This document shows positions 1 through 64,000 of a stretch of 64,000 nt of DNA, in pieces. Source of the stretch: Kozakia baliensis (GTDB lineage Bacteria > Pseudomonadota > Alphaproteobacteria > Acetobacterales > Acetobacteraceae); contig NZ_CP014675.1 of NCBI RefSeq assembly GCF_001787335.1, positions 124,001-188,000 on the forward strand. The letters run 5' to 3'. The first letter of the stretch is position 1. Each line of letters starts with the position of its first letter. Below the pieces are notes generated by a model. The model searched no databases and was not told the origin of the DNA. It saw nothing but the letters and a program-made list of their open reading frames with translations. The position numbers and the translations under genes were made by a program.

Positions 1-109
1 TATGGTCCTGATCTCCTGTGCCTTTTTGCCTATTTTTGCAGATCGCTCGACGCAAGTTTATTGTCCGGAACTGGCAGAAGAAATGAATGCGGCGCGAAGG
101 CAGCAGTAA

Positions 110-292
110 TTCCGCAGGCCATACCGCGTATTGGAGCGCTATCTCCAGCGCGAGGAAGACGTCCTTCACGTCATCGCCAAGGAAGTCGAAGATCTGACGC
201 TCTTGCTGGCGACCGTCGGTTAGTCCGTGGCGGTGAAAGGGCAAGCGGCGAATGACAGGGCGATTGCGGTTAAAGCACGGGATTTCCGATGA
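110..292 (+). pseudogene. dnaE2: Decayed C-terminal end of error-prone DNA polymerase DnaE2
   Basis: One reading frame gives YRVLERYLQREEDVLHVIAK followed by EVEDLTLLLATVG, an in-frame stop, and then a continuation ending KARDFR before TGA. The pattern of an LQREE.V.HVIA strand and a terminal RDFR is how DnaE2 (ImuC), the SOS mutagenesis polymerase, usually ends. The same frame has stops at 107 and near 224, and no start or catalytic region is visible, so it can only be a remnant. The identification rests on a short tail and my memory of the family. Confidence 0.4.
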
Positions 293-800
293 GTGATGGG
301 TCGGTGAAGAAGGAGGCGTTGGGGCTAATAGAATAAATCGACAGCGGTGCGTTCTTTACTTTAACAAGAGAAATTATAGAAAGTGGGTCATGTCGAATTT
401 ATAGTAAAGTGCGCACTGTGATTCTGTTTTTCATATGAAATTATGTTTTAATCGCGCCATAAGCGATTTGACACTGTCTCTGTGTTAGCGTTTTGTTCCT
501 TGTATGCATTTAAGATCAACAAAGTTCAATCCAGATATAGCCAACTTAGCGATCGACGAGACAGCCGCTCCTATGGAGAGCCATGCCGTGGGTAGACTTA
601 ATCGTCAAAGCTTACGGCGTCGGTGGCTGCTATGGCTTATGTCCGCTCAACGAAACAAGCTGCGGGCCGTCGTGATCATGGCCCTGCTGACGTCAATATT
701 TGCGATCACTGTGACGCTCTGTAGAAGTGTCTGAAGAGCGTTCAAAGAACGACCACAGGCTCTCAACGTTAACCCAATCGTTTTGCTATTGCGGCTTTCC
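293..800. other. Stretch with no convincing gene
   Basis: AT-richer DNA between the dnaE2 scrap and the first IS6-type element. A 76-codon open frame at 504-734 has no recognisable motif and no good ribosome binding site. I see no RNA gene or clear repeat. It may be old promoter or degraded coding DNA. Confidence 0.5.
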
Positions 801-1598
801 GGTGCTGTCACATTAACTCTGACCTGTGATAGGCTGGGCTGATGAGTGCTGGATCTGTGAGCTACAAACGACATCGTTTTCCGAGTGAGCTGATCGCGCA
901 TGCGGTATGGCTGTATTTCCGGTTTCCCCTGAGCTTTCGTCTGATTGAGGAGATGCTGCTCAAACGCGGGATTGTCGTGTCGTATGAGACGATCCGCCGG
1001 TGGAGCCTAAAATTTGGAGTGGCCTTTGCCCGCTCGCTGCGCCGTAAGGCCGCCAGACCCGGGGATATCTGGCATCTCGACGAGGTCCGGGTCGTGATCC
1101 ATGGCCGGCCACACTGGCTGTGGCGCGCCGTCGATCAGGACGGTTACGTTCTCGACGAAATCCTGCAGACCCGAAGGAACACCAAAGCCGCAAGGCGACT
1201 GCTGACGCGGCTGCTGAAAAAGCAGGGTATCCGGCCCGCGCGCTTGGTCACCGACAAGCTGGGCTCTTACGGGGCGGCCAGACGTAAACTGAGGCTCACG
1301 GCCCGGCATCTATCCCACAAGGGCCTGAACAACAGGGCGGAGAACAGCCATCTGCCACTGCGAAAACGCGAACGGGTCATGCAGAAATTCCGCTCACCTG
1401 GGGGATGCCAGCGCTTCGTCTTCGTTTTCTCCGCCGTCCGCAACCTCTTCGTCCCGCCCCACTCCATCGACAATGCCCTCTCCCGGCACATCCACCGGAT
1501 CAGGGCTTTCGTCCAGTGGAACAACGCTACCGCGCTTACCGCCTGAATGCGTCAACACCGAGAGGAGCTCAACAAACCAAAGTTAATGTGACAGCACC
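801..1598 (+). mobile_element. IS6-type insertion sequence, copy A (798 bp, complete)
   Basis: The element is bounded by near-perfect terminal inverted repeats beginning GGTGCTGTCACATTAACT. The eight bases outside the left end (GGCTTTCC) and right end (TGTCGTTT) differ, so there is no target duplication. The right end abuts a 73-bp piece of another copy in opposite orientation. Its transposase variants (LLKRG, TARHL, FVFVFS) match copy H at 56210-57007, making A and H one sub-lineage. Confidence 0.93.
842..1546 (+). CDS. IS6-family DDE transposase (copy A)
   Basis: A 234-residue transposase with an N-terminal zinc-ribbon/helix region and a DDE catalytic core. The core is seen as D in DIWHLDEVRVVIHG, D in VTDKLGSYGAAR and E in NNRAENSHLPLRKRER. 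It catalyses replicative transposition through cointegrates, as known for the IS6/IS26 family. Length matches the family (about 230-240 residues). The start ATG lies 41 bp inside the left end of the element. It appears intact. Confidence 0.93.
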   Translation: MSAGSVSYKRHRFPSELIAHAVWLYFRFPLSFRLIEEMLLKRGIVVSYETIRRWSLKFGVAFARSLRRKAARPGDIWHLDEVRVVIHGRPHWLWRAVDQDGYVLDEILQTRRNTKAARRLLTRLLKKQGIRPARLVTDKLGSYGAARRKLRLTARHLSHKGLNNRAENSHLPLRKRERVMQKFRSPGGCQRFVFVFSAVRNLFVPPHSIDNALSRHIHRIRAFVQWNNATALTA

Positions 1599-1671
1599 TG
1601 TCGTTTGTAGCTCACAGATCCAGCGCTCATCAGCGGAGACTATCACAGGTCAGAGTTAATGTGACAGCGCC
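1599..1671 (-). mobile_element. 73-bp left-end fragment of an IS6-type element
   Basis: Reading on the minus strand, this is the outer left end of the same IS6-type element: terminal repeat with one change, then the leader and the first codons of the transposase. It stops exactly where the right end of copy A begins. The arrangement is a head-on scar left by insertion or deletion next to an older copy. Confidence 0.85.
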
Positions 1672-1672
1672 T

Positions 1673-1855
1673 GCCCATGTCGTGGGCATCTTTCCCAACG
1701 AGGCTTCCATCGTCCGCCTGATCGCCGCCGTGCTGCTGGAAGCCAACGACGAATGGCAAATCCAGGTCCGATACATGCAGACCGAGCCCATGGCAGCTCT
1801 CATGAGCCCCGCAATCAATGCTCAACCAGCACAGATTTCCACCGACGCCGCGTGA
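1673..1855 (+). pseudogene. C-terminal remnant of an IS256-family transposase
   Basis: The frame reads AHVVGIFPNEASIVRLIAAV then LLEANDEWQIQVRYMQTEP, ending at a TGA. The phrase FPNE..IVRL..A.LLE.NDEW is the characteristic tail of Mutator/IS256 transposases. The catalytic domain is missing, and the fragment begins at the edge of the IS6 scrap. It is not the same lineage as the intact IS256 element at 48705-50104, whose C-terminus differs. Confidence 0.8.
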
Positions 1856-1884
1856 TCCCGTGCGCACTGGCACGCAGAACGCAC

Positions 1885-2007
1885 TCATCGAACCCGCTCA
1901 ACGGCTGCGACAATGAAATGCGCCATATCGTCAGCAGGAAGCCATGACTTCAGATCCGGCGGCAAAAGATATAGTTGAGACCGGTCAAACGGGGTGAAGC
2001 TGCTCAT
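1885..2007 (-). pseudogene. N-terminal remnant of an IS1182-type transposase
   Basis: A 40-codon frame starting ATG reads MSSFTPFDRSQLYLLPPDLK, then SWLPADDMAHFIVAAVERVR and a stop. The FDRSQ..LLPPDL..WLP.D..A.F motif marks the start of IS1182-family transposases, which normally run to about 450-500 residues. Everything downstream is gone. A C-terminal piece of a transposase of this family lies on the other strand at 7443-8140. Whether both came from one element cannot be told from the sequence. Confidence 0.7.
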
Positions 2008-2153
2008 CACACCATTTTACAACTTCACCCCTTCACAGGTTATCCCAACCCGACAGCTAGTCCGGGGGAAGTTAAATTCTTTTATTGTAGGAAACTCTCG
2101 GTACATCCCCTTCTTGCCTTTTGATCGATTATCGAGAAGAGGAACTCAGAGCC

Positions 2154-2963
2154 GTGCCATATATCACAACAAATGATGGCGTCCGGTTGTATTACGAGGA
2201 AAAAGGACAGGGCCGTCCTTTGCTCATGATCCATGGATGGACGTTTAGTAATCGGTTTTTTTATAAAAATATTGAGCCGCTCTCTGAACACGCACGCGTG
2301 ATTACCATAGACCTCCGCGGTCATGGTCAGTCCGATAAACCAAGTCATGGTTACCGTATCTCACGCCTCGCGGCCGATCTGCGAGCTTTTCTATCTGTCC
2401 TCGATTTGCAAGACGTTACCGTTTTGGGATGGTCCCTCGGCTGTCCGGTTATTTGGAGTTATCTCGAACTCTTTGGGCAAGAACAAATACGCGATGCTAT
2501 CTTTGTGCAACAAACACCAAGACAATATTACACACCCAATTGGAAGTTAGGTCACGCTGCCTGCTACGATCAAGCAGGACTGACATTTACGCAGCAGCAA
2601 CTAACTTTAAACTCTGACGCGTTTGATGAGCAAAACCTTACAAGTTGTCTTCAACACACTCTCCCTCAAGAAGAAAGGGATATTCTCCTTAAAGAGATGA
2701 AGAAGTGCCCAACGTATGCAAGATCGGCCCTGATGGAAGATCATACCGTGCATGACTGGCGCGATCTTCTACCCCATCTAGAAATACCTGCTCTGGTGAT
2801 GGTGGCAAGAAAGGACAAAGTTTTAAATCCTGATGGTCCTGCGTGGGTCGCAAAAAACATGCCTAACGCTCAAGCGGTCACCTTTGAGGACAGTGCGCAT
2901 ATGCTTTTTATCGATGAAGCGGAAAAATTTAACCGTTCTGTTCTTTCATACCTCAATCGTTAA
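2154..2963 (+). CDS. Alpha/beta hydrolase
   Basis: A 269-residue hydrolase of the haloperoxidase/epoxide-hydrolase-like fold. It shows the oxyanion-hole HGW near residue 28, nucleophile elbow GWSLG with Ser94, a late Asp in ARKDKVL and the catalytic His in SAHMLF near the C-terminus. I chose the GTG at 2154 because an AGAGGAA sits about 9 bases upstream; an in-frame ATG at 2121 would add 11 unconvincing residues. No signal peptide is evident, so it is likely cytosolic. It is followed 12 bases later by a sugar-isomerase-like gene, suggesting an operon acting on an ester, lactone or similar small molecule. Substrate unknown. Confidence 0.85.
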   Translation: MPYITTNDGVRLYYEEKGQGRPLLMIHGWTFSNRFFYKNIEPLSEHARVITIDLRGHGQSDKPSHGYRISRLAADLRAFLSVLDLQDVTVLGWSLGCPVIWSYLELFGQEQIRDAIFVQQTPRQYYTPNWKLGHAACYDQAGLTFTQQQLTLNSDAFDEQNLTSCLQHTLPQEERDILLKEMKKCPTYARSALMEDHTVHDWRDLLPHLEIPALVMVARKDKVLNPDGPAWVAKNMPNAQAVTFEDSAHMLFIDEAEKFNRSVLSYLNR

Positions 2964-2975
2964 AGTAATATATCC

Positions 2976-3839
2976 ATGTCAAACGATCAAAAAATGCCAT
3001 TCCTGTTCGGCATGAATGAATTTACGACACAGCCGTGGTCATTCGAAGAGGATGTGGCGCGTTATAAAGCGCTCGGGGTCGACGCCATCGAGATATGCGA
3101 AGCGAAACTCGATCGTTCTCGCGCGGGCGAGCAAATTGAATTTGCCAGCGAGACGGGTTTGATAATCAGTGCGATACAACCAGCGGTGCGCACTTTTTTT
3201 GGAAGTAAAATGGTTCCTTCTCCTTTCGAGCCGAATGCCCGGGCAGATGCCTTTGAGTACAGTCTAAAAAGCTTGGCACCTTATGCACCGGGTTCAGTAT
3301 TTATTTGCAACACCGGCGCGCCGCCAAATGGGAATATCCAGTTCGTTCTTGACGAAACCATCCGTTATTTGCGTAGACTTTGTCCTATTGCCCTGGATCT
3401 CGGCGTTTCGTTGGCTTTAGAACCATTGAACCCTGTTTCAATGAATCTCGAAAGCGCGATCTGCACAATCGCTCAAACTATGGACATCATCGACGGCGTT
3501 GGGCATCCAGCAATAGGTCTCTGTTTAGATTACTGGAACATCTGGCAAGAAGATAATGTCGAAGCGCAAATAAGCCGCGCGGGTTCTAAAATCAGCGTCT
3601 TGCAAGCTAGCGACTGGCGCGTTCCTCTTTCCGGTGCGGATCGATTGATTCCAGGTGACGGATCCATCCCGCTCGGGACCTTGCTTAGAGCTACCCATGA
3701 CGCTGGTTACCGCGGTGCTTGCACCGTGGAAATCTTTTCGGATGGCGTCCCAGACAGCCTTTACCGAGACGATCTGCAACAAGTCATACAGAAAAGCCGT
3801 TTAGGGTTGGAAGATGCCTGGGAAAATATTCCCAGATAA
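2976..3839 (+). CDS. Xylose-isomerase-like TIM-barrel protein (sugar phosphate isomerase/epimerase family)
   Basis: A 287-residue protein of the AP endonuclease 2/xylose isomerase-like TIM-barrel superfamily. Candidate metal-ligand positions are the Glu in LALEPLNP, Asp in LCLDYWNIW, and Glu in CTVEIFSDG near the end, as in hydroxypyruvate isomerase and inosose dehydratase relatives. It begins 12 bases after the hydrolase stop and ends at a strong terminator, so the two genes probably form a bicistronic catabolic operon. The substrate cannot be assigned from sequence alone. Confidence 0.82.
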   Translation: MSNDQKMPFLFGMNEFTTQPWSFEEDVARYKALGVDAIEICEAKLDRSRAGEQIEFASETGLIISAIQPAVRTFFGSKMVPSPFEPNARADAFEYSLKSLAPYAPGSVFICNTGAPPNGNIQFVLDETIRYLRRLCPIALDLGVSLALEPLNPVSMNLESAICTIAQTMDIIDGVGHPAIGLCLDYWNIWQEDNVEAQISRAGSKISVLQASDWRVPLSGADRLIPGDGSIPLGTLLRATHDAGYRGACTVEIFSDGVPDSLYRDDLQQVIQKSRLGLEDAWENIPR

Positions 3840-3844
3840 AATCG

Positions 3845-3894
3845 CTCCGCATGCATTTTTGCCAGAACACAAATGCATGCGGGAGTTTTCTTTT
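3845..3894. terminator. Rho-independent terminator between convergent genes
   Basis: The arms CTCCGCATGCATTT (3845-3858) and AAATGCATGCGGGAG (3871-3885) pair with a single bulge and are followed by a T-rich run (3886-3894). It sits between the stop of the isomerase-like gene on the plus strand and the stop of the oxidoreductase on the minus strand. Confidence 0.8.
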
Positions 3895-3944
3895 CAGAAA
3901 TCCACAGTCATTCAGGTAACGCAACTTTTGCTTTCAGATATCAC

Positions 3945-6254
3945 TCAAACAATCATTCGTCTGCCACCCGTTTTATGAATTGTAACAGGAATGGATTTGG
4001 CGGCTGGTGTGTGACTCCCGATAGCATAATGTTCTAAGGGCAGTAGATTGTTGGCTTCTGGGTAATAGGCTCCCAAACAGCCAATTGGTATGTCATATGG
4101 AATGATGGTCAAATCGCCGTGGCGACGCTCGATGCCATCGCGTGCGACCGTTCGTAGTTCAACTTGATCGCCTTTGGAAAAATTCAGCCGTTCGATATCG
4201 ACAGGATTCATAAACACGATATCTCGCGTCTGATGAATACCTCGGAATCGGTCCGTATATCCGTAAATAGTCGTATTGAACTGATCATTGCTGCGGAGCG
4301 TCATGAGGCGAAAGACATCGCATCCAGGATCTGGCAAATCACGATCTTCTCCAAGGGACGTCGGCGTTACAAAATTGGCCTTACCTGTATCGGTATCCCA
4401 TTGCCGATGCCTTGCACTCAGCGGTCGTTGAAATCCGCCGGGTTCCCACATGCGGCTTTCATAATCGTGGAAAATATCTGGGTAAGTTTTCGAAATGGCT
4501 TCCCGAATCAGGCTATAATCCTCCATCCACTTACCCCAAGGCACTTTGGAATTCTCCGACAACGTCGCCTTTGCCAGTTCGGCAATCAGCCTTGTTTCGC
4601 TGATGAGATGCGGAGAAGCGGGCGTTCGAACGCCACGGTTTCCGTGGATACAGCCGGATGTATCTTCCATCGAAAGCGATTGTGGGCCTTTCGAGGTCTT
4701 GTCTATTTCCGTTCGACCCAGGACAGGAAGAATATAGCTGATCTTGCCGGGCAAAAGCTGGCTGCGGTTGAGTTTGGTGGCGATATTGATGGTAAGATTC
4801 ATATGTCGCCACGCTTTTTCCATCCGTACGCGATCTGGAACGGCGCGCGCGAAATTGCCACCCAACATGACGAATGCCCGTATTTTTCCATCCAGTATGG
4901 CTTCGCACGCTTCTATCGTATCCAGTCCTTTTTCAGAAGGCGGCTCAAAAGAATATTGCTCCGCCAGCCGTTTCAGCGGCACCAGTTCGGGTTTTTCCGT
5001 AATGCCGACAGTGCGCTGTCCTTGCACATTGGAATGTCCTCTCACCGGGCAAATACCCGCGCCAGTTTTGCCGATATTGCCTTTTAGAAGCAGGAGATTG
5101 GCCAACATCCGGACAGTCTCGACGCCAGCGCGATGTTGAGTGAGGCCCATGCCGTAAACGGCAATGGCTGTTTTGGCGCTGCTGTATGTTACCGCGGTTG
5201 CCGTCAGTGCTTCCCGGCGAAGACCGGACTCTCGTTCGATGGTCAACCAGTTCTGACGTGACAGCCATTGGATAAAACTCTCAAATCCATGGCAATGTTC
5301 CTTGATAAACTCCCAATCCAAAATCGCTGCCTCGTGAGCTTGCCGCTTTTGCTCATCCAGTTCAATAAGGGCTTTGCAAACCCCCGTCAGTGCCGCGAGG
5401 TCGCCTCCAATACGGACTTGGTTATAGGAAGAAGATATCGTTGTCTCTTCTCCTGTCAGCATTTCTTGGGGGGACTGAGGATTGGTAAACCGTTCCAACC
5501 CTCTTTCTCGCAAAGGATTGTAGGTAATGATGGGCACGCCGCGGCGGCGGGCTTCTTGAAGAGGATGAAGAATGCGAGGACTATTGCTTCCCGCATTCTG
5601 TCCGAAGAAAAGAATACATTCTGTTTTTGCAAAATCTTCCAATGTCACGGTTCCAACCGGAACGCCGATACTGTGAGGAAGAGCCACAGATGTCGTCTCA
5701 TGGCACATATTCGAACTATCGGGAAGATTATTGTTGCCATAGAGGCGAGCAAAAAGACCGTAAATGTAACTTACTTCGTTTGAAGAACGTCCCGAACTGT
5801 AAAAGACAACGTTTTTAGGGTCCTTCACGGCTAGTAGCTCGGCGGCGATTTCTTCAATCGCCCTTCCCCAGGAAACCGGAATGTATTTATCCTGATCACC
5901 ATCATACCGCATGGGATGAGTCAGGCGTCCAGCCTGTTCGAGATGATAATCATCCCATGTCAGCAATTCCGTTACGGTGTGGTCTTTGAAAAATTCAGGG
6001 GTACAACGATGACTGGTAATTTCCCACGCTGTTGCCTTGGCGCCATTTTCGCAAAATTCGAAGGGAAGTGGTGTTGCCGGTTTGATCCAGGCGCAACTGA
6101 CACACTGAAATCCGTCCACTTTGTTCTGGCGGGTTAAAGCGAGACCCGCCGAAGCAGGATTGCCCTCGCGACGTAGAATATTGCCTACCGAGCGCGCCGA
6201 CCCCCATCCACCGGAAGGACCTTTATAAGGGCGGTATATTTGGCGTGATGGCAT
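3945..6254 (-). CDS. FdhF/YdeP-type molybdopterin oxidoreductase (copy 1)
   Basis: A 769-residue member of the YdeP branch of formate-dehydrogenase-like molybdoenzymes. The N-terminus carries GPSGGWGSA, a Cys pair in FQCVSCAW and a third Cys in FEFCENGAKA, the reduced cluster region typical of this branch. MCHETTS near residue 190 places Cys where formate dehydrogenases carry Cys or Sec. Later blocks GMGLTQH, GNIGKTGAGICPVRGHSNVQ and LGGNFARAVPD are guanine-dinucleotide cofactor-binding segments. I chose ATG 6254 (MPSRQIYRPYKGP); an upstream TTG would add 13 residues. No Tat signal is seen, so it is probably cytoplasmic. The physiological substrate of YdeP proteins is not settled. A homologue lies at 9039-11342. 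Confidence 0.88.
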   Translation of the reverse strand: MPSRQIYRPYKGPSGGWGSARSVGNILRREGNPASAGLALTRQNKVDGFQCVSCAWIKPATPLPFEFCENGAKATAWEITSHRCTPEFFKDHTVTELLTWDDYHLEQAGRLTHPMRYDGDQDKYIPVSWGRAIEEIAAELLAVKDPKNVVFYSSGRSSNEVSYIYGLFARLYGNNNLPDSSNMCHETTSVALPHSIGVPVGTVTLEDFAKTECILFFGQNAGSNSPRILHPLQEARRRGVPIITYNPLRERGLERFTNPQSPQEMLTGEETTISSSYNQVRIGGDLAALTGVCKALIELDEQKRQAHEAAILDWEFIKEHCHGFESFIQWLSRQNWLTIERESGLRREALTATAVTYSSAKTAIAVYGMGLTQHRAGVETVRMLANLLLLKGNIGKTGAGICPVRGHSNVQGQRTVGITEKPELVPLKRLAEQYSFEPPSEKGLDTIEACEAILDGKIRAFVMLGGNFARAVPDRVRMEKAWRHMNLTINIATKLNRSQLLPGKISYILPVLGRTEIDKTSKGPQSLSMEDTSGCIHGNRGVRTPASPHLISETRLIAELAKATLSENSKVPWGKWMEDYSLIREAISKTYPDIFHDYESRMWEPGGFQRPLSARHRQWDTDTGKANFVTPTSLGEDRDLPDPGCDVFRLMTLRSNDQFNTTIYGYTDRFRGIHQTRDIVFMNPVDIERLNFSKGDQVELRTVARDGIERRHGDLTIIPYDIPIGCLGAYYPEANNLLPLEHYAIGSHTPAAKSIPVTIHKTGGRRMIV

Positions 6255-6358
6255 GAGAAATATCGCTTCAATGAGGAAAGAGCCCTTTTGCAACGCAACG
6301 AGCCAGCGGACGTTGCCCTAAGAAACCATCCTTCTGCCTTGAACGTAAGGAGATTTTT

Positions 6359-6535
6359 ATGCCGACGCGCTCCTATCTGCTGAAAAAGGACCGGCAAAGC
6401 AGCCCGTCAAAGCTTGTATTGCTCTTTCATCAGCAAATTGTTCCATTCCTCATCAATTTTTGTGGAAGAATTGAGGGAGGATTTGAAGAAATAAGAGTGA
6501 AGCGGCGCTCAAGGCCGTCAATCGCGCCGATTTGA
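6359..6535 (+). CDS. Small open frame of unknown status
   Basis: A 58-codon frame (MPTRSYLLKKDRQSSPSK...) preceded by an AAGGAGA six bases before ATG. It runs divergently from the oxidoreductase at 3945-6254. The composition is basic and one segment is hydrophobic. I do not recognise it, and the good ribosome binding site is the only support. It overlaps no other proposed gene. Confidence 0.25.
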   Translation: MPTRSYLLKKDRQSSPSKLVLLFHQQIVPFLINFCGRIEGGFEEIRVKRRSRPSIAPI

Positions 6536-6541
6536 AGGCCT

Positions 6542-6645
6542 CTACCATGCCGAAATAATATCCGACACGGATGCAATTTCGACCTGTTGACTAAACCGAT
6601 CATGATAAAGGTCGATAAGGGCGTCGTGTCCCTGGTCCGCAGAAC
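6542..6645 (-). pseudogene. C-terminal fragment of an unidentified protein, cut by IS copy B
   Basis: The minus-strand frame entering from the IS edge reads SADQGHDALIDLYHDRFSQQ then VEIASVSDIISAW and a stop. The residue composition looks like real coding sequence, but I cannot place the family. It ends exactly at the left end of the IS6-type element, consistent with truncation by that element. Confidence 0.3.
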
Positions 6646-7441
6646 GGAGCTGTCACGTTAACTGTAGTATGGTAGAGAGGAGTGATGAGCAAAGAGGTTG
6701 TGAGCTACAAAAGGCATCGTTTTCCACGCGAAGTGATCGCGCATGCGGTATGGCTGTATTTCCGATTCCCGCTGAGTTTCCGCCTGATTGAGGAGATGCT
6801 GCTCGAACGCGGTCTCATTGTGTCGTATGAAACGATCCGTCGCTGGAGCCAGAAGTTCGGAGCGGCCTTTGCCCGCTCGCTGCGCCGCAAGGCTGCCAGA
6901 CCCGGGGATATCTGGCATCTCGACGAGGTCCGGATCGTGATCCATGGCCAGCCACACTGGCTGTGGCGCGCCGTTGATCAGGATGGCTATATCCTTGACG
7001 AGATCCTGCAGAGCCGCAGGAACACCCAAGCCGCCCAGCGTCTGCTGACGCGGCTGCTGAAAAAGCAGGGTATCCGGCCCGCGCGCATGGTCACCGACAA
7101 ACTGGGATCCTACGGTGCGGCCAGACGGAAACTGAGGCTCACGGTCCGGCATCTATCCCACAAGGGCCTGAACAACAGGGCGGAGAACAGCCATCTGCCA
7201 CTGCGAAAACGCGAACGGATCATGCAGAAATTCCGCTCTCCCGGAGGCTGCCAGCGCTTCGTCTCCGTCTTCTCCGCCGTCCGCAACCTCTTCATCCCGC
7301 CCGCCTCCATCGACAACGCCCTGGCCCGTCACATCCATCGTATCCGCGCCTTCGCCCAATGGAACAAGGCCACCCTGCTGACAGCCTGAAAACTTCACGG
7401 CAGAGCGTTACTCAACACACTACAGTTAACGTGACAGCTCC
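6646..7441 (+). mobile_element. IS6-type insertion sequence, divergent copy B (796 bp)
   Basis: The terminal inverted repeats are GGAGCTGTCACGTTAACTGT (6646 onward) and its complement ending at 7441. They differ from the other copies in having ACGTTAACTGT in place of ACATTAACTCT. Flanks (CGCAGAAC left, GATGGAAC right) do not match, so there is no target duplication. This is a related but distinct element; its right end has cut into an IS1182-type transposase gene. Confidence 0.9.
6682..7389 (+). CDS. IS6-family DDE transposase (copy B, divergent)
   Basis: A 235-residue transposase closely related to the other IS6-type copies but with scattered substitutions (MMSKEVVSYKRHRFPREVI at the start, LQSRRNTQAAQRLLTRLL in the middle). 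The D, D and E catalytic residues are all present in the same motifs. It starts about 36 bp inside the element. No frameshift or stop is visible, so it is probably functional. Confidence 0.92.
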   Translation: MMSKEVVSYKRHRFPREVIAHAVWLYFRFPLSFRLIEEMLLERGLIVSYETIRRWSQKFGAAFARSLRRKAARPGDIWHLDEVRIVIHGQPHWLWRAVDQDGYILDEILQSRRNTQAAQRLLTRLLKKQGIRPARMVTDKLGSYGAARRKLRLTVRHLSHKGLNNRAENSHLPLRKRERIMQKFRSPGGCQRFVSVFSAVRNLFIPPASIDNALARHIHRIRAFAQWNKATLLTA

Positions 7442-7442
7442 G

Positions 7443-8140
7443 ATGGAACAGGCAGAGCGCGCGGACGCCACAGACAGTGATCTACAGGCTCTGCCCGAAG
7501 AACTTGCCCGTCGGGAAACGCTGAAAGCGAAGCTGGACGAAGCCTGCGCCCGACTGGAAGCCGATGCGAAGGCGCAGGCCGAGGCGGCGCGACCCGCATA
7601 CGAGAAGAAAAAAGCCACTTATGATGCAAAAACAGGGCGTCGCGGCCGGGCGCCGAAGGCAGCCAGCTGATTGTGACAACCGACGTTGTCGCCACCTCAG
7701 CAGACGCACCATCTTTTGTCGACACGGTGCTGTCGATGGAAAACACGATCGGTCTCCCGGAAACGGTGCTCGCCGATACCGGTTACGCCAGCTGGCAGGC
7801 GGTCCGGGAATTACGAGAAAAGAATATCGATCCGCTGGTCGCCATCGGACGGCCTTGCGCCCGCAGGCCTTATGACTTCCGGCCGCCTCCTGAAGACAGG
7901 GAACCGCGCCGGATCACCGAACCGTGGCGGATTGCCATGAAAACAAGACTGGAAACCACACAGGTCCGAGACCTCTACAGACTACGAAAACAGACCGTTG
8001 AACCGGTCTTTGGAATTATCAAAAGTGTCATGGGTTTCAGGAGATTCAGCCTGCGTGGCCTTGCAAAAGTCACAACTGAATGGACACTCGTCGCACTCGC
8101 ATACAACTGCAAAAGAATGGCGCGGCTTCAGGCAGCATAA
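7443..8140 (+). pseudogene. C-terminal part of an IS1182-type transposase with internal deletion
   Basis: The first frame (7443-7670) is a charged coiled-coil-like stretch, MEQAERADATDSDLQALPEE and onward to KTGRRGRAPKAAS and a stop. The next frame resumes as GSQLIVTTDVVATSADAPSF and continues to the tail LRKQTVEPVFGIIKSVMGFR, ending LVALAYNCKRMARL. Intact family members have about 40-50 further residues between RGRAPK and LIV, so a deletion with frameshift has fused the two parts near 7662. The 5' half was removed by IS copy B. Confidence 0.8.
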
Positions 8141-8174
8141 GCCCGCTCAGCCGCGGCGTTATCAGCCCCCAATG

Positions 8175-8194
8175 CCCAATCCGACAGGTTGCTA
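8175..8194 (+). repeat. Probable right end of the IS1182-type element
   Basis: CCCAATCCGACAGGTTGCTA lies about 35 bp after the transposase stop. The same 20 bases with one change occur in inverted orientation at 13969-13988, next to an IS630 and an IS6 end. Its position after the gene and its recurrence at another IS junction suggest a terminal repeat. Confidence 0.45.
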
Positions 8195-8290
8195 GACGAA
8201 GAAAGAGAACTGCCTTACCAATAGCCATTGTAAGACGATGTGCCCTAATGGAAGGGAAATTATCGTGACGAAGCTATTGCGTCCAAAGGA

Positions 8291-9034
8291 GTGCGTTCGT
8301 TTTTAGAAAACATCCATGCATCACTTTTCCGACATAGTGCGCATATCCATGAATTCGCAATTTTTCTTGATTATAAGTGGCCTTCGGATCGTCATCTTGA
8401 CCATTTCCGATTGCGCGGCAAAAACTTCCCTTACATCCGCTTCATCTTTTTTCAAAACGATATAATTGGACCCTGCTCGATGATTTTCGACTTCGAAAGT
8501 GACTTTGCCGGTTCGCTGCGCTGTATTCCAATGATCGCTCGGCAGAAGCTCGATATCGTCGGCATTAAGCTTAGCTTGCGCCAATGGAGCCGCTTTTCAC
8601 GAGAAGAACGGGGGCAACTCTCCGAACTACCTTGCGACATAGCTAAAGAACAGGACATCTACCGCACATTTGTCACACAACTGATCGACACGCGAAGCGA
8701 CGAACCATTACGTCCCCTGCCCGCGCCACAATTGGAGGATTGGCAAGATAGTGATCGGATGCCTGAAGCCGTGCTGATTCAGGCAGAATCCGATGGCATC
8801 CCCGCCCCGACACGAGATCAGTGGAAAAGTCTGACGCCCCTGCAGCGTTTCGCCCTTATCAAACTCGCGCGCTCCAAGCATGAAAATGAGAATTTTATCC
8901 CGGCCATGAAGGAATTCGGCCTTCTATCCTCAACAAGGTCCGGGCCGGAAAAACACTTCGTTGAAGGCGCGTCCATTCAACAGGACAAAACGCCGCCCTT
9001 CTCCATCAATCTGGCTGCGGCTCAAAAGGGTTAA
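8291..9034 (+). CDS. Nitrate-reductase-associated protein (Nitr_red_assoc family)
   Basis: The segment FDFESDFAGSLRCIPMIARQ, then KLDIVGIKLSLRQWSRFSREE and RGQLSELPCD, is diagnostic of the small family found beside nitrate reductases and other molybdoenzymes. Its biochemical role is unknown. The family core is about 150 residues; here about 100 residues follow it, including WKSLTPLQRFALIKL. The start is uncertain: GTG 8291 has an AAAGGA directly before it, whereas ATG 8479 begins the conserved core without a clear ribosome binding site. The gene ends 4 bases before the start of the molybdopterin oxidoreductase, so the two are co-transcribed and likely cooperate. Confidence 0.75.
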   Translation: MRSFLENIHASLFRHSAHIHEFAIFLDYKWPSDRHLDHFRLRGKNFPYIRFIFFQNDIIGPCSMIFDFESDFAGSLRCIPMIARQKLDIVGIKLSLRQWSRFSREERGQLSELPCDIAKEQDIYRTFVTQLIDTRSDEPLRPLPAPQLEDWQDSDRMPEAVLIQAESDGIPAPTRDQWKSLTPLQRFALIKLARSKHENENFIPAMKEFGLLSSTRSGPEKHFVEGASIQQDKTPPFSINLAAAQKG

Positions 9035-9038
9035 GATT

Positions 9039-11342
9039 GTGAGCAAAGAAAAGAAATCCGAGTTCAAACCCTATCATCATCCGGCTGGCGGCTGGGGGGC
9101 AGCAAACGCAACAGCCAAAGTGTTGATGGAGCAAAGTGTGCTCGTCAAAGGTTCGCGCGGGCTGCTCTCGATGAACCAACCGGGCGGCTTCAAATGCCCA
9201 AGCTGCGCCTTCCCGGACGCCGACCATCGCAAGAAGCTGGAATTCTGCGAGAACGGCGCTAAAGCGCTTGCGCATGAAGTCACCAAAGGGCGCGTCACAC
9301 ACGATTTCTTTGAGAAATACACCGTCACAGAATTGATGGAAAAAAGCGATTATTGGCTGGAAATGCAAGGTCGCCTGACCGAGCCGATGCGCTACGACGC
9401 CAAAACCGACAAATACGTACAGGTGGCGTGGGACGATGCCTTTAAGTTAATCGGAGATCACCTCCGGGCGCTCGACAGCCCACACCAGGCGGAATTCTAC
9501 ACGTCCGGTCGCACAGCCAATGAGACGGCCTTTCTATACTCCATCTTCGTTCGCGAGTTCGGCACCAACAATTTCCCGGACTGTTCGAATATGTGCCATG
9601 AGCCCACGAGCCGTGGCCTGCCTCCGTCGATCGGGATCGGCAAAGGCACGGTCGTTTTAGCGGATTTCGAGCATGCCGAAGCGATTTTCGTTATCGGTCA
9701 GAATACCGGCACCAACTCGCCGCGCATGATGACCTATCTCGTTGAAGCGCGTAAACGTGGAGTGCCGATCGTTCTGATCAACCCGATGCCCGAACGCGCT
9801 TTGATCCGCTTCACCGAGCCGCAAGACGTGTTACAGATGGCGACATTCGGCTCGACGCCGATTTCCAGCGAATTCGTCCATGTGCGGATCGGCGGCGATC
9901 TCGCTATTTTCAAAGGCATGATGAAGGTGCTTTTCGAAGCGGATGAGCGCGGCGAACCTGCGCTCGATCATGACTTCATCGCCCAACACACGTTGGGACT
10001 CGAGGCAGTGCGTGAAGAAGTCATGAGTTGCTCCTGGGCAGATATCACACGCATTTCGGGCATATCGGAAGAACAAATCCGGCGGATTGCGGAGATTTAC
10101 CGCAAATCCAACGCGACGATCATTTGCTTCGGCATGGGCCTTACGCAGCACCAACAAGGTGCGCACATGCTGCAACAGCTTGCCAATCTACTCTTGCTGC
10201 GCGGTAATTTCGGTAAGCCGGGCGCTGGTATCGCGCCGATCCGCGGACACTCCAACGTGCAGGGTGACCGCACGGTCGGCATCGATGAGAAGCCGCCGCA
10301 GGACTATCTCGATCGCGTTCGCGATGCATTCGGTTTCGAGCCTCCTCGGGAGAACGGCCATCACGTTCTTGAGTCTCTCGAAGCCATGGAAGCCGGCACG
10401 GCGAAGGTCTTTATCGGGCTGGGTGGCAATTTCGCACGCGCTGTGCCGGACACTGAGCGTTCTTACAATGCGATGCGCAACCTCAATCTGACGGTCGGCA
10501 TCGCGACGAAGCTCAACCGGGGACATGTCGTTCATGGTAAGGACGCGCTCATCCTACCGGTCGTCGCCCGTTCCGAGATTATCCATACGGAGGCAGGCGA
10601 GCAGTTTGTCACCATTGAGGACGCCATGTCCAACGTCACGGCTTCTCGTGGCGTGTTCGAACCAGTAACCCCGCACGTATTGCCGGAAACGGAAATCGTG
10701 TGCCGCATGGCAATGGCGACACTGCCGAAATCCAAGACGGCCTGGGATCGCTACATGGTCGATTACAATCCAATCCGCGATAAGATCGCTGAGGTTTACC
10801 CGCATATTTATTCCGATTTCTCGGAAAAGATCAAAAACCCACACGGCTTTCATCTCGATATCCCGCCGCGGCGCCGAGTTTGGATGACGCCGACCGGGAA
10901 AGCGAACTTCCTTCTCATGCCGGGGCTTGAAGTGGATGATGCGATTGCGGATCCCGCCATGCTACGCTTGGCCACAATCCGTTCGCACGATCAGTACAAT
11001 ACGACGATTTACAGCAACAACGATCGTTACCGCGGTGTCTACAATAACCGTCTTGTCATCTTCATGAACAAAGAAGACATGCAAGATCGTGGCTTGGAAA
11101 ACGGTGCGGTCATCGGCCTTGAGACTTATAGCAGCGATGATTTCCGCCGATATGTCGATGGGCTGACGGTTATCGATTATCCTATGCCACGCGGTGCGAT
11201 CGCCGGTTATTATCCCGAACTCAACCCCCTGTTGCCCCTTGGCTTCTTCGATGAAGTCAGTGGCACTCCGGCTGCAAAATCCATTCCGGTCAAAGTGGTT
11301 CCGAGTGTTGCATCCGCTGCACCAATCAAGATCGCAGGATAA
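9039..11342 (+). CDS. FdhF/YdeP-type molybdopterin oxidoreductase (copy 2)
   Basis: A 767-residue homologue of the protein at 3945-6254. It has PAGGWGAA near the N-terminus, the Cys pair in FKCPSCAF, Cys in LEFCENGAKA, and active-site Cys in SNMCHEPTS. Cofactor-binding blocks are GMGLTQHQQGAHMLQQL, GNFGKPGAGIAPIRGHSNVQ and GLGGNFARAVPD, with C-terminal RSHDQYNTTIY. I chose GTG 9039 because an AAAAGGG lies 8 bases upstream and the upstream in-frame residues belong to the preceding gene. It sits second in the operon with the nitrate-reductase-associated gene, mobA and fdhD. That order argues for a bis-MGD enzyme needing FdhD-type sulfuration. The substrate is not known; formate is possible but unproven. 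Confidence 0.9.
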   Translation: MSKEKKSEFKPYHHPAGGWGAANATAKVLMEQSVLVKGSRGLLSMNQPGGFKCPSCAFPDADHRKKLEFCENGAKALAHEVTKGRVTHDFFEKYTVTELMEKSDYWLEMQGRLTEPMRYDAKTDKYVQVAWDDAFKLIGDHLRALDSPHQAEFYTSGRTANETAFLYSIFVREFGTNNFPDCSNMCHEPTSRGLPPSIGIGKGTVVLADFEHAEAIFVIGQNTGTNSPRMMTYLVEARKRGVPIVLINPMPERALIRFTEPQDVLQMATFGSTPISSEFVHVRIGGDLAIFKGMMKVLFEADERGEPALDHDFIAQHTLGLEAVREEVMSCSWADITRISGISEEQIRRIAEIYRKSNATIICFGMGLTQHQQGAHMLQQLANLLLLRGNFGKPGAGIAPIRGHSNVQGDRTVGIDEKPPQDYLDRVRDAFGFEPPRENGHHVLESLEAMEAGTAKVFIGLGGNFARAVPDTERSYNAMRNLNLTVGIATKLNRGHVVHGKDALILPVVARSEIIHTEAGEQFVTIEDAMSNVTASRGVFEPVTPHVLPETEIVCRMAMATLPKSKTAWDRYMVDYNPIRDKIAEVYPHIYSDFSEKIKNPHGFHLDIPPRRRVWMTPTGKANFLLMPGLEVDDAIADPAMLRLATIRSHDQYNTTIYSNNDRYRGVYNNRLVIFMNKEDMQDRGLENGAVIGLETYSSDDFRRYVDGLTVIDYPMPRGAIAGYYPELNPLLPLGFFDEVSGTPAAKSIPVKVVPSVASAAPIKIAG

Positions 11343-11358
11343 TCACTGAGAGACTTCA

Positions 11359-11979
11359 TTGGGAAACCTGACGCTGCCTCCTCTCTACGGTCTTGTCTTA
11401 TCGGGTGGCGAAAGCCAACGTATGGGGCAGGACAAAGCGGGCCTTCTCTATACCGGGCGTCCTCAATTGGCCCGCGCGTTCGATCTGCTGGCCGCGCATG
11501 TCGATCGTTGTTTTGTGTCCTTAAGGCAGGAACAAAAAGATGATCCACTCCGGATCGTCTTTCCCGGCATCATCGATACCCTCACGTCAGTTGGTCCGGC
11601 AGCCGGTCTTCTGGCAGCACATGCGCTGTACCCCAAAGTAGCATGGGTGGTGCTGGCCTGTGATCTGCCGTTACTTGAAGCCGGAACGCTCGATACTTTG
11701 ATCGCTGCGCGTCATGAACGTTACGCAGCGATAGCGTTTCAGAGCGAACATGACGGGTTGCCGGAGCCTTTATGTACGATTTGGGAACCGGCAGCGCTCG
11801 AGATGCTACAAAATCAACGCACAACCCCTGGCAAGATTTCTCTGCGTAAAATTCTGACCAGTCATGACACATGCTTGCTGCCAGCAGCCCAGTTCAATGC
11901 GTTGGAGAACGTTAATACCCCCGAAGAACGGGCGAGCGTATTGGAGAAAATCGCACAGCAAAATAAGGACACGGCATGA
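11359..11979 (+). CDS. mobA: Molybdenum cofactor guanylyltransferase MobA
   Basis: A 206-residue nucleotidyltransferase that joins GMP to molybdopterin to give the guanine dinucleotide cofactor of enzymes such as formate dehydrogenase. The signature LSGGESQRMGQDKAGLLY lies near residue 13, and the GTP/Mg site appears as LACDLPLL near residue 100. The start is TTG 11359, 16 bases after the oxidoreductase stop. The stop overlaps the fdhD start by 4 bases. Length fits the family. Confidence 0.92.
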   Translation: MGNLTLPPLYGLVLSGGESQRMGQDKAGLLYTGRPQLARAFDLLAAHVDRCFVSLRQEQKDDPLRIVFPGIIDTLTSVGPAAGLLAAHALYPKVAWVVLACDLPLLEAGTLDTLIAARHERYAAIAFQSEHDGLPEPLCTIWEPAALEMLQNQRTTPGKISLRKILTSHDTCLLPAAQFNALENVNTPEERASVLEKIAQQNKDTA

Positions 11980-12776
11980 ATGAATTAATGCGTGCTGTAT
12001 CCGTGACGCCGCTTGGAGAGCCGGAGCGCTCTGTTCTCTTAAACGTGGCGGACGAAGTGCCAGTCAGGCTCACTTTCAACGGAATCCTTCCTCATGGTAT
12101 TATGATGATGACACCCGATCATCTGGAAGATTTCGCATTTGGATATTGTCTGACCGAAGGAATTATATGCTCCACAGAGCAAATTCGATCGATTACCGTC
12201 ACACCAGAAGATGATGGCGTGACAATGGATGTCACGATTACCGGTGATGCATTTGCGCCTCTGCTTAAACGCCGCCCAAGAGCACAGACCGGGCATACGA
12301 GTTGCGGCATTTGCGGAACGGAAGATGTGCCAGATATGGAAAGTATCGATACCCCTTCCCTTCCTATCGACTATACAGTTTCAGCCAGCGCCATCCGTTA
12401 TGCCTTGAGCGATCTCGATAATTGGCAAAACCTCAACGCCGCTACGCGAATGGTGCATGCAGCGGCATGGGCTGACCTCAATGGGCGTATTCTGCTAATC
12501 CGCGAAGACGTCGGACGGCATAATGCGCTCGACAAACTGATCGGCGCTCGCTTGCAGGATCTCGATCTAAAAGAAAAAGGCTTCTGTATTCTGACGAGCC
12601 GCTATTCTTTCGAAATGGCACTCAAAACATCACGCGCAAATATGGCTACCGTTGTTGCAATCTCTGCGCCGACCTATCGGGCTTATCAGCTCGCTCAAAA
12701 GTTGAATCAAACACTGGTCGCCATAGCACGCCGCGACAGGCAGCTCGTGTTTTGTGGCAGTGAACGAATTTCCTGA
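11976..12776 (+). CDS. fdhD: Formate dehydrogenase accessory sulfurtransferase FdhD
   Basis: A 266-residue FdhD, which passes sulfur from a cysteine desulfurase to the Mo cofactor before insertion into formate-dehydrogenase-like enzymes. The catalytic loop SCGICG (Cys110 and Cys113) and the C-terminal FEMALKTSRANMATVVAISAP block are present. Translation is probably coupled to mobA through an ATGA overlap. Its presence in the operon indicates that the oxidoreductase at 9039-11342 requires a sulfurated bis-MGD cofactor. Confidence 0.93.
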   Translation: MNELMRAVSVTPLGEPERSVLLNVADEVPVRLTFNGILPHGIMMMTPDHLEDFAFGYCLTEGIICSTEQIRSITVTPEDDGVTMDVTITGDAFAPLLKRRPRAQTGHTSCGICGTEDVPDMESIDTPSLPIDYTVSASAIRYALSDLDNWQNLNAATRMVHAAAWADLNGRILLIREDVGRHNALDKLIGARLQDLDLKEKGFCILTSRYSFEMALKTSRANMATVVAISAPTYRAYQLAQKLNQTLVAIARRDRQLVFCGSERIS

Positions 12777-12789
12777 GCAGACCATCATA

Positions 12790-12911
12790 TTACCCTAATG
12801 TTTTCATAGCCTGGATCGAAAGATTGTCTGAGACCGTGCCCCGAAAAGCCTTCTTCTGTTTAAGAAACAGATTAAACTGACGCAGTGTAAGTTCTTTCAG
12901 CCGCGTCTTAT
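12790..12911 (-). pseudogene. C-terminal fragment of an unidentified protein, cut by IS630
   Basis: Reading leftward from the IS630 edge, the minus strand gives RLKELTLRQFNLFLKQKKAF then RGTVSDNLSIQAMKTLG and a stop at 12790. The sequence looks coding (basic, amphipathic) but I do not recognise the protein. It converges with fdhD. Confidence 0.35.
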
Positions 12912-12912
12912 A

Positions 12913-13971
12913 CTAGAGCATAATCCGATCAATCTGGTTCGTACCCAGCGGCGGTGAAGCAGGCGGCGGCCTGGCTGTGACAGACATCGTCGATTGCCCC
13001 GCACACTGCGTCCTGGAGTGCATTGAGGGTGCGGGGCGCCAGTCGCCTGATCCATGCCTTCATCTTGGCGAAGATGTTCTCGATAGGGTTGAAGTCGGGA
13101 CTGTAGGGCGGCAGGAACAGCAGGTACGCACCAACTTCCTCTACAGCCTCGCGCGCTTCAGCACTCTTGTGTGCCGGAAGATTATCCAGAATGACGACGT
13201 CTCCCGGCGACAGTGTTGGAGCGAGCATCATGCGAGCATAGGCGGCGAACCATTCGCCGGTCATTGGGCCGTCCAGCATCATCGGCGCGGTCATGCCGGA
13301 CAGGCGCAGTCCACCGATGAACGTCGTGGTTTTCCAATGCCCATGGGGCACAGACATCCGACAGCGCGTGCCACGACGTGACCGTCCCCGCAGACGGGCC
13401 ATCTTCGTCGAGACGGCGGTTTCGTCGATGAAGACCAGTCGGGCCGGATCAAGGTCAGGCTGACTGTCGAACCAGGCCTCGCGCCGCTCTGCGACGTCGG
13501 GTCGTGTCTGCTCGCTGGCGTGCGCCGTTTTTTTTAACGGTCATGTCGTGACGGTCAAGGCAGCGCCAGATCGTACTCGGAGCGAAGCGAACCCCATATT
13601 CCGTAGCAAGTTTCTCCGCCAGTTCGACAAGGGAAATGTCAGCTTTGGCTTCAATCGCTGCCAGCAGGACGCCCGACCAGGCCTCGATCCGATGGGAACG
13701 GCGATCGCCGCCCTGTCGCAGCGCGTGCTCCCGACCGCTCGCACGCCATTCCGCCACCCAACGGATCACGCTGGAGGCAGAGACACCAAAGCGCTCGGCA
13801 GCCGCCCGGCGGGTCATGCCGGAAGAAACCGCAGCAATGGCTCGCCGCCGCAGATCAGACGATAGCGCTCGGGTCATGATTGCCGGCCTCCATCCCGGTA
13901 ATCAGGATGAAGCAGATTTCGCCACAGAGGGGAACCCTAAAATGACCCAGTTAGGTCGGATTATTCTATAG
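12913..13971 (-). mobile_element. IS630-family insertion sequence
   Basis: Imperfect terminal repeats are visible: CTAGAGCATAATCCGATC at the left and CTATAGAATAATCCGACC read inward from the right. A TA dinucleotide flanks the left end, as expected for this family's TA targets. The exact right boundary is uncertain by one or two bases. The right flank is a 20-bp sequence matching the end of the IS1182-type element, so this element probably landed beside or inside an older one. Confidence 0.85.
12929..13877 (-). CDS. IS630-family transposase, split over two frames
   Basis: The first frame (13877 to 13455) carries the helix-turn-helix region, SSGMTRRAAAERFGVSASSV. The second (ending 12929) carries the DDE core with VFIDETAV, VILDNLPAHKS and NPIENIFAKMKAWIR. 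Joining them needs a +1 shift, equivalent to losing one A, at a run of eight A (13529-13536 on the plus strand), after ...MTVKK. The joined product would be about 315 residues, normal for the family. The A run is a natural slippage site, so this may be programmed or transcriptional frameshifting rather than decay, but a simple one-base insertion cannot be excluded. Confidence 0.8.
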
Positions 13972-13988
13972 CAGCCTGTCGGATTGGG
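13969..13988 (-). repeat. Second copy of the IS1182-type end
   Basis: TAGCAGCCTGTCGGATTGGG is the reverse complement of 8175-8194 with one mismatch. It is wedged between the IS630 right end and the left end of IS6 copy C, overlapping each by one or two bases. It is probably a scar of an IS1182-type element otherwise lost. Confidence 0.45.
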
Positions 13989-14784
13989 TGCTGTCACATT
14001 AACTCTGACCTGTGATAGGCTGGGCTGATGAGTGCTGGATCTGTGAGCTACAAACGACATCGTTTTCCGAGTGAGCTGATCGCGCATGCGGTATGGCTGT
14101 ATTTCCGATTCCCGCTGAGTTTCCGCCTGATTGAGGAGATGCTGCTCGAACGCGGGATTGTCGTGTCGTATGAGACGGTCCGCCGGTGGAGCCTAAAGTT
14201 TGGAGTGGCCTTTGCCCGCTCGCTGCGCCGCAAGGCCGCCAGACCCGGGGATATCTGGCATCTCGACGAGGTCCGGGTCGTGATCCATGGCCGACCACAC
14301 TGGCTGTGGCGCGCCGTCGATCAGGACGGTTACGTTCTCGACGAAATCCTGCAGACCCGAAGGAACACCAAAGCCGCAAGGCGATTGCTGACGTGGCTGC
14401 TGAAAAAGCAGGGTATCCGGCCCGCGCGCTTGGTCACCGACAAGCTAGGCTCTTACGGGGCGGCCAGACGTAAACTGAGGCTCACGGTCCGGCATCTATC
14501 CCACAAGGGCCTGAACAACAGGGCGGAGAACAGCCATCTGCCACTGCGAAAACGCGAACGGGTCATGCAGAAATTCCGCTCACCTGGGGGATGCCAGCGC
14601 TTCGTTTCTGTGTTCTCAGCCGTCCGCAACCTCTTCGTCCCGCCCCACTCCATCGACAATGCCCTCTCCCGGCACATCCACCGGATCAGGGCTTTCGTCC
14701 AGTGGAACAACGCTACCGCGCTTACCGCCTGAATGCGTCAACACCGAGAGGAGCTCAACAAACCAAAGTTAATGTGACAGCACC
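13987..14784 (+). mobile_element. IS6-type insertion sequence, copy C (798 bp)
   Basis: A complete element with the standard termini. The left flank is TCGGATTG and the right flank is GGGCAACC. The right flank is the inverse complement of the right flank of copy D (GGTTGCCC at 25673-25680). This shows that copies C and D are the recombination partners of an inversion of the intervening 10 kb. Confidence 0.93.
14028..14732 (+). CDS. IS6-family DDE transposase (copy C)
   Basis: A 234-residue transposase nearly identical to copy D, sharing with it LLTWLLKKQGIRPARL where other copies have LLTRLL. The catalytic D, D and E motifs are intact. The shared substitution fits recent common ancestry or gene conversion between the two partners of the inversion. 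Confidence 0.93.
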   Translation: MSAGSVSYKRHRFPSELIAHAVWLYFRFPLSFRLIEEMLLERGIVVSYETVRRWSLKFGVAFARSLRRKAARPGDIWHLDEVRVVIHGRPHWLWRAVDQDGYVLDEILQTRRNTKAARRLLTWLLKKQGIRPARLVTDKLGSYGAARRKLRLTVRHLSHKGLNNRAENSHLPLRKRERVMQKFRSPGGCQRFVSVFSAVRNLFVPPHSIDNALSRHIHRIRAFVQWNNATALTA

Positions 14785-15305
14785 GGGCAACCGCCTTTCT
14801 GGTACTGTTTCAGTTCGTCCTTGGCGAAAGCTGGGGCTGGCCTGCAAAACCGGTTCATCATCTGATGGTCGTTGCGCATCTGACAGCGGGCATCCTGTTG
14901 ACGGCCATCATGGGGTTCCGCATTGCCTGGCGCCTGACGAAAGGTCGTCAGTTGTCATACCTTCTGAGGCCGCTCGATCGTTTCTTTGCTATGGGCGTGG
15001 AATATACGCTCTATGTGCTGCTTCTGACTGAGATCGTGCTTGGCTATCTCTGGCGATGGGGGGCGGGGCAGACCATGAGTTTTTTCGGCCTCCTGATGCC
15101 CTCACCTTTTACCCGTTTCTCCGCGCCTTTTCTTCATGGGATTCAAACCATCCATCACTGGAACGCATGGTTGATTGTCGCGATCGCCTCAGGCCATGGC
15201 ATGGCGGCGATTTTCCATCAGGTCATTCTGAAAGACAGGGTTTTAGGCCGTATGATGCTGCGTGGAGATCAAGGCGCCAATCCTCTGTTCACTCAAAATC
15301 CGTAA
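14785..15305 (+). pseudogene. Cytochrome b561-family protein, C-terminal part
   Basis: From the IS edge the frame reads ATAFLVLFQFVLGESWGWPA then KPVHHLMVVAHLTAGILL, and runs through three further hydrophobic helices to a stop at 15305. Candidate heme-ligand histidines lie in PVHHLM and IQTIHHWNAW. These membrane b-type cytochromes pass electrons between quinols and acceptors. The missing 25 N-terminal codons are at 25673-25747 on the minus strand, beyond another IS6 copy. The paralogue at 57008-57360 reads straight through the join (LHWMTAFLVLLQF), confirming that the two pieces were one gene. Confidence 0.88.
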
Positions 15306-15343
15306 GGGCGCGCTTTCTTCCTGAGCTTCATATGGATGTGCCT

Positions 15344-15730
15344 ATGACAAAACGATTCACGACAGCTCTCCTGTCAGTCAGTCTGCTTATGACCTGTTCC
15401 GCTGCCTATGCAGACCCTCCTTGGGCACGCGGCGAGCATGATCATGGTGGTCATGATCACCATGGTGGGGGACATGGCTATGGCCACATGAAACACTGGC
15501 AGAGAGGCGACTATTATTCCGGTCCGCGTGAGCAGCGCTGGATGGTCAGTGACTGGCGGGGACGGCGGGGGCTCTGGGCTCCTCCTGCGGGTTACTACTG
15601 GATGCAGTCAGGCGGACAGTATCTTCTGATGGCTGCGGCAACCGGTCTTATCGCAGGGGCTGTCGCTGCTACTGTTGGTTCCGAAGCACCAGCCTACCCG
15701 ACAGCACCGAATTATGCTTCGCCTTATTAG
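15344..15730 (+). CDS. RcnB-like periplasmic protein
   Basis: A 128-residue protein with a clear signal peptide (MTKRFTTALLSVSLLMTCSA then AYA before DPP). A His/Gly/Asp-rich stretch (HDHGGHDHHGGGHGYGHMKH) looks metal-binding. The RcnB-type domain GDYYSG..WMVSDWRGRGLW.PP.GYYW is followed by a glycine/alanine hydrophobic tail. RcnB proteins modulate nickel/cobalt homeostasis in the periplasm. ATG 15344 best fits the signal peptide; ATG 15332 is a possible alternative. It lies between the cytochrome piece and chrA in the same direction. Confidence 0.8.
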   Translation: MTKRFTTALLSVSLLMTCSAAYADPPWARGEHDHGGHDHHGGGHGYGHMKHWQRGDYYSGPREQRWMVSDWRGRRGLWAPPAGYYWMQSGGQYLLMAAATGLIAGAVAATVGSEAPAYPTAPNYASPY

Positions 15731-15866
15731 AGGAGAAATGATTACCATTCCTCGCAGACTTATGCAGACTTTTTGTGATTGAGGACGTCGATCTGTCGGC
15801 ATGGCGCTCTTGAAATGTGCATGACGTCGGTCTCGCGCCTGTCCAGAGGAGAAAGGGCTCACCCTG

Positions 15867-17093
15867 ATGACCACCGTGCCCTGCGATGCAGCGCCAGAAC
15901 GTCAACGAACGGCCGCAGCATGGGAAGTTCTGTTCATTTTCCTCCGGCTGGGCATCACCTGCTTCGGCGGACCGATCGCGCATATCGGATATTTCCGCAA
16001 TGAGTTTGTCGTTCGACGCCGGTGGCTTGATGAGCGCGCCTATGCGGATCTTGTGGGGCTCTGTCAGTTTCTGCCCGGTCCGGCAAGCAGCCAGGTGGGA
16101 TTTTCTATTGGTCTGATACGAGCGGGCTATCTTGGCGGCGTCGCTGCGTGGATCGGCTTTACTCTGCCTTCGGCATTCGTCCTTGTTCTCTTCGCCTATA
16201 GCGCGAGTGCACTCGCGGGACCGATTGGCCTCGGGCTTTTGCATGGATTGAAACTCGTCGCCGTGGCCATCGTTGCACAGGCTATGTGGGGTATGGCACG
16301 AACGCTGTGTCCCGATCGGGTCCGCGGTTCCATCGCGGTAATAGCCGCACTCACCATTCTTCTCATTACCTCGCCTTTTGCCCAGATCGGCGCTATTGCC
16401 ATCGGCGGCGTTATCGGCCTGTGGTTCTGTCGTGCTATTGCCCCATCGGACAGCGGACATGTCGCCACGCCTGTGTCGCGCCGTGTTGGGGCGGCCGCAC
16501 TTCTGGTCTTTGTGGTGTTGCTCTCTGCTCCCCTTATTCTTGGACGCCATGGCGCACCTGGGGGATTTTCACTGTTCAATGCCTTCTACCAGTCTGGCGC
16601 GCTCGTGTTTGGCGGCGGTCATGTGGTGCTGCCATTATTACAAGAAGCTTTTGTGATACCAGGTTTTGTCAGTAATGACGCTTTTCTCGCCGGTTATGGC
16701 GCAGCACAGGCGGTTCCGGGCCCGCTCTTCACGTTTGCCGCCTATCTCGGTGTGATTGTCAAACTCCCACCCCACGGTGTGGCAGGTGCCTTCCTTGCCT
16801 TGCTCGGTATCTTTCTGCCAGGGATCCTGATCCTCATCGGTGTATTGCCCTTCTGGGATTCCTTCCGTAGTCGTCCCGCGGCGCAGGCCGTCATGCGTGG
16901 CGTCAATGCAAGTGTTGTCGGTCTGCTGGGCGCCGCATTGTACACGCCAGTCTGGACGAGTGCCGTCAAGTCGTCAGACGATTTTGGACTTGCCCTTGTC
17001 GGCTTCGCTCTGCTGACACTCTGGCGAGCACCACCACTGGTCGTCGTTGTTCTCAGTGCCGTGGGAGGAATCGTTCTGGGACAAATAGTGTAG
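15867..17093 (+). CDS. chrA: Chromate transporter ChrA
   Basis: A 408-residue inner-membrane protein with two homologous CHR domains, as in long-chain ChrA, which exports chromate. The first half begins FLRLGITCFGGPIAHIGYFR and has the CQFLPGPASSQVGFSIG motif. The second half repeats the pattern as ALVFGGGHVVLPLLQEAFV and GYGAAQAVPGPLFTFAAYLG. A GAGGAGAAAGGG precedes the ATG. It lies at the head-to-head end of the metal-efflux operon, converging with the histidine kinase gene, which fits a metal-resistance island. Confidence 0.93.
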   Translation: MTTVPCDAAPERQRTAAAWEVLFIFLRLGITCFGGPIAHIGYFRNEFVVRRRWLDERAYADLVGLCQFLPGPASSQVGFSIGLIRAGYLGGVAAWIGFTLPSAFVLVLFAYSASALAGPIGLGLLHGLKLVAVAIVAQAMWGMARTLCPDRVRGSIAVIAALTILLITSPFAQIGAIAIGGVIGLWFCRAIAPSDSGHVATPVSRRVGAAALLVFVVLLSAPLILGRHGAPGGFSLFNAFYQSGALVFGGGHVVLPLLQEAFVIPGFVSNDAFLAGYGAAQAVPGPLFTFAAYLGVIVKLPPHGVAGAFLALLGIFLPGILILIGVLPFWDSFRSRPAAQAVMRGVNASVVGLLGAALYTPVWTSAVKSSDDFGLALVGFALLTLWRAPPLVVVVLSAVGGIVLGQIV

Positions 17094-17219
17094 TGAAAAA
17101 CTGGTCATGGAATTTGATCAACATGGAATGCAACGTCTCGGCGGACGCGAACTGTTTAGTCCCAGGATTTGATGGATAGAGCGTCAGAGTTCCTGGTCCG
17201 TTCAGACGTAATCTTTGAT

Positions 17220-18545
17220 CTAACTGACCTGCAATCGAACTGTCACCAGGACGCCTCTGTCCGTTCCAGGTATAGGCGAACTCACCACCATGTCTGCATG
17301 CAGCTGCTGAGCTATCTGTCGCGCAATCGCCATGCCGAGGCCGCTGCCTTCGGCATCGGTCTTTCCTCTGACAAAAGGCTTTTCCATATCCCGCAAAACT
17401 TCAGATGGCAGCGTTTCGCAATCATTGCAAATTAGGACTTTATGATCTTGCGTGATGATCACACTGACGGCTTGCACAGATGAACCATGAAGAACGGCGT
17501 TTTCGAGAAGATTGCGAAACAGGATACCTGTTGCATCCATATCGCCCCGGATCATGAGATGAGATGCTCCAGAAAATTCAATCGTCTGGTTTTTTTCCCG
17601 CTCAAGTTCTTCTGCCAGAAATCGAATGACAGGCACCAGATCGAACATGCTCCCGGTGAGTGCGATCCCTGATGTCGCTCGTGAAAGCTGAAGCAGCTTT
17701 TCCATCATCCGGCCAATTCTGCGGGCCTGCTGCATGATGATCGTTGCACGCTCTTCATAGTCCGACCCTACAAGAAAATTCCTGAGAACCTGAACCTGTG
17801 CAAGAAGCGCTCCTACTGGATTACGCAACTCATGGGCCGCGTTGGCCGCAAAAGCGCGCTCTGTCGAAAGCGCCATTTTCAGACGTTCAAGCAGGAGATT
17901 GACGGCCGAGTGAATGGACACCAGTTCTTCGGGGAGATCCAATGGGGGAACGGGTGCCAGATTCGATCCTCCCCGGCTCCTGATTTCCTGCTGAAGGCTG
18001 GTCAGAGGACGCATGGCGCGACGGACACGCCAGCGGACCAAAATCCAGATCGCCGGGAAAAATATTACCATTGGCAGAACTGAAATCAGAATAGCCCGCC
18101 TGACAGCTTCATTTCTGTGAAAAGTCGGCTCACCCACCAGAATGTAATGGCGACCAGACGCTGATGGTACGACATACACTCTGAATAATGAGATGTTGTA
18201 AAATCCTGACTTCAGACGTGGTACGAATAGCGTCTCCGGCGCATTCTGTGACCTGACCTCAAGGCGACCGTCCGGTGTGGTGATCTGGTAGGCCAACGTT
18301 CGCCGGTTCACCCCGGGGAGTTGCGCGATCTGACCACTTGGGGTGGCAGAAGCCCTGTCGGTTCTGTCCAGTTCACTGATGACAAACTCCAGACGCTCGG
18401 CCACTTCCTGTAACGAGTTGTCAAGACGCTCCGTAACTTCATAGCGGGTAAAGGCCGCAACAAGAATACTGAGAAGCACCAGGGCACCAAGCACGATGAT
18501 CAGTGTTCCGGACACGATACGGGACGCCAGACTCCAGCGCTTCAT
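17220..18545 (-). CDS. Sensor histidine kinase of the metal-efflux operon
   Basis: A 441-residue membrane kinase with a first helix VSGTLIIVLGALVLLSILVA, a periplasmic loop and a second helix ILISVLPMVIFFPAIWILV. A HAMP-like linker is followed by the H-box NAAHELRNPVG, an N-box with NLLENAVLHGS, and a G-box GSGLGMAIARQIAQQ. ATG 18545 overlaps the stop of the response regulator gene as ATGA, so I prefer it over an upstream in-frame start. It probably senses periplasmic metal ions and phosphorylates the regulator at 18542-19210 to control the RND genes. Confidence 0.9.
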   Translation of the reverse strand: MKRWSLASRIVSGTLIIVLGALVLLSILVAAFTRYEVTERLDNSLQEVAERLEFVISELDRTDRASATPSGQIAQLPGVNRRTLAYQITTPDGRLEVRSQNAPETLFVPRLKSGFYNISLFRVYVVPSASGRHYILVGEPTFHRNEAVRRAILISVLPMVIFFPAIWILVRWRVRRAMRPLTSLQQEIRSRGGSNLAPVPPLDLPEELVSIHSAVNLLLERLKMALSTERAFAANAAHELRNPVGALLAQVQVLRNFLVGSDYEERATIIMQQARRIGRMMEKLLQLSRATSGIALTGSMFDLVPVIRFLAEELEREKNQTIEFSGASHLMIRGDMDATGILFRNLLENAVLHGSSVQAVSVIITQDHKVLICNDCETLPSEVLRDMEKPFVRGKTDAEGSGLGMAIARQIAQQLHADMVVSSPIPGTDRGVLVTVRLQVS

Positions 18546-19210
18546 CGGGACGTGTTCTCCGCGAGACAATAGCCTCTCCCCCTGACCGTCATGATCAGAC
18601 CCGGTCCGGTTTTCTTCCTTATCCTGCTGACGAAAACTTCAATGGCGTTGCTTTCCACATCGTCACTGAGACCATAAAGGGCGTCTTCAATCTGCTCACG
18701 ACTGCAGACTGCTCCAGGCCGGCGCGCAAGAAGTTCGACAATGGCCCATTCACGCGCAGACAGATCGACTGTCTGTCCATCGCGTTCAAGCTGACGGCGC
18801 GCGAGGTCGATCCTGATAGTACCAATCATGACCACATTGTCTGGCAGGGCCGCATAACGTCTGGCAACAGCGTCAATACGGGCGACGAGTTCGTCGAGAT
18901 CATAAGGTTTGACAATATAATCATCCGCGCCTTCTGACAGCCCCGCGATCCTGTCACTGACCTGATCCTGAGCTGTCGTGATCAGGATGGCCAGAGATGA
19001 ACAGTCCCGCCGGATTTCCCGCAGCAGGGCCCGACCATTACCGTCTGGAAGACCAAGATCCAGAAGCAGGAAATCATAAGAAGAGGCGATCAGGGCTGCA
19101 CGGGCATCGGTCAGGGTCTTGAACCAGTCGACGACGTGTCCGGCCTGGCGCACACGGTCTCTTACTGCCGAGCCCAGTGCAGGTTCGTCTTCGATAATCA
19201 GGATTTTCAT
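18542..19210 (-). CDS. OmpR/PhoB-type response regulator
   Basis: A 222-residue regulator with a receiver domain (acidic pocket IIEDEP, phospho-acceptor Asp51 in LLLDLGLPDG, Lys in VKPYD) and a winged-helix DNA-binding domain ending VRGRGYCLAENTS. The family resembles CopR/CzcR regulators of metal efflux. The start overlaps the stop of the pump gene by 4 bases, placing the two-component system at the end of the efflux operon. Confidence 0.92.
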   Translation of the reverse strand: MKILIIEDEPALGSAVRDRVRQAGHVVDWFKTLTDARAALIASSYDFLLLDLGLPDGNGRALLREIRRDCSSLAILITTAQDQVSDRIAGLSEGADDYIVKPYDLDELVARIDAVARRYAALPDNVVMIGTIRIDLARRQLERDGQTVDLSAREWAIVELLARRPGAVCSREQIEDALYGLSDDVESNAIEVFVSRIRKKTGPGLIMTVRGRGYCLAENTSR

Positions 19211-22200
19211 GCAATGCGATTTTTCATGATACGCGCGTAGAGAGAGGGCAGCACAAGCAGGGTCAGGAGTGTCGAGGAGATCAGACCACCAATAACTACC
19301 GTAGCCAGAGGGCGTTCAACTTCGGCGCCGGCACTGGTTGAGACTGCCATGGGAATGAAACCAAGACTGGCGACCAGAGCTGTCGCCATGACCGGCCGGA
19401 AACGTTCTTCCGCGGCTTCATACGCGGCACGAGCAGCATTCAGGCCCGCCACGCGCAGCGAATTAATGGCGGTGATGAGTACCACGCCATTCAGAACCGC
19501 CACACCAAACAGCGCAATAAACCCGATCCCCGCGGAGACGCTGAATGGCAGGCCACGCAGAGCGAGGGCCAGGATGCCACCTGTCGCGGCAACTGGCAGA
19601 TTGACGAAAACAAGTCCGGCCAGCCAGACGGAATTCAGCGCAATGACAAGCAGGGCAAAAATCAATACCAATGCGATCGGCACGACAACTCCCAGACGTG
19701 CCATGGCTGATTTCAGGTTCTGGAACTGACCCGCCCACACGATGCGATAACCGGAAGGCATGGTGATTTTTCTGCTGACTGCCTTCTGTGCTTCGGTAAC
19801 AAAGGAGCTGAGGTCTCGTCCACGAACATTGGCCTGTACGATCAGACGACGGCGGATATTATCCCGGCTGATACGGGGAGGACCGTCCTGTACCGTGACC
19901 TCCGCGATTTCTGAAAGCAGGACCGCTCCTCGGCCATCGGCACGGCGTACCCTTAGGCGGGCAATCTGGTCACGTGTGCCTGCCTGGGCTGGATCGAAAC
20001 GGACCTGCGTGCTGATCAGGGCGTTACCAACTGTTACGGGCCGTCCAATATGACCACCGACCGCTTCGACCACGTTCAGAAGTTCCTGCTGGGAAATACC
20101 CAGCCGTGCCGCCTTTCGACGATTAATGTCGATATGGACGAAAGAAACGGTACCATCTCCCTGTGGAGCCACGTCGGCCGCACCGGGAATGGTTTTCATG
20201 ATACTTGCTACCCTGTCCCCCAGACGCGCCAGCGTAGCGAGATCATCCCCATAGATCGAAACGGCAATCTGGGTCCTGACACCGGACAGGAGGTCATCCA
20301 TCCGCATCTGCACCGGCTGGCTCCATGACTGCTCCATTCCAGGCAGTTCAGTGCCCAGCACCTGACTCATCGCCGTAACGAGCCCCTCCTGCGTATGCGC
20401 CGTGGTCCACTGTGATGGTGGCCTCAGAAAAATGAAACTGTCTGTCTCGTTAACGCCCATCGGATCAGTCGGAATGGCTGATGTTCCTGTATTGCTCACA
20501 ACGCTGGTGACCTCGGGAAAGCGACGCAGGATACGCTCCTGAAGGTTGACCTCCTTCAAGGCCTCGGGCAGCGAAATGCTGGGCAGTCGTGTCGTAGTTA
20601 CCGTCAGGGCCCCTTCGTCGAGAGACGGAATGAACTCGCCACCCAGATGCAGACCGATCCAGACAGAAAAAGCAAAAATCGCGAAAGTTGTGCCAAACAG
20701 GGTCCGTGGTCGGTTTTCACACCAGTTAAGCACAGGACCATAACCACGACGAAGAAAAGCAACCAGACGGGTATCGTCATGATGGCTTGCAGACCTCATC
20801 GCCAAAGCCGCAATCACCGGTATCCCGACAACACAGTAAAACAGAGAGGCCAACAGCGCCATGATGACCGTCTGCGCCATGGGGCGGAACATTTTGCCTT
20901 CGATATCCTGCAATGTCAGGATCGGCAGGTAGACCATCACAATGACAAGAATGCCGAAACTTACGGGACGGAGTACTTCGGTTGCTGCTGAGACTGCGAG
21001 GGAAGCCAGCGGTGTAGTCTGTCCACTGGCCCGGTCACGCGCACGATGGGTCATGAGATTTTCGACCACGACGAGGGAACTATCGACGATCATGCCGAAG
21101 TCGATGGCGCCGAGACTGAGCAGATTGGCGGAAATTCCGAACCAGCGCATTCCAGTCATGGCACAGACGAGCGCAAACGGGATGACAGACGCGATAACCA
21201 GGGACGCCCGCCAGTCACCGATCACCACGATCAGAACACTGATGACCAGGAGTGCTCCAACGACAAGATTTTCCTTCACGGTCCTGATGGTGCTGTCTGT
21301 CAGCGTCGAACGCAAATAATAAGGGTCAAGCGTCACACCTTTAGGGAGAGATTGACGAATGCCGGGAAGTGCTGCTTCGATGGCAGCTAAGGTGGTGTCG
21401 GAACTCGCTCCCATGCGCATCATGATGACGCCAATGACAACCTCGCCCTGACCATCACGCGTGACGGCACCAAGTCGTGTTCTCGGTCCCATGGAAATGT
21501 GCCCGACATCCCGCAGAAAAATGGCGGAACCGTTGGTGTTGGTCCGGACGGGAATGGACCCAAAGTCATCAAGTGAACCGATCAGGCCGCGTCCGACAAC
21601 GATTTGCTGTTCTTCACCATGCTCAATCCATCCACCTCCTGATGCGGAGTTATTGCCATCCACCGCCCGGAAGACGTCATCAACTGACACACCCAGTGCC
21701 ATAAGGCGGGCCTGATCGAGAGCGACCTGAAATGTCTGTTCGGCACCGCCGTTCACGTTGACGTCCACGACGCCCGGAACCAGTTTCAACTGCGGCGCGA
21801 CAGTCCATGTCATCAGACGGTTCAGATCCATCAGCGAATAACCGTCACCTTTGATCTGCAACTGCATGATTTCACCAAGGCCTGTTGCCAGAGGCCCGAT
21901 GTTCACGCTGACTCCCGGCACAGATATCGTGCCTCTGGCCTGCTGAATCCGTTCTTCCACACGGGCACGGTCAAGATTGATGTCCGTCTCATCCGCGAAC
22001 TGGATGTAAACGACCGAGACTCCTGAACGGGAGACCGACCGGAGATCTGTCATCTCCGGGATGCCGGCCATGCTGGCCTCGATCGGAAAGGTGATCAGCC
22101 GTTCGACTTCTTCCGTGGCGAGGCCCGGAGCAACAACAGAAACGAGCACCTGCCGGGGCGAAATGTCGGGCACGGCTTCCACGGGAAGGCCACGCACGAT

Positions 22201-22305
22201 CACACACCCGGCGATGAACGTCAGGCAGATTACCCCAAGGACCAGCCAGCGTCGGGTCTGCAGGGCGGAGAGAACGCTACGCATGACGCTCTCAGTCTCC
22301 ATCAT
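19207..22305 (-). CDS. Heavy-metal RND efflux pump, CzcA-like
   Basis: A 1032-residue inner-membrane RND transporter, normal length for the heavy-metal efflux subfamily. The transmembrane-4 signature GAIDFGMIVDSSLVVVEN (about residues 399-416) keeps the Asp, Asp and Glu used for proton coupling in CzcA-type pumps, rather than the CusA pattern, suggesting divalent cations. VEAVPDISPRQVLVSVVAPG and PGLATEEVERLITFPIE are N-terminal family blocks. It overlaps the adaptor gene by 14 bases. With the adaptor and outer-membrane factor it should span the whole envelope. The exact metal cannot be read from sequence. Confidence 0.93.
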   Translation of the reverse strand: MMETESVMRSVLSALQTRRWLVLGVICLTFIAGCVIVRGLPVEAVPDISPRQVLVSVVAPGLATEEVERLITFPIEASMAGIPEMTDLRSVSRSGVSVVYIQFADETDINLDRARVEERIQQARGTISVPGVSVNIGPLATGLGEIMQLQIKGDGYSLMDLNRLMTWTVAPQLKLVPGVVDVNVNGGAEQTFQVALDQARLMALGVSVDDVFRAVDGNNSASGGGWIEHGEEQQIVVGRGLIGSLDDFGSIPVRTNTNGSAIFLRDVGHISMGPRTRLGAVTRDGQGEVVIGVIMMRMGASSDTTLAAIEAALPGIRQSLPKGVTLDPYYLRSTLTDSTIRTVKENLVVGALLVISVLIVVIGDWRASLVIASVIPFALVCAMTGMRWFGISANLLSLGAIDFGMIVDSSLVVVENLMTHRARDRASGQTTPLASLAVSAATEVLRPVSFGILVIVMVYLPILTLQDIEGKMFRPMAQTVIMALLASLFYCVVGIPVIAALAMRSASHHDDTRLVAFLRRGYGPVLNWCENRPRTLFGTTFAIFAFSVWIGLHLGGEFIPSLDEGALTVTTTRLPSISLPEALKEVNLQERILRRFPEVTSVVSNTGTSAIPTDPMGVNETDSFIFLRPPSQWTTAHTQEGLVTAMSQVLGTELPGMEQSWSQPVQMRMDDLLSGVRTQIAVSIYGDDLATLARLGDRVASIMKTIPGAADVAPQGDGTVSFVHIDINRRKAARLGISQQELLNVVEAVGGHIGRPVTVGNALISTQVRFDPAQAGTRDQIARLRVRRADGRGAVLLSEIAEVTVQDGPPRISRDNIRRRLIVQANVRGRDLSSFVTEAQKAVSRKITMPSGYRIVWAGQFQNLKSAMARLGVVVPIALVLIFALLVIALNSVWLAGLVFVNLPVAATGGILALALRGLPFSVSAGIGFIALFGVAVLNGVVLITAINSLRVAGLNAARAAYEAAEERFRPVMATALVASLGFIPMAVSTSAGAEVERPLATVVIGGLISSTLLTLLVLPSLYARIMKNRIA

Positions 22306-23488
22306 TCATATCTGACACCAGCATCACCGCCTTCAGGGCGAATGCGCCTTGCGTTACGATCCGCTCACCTGCGGAGAGGCCAGAGGTAATGACTTTCTGT
22401 CCATTGCCCGTAACACCAACATGCACGTCCTGTGCTCGAAACCGGTTTGGACTCACCGACACAAACACAGTGCTTACGCCGTTGATTTCTGTGACAGCGT
22501 TCTCCGGCACAATGATGCCTGCCGTCTTTTCGCGTGTTGGCAGATGGGTATTGAGGAACATGCCTGGATGAAGACTGCCATCTGGATTGGGGGCCGTGCT
22601 TATGACGCGGACGAGGCCTGTGACCGGATCCGCCATACTCCCTACCGAAGTTATTTTCGATTTCAGTAATGTCGTCCCTGTGTCCGATGTAAGTTCGGTG
22701 GTCTGCTCGCCGCCCTGGATCACCTGAGCAGCATCCTGAGGCAGGATGTCAGAAACAATCCATACCGAGGACATGTCTGTCAGACCCATCAGTTCCGTCG
22801 CAGGGGAAATGTCGTCGGCCACACCAACGAACACGCTCTGTACTTCAGCTGTGGTCGGCGCAATGATTGACGATGTCTCATCCAGCGGACCGGTCTGGGC
22901 TTTATCTGATTCCGTAACGGAGTTGTATTCTTCTTCAAGTTGATGCTTCAGCGTATCGACATCAGCCTGTCGAGCTATAACGTCGTCTTTTGCTGCCTGG
23001 AATACGGCCAGGCGACGCCTGGTCTCTCCTGCTGCGACTGTTGTGCCTTCCAGTTCATACCCCCGGTGGTAGGCTGACGACGCATTCTGAGAGGCCGCAT
23101 ACGCTGTCGCCAGTGCCGCCTGCGCTCTTGTCATTTCAAGGCGGACCAGGTGTAATGAATGATCCTGATAGGTAAGAAGCGTCTCTCCTTTGTGCACATG
23201 CTGACCAGGTACCACAGCAACATTCAGAACTTTACCGGACCCTGCCGGGTGAATACGGACGACATGCCCCGCCTCGGCTGTGACGGTTCCCATTGCATCC
23301 AGATTTTTTGCGAGTGTACCATTCCTTGCGATCGAGATGACCAGAGCAGAGTTCTTCTGCGCCGCCTCCCCCATTACGACAGTCGGCGCACTGTCGGCGG
23401 CTCGTGCAGGCGACTCAGTAATGCGAAAAATAATCATGACACAGAGTAAATATTTCCAGTATTTCATGGAGGCAGATGAAATAGTCAC
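22292..23488 (-). CDS. RND periplasmic adaptor (membrane fusion) protein
   Basis: A 398-residue CzcB-like adaptor with an N-terminal secretion helix. A lipoyl-like half-motif GHVVRIHPAGSGKVLNVAVV leads into a coiled-coil hairpin rich in Ala, Gln and Asp. The beta-barrel and membrane-proximal domain ends VTGNGQKVITSGLSAGERIV. The stop of the upstream outer-membrane factor overlaps its start by 4 bases. It bridges the pump at 19207-22305 and the TolC-like protein. Confidence 0.9.
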   Translation of the reverse strand: MTISSASMKYWKYLLCVMIIFRITESPARAADSAPTVVMGEAAQKNSALVISIARNGTLAKNLDAMGTVTAEAGHVVRIHPAGSGKVLNVAVVPGQHVHKGETLLTYQDHSLHLVRLEMTRAQAALATAYAASQNASSAYHRGYELEGTTVAAGETRRRLAVFQAAKDDVIARQADVDTLKHQLEEEYNSVTESDKAQTGPLDETSSIIAPTTAEVQSVFVGVADDISPATELMGLTDMSSVWIVSDILPQDAAQVIQGGEQTTELTSDTGTTLLKSKITSVGSMADPVTGLVRVISTAPNPDGSLHPGMFLNTHLPTREKTAGIIVPENAVTEINGVSTVFVSVSPNRFRAQDVHVGVTGNGQKVITSGLSAGERIVTQGAFALKAVMLVSDMNDGD

Positions 23489-24723
23489 TGGAATTCTCCT
23501 GCTGCGATCAATGTTCGTATGATGGCGGCGTGCCAGGCAACTTCCGCCTGATTACGGAGCTGCAAAGCACTGCTGGCAGCGGATCTGGCTCGTAGCAGTT
23601 CGACCAATGATGTCTCACCGACCTGCCATGATCGATTCATCTCATTTGCGCGACTGTTCATACTCTCAGCGGACAGAACAGAATTTCTGAACATGTCTTT
23701 CGTGGCCGTCAGATGAGAAAAAACCTGAGCGAGTTCCTGCCTGACATTGCGGCGGGCCTGCTGCTCCTGATTGATAGCCGCAGCCAACTTGTTGCGGGCG
23801 TCCGTTTCCATGGGGACGTTGCGGACATCGCTGGGAAGCGGGATGGAAACTGTTACCCCCACGCGGTCGTCCCACGGGCTGCCATACTGTTTTTCGTGAA
23901 TTGCAGCGACGCCAACTTCGGGGTTCGGCATGAAGGAGGCTCTGGCGAGATGCACGCCAGCTTCCGCTGTATGCACGGCCTGACGGGCGGCTCTGACGCG
24001 AGGATCATTATTTTCGAGAGATTCGGCAGAGAAGAGTCCGTCATGCGCTAACGCCACATTGTCAAATGAGAGGATATCGGGGACGGCCGGGCGACCCAGC
24101 AAGATACGAAGCGCTGAGGTCGCTGTCTCGACCTGCTCTTCGGACTGGGAATATTCATTGGCTGCATTCGCGATTTCAGAAGCGATGATCTGCTGATCGG
24201 CAAGCGTCATCTCTCCGATGTGCTTTCCACGGATTACAGAGGCCCGGATTTTTTCCAGTGTGTCTTTCTGGATGCGTGCGATTGCCAGTCGGCGCTGAGC
24301 CATAACGACGTTGGCTGATGTATCCAGAACTCTCATGGCCACCGCCATTCGCGCCACATGCAGCCGTTCCTGGATGGTAAGCGCTTCTGCTCTCGCAACT
24401 CCCACAGTTGCGCTACCTTGTCCCGGCAGCCAGAGCGGTACAGACACGCCTCCCTGATAGGTTGTGTATCCTTCGTTACTACCTATGGCATGATCATCGA
24501 AATACTGGCCCGAGACAGTCGGGCCGCCGGCAAACCAGGAACCGGCTGCCTCGGCCCGTGCTGCTGCTGAGCGATAGTTTGTATTCAGTTCAGTCCGACC
24601 GGGATCGACAGCCCAGGCCGCTTCAACGGCTTGGGCAAACGGGATACTTCCTGCTTTTGCAACTGAAAATGGAACAGAAGAAAGCAAGATAACCAATACA
24701 TAATATATATATGGCGTTTCCAT
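23485..24723 (-). CDS. TolC-family outer-membrane efflux protein
   Basis: A 412-residue outer-membrane factor. Starting at ATG 24723 gives a signal peptide METPYIYYVLVILLSSVPFS then VAKAG. The open frame runs on upstream through 24874 into IS copy D, but that extension is IS sequence and not part of the gene. Typical features are SWFAGGPTVSGQYFDD, long helical repeats, and GVTVSIPLP near the C-terminus. It is first in the five-gene metal-efflux operon. IS copy D lies 151 bp upstream of this start and may have replaced the native promoter. Confidence 0.88.
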   Translation of the reverse strand: METPYIYYVLVILLSSVPFSVAKAGSIPFAQAVEAAWAVDPGRTELNTNYRSAAARAEAAGSWFAGGPTVSGQYFDDHAIGSNEGYTTYQGGVSVPLWLPGQGSATVGVARAEALTIQERLHVARMAVAMRVLDTSANVVMAQRRLAIARIQKDTLEKIRASVIRGKHIGEMTLADQQIIASEIANAANEYSQSEEQVETATSALRILLGRPAVPDILSFDNVALAHDGLFSAESLENNDPRVRAARQAVHTAEAGVHLARASFMPNPEVGVAAIHEKQYGSPWDDRVGVTVSIPLPSDVRNVPMETDARNKLAAAINQEQQARRNVRQELAQVFSHLTATKDMFRNSVLSAESMNSRANEMNRSWQVGETSLVELLRARSAASSALQLRNQAEVAWHAAIIRTLIAAGEFQ

Positions 24724-24874
24724 ATAATGGATTATTTTATTTAATGCGTAATACAAATAAAGATAATAACCATCACGATACCGCATAAAATAATGCCCCC
24801 CGTACGTATTATCATGCAAAAGAAACTGCGACATGATTGATATCATACCAGATGAAGCTGACAGCTCCCTGAAC

Positions 24875-25672
24875 GGTGCTGTCACATTAACTTTGGTTTG
24901 TTGAGCTCCTCTCGGTGTTGACGCATTCAGGCGGTAAGCGCGGTAGCGTTGTTCCACTGGACGAAAGCCCTGATCCGATGGATGTGCCGGGAGAGGGCAT
25001 TGTCGATGGAGTGGGGCGGGACGAAGAGGTTGCGGACGGCTGAGAACACAGAAACGAAGCGCTGGCATCCCCCAGGTGAGCGGAATTTCTGCATGACCCG
25101 TTCGCGTTTTCGCAGTGGCAGATGGCTGTTCTCCGCCCTGTTGTTCAGGCCCTTGTGGGATAGATGCCGGACCGTGAGCCTCAGTTTACGTCTGGCCGCC
25201 CCGTAAGAGCCTAGCTTGTCGGTGACCAAGCGCGCGGGCCGGATACCCTGCTTTTTCAGCAGCCACGTCAGCAATCGCCTTGCGGCTTTGGTGTTCCTTC
25301 GGATCTGCAGGATTTCGTCGAGAACGTAACCGTCCTGATCGACGGCGCGCCACAGCCAGTGTGGTCGGCCATGGATCACGACCCGGACCTCGTCGAGATG
25401 CCAGATATCCCCGGGTCTGGCGGCCTTGCGGCGCAGCGAGCGGGCAAAGGCCACTCCAAACTTTAGGCTCCACCGGCGGACCGTCTCATACGACACGACA
25501 ATCCCGCGTTCGAGCAGCATCTCCTCAATCAGGCGGAAACTCAGGGGAAACCGGAAATACAGCCATACCGCATGCGCGATCAGCTCACTCGGAAAACGAT
25601 GTCGTTTGTAGCTCACAGATCCAGCACTCATCAGCCCAGCCTATCACAGGTCAGAGTTAATGTGACAGCACC
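24875..25672 (-). mobile_element. IS6-type insertion sequence, copy D (798 bp)
   Basis: A complete element in inverse orientation to copy C. The left flank is CCCTGAAC and the right flank is GGTTGCCC. The right flank is the complement of the right flank of copy C, the signature of an inversion between C and D. Confidence 0.93.
24927..25631 (-). CDS. IS6-family DDE transposase (copy D)
   Basis: A 234-residue intact transposase differing from copy C by only a residue or so (QIRRNTKAARR instead of QTRRNTKAARR). Catalytic D, D and E residues are conserved. It points toward the tolC-like gene, so read-through from its promoter could drive the efflux operon (inference). Confidence 0.93.
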   Translation of the reverse strand: MSAGSVSYKRHRFPSELIAHAVWLYFRFPLSFRLIEEMLLERGIVVSYETVRRWSLKFGVAFARSLRRKAARPGDIWHLDEVRVVIHGRPHWLWRAVDQDGYVLDEILQIRRNTKAARRLLTWLLKKQGIRPARLVTDKLGSYGAARRKLRLTVRHLSHKGLNNRAENSHLPLRKRERVMQKFRSPGGCQRFVSVFSAVRNLFVPPHSIDNALSRHIHRIRAFVQWNNATALTA

Positions 25673-25747
25673 GGTTGCCCAGTGAAGGGCAATCGTCGGC
25701 CTGTCATAGCGCTGGGTATACGTGATATCCGGCATCGCGTCAGGCAT
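25673..25747 (-). pseudogene. Cytochrome b561-family protein, N-terminal 25 codons
   Basis: On the minus strand from ATG 25747 the frame reads MPDAMPDITYTQRYDRPTIA then LHWAT, where IS copy D begins. The second cytochrome b561 gene starts MPYSTPDITDSLLRYDRPTI then ILHW, so this is the 5' end of a sister gene. Its 3' portion is at 14785-15305, with the shared 8-bp duplication GGGCAACC at both breaks. Confidence 0.85.
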
Positions 25748-25941
25748 GCACCTTCTCTCAGATAACAGTGAAGAAACTGTAGTTTATATCACACCAAACC
25801 TGACGGGAACCTGAACAAACAGGAATGATAAATAATAAATTCGATTGAAAATAACTCGCAATATTATAATTAATTATTTGTTGTCATGCGGAAATTGAAA
25901 GACTATTCCTGATAACATTTAGATTTCCAACGGATAATCTT

Positions 25942-26637
25942 ATGTCGCGACTTCATCCTCTCGCTGAACGTCATGCTGTCGAGAAACTTGGCTGGCTGCG
26001 CGCCGCCGTCCTCGGCGCCAATGATGGAACACTCTCCACTGGAAGCCTGATTGTTGGTGTCGCCAGTTCTCACGCGACACGCGGCAGTATCCTCATCGCA
26101 GGATTATCCGCGCTGGTGGCGGGTGCCCTCTCCATGGCGGCCGGGGAGTATGTTTCGGTCAGTTCCCAATGGGATTCAGAACAGGCCGATATCGCCCGTG
26201 AGAAACAGGAACTGGCTACGGACTGGGACGGAGAAGTGACTGAGCTGGCGGGGATCTATCAGCAGCGTGGGCTGGATGCAGATCTCTCCCACACGGTGGC
26301 CGTCGCCCTCATGCAGCATGATGCCCTTGGCGCTCACGCCCGGGATGAACTGGGACTTTCAGAGGCCACAGCGGCCAGGCCCATCCAGGCGGCATTTGCA
26401 TCGGCTTCTGCCTTTTCTTCAGGGGCGGTGCTGCCCGTTCTGGCGGCTGTTCTGGCTCCCGTTTCGTGGGTGTCCTGGAGCGTCTCGCTGACGTCCGTCG
26501 TGGTTCTCGTCATTCTGGGCATTGTTGGTGCAGTCGCCGGTGGCGCAACTCCCTGGCGGCCGGCGCTGCGCGTAACATTCTGGGGTATTGTGGCGATGAT
26601 CGTCACCGGCGGGATCGGACATCTGTTCGGCGTGTGA
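25942..26637 (+). CDS. VIT/CCC1-family transporter, copy 1
   Basis: A 231-residue membrane protein of the vacuolar iron transporter family. The N-terminal LRAAVLGANDGTLSTGSLIV and ALSMAAGEYVSVSSQ carry the helix-1 and helix-2 signature. A charged cytoplasmic segment (EQADIAREKQELATDWDGEV) follows, then three C-terminal helices. Such proteins move Fe(II) or Mn(II) out of the cytosol. It is divergent from the cytochrome b561 5' piece and closely matches the VIT gene at 57557-58252, which also lies beside a cytochrome b561 gene. Confidence 0.9.
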   Translation: MSRLHPLAERHAVEKLGWLRAAVLGANDGTLSTGSLIVGVASSHATRGSILIAGLSALVAGALSMAAGEYVSVSSQWDSEQADIAREKQELATDWDGEVTELAGIYQQRGLDADLSHTVAVALMQHDALGAHARDELGLSEATAARPIQAAFASASAFSSGAVLPVLAAVLAPVSWVSWSVSLTSVVVLVILGIVGAVAGGATPWRPALRVTFWGIVAMIVTGGIGHLFGV

Positions 26638-27264
26638 CGCAGAAAGAGGCGTCGAGCGAAATCTGTTGGAGGGATCGCAGAACCGTTAATTGATGTTCCT
26701 TGGTTTTGATTTTGGGCTTTTAGCGATTGGATCGAGGGTTCTTTGGGTCGCTTTTGATCTGCGCTTTGAACAGACCGGGGAGTATCGCCACTTGCGATGG
26801 CTACGTGCTCGCGCTGATCCGTTCCAGGAAGAGGAAGCGGCGGATATTGTAGACGATATTGGCCAGCCCGATCTTCATGGTCGCCCGGGTGATACCCACT
26901 GTCCGGATGAACAATCCCGTCTGCGATTTCTGATCGGCAAAGACATGTTCGACGCGGGATCGGGTCACCGACTTTCCAGCATTCGACTTCTGGATATGCC
27001 GGGGCATCGGTTTGAGATGCGGCTTTTTCCTGTGGACCTTCAAGACGAAACCCTTTTTGTCCATGAAATCCTCATTGGCTTTCGAGCGGTAGGCTGTATC
27101 TGCCCAGACGCTTGAGACCGTATTGGTTTTCTCAAGCAAGCCCTCTCTCACTCGTGCGCCATCACTGACGGCGGCATCCGTCGCCTTCCATTTCCGGATG
27201 AACCGAAATTTCCGGTCGATAGAGACGTGATCTTGTACCGAGAGCGCAAGCAATTTTTCCGGTT

Positions 27265-28602
27265 TCAGGAGTTCTTTTCGATCCGATTGGAACGACGTCC
27301 TGCTCTGATGTTTTCTCCGACAGTATAGCGCTCCAGAATGATGGCTTTTGCTTCACAGAGGGTGATGCTGTTTCCCTCCCTGTCGCGCACTTCATAAGGC
27401 TTTCCTCGTTTGAGAACGCTGAAGATCCGGTTCACAATACGATTGGCAACGGCACATAAAGCCTGTTTGTGATGATGACCTTTCGCCGTCATCAGCCTCC
27501 AATAAAGTTCTGCCAGTTCAGGATCTGTTTTTCGTGCCGTATCAGCAGCAAGATAAAGTGCATGTTTGATGCGGTTATTGCCACCCTGGGTCAGGGTCTG
27601 GCCCGCTCGCTCCACACCACCACTATCAGCCCTCCGGGGAAACAGGCCACAAAAACCCCGTAAATGTTTTTCGGAATGAAACCGCTCAATGTTCTGCAAG
27701 ATACCAATCAGGGTCGGCGCAAGATGTCGGCCGACACCCGGAATACTGAGCAGAAGAGCCTGTGGGTCGAGGTGTTTGTAGAGATCGGCAATATGCTGCT
27801 CAAGATCTCCAACTATTTGAATTTTCTTCAGAACATTCTCAATTTCCGTCGCAATTTCGAATTGCAGTTCCGAAAAATCAATGTGTGCCCCATGAAGGTT
27901 CTGGGCGTATTGCGCCGCTTCACGTAACCCTGTGATCAGCGTTTCCACAAAGGGCCCACTGCGCGGATGGTTCCCTCCTGCATGGGCTGCAACATATTTG
28001 GCGAGTGTCGTACGACGCGCCTTCAAAACATCCGAGGGGTGAAACCATTTCTGCAACAGGGCCAAAGAGAGCCGTGTTCCTAAGTCGGGCAAGACTGCTT
28101 CAAGCCTGGGAGATGCCCAACGAATGAGATCAAGCAGGCGCCGCCTGGCATCTGCGACCTCGTTCTGAAAGCGGCTTCTCTGTTTGGTTAGACGTTGAAG
28201 AGCGTGGCTTCGCGGATCCGGAATGTGGACTGGATCAAGACGTGGTCCACCAAATGACGGTATGGCCGCCAGGATCTGGGCATCAGCCATATCCGTTTTG
28301 GCGTGTTCGGAAAGGTAACGGCGTAGAGCCTTGACCCGTTTTCCCTTGACGCGAGCCACGGTGACGCCAGCATCTGCAAGATGGTGGGCAACAGGAAACC
28401 AGCTCATGCCGGTTGGCTCCATGATGGCCTGAATGTGGTCATCCGCCCTCAGCCCCATCACGGCTGTCTGAACAAAAGCGGCGAGTGAAGGCTGATCGTG
28501 CCTGAAACGAATTGCACGGCCATTAGGGCGGCCATCGTCATAGATCTGAGCGAGGTGATCTCCGCGAATGGCCAGATCAATACCAATGGTACGGAATGTC
28601 AT
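27265..28602 (-). CDS. IS110-family recombinase/transposase
   Basis: A 445-residue protein with an N-terminal DEDD RuvC-like domain: IGIDLAIRGD, AIMEPTGMSWF and AKTDMADAQIL carry the acidic residues. The C-terminal Tnp domain has LLSIPGVGRHLAPTLIGIL, and GGVERAGQTLTQGGNNRIKH supplies the serine nucleophile region. Family length is usually 320-450, so this is a long member. It appears intact and lies inside the decayed IS5-type transposase. Confidence 0.92.
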   Translation of the reverse strand: MTFRTIGIDLAIRGDHLAQIYDDGRPNGRAIRFRHDQPSLAAFVQTAVMGLRADDHIQAIMEPTGMSWFPVAHHLADAGVTVARVKGKRVKALRRYLSEHAKTDMADAQILAAIPSFGGPRLDPVHIPDPRSHALQRLTKQRSRFQNEVADARRRLLDLIRWASPRLEAVLPDLGTRLSLALLQKWFHPSDVLKARRTTLAKYVAAHAGGNHPRSGPFVETLITGLREAAQYAQNLHGAHIDFSELQFEIATEIENVLKKIQIVGDLEQHIADLYKHLDPQALLLSIPGVGRHLAPTLIGILQNIERFHSEKHLRGFCGLFPRRADSGGVERAGQTLTQGGNNRIKHALYLAADTARKTDPELAELYWRLMTAKGHHHKQALCAVANRIVNRIFSVLKRGKPYEVRDREGNSITLCEAKAIILERYTVGENIRAGRRSNRIEKNS

Positions 28603-28930
28603 GGTCGGTCCTTTCTGGTGAGGGAACCAACGCTACGGTCACAGTCAGGTGTGTCATTCGTGGCCGATCAACTTCACTCAAAGCAGACGCCACAATCATG
28701 TTACTCTTGCCCCGTCAGCGCGGCCGGACCGGGTTCATGCTTCACAAAAGACGAGACGATCGGCGGATCTCTCAGGGACTTCAGCCCCGAACCGGCCTGG
28801 TTCGTTCTGAGAGTATAGACCCGGTTCCCGGCATGCCGGGAACCGGGTCTGATCCACAAGCACGTCTCCGAAGCCTGTGCTTCTCCGACTTTCTCCATGG
28901 CATCAAACCCGGCCCCGCTATCGATACCTG
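28603..28930 (-). ncRNA. IS110 non-coding end, candidate bridge RNA region
   Basis: This is a 328-bp non-coding stretch between the recombinase start and the element end. It holds a 34-base perfect palindrome at 28817-28850 (half-site AGACCCGGTTCCCGGCA). IS110 elements of this arrangement transcribe a structured guide (bridge) RNA from here. I have not worked out its loops, so the RNA itself is inferred from position and structure only. Confidence 0.4.
28817..28850. repeat. 34-bp perfect palindrome in the IS110 end
   Basis: AGACCCGGTTCCCGGCA is followed immediately by its exact reverse complement with no spacer. It would fold into a very stable hairpin as RNA or a cruciform as DNA. It lies about 215 bp upstream of the recombinase start. 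Confidence 0.9.
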
Positions 28931-29830
28931 GGATTTGTAACTAAAGAACGGAATGGTGAGGTCCGTTGCGGAGATCGTTCCGTCATCCTGCCGCTTTGCT
29001 TTGGTGAATTTCAACGACCAGCGCGCACGACGGTCCTTGTGCGACAGCTTTGCCGGCTTGTCCTGCCAGTCCTGTGGAAGCCTACCTTCACGCAGATCGG
29101 CCTTCTCGGCGTTGGTATTGCGCTGCTTTGGAACCACGACCGATGTCGCGTCCAGGATCTGGCCCGTCATCGGCAGATAGCCCGCGTTCCGCAAGGTTGT
29201 ATCAAAGCAATTGAACAGACTCTCAATCGCACCCGCCTGTGTCAGACGCTCGCGAAACAGCCAGACCGTTTTGGCATCAGGCACACGGTCCGACAGGTCC
29301 AATCCCAGAAAGCGCATAAAAGACAGACGGTCATTGATCAGATACTCCGTCCGTTCATCAGATAAATTGTTCAGCGTCTGGATCACCAGAATTCTGAACA
29401 TCAGCACCGGATCAAAAGGCGGTCGTCCGCCCTTGCTTCCGTTTGTAGGCCAGAGCCTTCTCCAGATCAGGACAGAACGACTCACAGTCTACAGTCCGGG
29501 AAAACCTTCGAGCTGATCGCCAAGCCCGCTCAGCCGGGCAAGCCGCTCTCCGACATCAAAGAAGCCACGCTGCTTCATGATCCATACCACAATCAACGCA
29601 CAGGAAATGGAATCACACAGAAAACATCAAAACCAGAGGGTTTTTCGAACCCTCCACCTCGTTCTGGATGCTCTACGTTATAGGAGATGAATAAGGTTTG
29701 TTACGGGCGAAAGTCCCAAGTTCCGTCTGTCGCGCTTCGCCTAGTAATGTCCGCTTTCGGGCAACCACTATAAACGCTCAAATGACCGAGATGAGGCGGA
29801 AGCCGACATGGAGACACGCCCGTCATCCCA

Positions 29831-32017
29831 TCATGCGACGCTATCCGCCAGCCATTCCTTCAGTTTTGACCATCGTCGTTTTCCGCCTTGGTTGCGCACC
29901 GCAATCGTCAATGCCTTCTTCTGTCCAACGAGCACGACGAGCTTCCTGCCCCGTGTGACGCCCGTGTAGAGCAGATTCCGCGCCAGCATGGCGTAATGCT
30001 GCGTCACCAGCGGAATAACCACGGCCGGATATTCCGATCCCTGGCTCTTGTGGATGGTCGTGGCGTAGGCCAGCACCAGTTCGTCCAGCTCGCCGAGACC
30101 ATACACGACCTCCCGTCCATCGAATGAGACCGTCAGTTCACCTTCTTCGATATCGATCCTGTCGATAACGCCAAGATCGCCGTTGAAGACGTCCCGGTCA
30201 TAATCGTTAGCGATCTGCATCACCTTGTCGCCGGGACCATAGGTCCAGCCGAACCGCTCGACCTTCAACTCACCCGGCGGGTTCAGCGCCTGCTGCAATT
30301 CGATATTCAGCGATCGCGCCCCGAGCCCGCCCCGGTTCATCGGGCAGAGCACCTGCACGTCACGAACCGGGTCCAGCCCGAACCGCGCGGGAATGCGATC
30401 CTTCACCACGGCCAGCAGTTTGCGCAACCCGATCTCCGGTTCGGCCGCCTCGACAAAGTAGAAATCCGATCCTTCTTCCGCACTCAGTTCAGGCATCCTG
30501 CCCTCGTTGATCCGGTGCGCGTTGGTGATGATCCGGCTCTGCGCCGCCTGGCGGAATACCTCGGTCAGCCGCACCACAGGCACGGCATCGGAACCGATGA
30601 TATCGGCCAGCACCTGCCCCGGCCCCACTGACGGTAATTGGTCCACGTCACCCACAATCAGCAGGGCGGCGCTGTCGGGCAAGGCCCGCAGCAGGGAGCG
30701 CATCAGCAGCACGTCCACCATACTGGCTTCGTCCACGACCAGCAGATCGCAGGTCAGCGGGTTGATATCGTCCCGTTTGAAACTGCCAGTCGCCGGATCC
30801 GTCTCCAGCAGTCTATGGATGGTCTTGCCTTCCAGCCCCGTGCTTTCCGACAGGCGCTTCGCCGCGCGACCGGTCGGCGCACAAAGCTGTACATCCGTGC
30901 CCTTGGCGGTCACAATTTTTAGAATGGCATTGACCAGCGTGGTCTTGCCCACGCCAGGACCACCCGTGATCACCAGCGCCTTGCTGTGCAGGGCAAGGCG
31001 CACCGCCTCCTGCTGGCTGGGGGCCAGGGCAAGCCCGGTCTTGCCTTCCACCCAGGTCATGGCCTTTTCCGAGTCAATCTCCGGCCAGGGCGGACGACCG
31101 ACGGCACAGGCGCGCAACCGCTCGGCGATGCTCTGCTCCGCACGATACAGGCCGGAAAGAAAGATGCAGCCCGTCTCGCCAACGCTGTCGGCAACTACGT
31201 CGCCCGTCTCCAACTCCAGCGCAAGGGCCGTCTCGATCAGAGGTCCCGCGACCTCCAGCAGTTCGGCGGCCCCGGTCAACAACTCCCCGACCGGCAGGCC
31301 GCAATGCCCTTCATCCATCGCCTCGCCGAGCGCGTAGGAGATCCCTGCCCTCACCCGGATCGTTGCGTCGGGCGCGATGCCCATCTTCCGGGCGATCTGG
31401 TCGGCGGTCTTGAACCCGATGCCCCGGATATCCTTCGCCAGCCGGTAGGGGTTCTCGCTGATCAGTTGGACCGCGTTCTGGCCGTAGGTCTTGAAGATCC
31501 TTACCGCTCGCGAGGTGCCGACGCCGTTGCTGTGCAGGAACAGCATGATCTCGCGGATCACCTTCTGGTCCGCCCAGCCACCGACAATCCGCTCGGCCCG
31601 CTTGGGGCCGATGCCCGTCACCTCCCGCAGACGGTGCGGTTCCTGTTCGATCAGGTCGAACACCGCCTCGCCGAACGTCTTCACCAGTTTCTTGGCATAG
31701 ACCGGGCCAATGCCCCGGATCATGCCCGAACCGAGATAACGCTCGATGCCCTCGACCGTGGTCGGCGGGCTGGCCTTGAGGAACTCGGCCTTGAACTGGA
31801 GCCCGTGAGTATGGTCGTTGAACCAGCGCCCCGACATCTGCACGAACTCGCCCGCCGAAATCATGGCGGCGTGCCCCACGACAGTCACCAGATCGCGCTG
31901 CCCCCGCACCTTCACCCGCAGAACGCAGAAACCGTTCTCGGCATTGTGGAATGTCACCCGCTCCACGAGGCCAGCCAGTGCTTCCGTGGGCGAAGAGTCG
32001 GTGACGCGTCCGCTCAT
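29831..32017 (-). CDS. recD2: RecD2-type ATP-dependent DNA helicase
   Basis: A 728-residue SF1B 5'-3' helicase. An N-terminal OB-like/HhH region (tandem GIGPVYAKKLV, TGIGPKRAERIV, GIGFKTADQIARKMG) precedes Walker A GGPGVGKTT at about residue 351 and Walker B VVDEASMVD. The C-terminal motif is YATTIHKSQGSEYPAVVIP. I chose ATG 32017 (MSGRVTDSSPTEALAGLVER) because conserved sequence begins there. Relatives on plasmids are often annotated as RecD-like or TraA-type helicases. It lies downstream of the partition operon on the same strand, separated by 262 bp carrying TAGCTAGC-type repeats. Confidence 0.9.
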   Translation of the reverse strand: MSGRVTDSSPTEALAGLVERVTFHNAENGFCVLRVKVRGQRDLVTVVGHAAMISAGEFVQMSGRWFNDHTHGLQFKAEFLKASPPTTVEGIERYLGSGMIRGIGPVYAKKLVKTFGEAVFDLIEQEPHRLREVTGIGPKRAERIVGGWADQKVIREIMLFLHSNGVGTSRAVRIFKTYGQNAVQLISENPYRLAKDIRGIGFKTADQIARKMGIAPDATIRVRAGISYALGEAMDEGHCGLPVGELLTGAAELLEVAGPLIETALALELETGDVVADSVGETGCIFLSGLYRAEQSIAERLRACAVGRPPWPEIDSEKAMTWVEGKTGLALAPSQQEAVRLALHSKALVITGGPGVGKTTLVNAILKIVTAKGTDVQLCAPTGRAAKRLSESTGLEGKTIHRLLETDPATGSFKRDDINPLTCDLLVVDEASMVDVLLMRSLLRALPDSAALLIVGDVDQLPSVGPGQVLADIIGSDAVPVVRLTEVFRQAAQSRIITNAHRINEGRMPELSAEEGSDFYFVEAAEPEIGLRKLLAVVKDRIPARFGLDPVRDVQVLCPMNRGGLGARSLNIELQQALNPPGELKVERFGWTYGPGDKVMQIANDYDRDVFNGDLGVIDRIDIEEGELTVSFDGREVVYGLGELDELVLAYATTIHKSQGSEYPAVVIPLVTQHYAMLARNLLYTGVTRGRKLVVLVGQKKALTIAVRNQGGKRRWSKLKEWLADSVA

Positions 32018-32195
32018 CCTGCCTGCCGGAAGAACGGCACTTCTGTATCGTTCATGAACCGCCCTCTCCTTTCGTGACGTCGCAACGCACCAGTATTTGT
32101 ACAACGCGCCTCCTTACGACTACCTGTAATGACACTTGCCGAAAGCGAGTCTAGTTGACAGTTCTGTGCGCGCTAGCGTCGGGCTACCTACGTAA

Positions 32196-32211
32196 TAGCA
32201 GCTAGCTAGCT
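32196..32211. repeat. TAGCTAGC-type motif upstream of recD2
   Basis: TAGCAGCTAGCTAGCT lies between the small partition gene and recD2. It is the same kind of motif that recurs in the tandem repeats upstream of parA, so the same DNA-binding protein may act at both places. Confidence 0.45.
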
Positions 32212-32279
32212 CTTAAAACGCGACGTCGTATCCTAAAGGGGGCCAAAAGGCTCCAGGAACCCGATACTTATCGAGCCTA

Positions 32280-32606
32280 CTATCCCTGATCCGCTAGCTG
32301 CGCCATAGCAATCTCGATGGTCTCTGCCAGTGTAATGTCATGTTGGTCGGCGTAATCGTAGATCGCCTGCAGCGTCTCGCGCTTCAATCGCGTAGCAAAC
32401 TGTTCCGTCCGCCCGGTCCGGCGTCGAGGACGCCGCACTATCCCACCAGACGCGATGGGCATGGGCTGACTTGTAGTAGCCGTCGGGGTTTCGCGCAGGC
32501 CGGCCGATTTCGCGACTTGTTTGACTAATGCCGCATCAATACGCAGCGGCGAGGGTTGCCCGTCATCGCCAAAGTCAAGCGCGGCGCGGCGTGGTGCATT
32601 TGTCAT
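32280..32606 (-). CDS. Small ribbon-helix-helix partition protein (ParG-like)
   Basis: A 108-residue protein with a disordered basic N-terminal half (RRPRRRTGRTEQ). A C-terminal segment, EQFATRLKRETLQAIYDYAD then QHDITLAETIEIAMAQL, has the strand-helix-helix look of MetJ/Arc-type DNA-binding proteins. The start overlaps the parA stop by 4 bases. In type Ib partition systems such a small centromere-binding protein follows parA and binds repeats upstream of the operon. The assignment rests on position and fold, not strong sequence identity. Confidence 0.65.
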   Translation of the reverse strand: MTNAPRRAALDFGDDGQPSPLRIDAALVKQVAKSAGLRETPTATTSQPMPIASGGIVRRPRRRTGRTEQFATRLKRETLQAIYDYADQHDITLAETIEIAMAQLADQG

Positions 32607-33277
32607 CCTATTTCTCTTCCTTGCAATCCGTTGATTACCGCTTGCGCAAATGCCCGGCTGTTTTCACGTGCCGCGCTCAAGCCGCCCACCTCATTGTCAC
32701 CAAGCTCGTCGAGAACGCCGCCGATCGAAAACAGGGCGCGATACGCGGCGCGGTCGAGCAGAGCGGTCGGGAGCGTGGGAATTTTACTGACTTGGAATTG
32801 CCGCTCAATGTCTCGAAAGGTTCGTTCACGGATCGCCGAAGCAACCCGACTGAAGAATACTCGAAACACAATGGAACGGCCTACAACCCTTTCCATGTTC
32901 CGGATCAAGCGGATCGCTTTCGCGGCCTCGTTGGCGTCCAACATTGAACCCTGAGAGGGAATAAGAACAAAATCTGATCGTGCGATAGCGAAGCCGATGC
33001 GATCGGTAGCGGTCCCCTCAAGATCGACAATCACAAAATCAGATAGCTGGTTCGCGTTATCAATCGTGTCGATGATTGTGTCGACCGAATCGTCCACAAC
33101 GATACGCAATGTCGAGGGTATGGCCCGTATAGCGGACCACGCCTCAAGCGGACGATTCGGATCGGCATCGATAAGGGTAACGGACTTACCCGCGGCCGCC
33201 AGCTCGCCAGCAAGCACGACGGCCGCCGTGGTCTTCCCAACCCCTCCCTTGCTCGAGACGAAGGATATCACACTCAT
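32603..33277 (-). CDS. parA: ParA-family partition ATPase (short, type Ib-like)
   Basis: A 224-residue ATPase with deviant Walker A VSSKGGVGKTTAAVVLAGEL at the N-terminus, DADPNRPLEAW, and Walker B FVIVDLEGTAT. It lacks the N-terminal helix-turn-helix of long ParA proteins, which is the type Ib pattern. It forms a two-gene operon with the RHH gene. The first codons are repeated twice upstream (near 34030 and 34697) as stubs within the tandem repeats. It should drive segregation of the replicon, with its centromere in 33278-34850. Confidence 0.9.
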   Translation of the reverse strand: MSVISFVSSKGGVGKTTAAVVLAGELAAAGKSVTLIDADPNRPLEAWSAIRAIPSTLRIVVDDSVDTIIDTIDNANQLSDFVIVDLEGTATDRIGFAIARSDFVLIPSQGSMLDANEAAKAIRLIRNMERVVGRSIVFRVFFSRVASAIRERTFRDIERQFQVSKIPTLPTALLDRAAYRALFSIGGVLDELGDNEVGGLSAARENSRAFAQAVINGLQGREIG

Positions 33278-34850
33278 AAAAGTCAGCTCCGGTAAACGAT
33301 GACAGCAAATCTTTTGCTGCTTTTATTTTGCTAACAAGTGGCTAGATTCTAGCTAGCAGCTATCTGACGAGTTATGCCTCCTCTATCGGCCATTCTGGGC
33401 AGCGACGCAACTGCTAGCTGACTGCATTTTGCTATCTAGCGGATACCTAGCTGCTAGACATTGACGAACCAAACACTAGAGAGCATCGTCTCCTTTCGTA
33501 CCGTGATCATTACCACGCCACGTAGCTCAGGTATTTAAACCGTATAATCACCTAAGCGTCTGCAGCAATGCAACGAGACGCAAACTTCAGATCGGCGGTA
33601 TTCACGCTTTCGCAAAAGATGTTCGTGCGATAGGGGTCAGCAGCGAGACTCAGCACCATGACGTCCGCTCAATGTCCGCTTCTCACTTAAGCCTTTGCTA
33701 CAAGAGACTGGAGTGTACCTATTGGGCTTAGCTAGCAGCGATCTAGCAGCTAGCTAAACGTTGGATGTCCATTAGGTCGGCCACTATCGCATCGATTCAC
33801 ACTCTACCCGGCCGAGGAAAGCCATTCGGGCTAAATACCTAAAAAAGCTCCGCGACGAAGAGCATGTTCGAGAAGGGTGGACTTTAGGGGCGCTTCGGCA
33901 GACTTCCTGAATAATCTGCGGTAATTTTCCCCGCGGGCGTTGCTAATTTTCTTGACCCATTCAATGGACTTTAGGGGCGTTCCGCGTGATCGTCCGCGTC
34001 CCCGTTCGATACGAAGGATATCACACTCATAAAAGTCAGCTCCGGTAAACGATGACAGCAAATCTTTCGCTGTTTTTATTTTGCCAACAAGTAGCTAGAT
34101 TCTAGCTGGCAGCTATCTAGCGGGAGAAGCCTCCTCTATCAGCCATTCTGGGCAGCGACGCGACTGCTAGCTGACTTACATATTGCTGTCTAGCAGATAC
34201 CTAGCTGCTAGACATTGACGAACCAAACACTAGAGAGCATCGCCTCCTTTCGTACCGTGATCATTACCACGCCACGTAGCTCAGGTATTTAAACCGTATA
34301 ATCACCTAAGCGTCTGCAGCAATGCAACGAGACGCAAACTTCAGATCGGCGGTATTCACGCTTTCGCAAAAGATGTTCGTGCGATAGGGGTCAGCAGCGA
34401 GACTCAGCACCATGACGTCCGCTCAATGTCCGCTTCTCACTTAAGCCTTTGCTACAAGAGACTGGAGTGTACCTATTGGGCTTAGCTAGCAGCGATCTAG
34501 CAGCTAGCTAAACGTTGGATGTCCATTAGGTCGGCCACTATCGCATCGATTCACACTCTACCCGGCCGAGGAAAGCCATTCGGGCTAAATACCTAAAAAA
34601 GCTCCGCGACGAAGAGCATGTTCGAGAATGGTGGACTTTAGGGGCGTTCCGCGTGATCGTCCGCGTCCCCGTTCGATACGAAGGATATCACACTCATAAA
34701 AGTCAGCTCCGGTAAACGATGACAGCAAATCTTTCGCTGTTTTTATTTTGCCAACAAGTAGCTAAATTCTAGCTGGCAGCTATCTGACGAGTTACGCCTC
34801 CTCTATCGGCCATTCTGGGCAGCGACGCGACTGCTAGCTGACTGCATTTA
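33258..34850. repeat. Tandem direct repeats (about 750, 667 and 173 bp) upstream of parA; candidate centromere
   Basis: Three head-to-tail units begin at 33258, 34011 and 34678 with ACGAAGGATATCACACTCAT, the complement of the parA start. Units 1 and 2 are almost identical except for 86 bp present only in unit 1. That segment is bounded by the direct repeat GGACTTTAGGGGCG (first at about 33885), so slippage explains the difference. Unit 3 is cut off at an IS3 end. The units are dense in TAGCTAGC/CTAGCTGCTAG motifs, including an imperfect palindrome at 33728-33757 and again at 34482-34511. No gene is supported inside; only parA stubs of about 19 or more codons are present. Confidence 0.9.
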
Positions 34851-35115
34851 GAGGTGGACCCCATTTTTCGGACAGGTGTCTAAGCTATAATCCGACCTGA
34901 ACGAGGACGGGTTTTATGGGTAAGGTTACGCGCAAGAGGTATGCGGCGGAGTTCAAATCACGGGTTGCGCTGGAGGCGATCCGTGGGGAGCTGACGCTGG
35001 CGGAACTGGCTTCGAAACATGGTGTGCATCAGACGATGATTGCCCAGTGGAAGCGCCAGGCAGTTGAGGGCATGGCGGCAACCTTTTCGGGGAAGGCGGT
35101 GTCTGAGCCCCTGGT
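34851..35115 (+). mobile_element. Left end of an IS3-family element, truncated by IS21
   Basis: GGTGGACCCCATTTTTCGGA at the start resembles an IS3-family terminus. It is followed by an orfA start. The element cuts the third partition repeat on its left and is itself cut by the IS21 element on its right. Confidence 0.7.
34916..35115 (+). pseudogene. IS3-family OrfA (transposase helix-turn-helix subunit), truncated
   Basis: ATG 34916 begins MGKVTRKRYAAEFKSRVALE and continues AIRGELTLAELASKHGVHQTMIAQWKRQ, the helix-turn-helix/leucine-zipper start of IS3 OrfA. It is interrupted at residue 66 by IS21; normal OrfA is about 90-100 residues and OrfB is wholly absent. Confidence 0.85.
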
Positions 35116-35227
35116 TGTTGATTTTCACTGAGAACTGACCCGGGTAGGGCGGAAATTTTCATCGAGATTTGACCCATGCCTTCACACTCCCCGGCATCAT
35201 CTGCTGGGGGTTTTTGGAGTGATTGAC

Positions 35228-36751
35228 ATGGAGCTTCTGAGTGTGATCCGCCGGTGGCATCGCCGGGATCATCTTCCGATCCGCGAGATCGAACGCCGGA
35301 CAGGACTGTCACGCAATACGATCCGGAAATATCTCCGGGCAGAGAGCATTGAACCGCGGTTCCAGGTCCCCGAACGTCCCAGCCGACTGGACCCGTTTGC
35401 TGACAAATTGAGAGGATGGCTGGTTCTGGAAGCCGCCCGATCCCGCAAGAACCGGCGCACGGCGCGACGGTTGTATGAAGACCTTGTGACGCTGGGTTAT
35501 GATGGATCCTATGGACGGGTGGCTGCTTTCATCCGGCAGTGGAAACACGAACAGCACCAGGCACGCCAGACAACGGGCCGGGGTGTTTTCGTGCCCCTGT
35601 GCTTCCAGCCCGGGGAAGCCTTCCAGTTTGACTGGGGCGAGGACTGGACGGTGATTGCCGGGCATCGCGTCAAGCTGCAGGTTGCCCACACCAAACTGTC
35701 CTTCAGCCGGGCCTTCATACTCAGGGCCTATCCCCTACAGACCCACGAGATGCTTTTTGATGCGCTTACCGAGGCCTTCCGCGTGCTCGGTGGCGTGCCG
35801 CGGCGGGGTATTTTTGATAACATGAAGACGGCCGTGGACCGGATTGGCTCTGGCAAGGCACGTCAGGTCAACCTGCGCTTCATGGCCCTGGCCAGCCATT
35901 ATCTGTTCGAGACAACCTTCTGCAATCCGGCAGCGGGATGGGAGAAAGGGCAGATCGAGAAGACCGTGCAGGATGCCCGACGCCATATCTGGCAGGATCT
36001 GCCTGCCTTTCCTGATCTGGGGGCACTGAATGCCTGGCTGGAAGCCCGCTGCCTGGACTGCTGGGAACGGCTGCAGCATATCGAACTGGCCCGGAGCATC
36101 GCCGAGGTCCATGCCAGCGAGCGTCCTCACCTCATGGTGCCGGGGCGTCCCTTTGACGGGTTTGTCGAACAGACCAAACGCGTCTCACCAACCTGCCTGA
36201 TCCAGTTCGAAGGCAATCGCTACAGCGTGCCGGCCTCCTTTGCCAATCGTCCGGTCAGCCTGCGGGTTTATCCTGACAAGCTGCGCATTATCGCCGAAGG
36301 GCGGGTTCTGTGCGTGCATGACCGGATCATCACGCGTTCGCATGGTGTGCCAGGCCGCACGGTGTATGACTGGCGGCATTATCTGGCGGTCATCCAGCGC
36401 AAACCGGGCGCCCTGCGCAATGGCGCGCCGTTTACCGAATTGCCAGCTGCCTTCCGGACCCTGCAGGATCAACTGCTCAGGCGGCCTGGAGGCGACCGGG
36501 AAATGGCTGAAATCCTGGCCCTGGTGCTGCAGCATGATGAGCAGGCCGTCCTCTGCGCGGTTGAACTGGCTCTTGAAGATGGCGTGGCGACCAAGACCCA
36601 TGTTCTCAATACGCTTCATCGCCTGATCGATGCCAAGAGAACCGTGGTTCCCCGGCTCGATGCCCCACAGGCCCTGGTGCTCGAACATGAACCGTGCGCC
36701 GATACAGGGCGGTATGACATCCTGCGAAGGGACAGCCGCCATGCGTCATGA
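35228..36751 (+). CDS. istA: IS21 transposase IstA
   Basis: A 507-residue transposase. The N-terminal helix-turn-helix is [20 protein letters not shown]. The DDE core appears as [24 protein letters not shown] and [11 protein letters not shown]-terminal beta-barrel domain has [20 protein letters not shown]. The ATG at 35228 follows a GTG nine bases upstream that is also possible. The stop overlaps the istB start by 11 bases, usual for the family. Confidence 0.93.
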
Positions 36752-37520
36752 TCCTGCCGCTGCTTCACTTGTCGTCATGCTCCGTGGATTGCGGATGTAT
36801 GGCATGTCCCAGGCCACGGCTGACCTCATCGAGCAGGGCGCACCTGCCTTCGAGGCGGCCATCCCCATCCTCTCACAACTCCTGAAGGCGGAACTGGCCG
36901 AACGCGAAGTGCGCTCCATCGCCTACCAGACAAAGACCGCCCGGTTCCCTGCCTACAAGGACCTGTCCGGGTTCTCCTTTGCCAATACGCAGGTCAACGA
37001 GCCCATGGTCCGCCAGCTCCATAGCGGGGACTTCATCGAGCGTGCTGAAAATGTCGTGCTGATCGGTGGTCCGGGAACCGGAAAAACCCACCTGGCGACC
37101 GCGCTGGCCATCCAGGCGATCACCCATCACCGCAAGAAGGCGCGCTTCTGGTCAACGGTCGACCTGGTCAATGCGCTCGAACAGGAAAAGACCGCCAACC
37201 GGGCCGGGCAGATTGCCGACAGGCTGCTCCGCCTGGATCTCGTGATCCTTGATGAACTCGGTTATCTCCCCTTCAGTGCATCTGGGGGCGCCCTGCTGTT
37301 CCATCTGCTCAGCCGCCTCTACGAGCGCACCAGTGTCATCATCACAACCAATCTGAGCTTCAGTGAATGGGGAGACGTCTTTGGTGACCCGAAGATGACA
37401 ACGGCGCTCCTCGATCGGCTGACCCATCACTGTCATATCCTCGAGACAGGAAATGACAGCTACAGGTTCCGCGCCAGCACCGCCGCGTCAAAAAACAGAA
37501 AGGACAGATCCTCTTCTTGA
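36741..37520 (+). CDS. istB: IS21 helper ATPase IstB
   Basis: A 259-residue DnaC-like AAA+ ATPase that directs IstA to its target. Walker A is [14 protein letters not shown], Walker [14 protein letters not shown], and sensor region [18 protein letters not shown]. Family length is about 250. It is intact. Confidence 0.93.
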
Positions 37521-37606
37521 CCGCCCGCCCGACTATGCCTGAAATAGCATCTGGCTGGGTCAATTCCTGATGAAAAACCCGGGTCAGTTCTCAGTGAAAA
37601 TCAACA

Positions 37607-38483
37607 GTTCCGCCTTCAACCGACCGATCTCGTCCAACATGGACGTGATCTGTGGGTCATCTTCACCCTTAGCGGCGCGAAGCTGATCCACCTGCTTACG
37701 AAGGCGCGTGAGGCGGTTCATGATCCGTCGGCCTTCGACCGACGGCGCACGTCTGCCTCCCCGGGTGAAGCTGGCGACCTTGGCCTCCATGAGCTCGTCG
37801 AGTTCGTGGAGATAAATGTTCGCCAGCATGGGGGAGACAACACCGCCTTGGGGAGTGCCGCTGTAGGTCCTATGGAAGACCCAGTTCTCGACGTAACCTG
37901 CCTTCAGCATCCCGCGCAGCAGCGCGATGAAGCGCCGATCCGCGATCCGCTTTTCCAGCAGGCCCAAGAGAACGTCATGATCGATGTTGTCGAAGAACCC
38001 GACCACATCGACGTCGACCAGCCACTTCACGCCGGTCCAGGTCGCCCGGATGTGCTCCAAGGCGGTGTGACAGGATCGCCCCGGCCTGAACCCATGAGAG
38101 CGCTGCGAGAACAGCGGCTCATAGATCTGCTCCAGGAGCGTCCGGACCACTTCCTGTACCAGGCGGTCCTCCGTGGTCGGCACGCCAAGCGGCCGTTTCT
38201 TGCCGTTGGCTTTCGGGATGTACACCCGACGCACCGGTGAGGGCCGATAGCTCCCGTCCGCCAGCCGGGTGATAATCGCGCGCACCTTTTCCGGCGAGAA
38301 GCCGTCAAAGGTGTCGCCATCAACACCCGGCGTCATCGCCCCCTTGTTCGGAGCGATTTTCTGATAGGCCATCTCCCAGAGGAGTGGGGCCTTCATCAGG
38401 CGGAAAAGTCCATTGACCCGCCGACCCGACCTGACAACGGTCGGGAGTGATCCAACAGCCTTTTCGATGGTATTTGGCAGCAT
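37607..38483 (-). pseudogene. Group II intron reverse transcriptase/maturase, truncated
   Basis: From ATG 38483, preceded by GAGGAGG, about 292 residues remain. The N-terminal region has LLWEMAYQKIAPNKGAMTPG and VDGDTFDGFS. RT blocks are VRRVYIPKANGKKRPLGVPT, SHGFRPGRSCHTAL, DVDVVGFFDNIDHD (first catalytic Asp) and YSGTPQGGVVSPMLANIYLH. The IS21 end cuts the protein before the YADD catalytic motif, so it is inactive. Confidence 0.92.
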
Positions 38484-39117
38484 TAGCACGCCTCCTCTGA
38501 AGTCGTTGGATCGCAGTCGCTGCCGCCCTTCACCTGATCGCTGGGAGTTTCGTGCGGGTTGCCCCGCGCTTATGTCGGCGACCATCCGGCGCTGTTCGCA
38601 CCGGCTGTCCCGGCCGTTACGCCGGGCGTTTGGCTAATATGGCGGCTCCGTACCCATACAGGCCGTCGCCGAGGCGACGCCTGCTGCAGGGCATCCCGTA
38701 ATTACGGAAGCGGGAGATACGACGTGTTTAGGCGTCCCGTTCGTTCACTTACCCCTCCGATAGAGGATGCGCCGGATGGGCTGGTTCTCCCGGCAAGCCG
38801 GGATTTGGAGGACCTCAACACCCTGTCCTCATTCCATCCGAGATGCCGCGTCAGTCGTTCTGCGACACCGCTCCGGTTGTAGGCCGCTGCAAACTAGGAT
38901 TCAGGCAGTATAGCTTTCGCCATGCACGTCTTGCCCTGACCCTCCGCGCCTTAAACGACTTTAGCGATTCGGGCCTTTTCCGAACATGCTACTTTCCCCC
39001 GCTCCTTTCGGAGTTTCAGTCATTGCTGACCGAGGTTAGTTCGGCGGGCATAAGCCATAACCAGCAAGCTCATTCACTCATCGTGACACTCCCAATACTT
39101 CCGCCGTTACGGCGCAC
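37607..39117 (-). mobile_element. Group II intron, 3' part removed by IS21
   Basis: The minus-strand 5' end at 39117 is GTGCGCCGTAACGGCG, a GUGYG start. About 630 bases of non-coding, presumably structured RNA (38484-39117) precede the reverse transcriptase gene. The rest of the RT, the maturase and the catalytic domains V-VI are missing beyond the IS21 end. The intron interrupts an ardC gene between codons for FTVFN and the next residue. Without its 3' end it cannot splice. Confidence 0.85.
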
Positions 39118-39493
39118 CATTGAACACCGTGAACCGCTTCAGGAACGGAACAGCGCGGGCGTCCTCGCTGGCGCGCTCGGATTTCGGCACGAAGCGGTCC
39201 GCATAGAACACGGTGGTGCCCTTCTCGCCTTTGCGGACATTCCCGCCAGCGGCGAGCGCCTGCCGGAAAGTGAGCCAGCGCTGAGACGAGAAGCCCTGTG
39301 TGTGCACGGTGCTCCATAATAAAAGCAGATTGATCCCCGAGTAATTCCGCCCTGTCGCCGCGTTATGCGGCAGGCTGGGTCCACAGGCCGTATCGGACCA
39401 CGGTTGCACCCACGGCAGGATGCCGTTTTCCAGATCGGCGACGATGTGGTCCGTGACGTCCTGATAGAGATCGGCATATTGGCTGCGGGACAT
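39118..39493 (-). pseudogene. ardC: ArdC-type antirestriction protein, N-terminal part, interrupted by group II intron
   Basis: ATG 39493 begins MSRSQYADLYQDVTDHIVAD. It runs through [43 protein letters not shown] and LKRFTVFN, where the intron starts. This is the ssDNA-binding N-terminal domain of ArdC, which protects incoming plasmid DNA in conjugation. The C-terminal metallopeptidase-like domain with its HExxH motif is gone with the distal exon. The surroundings (klcA and small plasmid genes) fit a conjugative leading region. Confidence 0.88.
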
Positions 39494-39565
39494 GATGGGC
39501 GCTCCTGAAACGAAAAACGCCGCCCGGTGGGGGCGGCGCGTGCGGTGAATGTCGGAAGGCAAGGC

Positions 39566-39736
39566 TCAATCGAGACCGGCGAACGTCTCGCAGCCCGACA
39601 TGAGAAAATCCGGACCGGCGACGATCAGGTAGACCGTCAGCGCAAAGACCAGCGCACTGGCGACCAAGCCGACGAACTCCAGCGCAAAGCGGAGCGAGGC
39701 ACGTGAAACGCGTGGCGTGTGCAGAGTGAGCGACAT
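39566..39736 (-). CDS. Small predicted membrane protein
   Basis: ATG 39736 gives 56 residues, MSLTLHTPRVSRASLRFALE then a hydrophobic helix FVGLVASALVFALTVYLIVA and PDFLMSGCETFAGLD. An AAAGGA lies 9-10 bases upstream. Not recognised beyond similarity in style to small plasmid-borne membrane proteins. It lies between two antirestriction genes on the same strand. Confidence 0.55.
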   Translation of the reverse strand: MSLTLHTPRVSRASLRFALEFVGLVASALVFALTVYLIVAGPDFLMSGCETFAGLD

Positions 39737-39924
39737 CTCGAAGATCCTTTCCTCTTTGATGCCTTTCACGCGAGCGGGACGGCGGGACGGGGTCAAAGCG
39801 GCGCGGCACGCGCCGGCACTGGAGCCACGCGCAGGCCGCGCAGCGGCTGAGCATGGCGAAGCGCCACCTTTGACGCTGGCCCGCCGTTCTGCTGCGAGGT
39901 TCTCTGTTTCCTTTCCCGTTCGGT

Positions 39925-40224
39925 TTACGTTTCTGTTCCGATTTGTTTTCCTGGCGGGGTTTCCGGATGAATCCGGTCGTCGTCGAAGGCGATATCCTCG
40001 CCGATCGTGGCGTTCCCCAGCGGTAATCCGACCTGATCGATCCAGATGATCGAACCCTCTCGCCGCTCGTCGGTATCGATGTGCTCGGGCGGCGCGGTTG
40101 TCTCCATCGCTTTGTGCGCGGCCTTCTTGGCGCGGTCGATCGCGTCTTCTGACGTCTCCGCGTCGATTTCGAAGCTGTCATAGGCGCGTAGCCAGAAGCC
40201 AAGTTTCACACGGTATGTCGGCAT
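39925..40224 (-). CDS. Small conserved-looking plasmid protein
   Basis: A 99-residue acidic protein starting MPTYRVKLGFWLRAYDSFEI. Its first half resembles a beta-alpha unit with an amphipathic helix (ETSEDAIDRAKKAAHKAMET) and its tail is probably disordered. A GGAG-like sequence lies just upstream of ATG. Function unknown; co-directional with klcA and ardC. Confidence 0.6.
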   Translation of the reverse strand: MPTYRVKLGFWLRAYDSFEIDAETSEDAIDRAKKAAHKAMETTAPPEHIDTDERREGSIIWIDQVGLPLGNATIGEDIAFDDDRIHPETPPGKQIGTET

Positions 40225-40255
40225 GGAAAACTCCTGTAATCGAGATGTGCGGGGT

Positions 40256-40623
40256 TCAGTCGATCGCGCGAAAAATCAAATTTCGCTCGTCGTGTTCGGC
40301 GGCGAAGTCTCGCAGCGTGTCATAGCGGGCGGCGAGCACATCGCTCGGGCTGACACAGCATGCCGCGGAAAGCGCAAACAACGTGGCGACGATCCCGAAC
40401 GCGTCGGGGCTCATCTCACCGTCGAAGAAATTATCGGCCCATTGGACGGGGACCGTCGCACGCTCCATCTCGGGCGCGGCATACAGGCCGGTGTTGGAGA
40501 GACGATAAAACGACCAGAATCCGCCCCGGTAATCGGGGCACAATTTCTGTGCGAAATTGTAAAGCTGCGCTTCGCCCCATAGAAAACCGGGCAAACCCCG
40601 GATGCGTCCCGGAAAGAGCTGCG
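40256..40623 (-). pseudogene. klcA: KlcA/ArdB-family antirestriction protein, N-terminus removed by IS6 copy E
   Basis: The frame entering from the IS edge reads LFPGRIRGLPGFLWGEAQLY then NFAQKLCPDYRGGFWSFYRL and SNTGLYAAPEM. It continues to GEMSPDAFGIVATLFALSA and ends LRDFAAEHDERNLIFRAID. These are the core and C-terminal motifs of KlcA/ArdB, inhibitors of type I restriction. Family length is about 140; some 20 N-terminal residues are missing. Confidence 0.88.
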
Positions 40624-41083
40624 GGTGCTGTCACATTAACTCTGACCTGTGATAGGCTGGGCTGATGAGTGCTGGATCTGTGAGCTACAAACGACATCGT
40701 TTTCCGAGTGAGCTGATCGCGCATGCGGTATGGCTGTATTTCCGGTTTCCCCTGAGCTTTCGTCTGATTGAGGAGATGCTGCTCGAACGCGGGATTGTCG
40801 TGTCGTATGAGACGGTCCGCCGGTGGAGCCTAAAGTTTGGAGTGGCCTTTGCCCGCTCGCTGCGCCGCAAGGCCGCCAGACCCGGGGATATCTGGCATCT
40901 CGACGAGGTCCGGGTCGTGATCCATGGCCGACCACACTGGCTGTGGCGCGCCGTCGATCAGGACGGTTACGTTCTCGACGAAATCCTGCAGACCCGAAGG
41001 AACACCAAAGCCGCAAGGCGATTGCTGACGCGGCTGCTGAAAAAGCAGGGTATCCGGCCCGCGCGCTTGGTCACCGACAAGCT
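40624..41083 (+). mobile_element. IS6-type insertion sequence, copy E, 5' part only
   Basis: The left terminal repeat starts at 40624. The element runs 460 bp and is cut by the left end of the IS5-type element. Its right half is absent, because the other side of the IS5-type element is a LysR gene piece rather than IS6 sequence. A deletion must have followed or accompanied the IS5-type insertion. Confidence 0.92.
40665..41083 (+). pseudogene. IS6-family transposase (copy E), truncated
   Basis: The first 139 residues are retained through RPARLVTDKL, including the first catalytic Asp. The frame then runs into the IS5-type terminus and stops, so the second Asp context and the catalytic Glu are lost. 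Confidence 0.9.
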
Positions 41084-42372
41084 GGAGGGTTCGAAAAACC
41101 CTCTGGTTTTGAGGGTGCCTTTGTGATTCCATTTCCCCCGAGTTGATTGGGGTATGGATCATGAAGCAGGCTGGTTTCTTTGATGTTGAAGAGAGGCTTG
41201 CCCGGCTGAGCGGGCTGGGTGATCAGCTCGAAGCGTTTTCCCGGACTGTGGATTTTGAGGTGTTCCGCCCTGATCTGGGGCAGGCTTTAGCCTATTCAGA
41301 TGGCAGTAAAGGCGGACGACCGCCATTTGATCCGGTGCTGATGTTCAAAATTCTGGTGATCCAGACGCTCAACAATCTGTCTGATGAGCGGACAGAATAT
41401 CTCATCAACGACCGCTTATCCTTCATGCGTTTCCTTGGCTTGGGGCTGTCGGACCGTGTGCCTGATGCCAAAACGGTCTGGCTGTTTCGCGAGCGTCTGA
41501 CCCAGGCGGGAGCGATCGAGGGTCTGTTCAATCGCTTTGATACAATCCTGCGCAGCGCTGGTTATCTGCCGATGTCAGGCCAGATCCTGGATGCCACACT
41601 GGTGGCGGCTCCAAAGCAGCGGAACTCCAACGCAGAGAAAGCGGATCTTCGGGAGGGACGGATCCCACAGAACTGGCAGGACAAACCGGCAAAGCTGTCG
41701 CACAAGGACCGTCATGCGCGATGGACGCTGAAGTTCACGAAGGCAAAGCGGCAGGATGATGGAACCATGCCATCCAGTGACCTCGCCATCCCGTTCTTTG
41801 GCTATAAATCGCACATTTCTATCGATCGGAAATACCGGTTCATCCGGAAATGGAAAACAACGCATGCCGCCGCCAATGATGGTGCGCGATTGAGAGAGGG
41901 GCTGCTGGATAAAACCAACACGGCCTCAAGCGTCTGGGCAGACACTGCTTATCGCTCCAAAGCCAATGAAGACTTCATGGAAAAGCAGGGCTTTGTCTCA
42001 AAGGTTCATCGCAAAAAACCGCAGCTCAAGCCGATGCCCCGGCATATCCAGAAATCGAATGCAGGGAAGTCGGTGATCCGCTCCCGCGTCGAGCACGTCT
42101 TTGCCGATCAGAAATCGCAAATGGGTCTATTCATCCGAACTGTCGGTATCACCCGGGCCACCATGAGGATCGGTCTGGCCAATATCGTCTACAATATGCG
42201 CCGCTTCCTCTTCCTGGAGCGGATCAGTACCGCAGCATAGCAATCCAGAGGGTAACACCCACCGATCCGCTCAAAACGCAGATCAAAACCGACCCAAAGA
42301 ACCGTCAATCAAAGCGCCCAAAAACTAAAATCACGGGCCAAGCACATCAATCAAGGGTTCTTCGATCCCTCC
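41084..42372 (+). mobile_element. IS5-type insertion sequence, intact copy (1289 bp)
   Basis: The left end is GGAGGGTTCGAAAAACCCTC and the right end is GAAGAACCC...GATCCCTCC, forming imperfect inverted repeats. This is the reference copy for the decayed element at 26668-29655 and the truncated one at 55541-56209. It separates IS6 copy E from a LysR remnant. Confidence 0.9.
41161..42240 (+). CDS. IS5-type DDE transposase
   Basis: A 359-residue transposase. It has N-terminal MKQAGFFDVEERLARLSGLG, a DUF772-like region GGRPPFDPVLMFKILVIQTL, and D in QILDATLVAAPKQRN. A second D is in VWADTAYRSKANEDF and E in SRVEHVFADQKSQMGLFIRT. ATG 41161 aligns with the start of the other two copies. No frameshift is seen, so it is the only likely functional copy in the window. 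Confidence 0.93.
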   Translation: MKQAGFFDVEERLARLSGLGDQLEAFSRTVDFEVFRPDLGQALAYSDGSKGGRPPFDPVLMFKILVIQTLNNLSDERTEYLINDRLSFMRFLGLGLSDRVPDAKTVWLFRERLTQAGAIEGLFNRFDTILRSAGYLPMSGQILDATLVAAPKQRNSNAEKADLREGRIPQNWQDKPAKLSHKDRHARWTLKFTKAKRQDDGTMPSSDLAIPFFGYKSHISIDRKYRFIRKWKTTHAAANDGARLREGLLDKTNTASSVWADTAYRSKANEDFMEKQGFVSKVHRKKPQLKPMPRHIQKSNAGKSVIRSRVEHVFADQKSQMGLFIRTVGITRATMRIGLANIVYNMRRFLFLERISTAA

Positions 42373-42375
42373 AGA

Positions 42376-42573
42376 TTGCTATTCTATCAGGCAATGGAGG
42401 CCGTCAAAGAGGGAAAATTGCAAGTTGTGCTTGCGGCTTTACAGTCAAACCCCGTTCCAGTCAGCCTTCTTTATACCTGTCATGATCTACTGCCATTGAA
42501 GATCAGGGGCTTTCTCGACTTCGCTGTCCTGCAGCTTCGCGAACGCGTCGCTATAGGTAAACGGGACTTTTGA
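42376..42573 (+). pseudogene. LysR-family regulator, C-terminal remnant
   Basis: From the IS edge the frame reads LLFYQAMEAVKEGKLQVVLA then ALQSNPVPVSLLYTCHDLLP, LKIRGFLDFAVLQLRERV and a stop. The P.PV.L.Y...LLPLK.R.FLDFA...LR pattern is the end of LysR substrate-binding domains. The DNA-binding part was lost at the IS5-type insertion. Confidence 0.85.
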
Positions 42574-42672
42574 ATCTTGGCACCATGCTCCTGGTTCAAA
42601 GGATATATCTGATTGCTGCAATTCGCTTGAGGGCCATCTAACACTCAACATCTGGCCAATAATAATAAATGA

Positions 42673-43116
42673 TTAAGACGTTTCACGTTTCGTCAGTTGG
42701 GCGATCTCGAAGGGCGTAATGACGTCTGCCAGAGTGCAGTCATTCAGAACCGCCATCATCGCCTGCGTTGCCTGATTAAGGACGCTCCGCAGGCGGCAGG
42801 CGGGCATTAACTTGCAGAGCGTCGTCTCAGCGCTCTTTTCCAGACATCCTAGCAGAGCCATGTTTTCTTCGAAATAGCATACGACATCGCCGATCATGAT
42901 GTCCTTCGCTGGCCGTCCAAGCCGTAGGCCACCGTTACGACCGCGCAGGGTTTCGGCGAATCCCTCCTGGCCCAGCTTGTGGACGACCTTGACCATATGT
43001 GCCTCCGAGATCCCGTACGCCATGGCGATTTCACGAATGGAGCAGAGTCGTTCGGTCCGGGCGCCCAGATAGATCAGGGCGCGCAAGGCATAGTCGGTTT
43101 GCAACGTAAGTTTCAT
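42673..43116 (-). CDS. nsrR: Rrf2-family regulator, NsrR-like
   Basis: A 147-residue protein beginning MKLTLQTDYALRALIYLGAR. A winged helix (SIREIAMAYGISEAHMVKVV) is followed by three cysteines in CLEKSAETTLCKLMPAC, the Fe-S cluster ligands of NsrR, the nitric-oxide-sensing repressor. ATG 43116 fits the family start; a further upstream start is possible. It is divergent from hmp with an 84-bp gap, the classical arrangement, so it most likely represses hmp and the norB beyond it until NO damages its cluster. Confidence 0.88.
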   Translation of the reverse strand: MKLTLQTDYALRALIYLGARTERLCSIREIAMAYGISEAHMVKVVHKLGQEGFAETLRGRNGGLRLGRPAKDIMIGDVVCYFEENMALLGCLEKSAETTLCKLMPACRLRSVLNQATQAMMAVLNDCTLADVITPFEIAQLTKRETS

Positions 43117-43124
43117 GGTCGGGT

Positions 43125-43172
43125 AAAGATGCACCAACTTGACATGTTTTCCAATACGGTCAAAAAGATGTG
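43125..43172. promoter_or_regulatory. Candidate NsrR half-sites between nsrR and hmp
   Basis: AAAGATGCACC (43125-43135) and AAAAAGATGTGC (43162-43173) resemble the AAGATGYAT half-site described for NsrR, spaced in the divergent promoter region. An AAAGGAGG (43188-43195) gives hmp a strong ribosome binding site. Binding is inferred. Confidence 0.45.
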
Positions 43173-43200
43173 CGGATCGTAAACCTTAAAGGAGGACACC

Positions 43201-44415
43201 ATGTCCGCTCCTCTCGACGACAAGACGCGCGCGATCATCTCCGCGACCGTCCCCGCGCTGAAGGCGCACGGAACGGCCATCACGACAGAAATGTACAAGC
43301 GCCTGCTCTCCACCCCGGCCATTCGCGACCTGTTCAATCTCTCCCATCAGCAGGATGGCGAACAGCCCAAGGCGCTGGCGCTGGCAGTGCTGTGCTATGC
43401 CGAACATATCAACGACCTCGGCGCGCTCGGCGGCATGGTCGAGAGAATTGCTGAGAAGCATGTCGGTCTGAACATCCTGCCCGAGCATTATCCATATGTA
43501 GCAGAGGCGCTACTCGGCGCGATCGGCCATGTTCTCGGGGATGCCGCGACGCCGGAGATCGCCGAGGCGTGGGGCAAAGCCTACTGGTTTCTGGCGGATA
43601 TCCTTATCGGCCGTGAGAAGCAGATTTACGACGAGCATAAGGACGCACCGGGAGGTTGGGCCGGATGGCGCGCTTTTCGCGTTCGCTCACGTCGCGACGA
43701 GACTCCGACAATCACCTCGTTCGAACTGGTTCCCGTCGACGGCGGCGCGCTCTTTCGCCATAAGGCGGGACAGTATCTCAGCTTCAAGCTGGATGTTCCC
43801 GGTCATGGCTCTCAGCGCCGGAATTACAGCATTTCCTCGGAACCCGGCGCGGATCATTACCGCATTAGCGTGCGACAACAGGATGGCGGCGTCGTCTCGA
43901 CATGGTTGCATGAGACGGTGAAGGAGGGAGACATGCTCCAGGTTGCCAATCCCGCCGGTGATTTCTTCCTCGACGAGACAAGTGAATCTCCTGTCGTGTT
44001 CCTGACGGCCGGTGTTGGTCTTACGCCCGTGATGTCGATGCTCGGCGAGCTGGCGCAGACATCCGTGAAGCGGAAGATTCACTACGTTCACGGCGCGGAT
44101 ACCGAGGCGTTGGCAGCTTTCCGTCCGGAAATCGAAGACCTTGCCAGCCGAGGTATTCTGGCGGCGGATTTCTTCTATGCGAAAGAGAGCGTGCCCGCTG
44201 TCAGTCATGGTGTTGCCGCCCACGCTGGGCGTGTCACGACCGCTTGGGTAAAGCAGAACCTCGACCGTTCCGCGACCTATTACATCTGCGGGCCGGATTC
44301 CTTCATGAGAGATATGGTCGACGCGCTACGGACCGAGAATCTGCCGGCGAAGCAGATCCGTTACGAGTTCTTCGGCTCCGCCGCCGACCCCGATCTGGTT
44401 CTCTCCGCAGCCTGA
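43201..44415 (+). CDS. hmp: Flavohemoglobin nitric oxide dioxygenase Hmp
   Basis: A 404-residue protein with an N-terminal globin domain (LDDKTRAIISATVPALKAHG; proximal His in EKHVGLNILPEHY). A FAD-binding domain has RRNYSISSEP, and a C-terminal NAD domain has FLTAGVGLTPVMSML and YYICGPDSFM. It oxidises NO to nitrate with NADH and O2 in the cytoplasm. Length and domain order are normal. It is followed by a hairpin and norB, forming an NO-detoxification unit with the divergent NsrR-like regulator. Confidence 0.95.
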   Translation: MSAPLDDKTRAIISATVPALKAHGTAITTEMYKRLLSTPAIRDLFNLSHQQDGEQPKALALAVLCYAEHINDLGALGGMVERIAEKHVGLNILPEHYPYVAEALLGAIGHVLGDAATPEIAEAWGKAYWFLADILIGREKQIYDEHKDAPGGWAGWRAFRVRSRRDETPTITSFELVPVDGGALFRHKAGQYLSFKLDVPGHGSQRRNYSISSEPGADHYRISVRQQDGGVVSTWLHETVKEGDMLQVANPAGDFFLDETSESPVVFLTAGVGLTPVMSMLGELAQTSVKRKIHYVHGADTEALAAFRPEIEDLASRGILAADFFYAKESVPAVSHGVAAHAGRVTTAWVKQNLDRSATYYICGPDSFMRDMVDALRTENLPAKQIRYEFFGSAADPDLVLSAA

Positions 44416-44435
44416 TATTTTTTTGGGCGTTCACA

Positions 44436-44457
44436 GTGAGGGGGCGCGCCCCCTCAC
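44436..44457. terminator. 22-bp perfect palindrome between hmp and norB
   Basis: GTGAGGGGGCG is followed by its exact complement, giving an 11-bp GC-rich stem just after hmp. There is no T-run after it on the plus strand, so it may be an mRNA-stabilising or attenuating hairpin rather than a full terminator. Confidence 0.5.
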
Positions 44458-44481
44458 ACGGCCTTATCAGGAGCTAGTGCG

Positions 44482-44768
44482 ATGTCGGACTCATCTTCCA
44501 TTGTCAGGCCGGTCGCGGATCCGGTCAGTACCGTCCTGAAATGGATTCTCCTTGCGACCGGTCTTCTGACTGCGGCGCTTCTCATCTGGACGACACAAGC
44601 GACCTACAAGGGTGCGCCTCCGCAGCCGGAGAAATTCGTCTCGGCCGACGGCTCCATTCTCATGACAGGTGCGGATATCGTTTCAGGAAAGGGCGGTTTC
44701 CAGAAAGCCGATCTGATGGACTATGGTAGCCTGTATGGCATGGGCTCCTATTATGGCGAGGATTACAC
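44482..44768 (+). pseudogene. norB: Quinol-dependent nitric oxide reductase NorB, N-terminal part, cut by IS6 copy F
   Basis: ATG 44482 gives MSDSSSIVRPVADPVSTVLK, a first membrane helix WILLATGLLTAALLIWTTQA, and a periplasmic segment ending DLMDYGSLYGMGSYYGEDYT at the IS edge. The leading helix and extended loop with GMGSYYG.DYT are features of qNOR-type NorB (about 750 residues). All catalytic helices are missing from the window. Location after hmp supports the call. Confidence 0.85.
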
Positions 44769-45566
44769 GGTGCTGTCACATTAACTCTGACCTGTGATAG
44801 GCTGGGCTGATGAGTGCTGGATCTGTGAGCTACAAACGACATCGTTTTCCGAGTGAGCTGATCGCGCATGCGGTATGGCTGTATTTCCGGTTTCCCCTGA
44901 GCTTTCGTCTGATTGAGGAGATGCTGCTCGAACGCGGGATTGTCGTGTCGTATGAGACGGTCCGCCGGTGGAGCCTAAAGTTTGGAGTGGCCTTTGCCCG
45001 CTCGCTGCGCCGCAAGGCCGCCAGACCCGGGGATATCTGGCATCTCGACGAGGTCCGGGTCGTGATCCATGGCCGACCACACTGGCTGTGGCGCGCCGTC
45101 GATCAGGACGGTTACGTTCTCGACGAAATCCTGCAGACCCGAAGGAACACCAAAGCCGCAAGGCGATTGCTGACGCGGCTGCTGAAAAAGCAGGGTATCC
45201 GGCCCGCGCGCTTGGTCACCGACAAGCTGGGCTCTTACGGGGCGGCCAGACGTAAACTGAGGCTCACGGTCCGGCATCTATCCCACAAGGGCCTGAACAA
45301 CAGGGCGGAGAACAGCCATCTGCCACTGCGAAAACGCGAACGGGTCATGCAGAAATTCCGCTCACCTGGGGGCTGCCAGCGCTTCGTTTCTGTGTTCTCA
45401 GCCGTCCGCAACCTCTTCGTCCCGCCCCACTCTATCGACAATGCCCTCTCCCGGCACATCCACCGGATCAGGGCTTTCGTCCAGTGGGACAACGCTACCG
45501 CGCTTACCGCCTGGATGCGTCAACACCGAGAGGAGCTCAACAAACCAAAGTTAATGTGACAGCACC
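44769..45566 (+). mobile_element. IS6-type insertion sequence, copy F (798 bp)
   Basis: A complete element with left flank GATTACAC and right flank GGAAAAGT, so no target duplication. It separates the norB stump from unrelated DNA. The missing remainder of norB shows that DNA on the right was lost or rearranged after insertion. Confidence 0.93.
44810..45559 (+). CDS. IS6-family transposase (copy F) with stop-codon loss
   Basis: The normal TGA after ATALTA has become TGG, so translation runs on as WMRQHREELNKPKLM and ends 15 codons later, inside the right terminal repeat, giving 249 residues. An N to D change (FVQWDNATALTA) lies just before. Catalytic residues are intact. Whether the extension impairs activity is unknown. 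Confidence 0.9.
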   Translation: MSAGSVSYKRHRFPSELIAHAVWLYFRFPLSFRLIEEMLLERGIVVSYETVRRWSLKFGVAFARSLRRKAARPGDIWHLDEVRVVIHGRPHWLWRAVDQDGYVLDEILQTRRNTKAARRLLTRLLKKQGIRPARLVTDKLGSYGAARRKLRLTVRHLSHKGLNNRAENSHLPLRKRERVMQKFRSPGGCQRFVSVFSAVRNLFVPPHSIDNALSRHIHRIRAFVQWDNATALTAWMRQHREELNKPKLM

Positions 45567-45603
45567 GGAAAAGTGCATACCTCGACTGAACGACCGACTT
45601 GTA

Positions 45604-45663
45604 GGCGACTGCTGCCTGTCCGCTCTGCTTCTGTTATACCAACAGGCAGGTTGCTGCAGGAAC
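45604..45663. repeat. Diverged copy of a sequence also at 50247-50309
   Basis: Both segments start GGCGACTGCTGCCT and stay alignable for about 60 bases, through GCTCTG and ACAGGC to GGGAAAC or GCAGGAAC. Read on the minus strand, a frame in each gives similar peptides (LPVGITEAERTGSSRLQ and QPVGSTETEQIGSSRLP). It may be remains of a shared coding end or of a mobile sequence. Confidence 0.5.
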
Positions 45664-45682
45664 TATCCATAACGCTTAGCCG

Positions 45683-46051
45683 TCAATCTCGCTCACCAGT
45701 TTTGTTCCGCTGAACAGAATGCGCATACCGATCTCCCCATGTTTTAAGTGCCTGAATAACTGGTTTCAGAGTTTTGCCCAGATCAGTCAGGGCATATTTC
45801 ACATGCGGGGGCACCTCGGGGAAGACGGTGCGTGAGACCAGCCCATCGGCTTCGAGTTCGCGCAACTGGTTGGTCAGCATCCGCTGTGTGACATTGGGCA
45901 GGCGGCGGCGCAGTTCGCCAAACCGCAGCACCCCGTCCTCGAACAGGTGATACAGAATCAACGCCTTCCACTTGCCCCCAAACAGTTCGAGCGTGGCTTC
46001 CACCGTGCAACCGGGGCTACAGGCCAGCGTGGTGTGACGAATGCGGGGCAT
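45683..46051 (-). CDS. HxlR-family transcriptional regulator
   Basis: A 122-residue winged-helix protein with [20 protein letters not shown] at the N-terminus and [20 protein letters not shown] as recognition region. [17 protein letters not shown] follows. The two N-terminal cysteines (near residues 11 and 15) may sense electrophiles, as in YodB/QorR-type members. It is divergent from the old yellow enzyme gene, whose promoter carries inverted repeats, so it likely represses that operon. Confidence 0.9.
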
Positions 46052-46082
46052 GGTATCATTCCTGACACTAGTGGCGGTTTAT

Positions 46083-46156
46083 GTGCGTTCTTGCGCACAC
46101 CAGAGGGTGGGTCAATGTTTACATGCAGGCCGGACGGATGTCCTGCATTTGTAAAC
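46083..46156. promoter_or_regulatory. Inverted repeats in the HxlR/old yellow enzyme intergenic region
   Basis: Two dyads lie here: GTGCG-TTCTTG-CGCAC (46083-46098), and the longer pair GTTTACATGCAGG (46117-46129) with CCTGCATTTGTAAAC (46142-46156). The longer one ends 10 bases before the old yellow enzyme ATG, so a bound protein would block transcription or translation. Probably HxlR operators. Confidence 0.55.
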
Positions 46157-46166
46157 AAGGTTGATC

Positions 46167-47291
46167 ATGTCTTCGTCTTCTTTATTCGATCCTGTGCAGT
46201 TGGGCGGCCTGTCCCTTGAAAACCGGATCTTCCTGCCACCGCTGACTCGATGCCGCAGCACGCAGCCCGGGGACATCGCCAACGCGCTGATGGCCGAGTA
46301 TTACGCGCAGCGCACGCAGGCGGGGTTCCTGATTACCGAAGGCACGCAGATCGAACCTCGAGGGCAGGGCTATGCCTGGACGCCGGGTATCTACTCACCT
46401 GAGCAGATCGCGGGCTGGAAACTGGTCACCGACGCGGTGCATGCAAAACAGCGGCCCATCTTTGCGCAGTTATGGCATGTCGGCCGCGTGTCCCACCGCG
46501 CCCTGCAACCCGGTCATGAAGCTCCGATCGCCCCGTCCGCGGTCGCGGCAACAGGCGTGAATGTGTTCATCCCTACGGGACCGGGCACGGGAAAACTGGT
46601 GCCTCCTGACACGCCGCGCGCACTCTCCATTCCAGAAATTCATGAACTGGTAGAGATGTATGCACAGGCGGCGCGCAATGCGCTGTCCGCCGGGTTCGAT
46701 GGCGTGGAGATCCACGCCGCCAATGGCTACCTGATAAACCAGTTCCTTTCCGAACGGGCCAATTTCCGCACCGATGCTTATGGCGGCAGCCTGTCCAACC
46801 GCTTGCGCTTCCTGCGTGAGGTGGTCGAAGCCGTCTCCGCCGTGGTCACGCCGGACCGGATGGGCGTACGGTTTTCCCCGCTGTTCGGCACGACCACGGA
46901 AGAGCGTGTCTATCTCGGCCTGCTGGAAGACAATCCGGCGGAAACCTACACGGCGGCCGTGCGCGTGCTGGCGGATGCGGGCATCGCTTATGTCTCGCTC
47001 GCCGAAGCTGACTGGGACAATGCGCCCGAAATGCCGGACGCTTTCCGTGCCAGCGTGCGCGACATCTTTGGCGGACGCATTCTGTGCGCGGGCCGCTACG
47101 ACCTGCGCAAAGCGCAGCATGTGCTGGCGCATGGATGGGCTGACATGATCGGCTTTGGCCGGAAGTTCATCGCCAATCCGGATCTGCCCGCGCGGCTGGA
47201 GCATGGCTGGCCGCTCAATCCGCTGGACCCGGCGACGATGTATGGCGGCGGCGCGCATGGCTACACCGACTACCCTTTTCATAATCAATAA
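46167..47291 (+). CDS. Old yellow enzyme family NAD(P)H:flavin oxidoreductase (NemA-like)
   Basis: A 374-residue FMN TIM-barrel reductase of electrophilic alkenes and nitro compounds. It shows NRIFLPPLTRCRS, FAQLWHVGRVSH, and VEIHAANGYLINQFLSERAN then FRTDAYGGSLSNRLRFL, with GFGRKFIANPDLP at the phosphate site. ATG 46167 follows an AAGG at good spacing. With the HxlR regulator and the aldehyde dehydrogenase 16 bases downstream it forms a reactive-carbonyl detoxification operon. Confidence 0.92.
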   Translation: MSSSSLFDPVQLGGLSLENRIFLPPLTRCRSTQPGDIANALMAEYYAQRTQAGFLITEGTQIEPRGQGYAWTPGIYSPEQIAGWKLVTDAVHAKQRPIFAQLWHVGRVSHRALQPGHEAPIAPSAVAATGVNVFIPTGPGTGKLVPPDTPRALSIPEIHELVEMYAQAARNALSAGFDGVEIHAANGYLINQFLSERANFRTDAYGGSLSNRLRFLREVVEAVSAVVTPDRMGVRFSPLFGTTTEERVYLGLLEDNPAETYTAAVRVLADAGIAYVSLAEADWDNAPEMPDAFRASVRDIFGGRILCAGRYDLRKAQHVLAHGWADMIGFGRKFIANPDLPARLEHGWPLNPLDPATMYGGGAHGYTDYPFHNQ

Positions 47292-47307
47292 ACAGGGAAA
47301 CAGACCA

Positions 47308-48678
47308 ATGAGTTTTTACCAGACCCTCAACCCGACCACGGAAACCGTGGAACGCACGTTTGAACTCCATACCGCCGCGCAGATGAAGGCGATTGTCGAT
47401 CGCGCGGACCATGTGTGGAAGACCGACTGGAAAAAGCGTGACATCGCGGCCCGTAAGGTCATCATGTCAAAGGCCGCCGATCTGCTGCGCCGCGACCGTG
47501 TGGCCCATGCGCGCCTGATCGCGACCGAAATGGGCAAGGCGCTGCCTGACGCGCTGGAGGAAATCGACATCACCGCCGACATCCTCTCCTTCTATGCCAA
47601 TGGCGCGGAGAAATTCCTCGCTCCCACGCATCTGAAGGTCAAGGAAGGCCACGCAAAGATCATCAATCAGCCGCTGGGCGTGATCTACTGCATCGAGCCC
47701 TGGAACTTCCCCTATTACCAGCTTGCCCGCGTGGCGGGGCCGAACCTGATGGCGGGCAACGTGGTCATCGCGAAACACGCGCCCAACGTGCCGCAATGTG
47801 CGCTGGCCTTTGAAAAGCTTTTCCATGACGCAGGGGCACCTGCTGGCGTCTATACCAACATCTTCCTCGACAACGATCAGTCCGCCGAACTCATCAAGGA
47901 TTTCCGTATCCGCGGCGTCGCCCTGACCGGCAGCGAACGCGCGGGCCAGACGGTCGCGGCCGAAGCGGGGGCGGCGCTGAAGAAGGACACGATGGAACTG
48001 GGTGGCAGCGACGCCTTCATCGTGCTGGATGACGCGGACCTTGAACTGGCAGTCAAATGGGCGACATGGGGCCGGTTCGCCAATAACGGGCAGGTCTGCA
48101 CGGCGGCCAAGCGGATGATCGTGCATGAAAAAGTCTATGACGCCTTCCTCGCCGGTCTGAAAAAGGCGATCACGCAGTTCCGCATCGGCGATCCGCTGGC
48201 CGAGGGCACGACCCATGGTCCGATGAGCAGCAAAAAGGCGCTGGACACTGCGCTGGCGCAGACTGACGAAGCCGTTAAGGCAGGGGCAACTCTAGTGGCT
48301 GGTGGCAAGCGGATGGACCGTAAGGGCTTCTTCATGGAACCGACCATCCTGACTAACGTGTCAAAGGACAATCCGGTCTTCTATCAGGAGATTTTCGGTC
48401 CTGTCGCAGTCGTGCACAAGGTCGCCTCAGAACATGAAGCCATTGAACTGGCCAATGATTCACCCTATGGCCTCGGCGGATCCGTGTTTTCCCGTGATCT
48501 TGCACGCGCCGAAAAAGTGGCTGAAGCGGTCGAGACCGGCATGATGTTCATCAACACGGCCACGGCCGCAGCCCCCGAACTGCCTTTTGGCGGGATCAAA
48601 AATTCGGGTTTTGGCCGCGAACTGTCCTTCCTGGGCATCGAGGAGTTTATCAACCGCAAGCTGATCCGCGTTGCCTGA
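47308..48678 (+). CDS. NAD(P)-dependent aldehyde dehydrogenase (succinate-semialdehyde dehydrogenase-like)
   Basis: A 456-residue ALDH with IEPWNFPYYQLARVAGPNLM (substrate/cofactor channel), MELGGSDAFIVLDDADLE (general-base Glu), NNGQVCTAAKR (catalytic Cys), EIFGPVAVV and LPFGGIKNSGFGRELS. Closest in style to the short SSADH group acting on small semialdehydes. ATG 47308 has AGGGAAA upstream. Co-transcribed with the old yellow enzyme gene. The IS256 element sits between its stop and the terminator. Confidence 0.92.
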   Translation: MSFYQTLNPTTETVERTFELHTAAQMKAIVDRADHVWKTDWKKRDIAARKVIMSKAADLLRRDRVAHARLIATEMGKALPDALEEIDITADILSFYANGAEKFLAPTHLKVKEGHAKIINQPLGVIYCIEPWNFPYYQLARVAGPNLMAGNVVIAKHAPNVPQCALAFEKLFHDAGAPAGVYTNIFLDNDQSAELIKDFRIRGVALTGSERAGQTVAAEAGAALKKDTMELGGSDAFIVLDDADLELAVKWATWGRFANNGQVCTAAKRMIVHEKVYDAFLAGLKKAITQFRIGDPLAEGTTHGPMSSKKALDTALAQTDEAVKAGATLVAGGKRMDRKGFFMEPTILTNVSKDNPVFYQEIFGPVAVVHKVASEHEAIELANDSPYGLGGSVFSRDLARAEKVAEAVETGMMFINTATAAAPELPFGGIKNSGFGRELSFLGIEEFINRKLIRVA

Positions 48679-48704
48679 AGATAGGCGAATGCTGCGCCCT
48701 GCCC

Positions 48705-50104
48705 GAGCTATGGCCGAAACTGGGTGATGGTATTTTGAGAAGGTGGCGTATCGTGGCGGGTGAGAGCCTGCCTGAACCTCCAGCATGGAGCGATACGCCA
48801 TGAAAGACGATAGCACGATTACCGCGCTGAAACAGCCTGGCCTGATTATTGATCCCCTGACCGAGATAGCGCGTGATGGGGCACGCCGGATGTTAGCCTT
48901 GGCCCTGCGCAGCGAGGTGGACGAGTTTCTCGCCCTGTATTCTGAAGAACGCCTTGAGGATGGCCGGTCGCGCGTGGTGCGGCATGGTCATGGCCCGGAT
49001 CGTGCGATCCAGACGGGCATCGGACCCATCGAGGTTGCCCGTCCGAAAGTCCGGGACCGGGCACCTGCTGGCGCCGGGAGAGAACGGATCCGCTTTTCAT
49101 CGGCGATCCTGCCGAAATGGGCGCGACGGACGCGCAGCCTTGATGCGCCTTTGCCTGTTCTCTACCTGCGCGGGGTGTCGATGGGGGATTTCCCCGAGGC
49201 GCTGACGGCCCTGCTGGGCAAGGACGCCCCGAACCTGTCTCCGGGCGTGATTGCCCGGCTGACCGCTGGTTGGCAGGGGGAGTATGATCGCTGGCAGCGG
49301 CGCGATCTGTCAGCCCGTCGTTATGTCTATATCTGGGCGGACGGCGTTTATCTTCAGGCCCGCATGGAGCCCGTAGCCGAATGCATGCTGGTCATCATCG
49401 GCGCGACCCCGGAAGGAAAGAAGGAGTTGCTCGGCTTTCAGGTCGGTATCCGCGAAAGCGCGCAGAACTGGCGTGAACTGCTGGTCGACCTCAAGGCGCG
49501 GGGCCTGGGCATCGCGCCTGAACTTGCGGTTGGCGACGGCGCGCTCGGGTTCTGGAAAGCCCTGGACGAGGTCTTTCCCGGCACGCGTCACCAGCGCTGC
49601 TGGTTCCACAAGATCGGCAATGTCGTGAACAAGTTTCCCAAACCCATGATCCCGGCCGTCACAGCCGAGCTGCGCGACATTCATCATGCCGAGACGCGGG
49701 CAGCAGCACGGGACGCCATGACTGTCTTCGCGGAGAAATACGCAGCCAAATATCCGGCGGCTGTGAAATGCCTGCAAAAGGATGCCGACGCCATGCTGGC
49801 CTTCTTCGATTTCCCCGCCGAACACTGGGAACACCTGCGCACATCCAACCCGATCGAGAGCGTCTTTGCCACCGTCCGGCACAGGACAGTTCGGACAAAG
49901 GGGGCGCTGTCGCAGAAAACCGCCAGGCTGATGGTTTTCACCCTCGTCCAAGCCGCATCAAAAACATGGCGACGACTTCAAGGTGCAAACCAGTTGCCTC
50001 GTGTCATTGAAGGCGTCATCTTTACAAACGGCGTCGCAACGCCCGACGCCACAACACAGAACGCCGCCTGATCAGAACCCGTCACCCAAATTCGTGCATA
50101 GCTC
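48705..50104 (+). mobile_element. IS256-family insertion sequence with 8-bp target duplication (1400 bp)
   Basis: The terminal repeats GAGCTATGGCCGAAACTGGG and, from the right, GAGCTATGCACGAATTTGGG are clear. CCCTGCCC flanks both sides (48697-48704 and 50105-50112). This is the only element in the window with a perfect duplication directly at its own ends, so it is a recent simple insertion. Confidence 0.95.
48800..50071 (+). CDS. IS256-family (Mutator) transposase
   Basis: A 423-residue transposase from ATG 48800 (MKDDSTITALKQPGLIIDPL). DDE residues lie in VYIWADGVYLQAR, LAVGDGALGFWKAL and TSNPIESVFATVRHRT. The Mutator signature around GTRHQRCWFHKIGNVVNKFP is present. No defect is visible. 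Confidence 0.95.
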   Translation: MKDDSTITALKQPGLIIDPLTEIARDGARRMLALALRSEVDEFLALYSEERLEDGRSRVVRHGHGPDRAIQTGIGPIEVARPKVRDRAPAGAGRERIRFSSAILPKWARRTRSLDAPLPVLYLRGVSMGDFPEALTALLGKDAPNLSPGVIARLTAGWQGEYDRWQRRDLSARRYVYIWADGVYLQARMEPVAECMLVIIGATPEGKKELLGFQVGIRESAQNWRELLVDLKARGLGIAPELAVGDGALGFWKALDEVFPGTRHQRCWFHKIGNVVNKFPKPMIPAVTAELRDIHHAETRAAARDAMTVFAEKYAAKYPAAVKCLQKDADAMLAFFDFPAEHWEHLRTSNPIESVFATVRHRTVRTKGALSQKTARLMVFTLVQAASKTWRRLQGANQLPRVIEGVIFTNGVATPDATTQNAA

Positions 50105-50106
50105 CC

Positions 50107-50135
50107 CTGCCCCGGATAAATCCTGTCCGGGGCAG
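50107..50135. terminator. Hairpin terminator of the old yellow enzyme/ALDH operon
   Basis: CTGCCCCGG (50107-50115) pairs exactly with CCGGGGCAG (50127-50135) around an 11-base loop. It lacks a long T-run. The IS256 target duplication overlaps its left arm, so the element landed at the base of this stem and moved it 1.4 kb from the genes. Confidence 0.65.
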
Positions 50136-50425
50136 AGGTGTACTACTCACCAAGTTAAAGATCGCCTGCGGGTCAAGTGATATTGGGAAATGATATATAT
50201 CTGCTTTGCCAACCGTACGATTAGACATCAAATGGTCGAAATGGAAGGCGACTGCTGCCTATCTGCTCTGTTTCCGTTGAGCCGACAGGCTGTTGTTCTG
50301 CCGGGAAACTGAAGATCCGCTTGAGATTGATCCGAACGCGCGATCGGACACTCCAGACTAACAAAATTACGTCAGGACAGCCGTTATGCTGGTGGTGTAA
50401 TATGGCAGAACCAACATCACATAGG
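50136..50425. other. Intergenic stretch, no gene supported
   Basis: It contains the second copy of the 60-bp repeat (50247-50309). Open frames here overlap the alcohol dehydrogenase remnant or lack motifs. I see no RNA gene. Confidence 0.5.
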
Positions 50426-50883
50426 TCAGTCCATAAGAGTAATGACGATTTTCCCGACATGGCTACCGGTCATGAGATGCTCAAATGCCTCCCGCACGTG
50501 GGCAAAGGGAAAGACACTGTCGATTACAGGCTTCAGGCCGGACGCGCTACATGCACGCACAAGGTCTTCCAGCATCGGCCGGCCACCCACAGCGACAGAA
50601 CGGACAACTGCGCCGCTGCCTTTGAGATGGAAATAGTCAATTCCCGGATTGTCACTGCTCAGAAATCCGACCAGCACAACCTCTCCACCCCAACGAACAG
50701 CATCGAGAGACTGGTTGATTGTCGCAGGACCACCGACTTCAACGACACAGTCCACGCCTGCTCCCCTGGTGATGTCATCCTTGATGTATCGCCCCCAGTT
50801 CGAAACATCCCTGTAATTGACAATATGATCCGCCCCCAATGCCTTCAGCCGTTCGGCCTTTTCCGCGCTGGACGTTATCGAGA
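50426..50883 (-). pseudogene. Zinc-type alcohol dehydrogenase/quinone reductase, C-terminal part, cut by IS6 copy G
   Basis: From the IS edge the minus strand reads SITSSAEKAERLKALGADHI then VNYRDVSNWGRYIKDDI and GVDCVVEVGGPATINQSLDAVRWGGEVVLVGFL. It ends FEHLMTGSHVGKIVITLMD. This is the second half of the Rossmann domain and the C-terminal lobe of a medium-chain dehydrogenase. The catalytic zinc-binding N-terminal half is absent. Confidence 0.9.
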
Positions 50884-51681
50884 GGTGCTGTCACATTAAC
50901 TTTGGTTTGTTGAGCTCCTCTCGGTGTTGACGCATTCAGGCGGTAAGCGCGGTAGCGTTGTTCCACTGGACGAAAGCCCTGATCCGGTGGATGTGCCGGG
51001 AGAGGGCATTGTCGATGGAGTGGGGCGGGACGAAGAGGTTGCGGACGGCTGAGAACACAGAAACGAAGCGCTGGCAGCCCCCAGGTGAGCGGAATTTCTG
51101 CATGACCCGTTCGCGTTTTCGCAGTGGCAGATGGCTGTTCTCCGCCCTGTTGTTCAGGCCCTTGTGGGATAGATGCCGGACCGTGAGCCTCAGTTTACGT
51201 CTGGCCGCCCCGTAAGAGCCTAGCTTGTCGGTGACCAAGCGCGCGGGCCGGATACCCTGCTTTTTCAGCAGCCGCGTCAGCAATCGCCTTGCGGCTTTGG
51301 TGTTCCTTCGGGTCTGCAGGATTTCGTCGAGAACGTAACCGTCCTGATCGACGGCGCGCCACAGCCAGTGTGGTCGGCCATGGATCACGACCCGGACCTC
51401 GTCGAGATGCCAGATATCCCCGGGTCTGGCGGCCTTGCGGCGCAGCGAGCGGGCAAAGGCCACTCCAAACTTTAGGCTCCACCGGCGGACCGTCTCATAC
51501 GACACGACAATCCCGCGTTCGAGCAGCATCTCCTCAATCAGACGAAAGCTCAGGGGAAACCGGAAATACAGCCATACCGCATGCGCGATCAGCTCACTCG
51601 GAAAACGATGTCGTTTGTAGCTCACAGATCCAGCACTCATCAGCCCAGCCTATCACAGGTCAGAGTTAATGTGACAGCACC
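50884..51681 (-). mobile_element. IS6-type insertion sequence, copy G (798 bp)
   Basis: A complete element. Its left flank TATCGAGA is alcohol dehydrogenase coding sequence and its right flank is TTATATGA, with no duplication. DNA between the dehydrogenase and the zinc transporter has therefore been lost or moved. Confidence 0.93.
50936..51640 (-). CDS. IS6-family DDE transposase (copy G)
   Basis: A 234-residue intact transposase of the same sub-lineage as copies C, D, E and F (LLERG, TVRHL, FVSVFS). It differs from F in keeping the normal stop. The catalytic triad is present. Confidence 0.93.
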   Translation of the reverse strand: MSAGSVSYKRHRFPSELIAHAVWLYFRFPLSFRLIEEMLLERGIVVSYETVRRWSLKFGVAFARSLRRKAARPGDIWHLDEVRVVIHGRPHWLWRAVDQDGYVLDEILQTRRNTKAARRLLTRLLKKQGIRPARLVTDKLGSYGAARRKLRLTVRHLSHKGLNNRAENSHLPLRKRERVMQKFRSPGGCQRFVSVFSAVRNLFVPPHSIDNALSRHIHRIRAFVQWNNATALTA

Positions 51682-51747
51682 TTATATGAGCCGTGTGTGC
51701 CAAGGTCATCCCTGACACGAAGGATACTTTTTCTTGAACGATCTGTC

Positions 51748-52509
51748 TTACCGGACAGCCCTACTCATGATCATTACAATCGCTACACCTCCCGTAAGCC
51801 AGAAAATCTGAGTTCCCGCGTCCCTAGACGATGCGCGCTGGTTTAGTTGAGGGACCAGATCAGACAATGCGACATAGACAAAGCTGCTAGCAGCAAATGC
51901 CATCAAAAATGGTTGCCAGTGCTTAAGGCTACCAAGAAGAAAATAGCCACTGATGCCCCCTGAAACAGTCATGGCCCCGGCAGATGAGAGTTTGATCAGG
52001 GACATGCCTCTCCGGTTCTCACGGCTCAGAGCGATCAGATCACCAATGTGATGGGGCACTTCGTGTATAAAAACAGACACTGCGGATATGATGCCCAAGC
52101 GAACATCGGTCAAAATGATAGACGCGATGAGCAGACCGTCACCGAAGCAGTGCACGCCATCTCCTAGTAACAGTGACCAACTACCATTCTTATGGCTGTG
52201 GCCAGCGTTGGAATGCTCATGTGCGTGATGCCAAAGCTCAACTTTGTTCAAGACAAAGAAAAAGATCAGACCGATCAAAAAGACAAAAAGCAGATTCTGC
52301 GCGTCAACGCGACTTTCCAACGCCTCCGGCATTAGGTGGATAAGGCTTGTCGAGAGAAGTGAGCCTGCAGCCAGACTGAGCAGCCCTTGCTGAAGCCAGG
52401 CTCGATGCGGCTTCGTATGAGAGGCCAGACAAACGAACATTTCTGCAACCCAGACACTGCCTATGCCTGCGGCCGCAGTTGTCAGAATAATCCATGATAT
52501 CAGAAGCAT
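51748..52509 (-). CDS. ZIP-family metal transporter
   Basis: A 253-residue protein with eight likely helices. A His-rich cytoplasmic loop (HHAHEHSNAGHSHK) precedes the metal-binding helices HCFGDGLLIASIIL and FIHEVPHHIGDLIAL. The latter is the ZIP signature. It would import Zn(II) or related ions. It is divergent from the FrmR-type regulator gene, and the operator-like site in between might affect both. Confidence 0.88.
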   Translation of the reverse strand: MLLISWIILTTAAAGIGSVWVAEMFVCLASHTKPHRAWLQQGLLSLAAGSLLSTSLIHLMPEALESRVDAQNLLFVFLIGLIFFFVLNKVELWHHAHEHSNAGHSHKNGSWSLLLGDGVHCFGDGLLIASIILTDVRLGIISAVSVFIHEVPHHIGDLIALSRENRRGMSLIKLSSAGAMTVSGGISGYFLLGSLKHWQPFLMAFAASSFVYVALSDLVPQLNQRASSRDAGTQIFWLTGGVAIVMIMSRAVR

Positions 52510-52579
52510 CGGCTGTTTGCAGTCTGTTGAACGTTTACCAGAGGACGGCTGCCCTTCTGCTTTTCATGTGGAGTGATAA

Positions 52580-52595
52580 ACTCCCCCATAGTATA
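52580..52595. promoter_or_regulatory. FrmR/RcnR-type operator upstream of the regulator gene
   Basis: ACTCCCCCATAGTATA lies 25 bases before the regulator ATG. G/C tracts flanked by ATA.TAT are the known operator style of the CsoR/RcnR/FrmR family. The same core appears twice in the dyad before the frmA stump (55387-55425), linking the two loci. Confidence 0.65.
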
Positions 52596-52620
52596 AACGT
52601 TCCCATTTGAGGAGGGTCTA

Positions 52621-52911
52621 ATGCCACACACACCAGAAGCCAAAGCGAAAACGATTGCGCGAGTTCGCAGAATTAAGGGTCAGGCCGAGGCGTTGGAGCG
52701 TGCGATAGAAGCAGGGACTGAGTGTGCCCCTCTTTTACAGCAGATCGTCGCTCTGCGTGGCGCGGCCAACGGACTGATGTCTGAGGTTATGGAAAGTTAC
52801 CTTCAGGAGTCCTTTGCTAGTCAAAGCCCGGCTACCCACGGCTGTGATCCCGATGAACAAGATGCCAAGATTTCTGAAATATTAAAGATCGTAAGAAGAT
52901 ACTTTAAATAA
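52621..52911 (+). CDS. frmR: FrmR-type formaldehyde-responsive regulator (CsoR/RcnR family)
   Basis: A 96-residue all-helical repressor. The start MPHTPEAKAKTIARVRRIKG keeps Pro2 and a His3. Cys35 in GTECAPLLQQIVALRGAANG is conserved. Pro2 and Cys35 are the pair crosslinked by formaldehyde in FrmR. Position 60, usually His in FrmR and RcnR, is Tyr here, which is unusual. Metal sensing as in RcnR is the alternative, but nearby formaldehyde dehydrogenase genes and shared operators favour FrmR. Strong AGGAGGG before ATG. Confidence 0.82.
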   Translation: MPHTPEAKAKTIARVRRIKGQAEALERAIEAGTECAPLLQQIVALRGAANGLMSEVMESYLQESFASQSPATHGCDPDEQDAKISEILKIVRRYFK

Positions 52912-52968
52912 AAAACATAAATAATAGAAATATTTTCCTTGATGAAGAAAAACCAAATCGAAAGGTAA

Positions 52969-53907
52969 ATGAGTGTGATTATAAAAAACTTCGAGTATCT
53001 GCTTTCTCTTGCCACAGAAGCTCATTTCGGAAGGGCCGCAGATAAATGCCATGTTTCGCAATCAACACTTTCCTCTGGTATAAAGCAGTTGGAGGAAGAT
53101 CTTGATATTCAGATCGTACGTCGAGGGCGCCGTTATGAGGGGCTTACGCCAGAGGGAGAAGCAGTTCTCTCATGGGCAAAAAAAATGCATCAGGACTGCA
53201 GTGGAATGAAACGCGAGCTGTCTGCTCGTAAGAAAGGCCTTGAGGGCGAATTCCGGGTAGGCGTTGCGACCAGTGTTTCTGCAGTTGCTCCCGTTCTGAG
53301 TATGGCGATCTCAGAAAAAACACCCCGCGTGCGCCAGTCCGTCATTGTAGACGACCAATCTGTCATACAGAGCCTTATCGATACCCACCAAATCGATGTT
53401 GGACTTCTCCACATCGACGCTCTTTCCCCAGAGAATTATGATACGCACTTACTGTATCGGGAAGGTATCTTCCTTTTCCAGGTGCACCAAAATCCTGTAG
53501 CCCGCAGAGTTCAATGGGCGGATCTCGCAGATCTGCCACTATGTCTGATGAAGTCAGCTTTGCCTGAGAAGGCCCAGAAGCAGCTGGAAAGACATTCAGG
53601 TCCGGTGGTTACAACCAATTCTTTGGATGTTGTGGCTGGCCACCTCAAGACCCAGGCATCTGCTGCCATATTGCCGCAATCCTGTGCCTCGCGACTTGCG
53701 GATATACCTGATCTCCGCGTGTCTGCGATTGATGGCGTAGATGCCCAATCAAGCGTTGGATTTGCATCCATTAAGGGAGGCTTGAGATCACCCCTTGCTG
53801 CTGCGCTTCAGGAAATTGTGCATATGCCTGAGGTTGCAGACACCCTGGAATGTAATGTTATAATGTACCGAAGATTCCAAGCAAAAAAAATAGAAGGCAC
53901 GATCTAA
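52969..53907 (+). CDS. LysR-family transcriptional regulator
   Basis: A 312-residue regulator. The N-terminal helix-turn-helix is LATEAHFGRAADKCHVSQST then LSSGIKQLEEDLDIQIVRRG. The effector domain begins GEFRVGVATSVSAVAP. Members with this type of start are often found beside formate or formaldehyde dehydrogenase genes. It reads toward fdhA, 172 bp upstream, and probably controls it. Effector unknown. Confidence 0.85.
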   Translation: MSVIIKNFEYLLSLATEAHFGRAADKCHVSQSTLSSGIKQLEEDLDIQIVRRGRRYEGLTPEGEAVLSWAKKMHQDCSGMKRELSARKKGLEGEFRVGVATSVSAVAPVLSMAISEKTPRVRQSVIVDDQSVIQSLIDTHQIDVGLLHIDALSPENYDTHLLYREGIFLFQVHQNPVARRVQWADLADLPLCLMKSALPEKAQKQLERHSGPVVTTNSLDVVAGHLKTQASAAILPQSCASRLADIPDLRVSAIDGVDAQSSVGFASIKGGLRSPLAAALQEIVHMPEVADTLECNVIMYRRFQAKKIEGTI

Positions 53908-54079
53908 ATAATCGATCATGTCATCGAAAAAATCAGTTTTCTAAAAATCAGATAATGCGCCAAAGGTTGTCTGATTTCCGAGAGCCTATCTTGGAAATTT
54001 AGTCGTTTTTATTTTTAAAAAAATAGAAACTTCTTTTGTGAATGCCGATTAACATAGCTTAATCTTCCAAAGGAAAACC

Positions 54080-55297
54080 ATGATGTCGCCCACGGGAAAC
54101 AGAATCGTCACGTTCCAAAAACCTCTGGAGATGAAGGTCGATACTTTTAAGTTCCCCGAGCTCATCACTCCTCAAGGAAAGAAGGCGCCGCATGGCGTTA
54201 TCCTGAAGATTGTCACTACAAACATCTGTGGTAGCGACCTGCATATCTATCGTGGCTCTTTTGAAGTCCCGAGCGGCATGACTATGGGTCACGAAATGAC
54301 AGGTGAAGTTATAGAGGTTGGCGCAGACGTCGAAGTCATCAAAAAGGGCGACATCGTCTCGGTACCGTTCAATGTCGGGTGTGGACGCTGCTATAACTGC
54401 AAGCACATGCGAACAGACGTTTGTGAGCACACCAACCCTGACATGGACTGCGGCGCTTACGGCTTCAATCTGGGCGGCTGGATCGGTGGCCAGGGCGACT
54501 ATCTCTTTGTTCCCTATGCGGACTTCAATCTCCTTCGGTTCCCGGATAAGGACGCCGCGATGGAGAAGATCCAGGATCTTACCCTACTGTCGGACGTTCT
54601 GCCGACGGCATTCCACGGCTTTGCGGCTCCTGACTGGCCGGCGGCGCCCGCTTATGTCGTTGGCGAAAACGTCCTGATTTTTGGGGCTGGCCCGGTGGGT
54701 CGTGCGGGTGCAGCCTGTGCAAAGCTGCTGGGTGCCGGCGCAATCATCGTTGCAGATTTCATCCAGGAGCGTCTTGATCTTCTCAAGCCCCATGGAATTG
54801 AGACAATCAATCTGTCAGACGGCGTTCCCGTCGAGGACCATCTGGAGCGGATTACCGGTCACCGTCAGGTGGACCGCGTGATCGATTACGTCGGTCTTGA
54901 TTGCCGCGGGTTTGGTGAAGAATCTGACAAGATTGTCCAGAATGCCGTTACTAATGCCCTGCTGAAATATGTCCGCTGTGGTGGTACGACGAGCCAGATT
55001 GGCATTTACTGTCCTAATCCTGTTTCAAAAGACCCGAAGAACAAGACGGGTATTATGGAGATGGACTGGGCTGCGAGCTGGATCAAGTCACCACGCATGG
55101 CTGCCGGTCAGTCCCCGACGGCCAATTACAACCATGCCCTGATGCGCGCCATCATGAACGATCGCATGCCGTATCTGTCGTCCATGATCAACACGAAGTT
55201 CATCACCCTTGAAGAGGCTCCGGAAGCTTACAAAGAATTCGATGCCGGTTCTGCCTTCAAATACGTCATCGATCCGCATGGATACGTAAAGCGCTGA
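54080..55297 (+). CDS. fdhA: Glutathione-independent formaldehyde dehydrogenase
   Basis: A 405-residue zinc-dependent medium-chain dehydrogenase. The catalytic zinc ligands appear in TTNICGSDLHIYRG and MTMGHEMTGEVIEVG, the structural zinc in CGRCYNCKHMRTDVC. A family insert DCGAYGFNLGGWIGGQGDYL and the NAD motif FGAGPVGRAGAACAKLLGAG are present. It oxidises formaldehyde to formate with tightly bound NAD, without glutathione. Length matches the family. The region downstream carries FrmR-type operators and the frmA stump, so two formaldehyde pathways were originally side by side. Confidence 0.93.
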   Translation: MMSPTGNRIVTFQKPLEMKVDTFKFPELITPQGKKAPHGVILKIVTTNICGSDLHIYRGSFEVPSGMTMGHEMTGEVIEVGADVEVIKKGDIVSVPFNVGCGRCYNCKHMRTDVCEHTNPDMDCGAYGFNLGGWIGGQGDYLFVPYADFNLLRFPDKDAAMEKIQDLTLLSDVLPTAFHGFAAPDWPAAPAYVVGENVLIFGAGPVGRAGAACAKLLGAGAIIVADFIQERLDLLKPHGIETINLSDGVPVEDHLERITGHRQVDRVIDYVGLDCRGFGEESDKIVQNAVTNALLKYVRCGGTTSQIGIYCPNPVSKDPKNKTGIMEMDWAASWIKSPRMAAGQSPTANYNHALMRAIMNDRMPYLSSMINTKFITLEEAPEAYKEFDAGSAFKYVIDPHGYVKR

Positions 55298-55386
55298 GGT
55301 CTTCTGAAGAGCAGGAAATAGGAAGCGCCTGGTCAGATCAGGGTTGTCTCTCAAATTTTCTGATTCAGCTCTGAAAAATATTTGCT

Positions 55387-55425
55387 TACTGTAGGGGAGT
55401 ATCGTAAAGGTACTCCCCTACAGTA
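55387..55425. promoter_or_regulatory. Dyad of FrmR-type operators before frmA
   Basis: TACTGTAGGGGAGTA (55387-55401) and its exact complement TACTCCCCTACAGTA (55411-55425) are separated by 9 bases, 50 bases upstream of frmA. Each arm matches the single site before frmR (ACTCCCC.A.AGTAT). The structure can also fold as a hairpin after fdhA, so a role in termination cannot be excluded. Confidence 0.7.
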
Positions 55426-55475
55426 TTATTATGGCTATGGATTCCATCAGCCGTTCAGTTTTGAGGAAAATCAAA

Positions 55476-55540
55476 ATGAAATCTCGTGCAGCCGTCGCTT
55501 TTGAACCAGGCAAGCCACTTGAAATCGTTGAAATTGAGGT
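55476..55540 (+). pseudogene. frmA: frmA (class III alcohol dehydrogenase) 5' stump
   Basis: ATG 55476, with GAGGAAAA upstream, reads MKSRAAVAFEPGKPLEIVEI then EV before the IS5-type end. This is the universal start of S-(hydroxymethyl)glutathione dehydrogenase (about 370 residues). The remainder is not in the window. Confidence 0.85.
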
Positions 55541-56209
55541 GGAGGGTTCGAAAAACCCACTGGTTTTGGGTCGGCCTTTATGATTCCATTTTTCCTACGT
55601 TGATTGGGTATGGTGGAAGATGAAGCAGCCGGGTTTCTTTGATGTTGAAGAGCGGCTTGCTCGATTGAGCGGACTTGGTGATCAGCTCGAAGCGTTTTCC
55701 CGGACTGTGGATTTTGAAGTCTTCCGCCCTGACCTGGAGAAGGCTCTGACGTATTCTGACGGAAGCAAAGGCGGACGACCGCCATTTGATCCGGTGCTGA
55801 TGTTCAAAATTCTGGTGATCCAGACGCTCAACAATTTGTCTGATGAGCGGACGGAATATCTGATCAACGATCGCCTCTCCTTTATGCGTTTCCTTGGTCT
55901 GGGACTTTCAGATCGGGTGCCTGATGCCAAAACGGTCTGGCTGTTCCGCGAGCGTCTGACCCAGGCGGGTGCGATCGATGGGCTGTTCAACCGCTTTGAT
56001 GCGACCCTGCGCAACGCCGGGTATTTACCGATGTCCGGCCAGATTCTGGATGCCACACTGGTGGCTGCTCCAAAGCAGCGGAACACCAACGCAGAGAAAG
56101 CCGATCTTCGGGAAGGACGTATTCCTAAAGACTGGCAGGACAAACCCGGAAAGCTGTCGCACAAGGATCGTCATGCGCGCTGGACACTGAAGTTCACGAA
56201 AGCAAAACG
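55541..56209 (+). mobile_element. IS5-type insertion sequence, truncated by IS6 copy H
   Basis: The left end GGAGGGTTCGAAAAACCCAC matches the intact copy at 41084. The element stops at the IS6 boundary after 669 bp. It was inserted in frmA and was then partly deleted with the IS6 event. Confidence 0.9.
55620..56209 (+). pseudogene. IS5-type transposase, N-terminal half
   Basis: MKQPGFFDVEERLARLSGLG runs in frame to WTLKFTKAKR at the IS6 edge, about 196 residues with the first catalytic Asp (QILDATLVAAPKQRN). The rest of the catalytic core is missing. Confidence 0.9.
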
Positions 56210-57007
56210 GGTGCTGTCACATTAACTTTGGTTTGTTGAGCTCTTCTCGGTGTTGACGCATTCAGGCGGTAAGCGCGGTAGCGTTGTTCCACTGGACGAA
56301 AGCCCTGATCCGATGGATGTGCCGGGAGAGGGCATTGTCGATGGAGTGGGGCGGGACGAAGAGGTTGCGGACGGCGGAGAAAACGAAGACGAAGCGCTGG
56401 CATCCCCCAGGTGAGCGGAATTTCTGCATGACCCGTTCGCGTTTTCGCAGTGGCAGATGGCTGTTCTCCGCCCTGTTGTTCAGGCCCTTGTGGGATAGAT
56501 GCCGGGCCGTGAGCCTCAGTTTACGTCTGGCCGCCCCGTAAGAGCCCAGCTTGTCGGTGACCAAGCGCGCGGGCCGGATACCCTGCTTTTTCAGCAGCCG
56601 CGTCAGCAGTCGCCTTGCGGCTTTGGTGTTCCTTCGGGTCTGCAGGATTTCGTCGAGAACGTAACCGTCCTGATCGACGGCGCGCCACAGCCAGTGTGGC
56701 CGGCCATGGATCACGACCCGGACCTCGTCGAGATGCCAGATATCCCCGGGTCTGGCGGCCTTACGGCGCAGCGAGCGGGCAAAGGCCACTCCAAATTTTA
56801 GGCTCCACCGGCGGACCGTCTCATACGACACGACAATCCCGCGTTTGAGCAGCATCTCCTCAATCAGACGAAAGCTCAGGGGAAACCGGAAATACAGCCA
56901 TACCGCATGCGCGATCAGCTCACTCGGAAAACGATGTCGTTTGTAGCTCACAGATCCAGCACTCATCAGCCCAGCCTATCACAGGTCAGAGTTAATGTGA
57001 CAGCACC
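56210..57007 (-). mobile_element. IS6-type insertion sequence, copy H (798 bp)
   Basis: A complete element; left flank GCAAAACG (IS5-type transposase), right flank CCGGCACC (cytochrome b561 coding). No duplication. Sequence variants pair it with copy A. It joins the formaldehyde locus to the cytochrome b561/VIT/ars block. Confidence 0.93.
56262..56966 (-). CDS. IS6-family DDE transposase (copy H)
   Basis: A 234-residue transposase with the A-type variants LLKRG, TARHL and FVFVFSAV. The catalytic residues are intact. It differs from copy A at one or two positions (YETVRR against YETIRR). Confidence 0.93.
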   Translation of the reverse strand: MSAGSVSYKRHRFPSELIAHAVWLYFRFPLSFRLIEEMLLKRGIVVSYETVRRWSLKFGVAFARSLRRKAARPGDIWHLDEVRVVIHGRPHWLWRAVDQDGYVLDEILQTRRNTKAARRLLTRLLKKQGIRPARLVTDKLGSYGAARRKLRLTARHLSHKGLNNRAENSHLPLRKRERVMQKFRSPGGCQRFVFVFSAVRNLFVPPHSIDNALSRHIHRIRAFVQWNNATALTA

Positions 57008-57360
57008 CCGGCACCCCATCGCCAGAGATAGCCCAGCAAGATTTCCGCCAGAAGCAGCACATAGAGCGTGTACTCTGCTCCAAGGGCGAATACCCGGTCC
57101 ACAGGCACGAGAAGGTCCGACAGATGCCGGCCTTTCGTCAGACGCCAGACAATGCGGAACACCATAATTGCGGTCAGCAGGATGCCGGCTGTCAGATGCG
57201 CGACCACCATCAGATGATGGACGGGTTTTGTTGGCCAGTTCCAGGTTTCGCCAAGAGCAAACTGAAGCAGCACCAGAAAGGCCGTCATCCAGTGAAGGAT
57301 GATCGTCGGCCTGTCGTAACGCAGCAGGCTATCTGTGATGTCCGGCGTTGAATAAGGCAT
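57008..57360 (-). pseudogene. Cytochrome b561-family protein, second copy, C-terminus removed by IS6 copy H
   Basis: ATG 57360 gives MPYSTPDITDSLLRYDRPTI then ILHWMTAFLVLLQFALGETW, KPVHHLMVVAHLTAGILLTA and EILLGYLWRWGAG at the IS edge. About 118 residues with three helices remain out of roughly 180. It is the paralogue of the gene split between 14785-15305 and 25673-25747, and it too is divergent from a VIT gene. Confidence 0.88.
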
Positions 57361-57556
57361 ATACGTCTCGGCAAAAAAGAACCCTGAATCCACTTCCGTA
57401 TCATGCTTACCTGACAGGATTCTGAACAGAACAGATTTTCCTAAAACATAAATAATATTGAAAATAACTCGCAATATCAGAATGAAATATCTGTTGTCGC
57501 GGCAAATGATGCATCTTAACCTTTATTTGTATTCACCAGAAGCAGCAGGTCATCTT

Positions 57557-58252
57557 ATGTCGCGTCTCCATCCTTTGGCCGAACGTCATGCCGTCGAGAA
57601 ACTGGGATGGCTGCGTGCGGCTGTTCTCGGCGCCAATGACGGAACGCTGTCGACCGGCAGCCTCATCGTCGGCGTTGCCAGTTCTCATGCGACACGCGGC
57701 AGCATTCTCGTCGCGGGACTGTCCGCGCTTGTCGCGGGCGCCCTGTCCATGGCGGCGGGCGAGTATGTCTCGGTCAGTTCCCAGGCCGATTCCGAACACG
57801 CCGACATCGCCCGCGAGAAACAGGAACTGGTCACGGACTGGGAGGGCGAAGTCACCGAACTGGCCGGGATTTATCAGAAGAGAGGGCTGGATAAAGACCT
57901 CTCGCGCAAGGTCGCCGTTGCCCTCATGAAGCATGATGCGCTCGGTGCCCATGCAAGGGATGAACTGGGTCTGTCCGAAGCCACGGCGGCACGCCCCATA
58001 CAGGCGGCATTCGCCTCGGCAACCGCCTTTTCATCCGGAGCACTACTGCCTGTGCTGGCGGCGGTTCTGACGCCCGTGGCGTGGGTGTCCTGGGGCGTGT
58101 CCCTGACGTCCGTCGTGGTTCTCGCTGTTCTGGGGGTCGTTGGCGCGATTGCCGGCGGCGCAGCGCCTCTGCGCCCAGCACTGCGTGTGACGTTCTGGGG
58201 TATTGTGGCAATGATCGTCACGGGCGGGATCGGCCGCCTGTTCGGCGTGTGA
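57557..58252 (+). CDS. VIT/CCC1-family transporter, copy 2
   Basis: A 231-residue paralogue of the protein at 25942-26637, with identical N-terminal sequence MSRLHPLAERHAVEKLGWLR and scattered changes later. The five-helix VIT layout and the charged loop DSEHADIAREKQEL are kept. ATG 57557 was chosen by alignment with copy 1, although the frame is open further upstream. Likely exports Fe(II) or Mn(II). Confidence 0.9.
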   Translation: MSRLHPLAERHAVEKLGWLRAAVLGANDGTLSTGSLIVGVASSHATRGSILVAGLSALVAGALSMAAGEYVSVSSQADSEHADIAREKQELVTDWEGEVTELAGIYQKRGLDKDLSRKVAVALMKHDALGAHARDELGLSEATAARPIQAAFASATAFSSGALLPVLAAVLTPVAWVSWGVSLTSVVVLAVLGVVGAIAGGAAPLRPALRVTFWGIVAMIVTGGIGRLFGV

Positions 58253-58329
58253 AGCCGCGTTCCAAGCTCTGAACGAGGCATGTCCTGGGTAGTCTTGACT
58301 TCATCCCATATATCCGTGATCGTCGATTT

Positions 58330-58683
58330 ATGGATACAGAATCCGCACTCTCGGCCCTCAACGCGCTGTCCCAGTCCACGCGGCTGGAGATCTTCCGCCT
58401 GCTGGTGCGCCACGAACCGGACGGGCTGCCCGCCGGGGACGTCGCGCGGCACCTCGATGTCCCGCAGAACACCATATCGGCCCATCTCGCCACCCTGACG
58501 CGCGCTGGCCTGCTGACCTCGCAGCGCCATAGCCGGCTGATCGTCTATCGTGCGTGTCTTCCGCGCCTGCGCGACCTGATGCTTTTCCTCGTCAGGGACT
58601 GCTGTGCGGGCAGCCCCGAACTCTGCGCGCCCCTGATCGCGAACCTGTCTTCCTGCAGCCCGAGCCCGGCCTCCTGCCCATGA
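58330..58683 (+). CDS. arsR: Arsenite-responsive repressor ArsR
   Basis: A 117-residue winged-helix protein with recognition helix PAGDVARHLDVPQNTISAHL. The As(III) ligands are probably Cys91, Cys92 and Cys99 in DCCAGSPELC near the C-terminus. This matches the Acidithiobacillus-type ArsR rather than the E. coli type with ligands in the DNA-binding helix. Its stop overlaps the arsC start (ATGA), so regulator and resistance genes form one operon. Confidence 0.92.
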   Translation: MDTESALSALNALSQSTRLEIFRLLVRHEPDGLPAGDVARHLDVPQNTISAHLATLTRAGLLTSQRHSRLIVYRACLPRLRDLMLFLVRDCCAGSPELCAPLIANLSSCSPSPASCP

Positions 58684-59101
58684 CCGTCACCATCTACCAC
58701 AATCCGGCCTGCGGCACGTCGCGCAACGTGCTGGCACTGATCCGCAATAGCGGCGAGGAGCCCAGGATCATCGAATATCTGAAAACGCCACCCAGCCGCG
58801 CGGAACTGGTCGATCTGATCGCCCGTATGGGGGTTCCGGTGCGCGCGATCCTGCGGGAAAAGGGCACGCCCTTTCACGAACTCGGCCTCGACAACCCGGC
58901 CCTGAGCGATGATACGCTGATCGACGCCATGATCGCACACCCGATCCTGATCAACCGGCCCATCGCCGCAACGCCACTCGGTGTTGCGCTCTGCCGTCCG
59001 TCCGAAACGGTGCTGGATATTCTTCCCTCCCCACAGCGCGGCGCATTCGCCAGGGAGGACGGCGAGAAGATCGTGGATGAGGCCGGAAAGCGGATCGTCT
59101 G

Positions 59102-59102
<1 letters not shown>
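58680..59102 (+). CDS. arsC: Arsenate reductase ArsC (glutaredoxin-dependent type)
   Basis: A 140-residue enzyme reducing arsenate to arsenite. The catalytic Cys lies in [16 protein letters not shown] near residue 11, with supporting Arg residues in [14 protein letters not shown] and [19 protein letters not shown]. Length matches the R773/ArsC family. It is coupled to arsR upstream and overlaps arsB by one base. Confidence 0.93.
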
Positions 59103-60397
<1,295 letters not shown>

Positions 60398-60422
60398 TAC
60401 ACGACAGGACCGATATATATAT

Positions 60423-60791
60423 ATGACCGAACCTGAGCTGCCAGCCTTGCATCCGGAGTATCTCGAACGGGTCGATCTCGCGCGGCTGGAACCGCAACCG
60501 CGTGTGGATCATCCGCCGCGCATCCTTCTGCTCTATGGCTCTTTGCGTCCCCGCTCGTTCAGTCGCCTGCTGGTGCTGGAGGCAGAGCGCATTCTGAAAG
60601 TCCTCGGCGCCGAGACACGGGTGTTCGACCCGACCGACCTGCCGGTAGCGGATTCCGTGCCCGCGACCCATCCGAAAGTGCAGGAACTGCGGGAACTCTC
60701 GATCTGGTCGGAAGGCCAGGTCTGGTGTAGCCCCGAACGGCACGGCAACATCACTGCCGTGTTCAAGAACCAGATCGACTGGCTGCCATAG
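60423..60791 (+). pseudogene. arsH: ArsH, N-terminal half, cut by an IS1111/IS110-type element
   Basis: [20 protein letters not shown] runs to [20 protein letters not shown] (FMN phosphate loop) and [20 protein letters not shown], ending NQIDWLP before a stop at the element border. Full ArsH (NADPH:FMN oxidoreductase of organoarsenicals) is about 230 residues, so the second half is missing. It starts 25 bases after arsB. Confidence 0.9.
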
Positions 60792-60818
60792 CACATCGGG
60801 AAGCTCTTTTGCAGAGTT

Positions 60819-60848
60819 CACCTATCTGGCCTTAAGGCCAGATAGGTG
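60819..60848. repeat. 30-bp perfect palindrome at the IS1111-type element end
   Basis: CACCTATCTGGCCTT is followed directly by its exact complement. It lies between the arsH break and the transposase start. It may be part of the element end or its preferred target, since IS110/IS1111 elements often sit at palindromic sites. Confidence 0.85.
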
Positions 60849-60913
60849 GCCACGGACCGGGCGATATGTCTCCACAATGATGGTGTCCAGCCACACAGGG
60901 GAGATAACCGGCC

Positions 60914-61474
60914 GTGACCAGACCCAACCCTACACCGACAACAGCTGTTCTCGTCGCTATCGATGTTGCCAAATCACGCAATGAAGTCTTGATTGAGGTG
61001 CCCGGTAATCGACGGCGTCGACGCCTGACTGTGGCCAACACGCGCACAGAACATGACCGTTTCATTGCAGAACTGCAGGCCCTGGCACCGCGGCCGGTCA
61101 TTGTTGGCTTCGAACCGACCGGACATTATCATCGTCCGCTGGCCTGGCGCCTCGTGCAGGCCGGGTTTGATGCACGCCTGATTTCTTCGGTCGCTCTGGC
61201 CCGCACGCGAGAGGCGCTGCACAACGGCTGGGACAAGAATGACCCCAAGGATGCACAGGTCATCCTGCACATGCTCCAGATTGGCGCAGCCAAACCATAT
61301 CATGATCCTCTTGCCAACGAGATCAACAACATTCAGGAATTGTCCGTTACCCATGAAGTGATTTCCCGTGCCAAAACCGAGGTCCAGCACCGGATCCTTA
61401 CCCACTATCTGCCTCTCTATTTTCCGGAAATTGAGCGCTTCAAGGGCAACACGCGCAGCGACTGGTTCTTTGCC
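60914..61474 (+). pseudogene. IS110/IS1111-family transposase, N-terminal part, cut by IS21
   Basis: It starts MTRPNPTPTTAVLVAIDVAK, with acidic residues in AIDVAKSRNEVL, VGFEPTGHYHRPLAW and KNDPKDAQVILHML (RuvC-like DEDD domain). It runs to the IS21 edge after GNTRSDWFFA, about 187 residues. The C-terminal domain with the serine nucleophile is lost. It is unrelated in detail to the IS110 protein at 27265-28602. Confidence 0.88.
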
Positions 61475-61560
61475 TGTTGATTTTCACTGAGAACTGACCC
61501 GGGTTTTTCATCAGGAATTGACCCAGCCAGATGCTATTTCAGGCATAGTCGGGCGGGCGG

Positions 61561-62340
61561 TCAAGAAGAGGATCTGTCCTTTCTGTTTTTTGACGCGGCG
61601 GTGCTGGCGCGGAACCTGTAGCTGTCATTTCCTGTCTCGAGGATATGACAGTGATGGGTCAGCCGATCGAGGAGCGCCGTTGTCATCTTCGGGTCACCAA
61701 AGACGTCTCCCCATTCACTGAAGCTCAGATTGGTTGTGATGATGACACTGGTGCGCTCGTAGAGGCGGCTGAGCAGATGGAACAGCAGGGCGCCCCCAGA
61801 TGCACTGAAGGGGAGATAACCGAGTTCATCAAGGATCACGAGATCCAGGCGGAGCAGCCTGTCGGCAATCTGCCCGGCCCGGTTGGCGGTCTTTTCCTGT
61901 TCGAGCGCATTGACCAGGTCGACCGTTGACCAGAAGCGCGCCTTCTTGCGGTGATGGGTGATCGCCTGGATGGCCAGCGCGGTCGCCAGGTGGGTTTTTC
62001 CGGTTCCCGGACCACCGATCAGCACGACATTTTCAGCACGCTCGATGAAGTCCCCGCTATGGAGCTGGCGGACCATGGGCTCGTTGACCTGCGTATTGGC
62101 AAAGGAGAACCCGGACAGGTCCTTGTAGGCAGGGAACCGGGCGGTCTTTGTCTGGTAGGCGATGGAGCGCACTTCGCGTTCGGCCAGTTCCGCCTTCAGG
62201 AGTTGTGAGAGGATGGGGATGGCCGCCTCGAAGGCAGGTGCGCCCTGCTCGATGAGGTCAGCCGTGGCCTGGGACATGCCATACATCCGCAATCCACGGA
62301 GCATGACGACAAGTGAAGCAGCGGCAGGATCATGACGCAT
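61561..62340 (-). CDS. istB: IS21 helper ATPase IstB (copy 2)
   Basis: A 259-residue protein identical to the product at 36741-37520, with Walker [15 protein letters not shown] and Walker [14 protein letters not shown]. Intact. Confidence 0.93.
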
Positions 62341-63853
62341 GGCGGCTGTCCCTTCGCAGGATGTCATACCGCCCTGTATCGGCGCACGGTTCATGTTCGA
62401 GCACCAGGGCCTGTGGGGCATCGAGCCGGGGAACCACGGTTCTCTTGGCATCGATCAGGCGATGAAGCGTATTGAGAACATGGGTCTTGGTCGCCACGCC
62501 ATCTTCAAGAGCCAGTTCAACCGCGCAGAGGACGGCCTGCTCATCATGCTGCAGCACCAGGGCCAGGATTTCAGCCATTTCCCGGTCGCCTCCAGGCCGC
62601 CTGAGCAGTTGATCCTGCAGGGTCCGGAAGGCAGCTGGCAATTCGGTAAACGGCGCGCCATTGCGCAGGGCGCCCGGTTTGCGCTGGATGACCGCCAGAT
62701 AATGCCGCCAGTCATACACCGTGCGGCCTGGCACACCATGCGAACGCGTGATGATCCGGTCATGCACGCACAGAACCCGCCCTTCGGCGATAATGCGCAG
62801 CTTGTCAGGATAAACCCGCAGGCTGACCGGACGATTGGCAAAGGAGGCCGGCACGCTGTAGCGATTGCCTTCGAACTGGATCAGGCAGGTTGGTGAGACG
62901 CGTTTGGTCTGTTCGACAAACCCGTCAAAGGGACGCCCCGGCACCATGAGGTGAGGACGCTCGCTGGCATGGACCTCGGCGATGCTCCGGGCCAGTTCGA
63001 TATGCTGCAGCCGTTCCCAGCAGTCCAGGCAGCGGGCTTCCAGCCAGGCATTCAGTGCCCCCAGATCAGGAAAGGCAGGCAGATCCTGCCAGATATGGCG
63101 TCGGGCATCCTGCACGGTCTTCTCGATCTGCCCTTTCTCCCATCCCGCTGCCGGATTGCAGAAGGTTGTCTCGAACAGATAATGGCTGGCCAGGGCCATG
63201 AAGCGCAGGTTGACCTGACGTGCCTTGCCAGAGCCAATCCGGTCCACGGCCGTCTTCATGTTATCAAAAATACCCCGCCGCGGCACGCCACCGAGCACGC
63301 GGAAGGCCTCGGTAAGCGCATCAAAAAGCATCTCGTGGGTCTGTAGGGGATAGGCCCTGAGTATGAAGGCCCGGCTGAAGGACAGTTTGGTGTGGGCAAC
63401 CTGCAGCTTGACGCGATGCCCGGCAATCACCGTCCAGTCCTCGCCCCAGTCAAACTGGAAGGCTTCCCCGGGCTGGAAGCACAGGGGCACGAAAACACCC
63501 CGGCCCGTTGTCTGGCGTGCCTGGTGCTGTTCGTGTTTCCACTGCCGGATGAAAGCAGCCACCCGTCCATAGGATCCATCATAACCCAGCGTCACAAGGT
63601 CTTCATACAACCGTCGCGCCGTGCGCCGGTTCTTGCGGGATCGGGCGGCTTCCAGAACCAGCCATCCTCTCAATTTGTCAGCAAACGGGTCCAGTCGGCT
63701 GGGACGTTCGGGGACCTGGAACCGCGGTTCAATGCTCTCTGCCCGGAGATATTTCCGGATCGTATTGCGTGACAGTCCTGTCCGGCGTTCGATCTCGCGG
63801 ATCGGAAGATGATCCCGGCGATGCCACCGGCGGATCACACTCAGAAGCTCCAT
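62330..63853 (-). CDS. istA: IS21 transposase IstA (copy 2)
   Basis: A 507-residue protein identical to the product at 35228-36751, with the same overlap with istB. The identity of both genes in the two copies points to recent duplication. Confidence 0.93.
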
Positions 63854-64000
63854 GTCAATCACTCCAAAAACCCCCAGCAGATGATGCCGGGGAGTGTGAA
63901 GGCATGGGTCAAATCTCGATGAAAATTTCCGCCCTACCCGGGTCAGTTCTCAGTGAAAATCAACAACCGATAGCCCTCCAAGCGCGGACGCAGACCCTCG

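Follow-up and report, generated by a model that had tools for sequence, protein, structure and literature searches.

Tandem duplication has probably multiplied the candidate centromere of a type Ib-like partition cassette on a Kozakia baliensis plasmid

Why does a plasmid repeat the region upstream of a partition gene? The question is raised by a 64,000-nucleotide stretch of Kozakia baliensis DNA (the window), part of a 253,508-bp contig that is an Acetobacteraceae plasmid with a ParA-ParB-RPA replicon of its own. Within it, the sequence preceding a short parA recurs in tandem and carries clusters of TAGC/GCTA motifs. We consider it probable that these arrays are the centromere and operator of a type Ib-like partition cassette that came in by horizontal transfer, and that tandem duplication accounts for most of the rise to six clusters. 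Coordinates below are those of the window unless marked as contig positions.

The repeats are real, and each unit has the same starting point. Units begin at 33258, 34011 and 34678, at spacings of 753 and 667 bp, and each opens with the start of parA (its first 20 bases are repeated) followed by the gene's upstream region, as the earlier note had described. That note called the region triplicated, but only two units are full: unit 1 (33258–34010, 753 bp) and unit 2 (34011–34677, 667 bp). Unit 3 is a fragment of 172 bp (34678–34849) that ends where a transposase remnant begins, at 34850. The net shortfall of 86 bp that had been noticed in unit 2 breaks down into 87 bp missing between 14-bp direct repeats, GGACTTTAGGGGCG, and one extra base elsewhere in the unit. 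By sequence match, unit 1 carries this repeat at 33879–33892 and again 87 bp on at 33966–33979, unit 2 retains a sole copy at 34633–34646, and a fourth is found at another place on the contig. A search of the same genome turned up no other occurrence of the unit sequence, so the remainder of unit 3 is gone. Searching 397 genomes of the family returned the plasmid's own genome and one 27-base match (E 9e-4), nothing more.

Because the copies differ, the units are not an assembly artefact. Apart from the inserted base and the 87-bp deletion, units 1 and 2 show 19 substitutions in the 193 + 420 positions compared, and these are unevenly spread: 17 of 193 positions differ in 33278–33470, the parA-proximal part that holds the array, versus 2 of 420 in 33471–33890 (Fisher p 1.6e-7). 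Unit 3 shares nine columns, one of them a gap, with unit 1 and seven with unit 2. We read such patchy differences as the probable product of recombination, either between the copies or with a related array.

The TAGC/GCTA motifs fall into six clusters. At the native position upstream of parA, the array of unit 1 spans 33330–33457, with 12 TAGC/GCTA in 33325–33465, the top-scoring segment of the contig. A scan with seven-mers (below) places the array of unit 2 at 34092–34211 and the leftover array of unit 3 at 34759–34849. Alignment and the same scan locate a second cluster in each full unit, where two palindromes had been reported: the 30-bp elements at 33728–33757 and 34482–34511 exist and are mutually identical, but as palindromes they are imperfect, being 80% complementary. 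The sixth cluster, 32172–32300, covers the end of the parB-like gene and the sequence behind it, has 10 TAGC/GCTA in 32165–32305 and ranks in the contig's best three segments. A motif had been seen here before, at 32196, in front of recD2; it exists, but we place the cluster inside the par cassette instead, because the homology with a Kozakia plasmid on the recD2 side stops near 32130.

Counting and scanning both single out this locus. The sequence TAGCTAGC occurs four times in the 253,508-bp contig and its reverse complement three times, every copy at this locus. Outside 31900–34900 the densest 150-bp stretch holds 4 TAGC/GCTA matches; inside, 94 overlapping stretches exceed 4, with a maximum of 12. 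We then scanned all 253,508 bp with 40 seven-mers enriched before parA, learned from 22 non-redundant homologous loci that included neither the window nor the Arsenophonus locus (L031). The six best separate 150-bp segments start at 33326, 34101, 32196, 34481, 33726 and 34766, with 12, 10, 10, 9, 9 and 5 hits. The next segments elsewhere on the contig have 5, 4, 4 and 4 hits (mean 0.11), so that the sixth, at 34766, ties with one of them. With the 22 TAGC-type seven-mers alone the tied outside segment disappears, and the best elsewhere scores 4.

The internal order of the arrays is regular. They are built from dyads such as TAGCNGCTA, frequently spaced by 11 bp, and distances of 2, 5 and 11 bp recur often, in the homologues when all pairs are counted and in the window between neighbours. 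Dinucleotide shuffling of each region, a test that preserves the motif's own composition, gave p < 0.05 in just 5 of 28 homologues and p 0.001 for the window (on 200 bp). Expectation maximization on the arrays gave a diffuse matrix, which we set aside.

The gene pair behind the arrays has the layout of a type Ib system. On the minus strand, parA (32603–33277) encodes a 224-residue small Walker ATPase whose nearest solved structure is ParF of TP228 (4dzz; best phmmer match, E 1.4e-11, residues 1–179). Its Walker A motif lies at residues 10–17, leaving no space for an N-terminal DNA-binding domain. Directly downstream in the same operon, and sharing 4 bp with the end of parA, a parB-like gene (32280–32606, minus strand) encodes a 108-residue, probable centromere-binding protein, and an array of direct and inverted repeats is present upstream of the operon. 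Both proteins are full-length open frames. ParA retains 128 of the 161 positions invariant in seven rhizobial homologues, Walker A included, and its partner 46 of 62; most of the ParA changes look conservative to us. Homologues support well the earlier proposal of a short ParA followed by a small-protein gene in type Ib order.

Signs of the ribbon-helix-helix (RHH) fold proposed earlier for the partner are weak and come mainly from its distant relatives. Pfam, NCBIfam and PDB families hold no convincing match to the 108-residue protein, and 19 close members of its family match unrelated families weakly (best TMEM171, E 0.0066). Among seven distant relatives, three weakly match 56B_RHH (0.0065), Omega_Repress (0.02) and HicB, each a family of RHH type, and four match nothing; one distant relative has an Arc-like repressor match at 0.0096. 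A wider profile searched against the PDB gave a single match, ORF56 (E 0.43), which we take to be an RHH protein. Alignment to CopG with hhalign gave E 0.2 at a probability of 0.3%, and the profile search of solved structures returned no match to ParG. Eleven aligned members share TGR and, after it, a spacing that looks RHH-like to us. The monomer model has two C-terminal helices, at 65–88 and 93–107, and no strand; overall confidence is low (mean pLDDT 70, pTM 0.36), although from residue 71 onward the helices exceed 85, and Foldseek with this model found no significant match (best E 4.2). A monomer is silent on the RHH fold, because in RHH proteins the strands pair between two molecules, as stated in PMC5016525. 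The sub-threshold matches of the distant relatives lend the RHH proposal some weak support, which the fold model did not add to.

The closest relatives of the cassette sit on rhizobial plasmids. A tblastn search with ParA reached 342 plasmid records, and the 17 best listed, all from Rhizobiaceae and relatives, are 66–69% identical. The partner was found in 20 plasmid records and is 52–57% identical to the partner of small rhizobial plasmids such as NT26_p2 and pcAMD1. Its homologues carry the title 'stability/partitioning determinant' in 14 of the 20 and are hypothetical in six; a full-length ParA lies beside it in 18, a shortened ParA in one and a transposase in place of ParA in one. The last two look like broken copies of the cassette: Aminobacter pSR6 (L098) keeps the partner with a shortened parA, and in Mesorhizobium loti p_2 (L099) an IS5 transposase has replaced parA. 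Scanning species genomes added 21 loci, 19 of which we would place, by their names, under Hyphomicrobiales; the other two are metagenome bins labelled Azonexus and Paracoccus.

Relatives within the host's own family are more distant. The partner matches 16 of 249 genomes there, fifteen only distantly, and in 10 of the 17 family loci outside this genome ParA is 46–52% identical over most of its length. The cassette is therefore more similar to rhizobial cassettes than to the ones sampled within its own family, a pattern that suggests horizontal acquisition from another lineage. Its surroundings find their matches above all in acetic acid bacteria: among 95 plasmid records with near DNA matches to 26000–35200, mostly to insertion sequences and recD2, 43 are Acetobacter, 18 Komagataeibacter and 16 Gluconobacter.

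The array travels with the gene pair. In 30 of 36 homologous loci (23 of 28 plus 7 of 8), no other stretch of the fetched locus is as dense in TAGC/GCTA as the 150 bp before parA; the exceptions are L031 (Arsenophonus, counted among the 28), L032, L072, L074, L078 and L096. These counts omit L073, whose fetched piece has no parA, the two broken copies L098 and L099, and the plasmid records LR723681 and OZ012608. On the Arsenophonus nasoniae plasmid a different tandem repeat, of the TTGATATCTAACTATC type, lies between an RPA gene and parA (about 3355–3455). Conservation of the array beside the pair supports well the earlier suggestion that the upstream repeats would be the centromere. Unusually fast evolution of the array is not supported by these loci: its divergence exceeded that of third codon positions in 9 of 11 disjoint close pairs of homologues (Wilcoxon p 0.17) and, in 6 of 10, that of the adjoining 150 bp further upstream (p 0.32).

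A single cluster is common on these plasmids, and not a rule. At a threshold of four or more seven-mers, learned in part from these very plasmids, each of the five homologous plasmids read whole has one cluster. In the A. tumefaciens plasmid pAtCFBP6623b (L096), additional TAGC clusters lie at 2597–2640 and 2877–2925, over the end of the parB-like gene and behind it, so one cluster per plasmid cannot be general. They are possibly an independent multiplication of the motif.

We infer from this arrangement how the cassette would work. The 108-residue protein would bind the TAGC/GCTA arrays, which would serve it as centromere and also as the operator of its operon. By analogy with pSM19035 and TP228, as PMC9499535 and PMC5016525 describe them, small-protein dimers would cover the arrays, repressing parA and stimulating the ATPase, and the plasmid would thereby follow nucleoid-bound ParA. 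The parA promoter region would have been duplicated in tandem from 20 bp inside parA, the third unit being partial; together with the cluster behind the parB-like gene this would give six clusters in 2.7 kb, versus one in the five homologous plasmids read whole. Extra arrays, once bound, would form more complexes per plasmid and a larger partition complex. A gain from the additional copies, such as the rise in segregational stability or incompatibility suggested earlier, is conjecture, and copies 2 and 3 may be idle.

Known systems offer partial parallels. Like TP228 parFGH (type Ib; PMC5016525), the cassette has a ParF-like small ATPase gene, then a small-protein gene, and repeats upstream of the operon; unlike it, the repeats are TAGC/GCTA dyads, the small protein gave no ParG match in the profile search of solved structures, and the repeat region is duplicated in tandem. 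The pSM19035 delta-omega-parS system shares the design of several separate short-repeat arrays overlapping promoters (PMC9499535), so multi-site type Ib centromeres are already known: six parS sites are reported for that plasmid, and full ATPase activation there takes four or more contiguous repeats (PMC9499535 and PMC5016525). Its repeats are 7 bp long (WATCACW) and its genes are separately transcribed, whereas here the dyads are often 11 bp apart, the genes overlap and the extra sites are for the most part one promoter region copied in tandem. Additional centromere sites also occur on an alphaproteobacterial megaplasmid, as 3parS of the Paracoccus repABC plasmid pAMI4, but those are repABC parS palindromes 11.5 kb downstream of repC (PMC9040568).

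Small rhizobial plasmids are a further parallel, having TAGC arrays directly before parA. They differ in carrying a single array (the five read whole), in most cases a Rep-like gene upstream and, often, toxin-antitoxin genes downstream; in our plasmid no such rep was found, there are six clusters, and the cassette is the second system of a large plasmid. Among the open-licence papers listed by full-text searches, no title or abstract opening mentioned this TAGC motif or a tandemly duplicated type Ib centromere. The arrays offer a candidate centromere sequence, conserved over many genera, for a family whose second gene is annotated as a 'stability/partitioning determinant' or as hypothetical, and a natural plasmid with a changed centromere copy number, in which the effect of number is directly measurable.

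The plasmid's own, complete replicon lies elsewhere. At contig positions 214590–217447 lie a 352-residue ParA (ATPase from residue 78), a 300-residue ParB (ParB_N, HTH_ParB) and the RPA initiator, whose gene occupies 216614–217447. Five iteron repeats with the core CGGAATATCGCGCACA, spaced 22 or 24 bp, follow at contig 218597–218732. From the units, the RPA gene is 58 kb away and the iterons 60 kb. With a replicon and distinct iterons of its own, the plasmid therefore carries the cassette as a second partition system, and the TAGC repeats do not serve as iterons of that replicon. Carrying two partition systems is nothing rare: of the plasmids in which such systems are recognised, about 19% have more than one (PMC13245405).

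The plasmid's own replicon speaks for the serious alternative of neutral duplication, which we judge unlikely: the arrays would still be the par centromere, but the cassette would be a relic of a fused plasmid and its tandem copies a by-product of recombination in a region rich in insertion sequences. The contig already has ParA, HTH-ParB and RPA genes, and a search of contig and genome, the latter run without a positive control, did not find the Rep that accompanies rhizobial cassettes (the PF01051 profile gave one weak match, on another contig of the genome, and PF03428 no match). The transposase remnant cuts unit 3, and between units 1 and 2 the arrays differ but the spacer is nearly unchanged, whereas constraint on the extra arrays would produce the reverse. 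Against a relic stand the intact reading frames of ParA and its partner and their retention of most rhizobial-invariant positions.

We hold it distinctly improbable that centromere number is a tunable trait of the cassette, with several handles, in the form of tandem arrays that have diverged in patches, titrating the binding protein of rhizobial-type plasmids and so outcompeting or expelling incomers, the plasmid's own inheritance being secured by the other partition system.

Very unlikely, too, is the reading of the arrays as mere operators that autoregulate parA, with the centromere elsewhere. They do lie in the parA promoter region in the homologues read, except Arsenophonus, but clusters also occur away from the native promoter (32172–32300 and the palindromes), and according to PMC5016525 and PMC9499535 published type Ib centromeres lie upstream of the operon and the pSM19035 parS arrays themselves overlap promoters.

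We give scarcely any credence to the arrays being replication iterons bound by a Rep protein: 25 of 28 homologous loci do encode a Rep-like helix-turn-helix protein upstream of parA, and three records title such a protein 'replication protein A', but no such Rep was found here in the searches just described; the earlier note's own caveat, iterons of a Rep encoded elsewhere, fails for the contig's RPA-type Rep, whose iterons differ in sequence and location; and the array stays at parA where other genes separate it from rep, with 7 matches in an A. vitis plasmid that has toxin-antitoxin-type genes in between and, more weakly, 4 in a similarly arranged A. tumefaciens plasmid. The Azonexus-binned contig (L058; Azonexus we take to be Betaproteobacteria) has a TAGC array with no Rep-like gene in the 1.36 kb upstream, its distant Rep-like match lying downstream of the pair.

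Minor features of the locus complete the picture. A sigma-70 scan gave one site, within parA (2.0 expected), and an Rfam search of 31500–35500 gave no match. Terminator-like hairpins (five entries at three distinct places, versus 2.2 expected) include two on the minus strand, at 33863–33847 and 34617–34601, with short stems, that would part the copied promoters from parA. The transposase remnant beyond unit 3 (HTH_Tnp_1, 34850–35112, plus strand) is itself cut at about 35113 by an element, presumably IS21-like, whose other copies begin to match at about that position. Two copies of this element, 35113–37520 and 61561–63862, lie in opposite orientation and bracket about 24 kb of the window.
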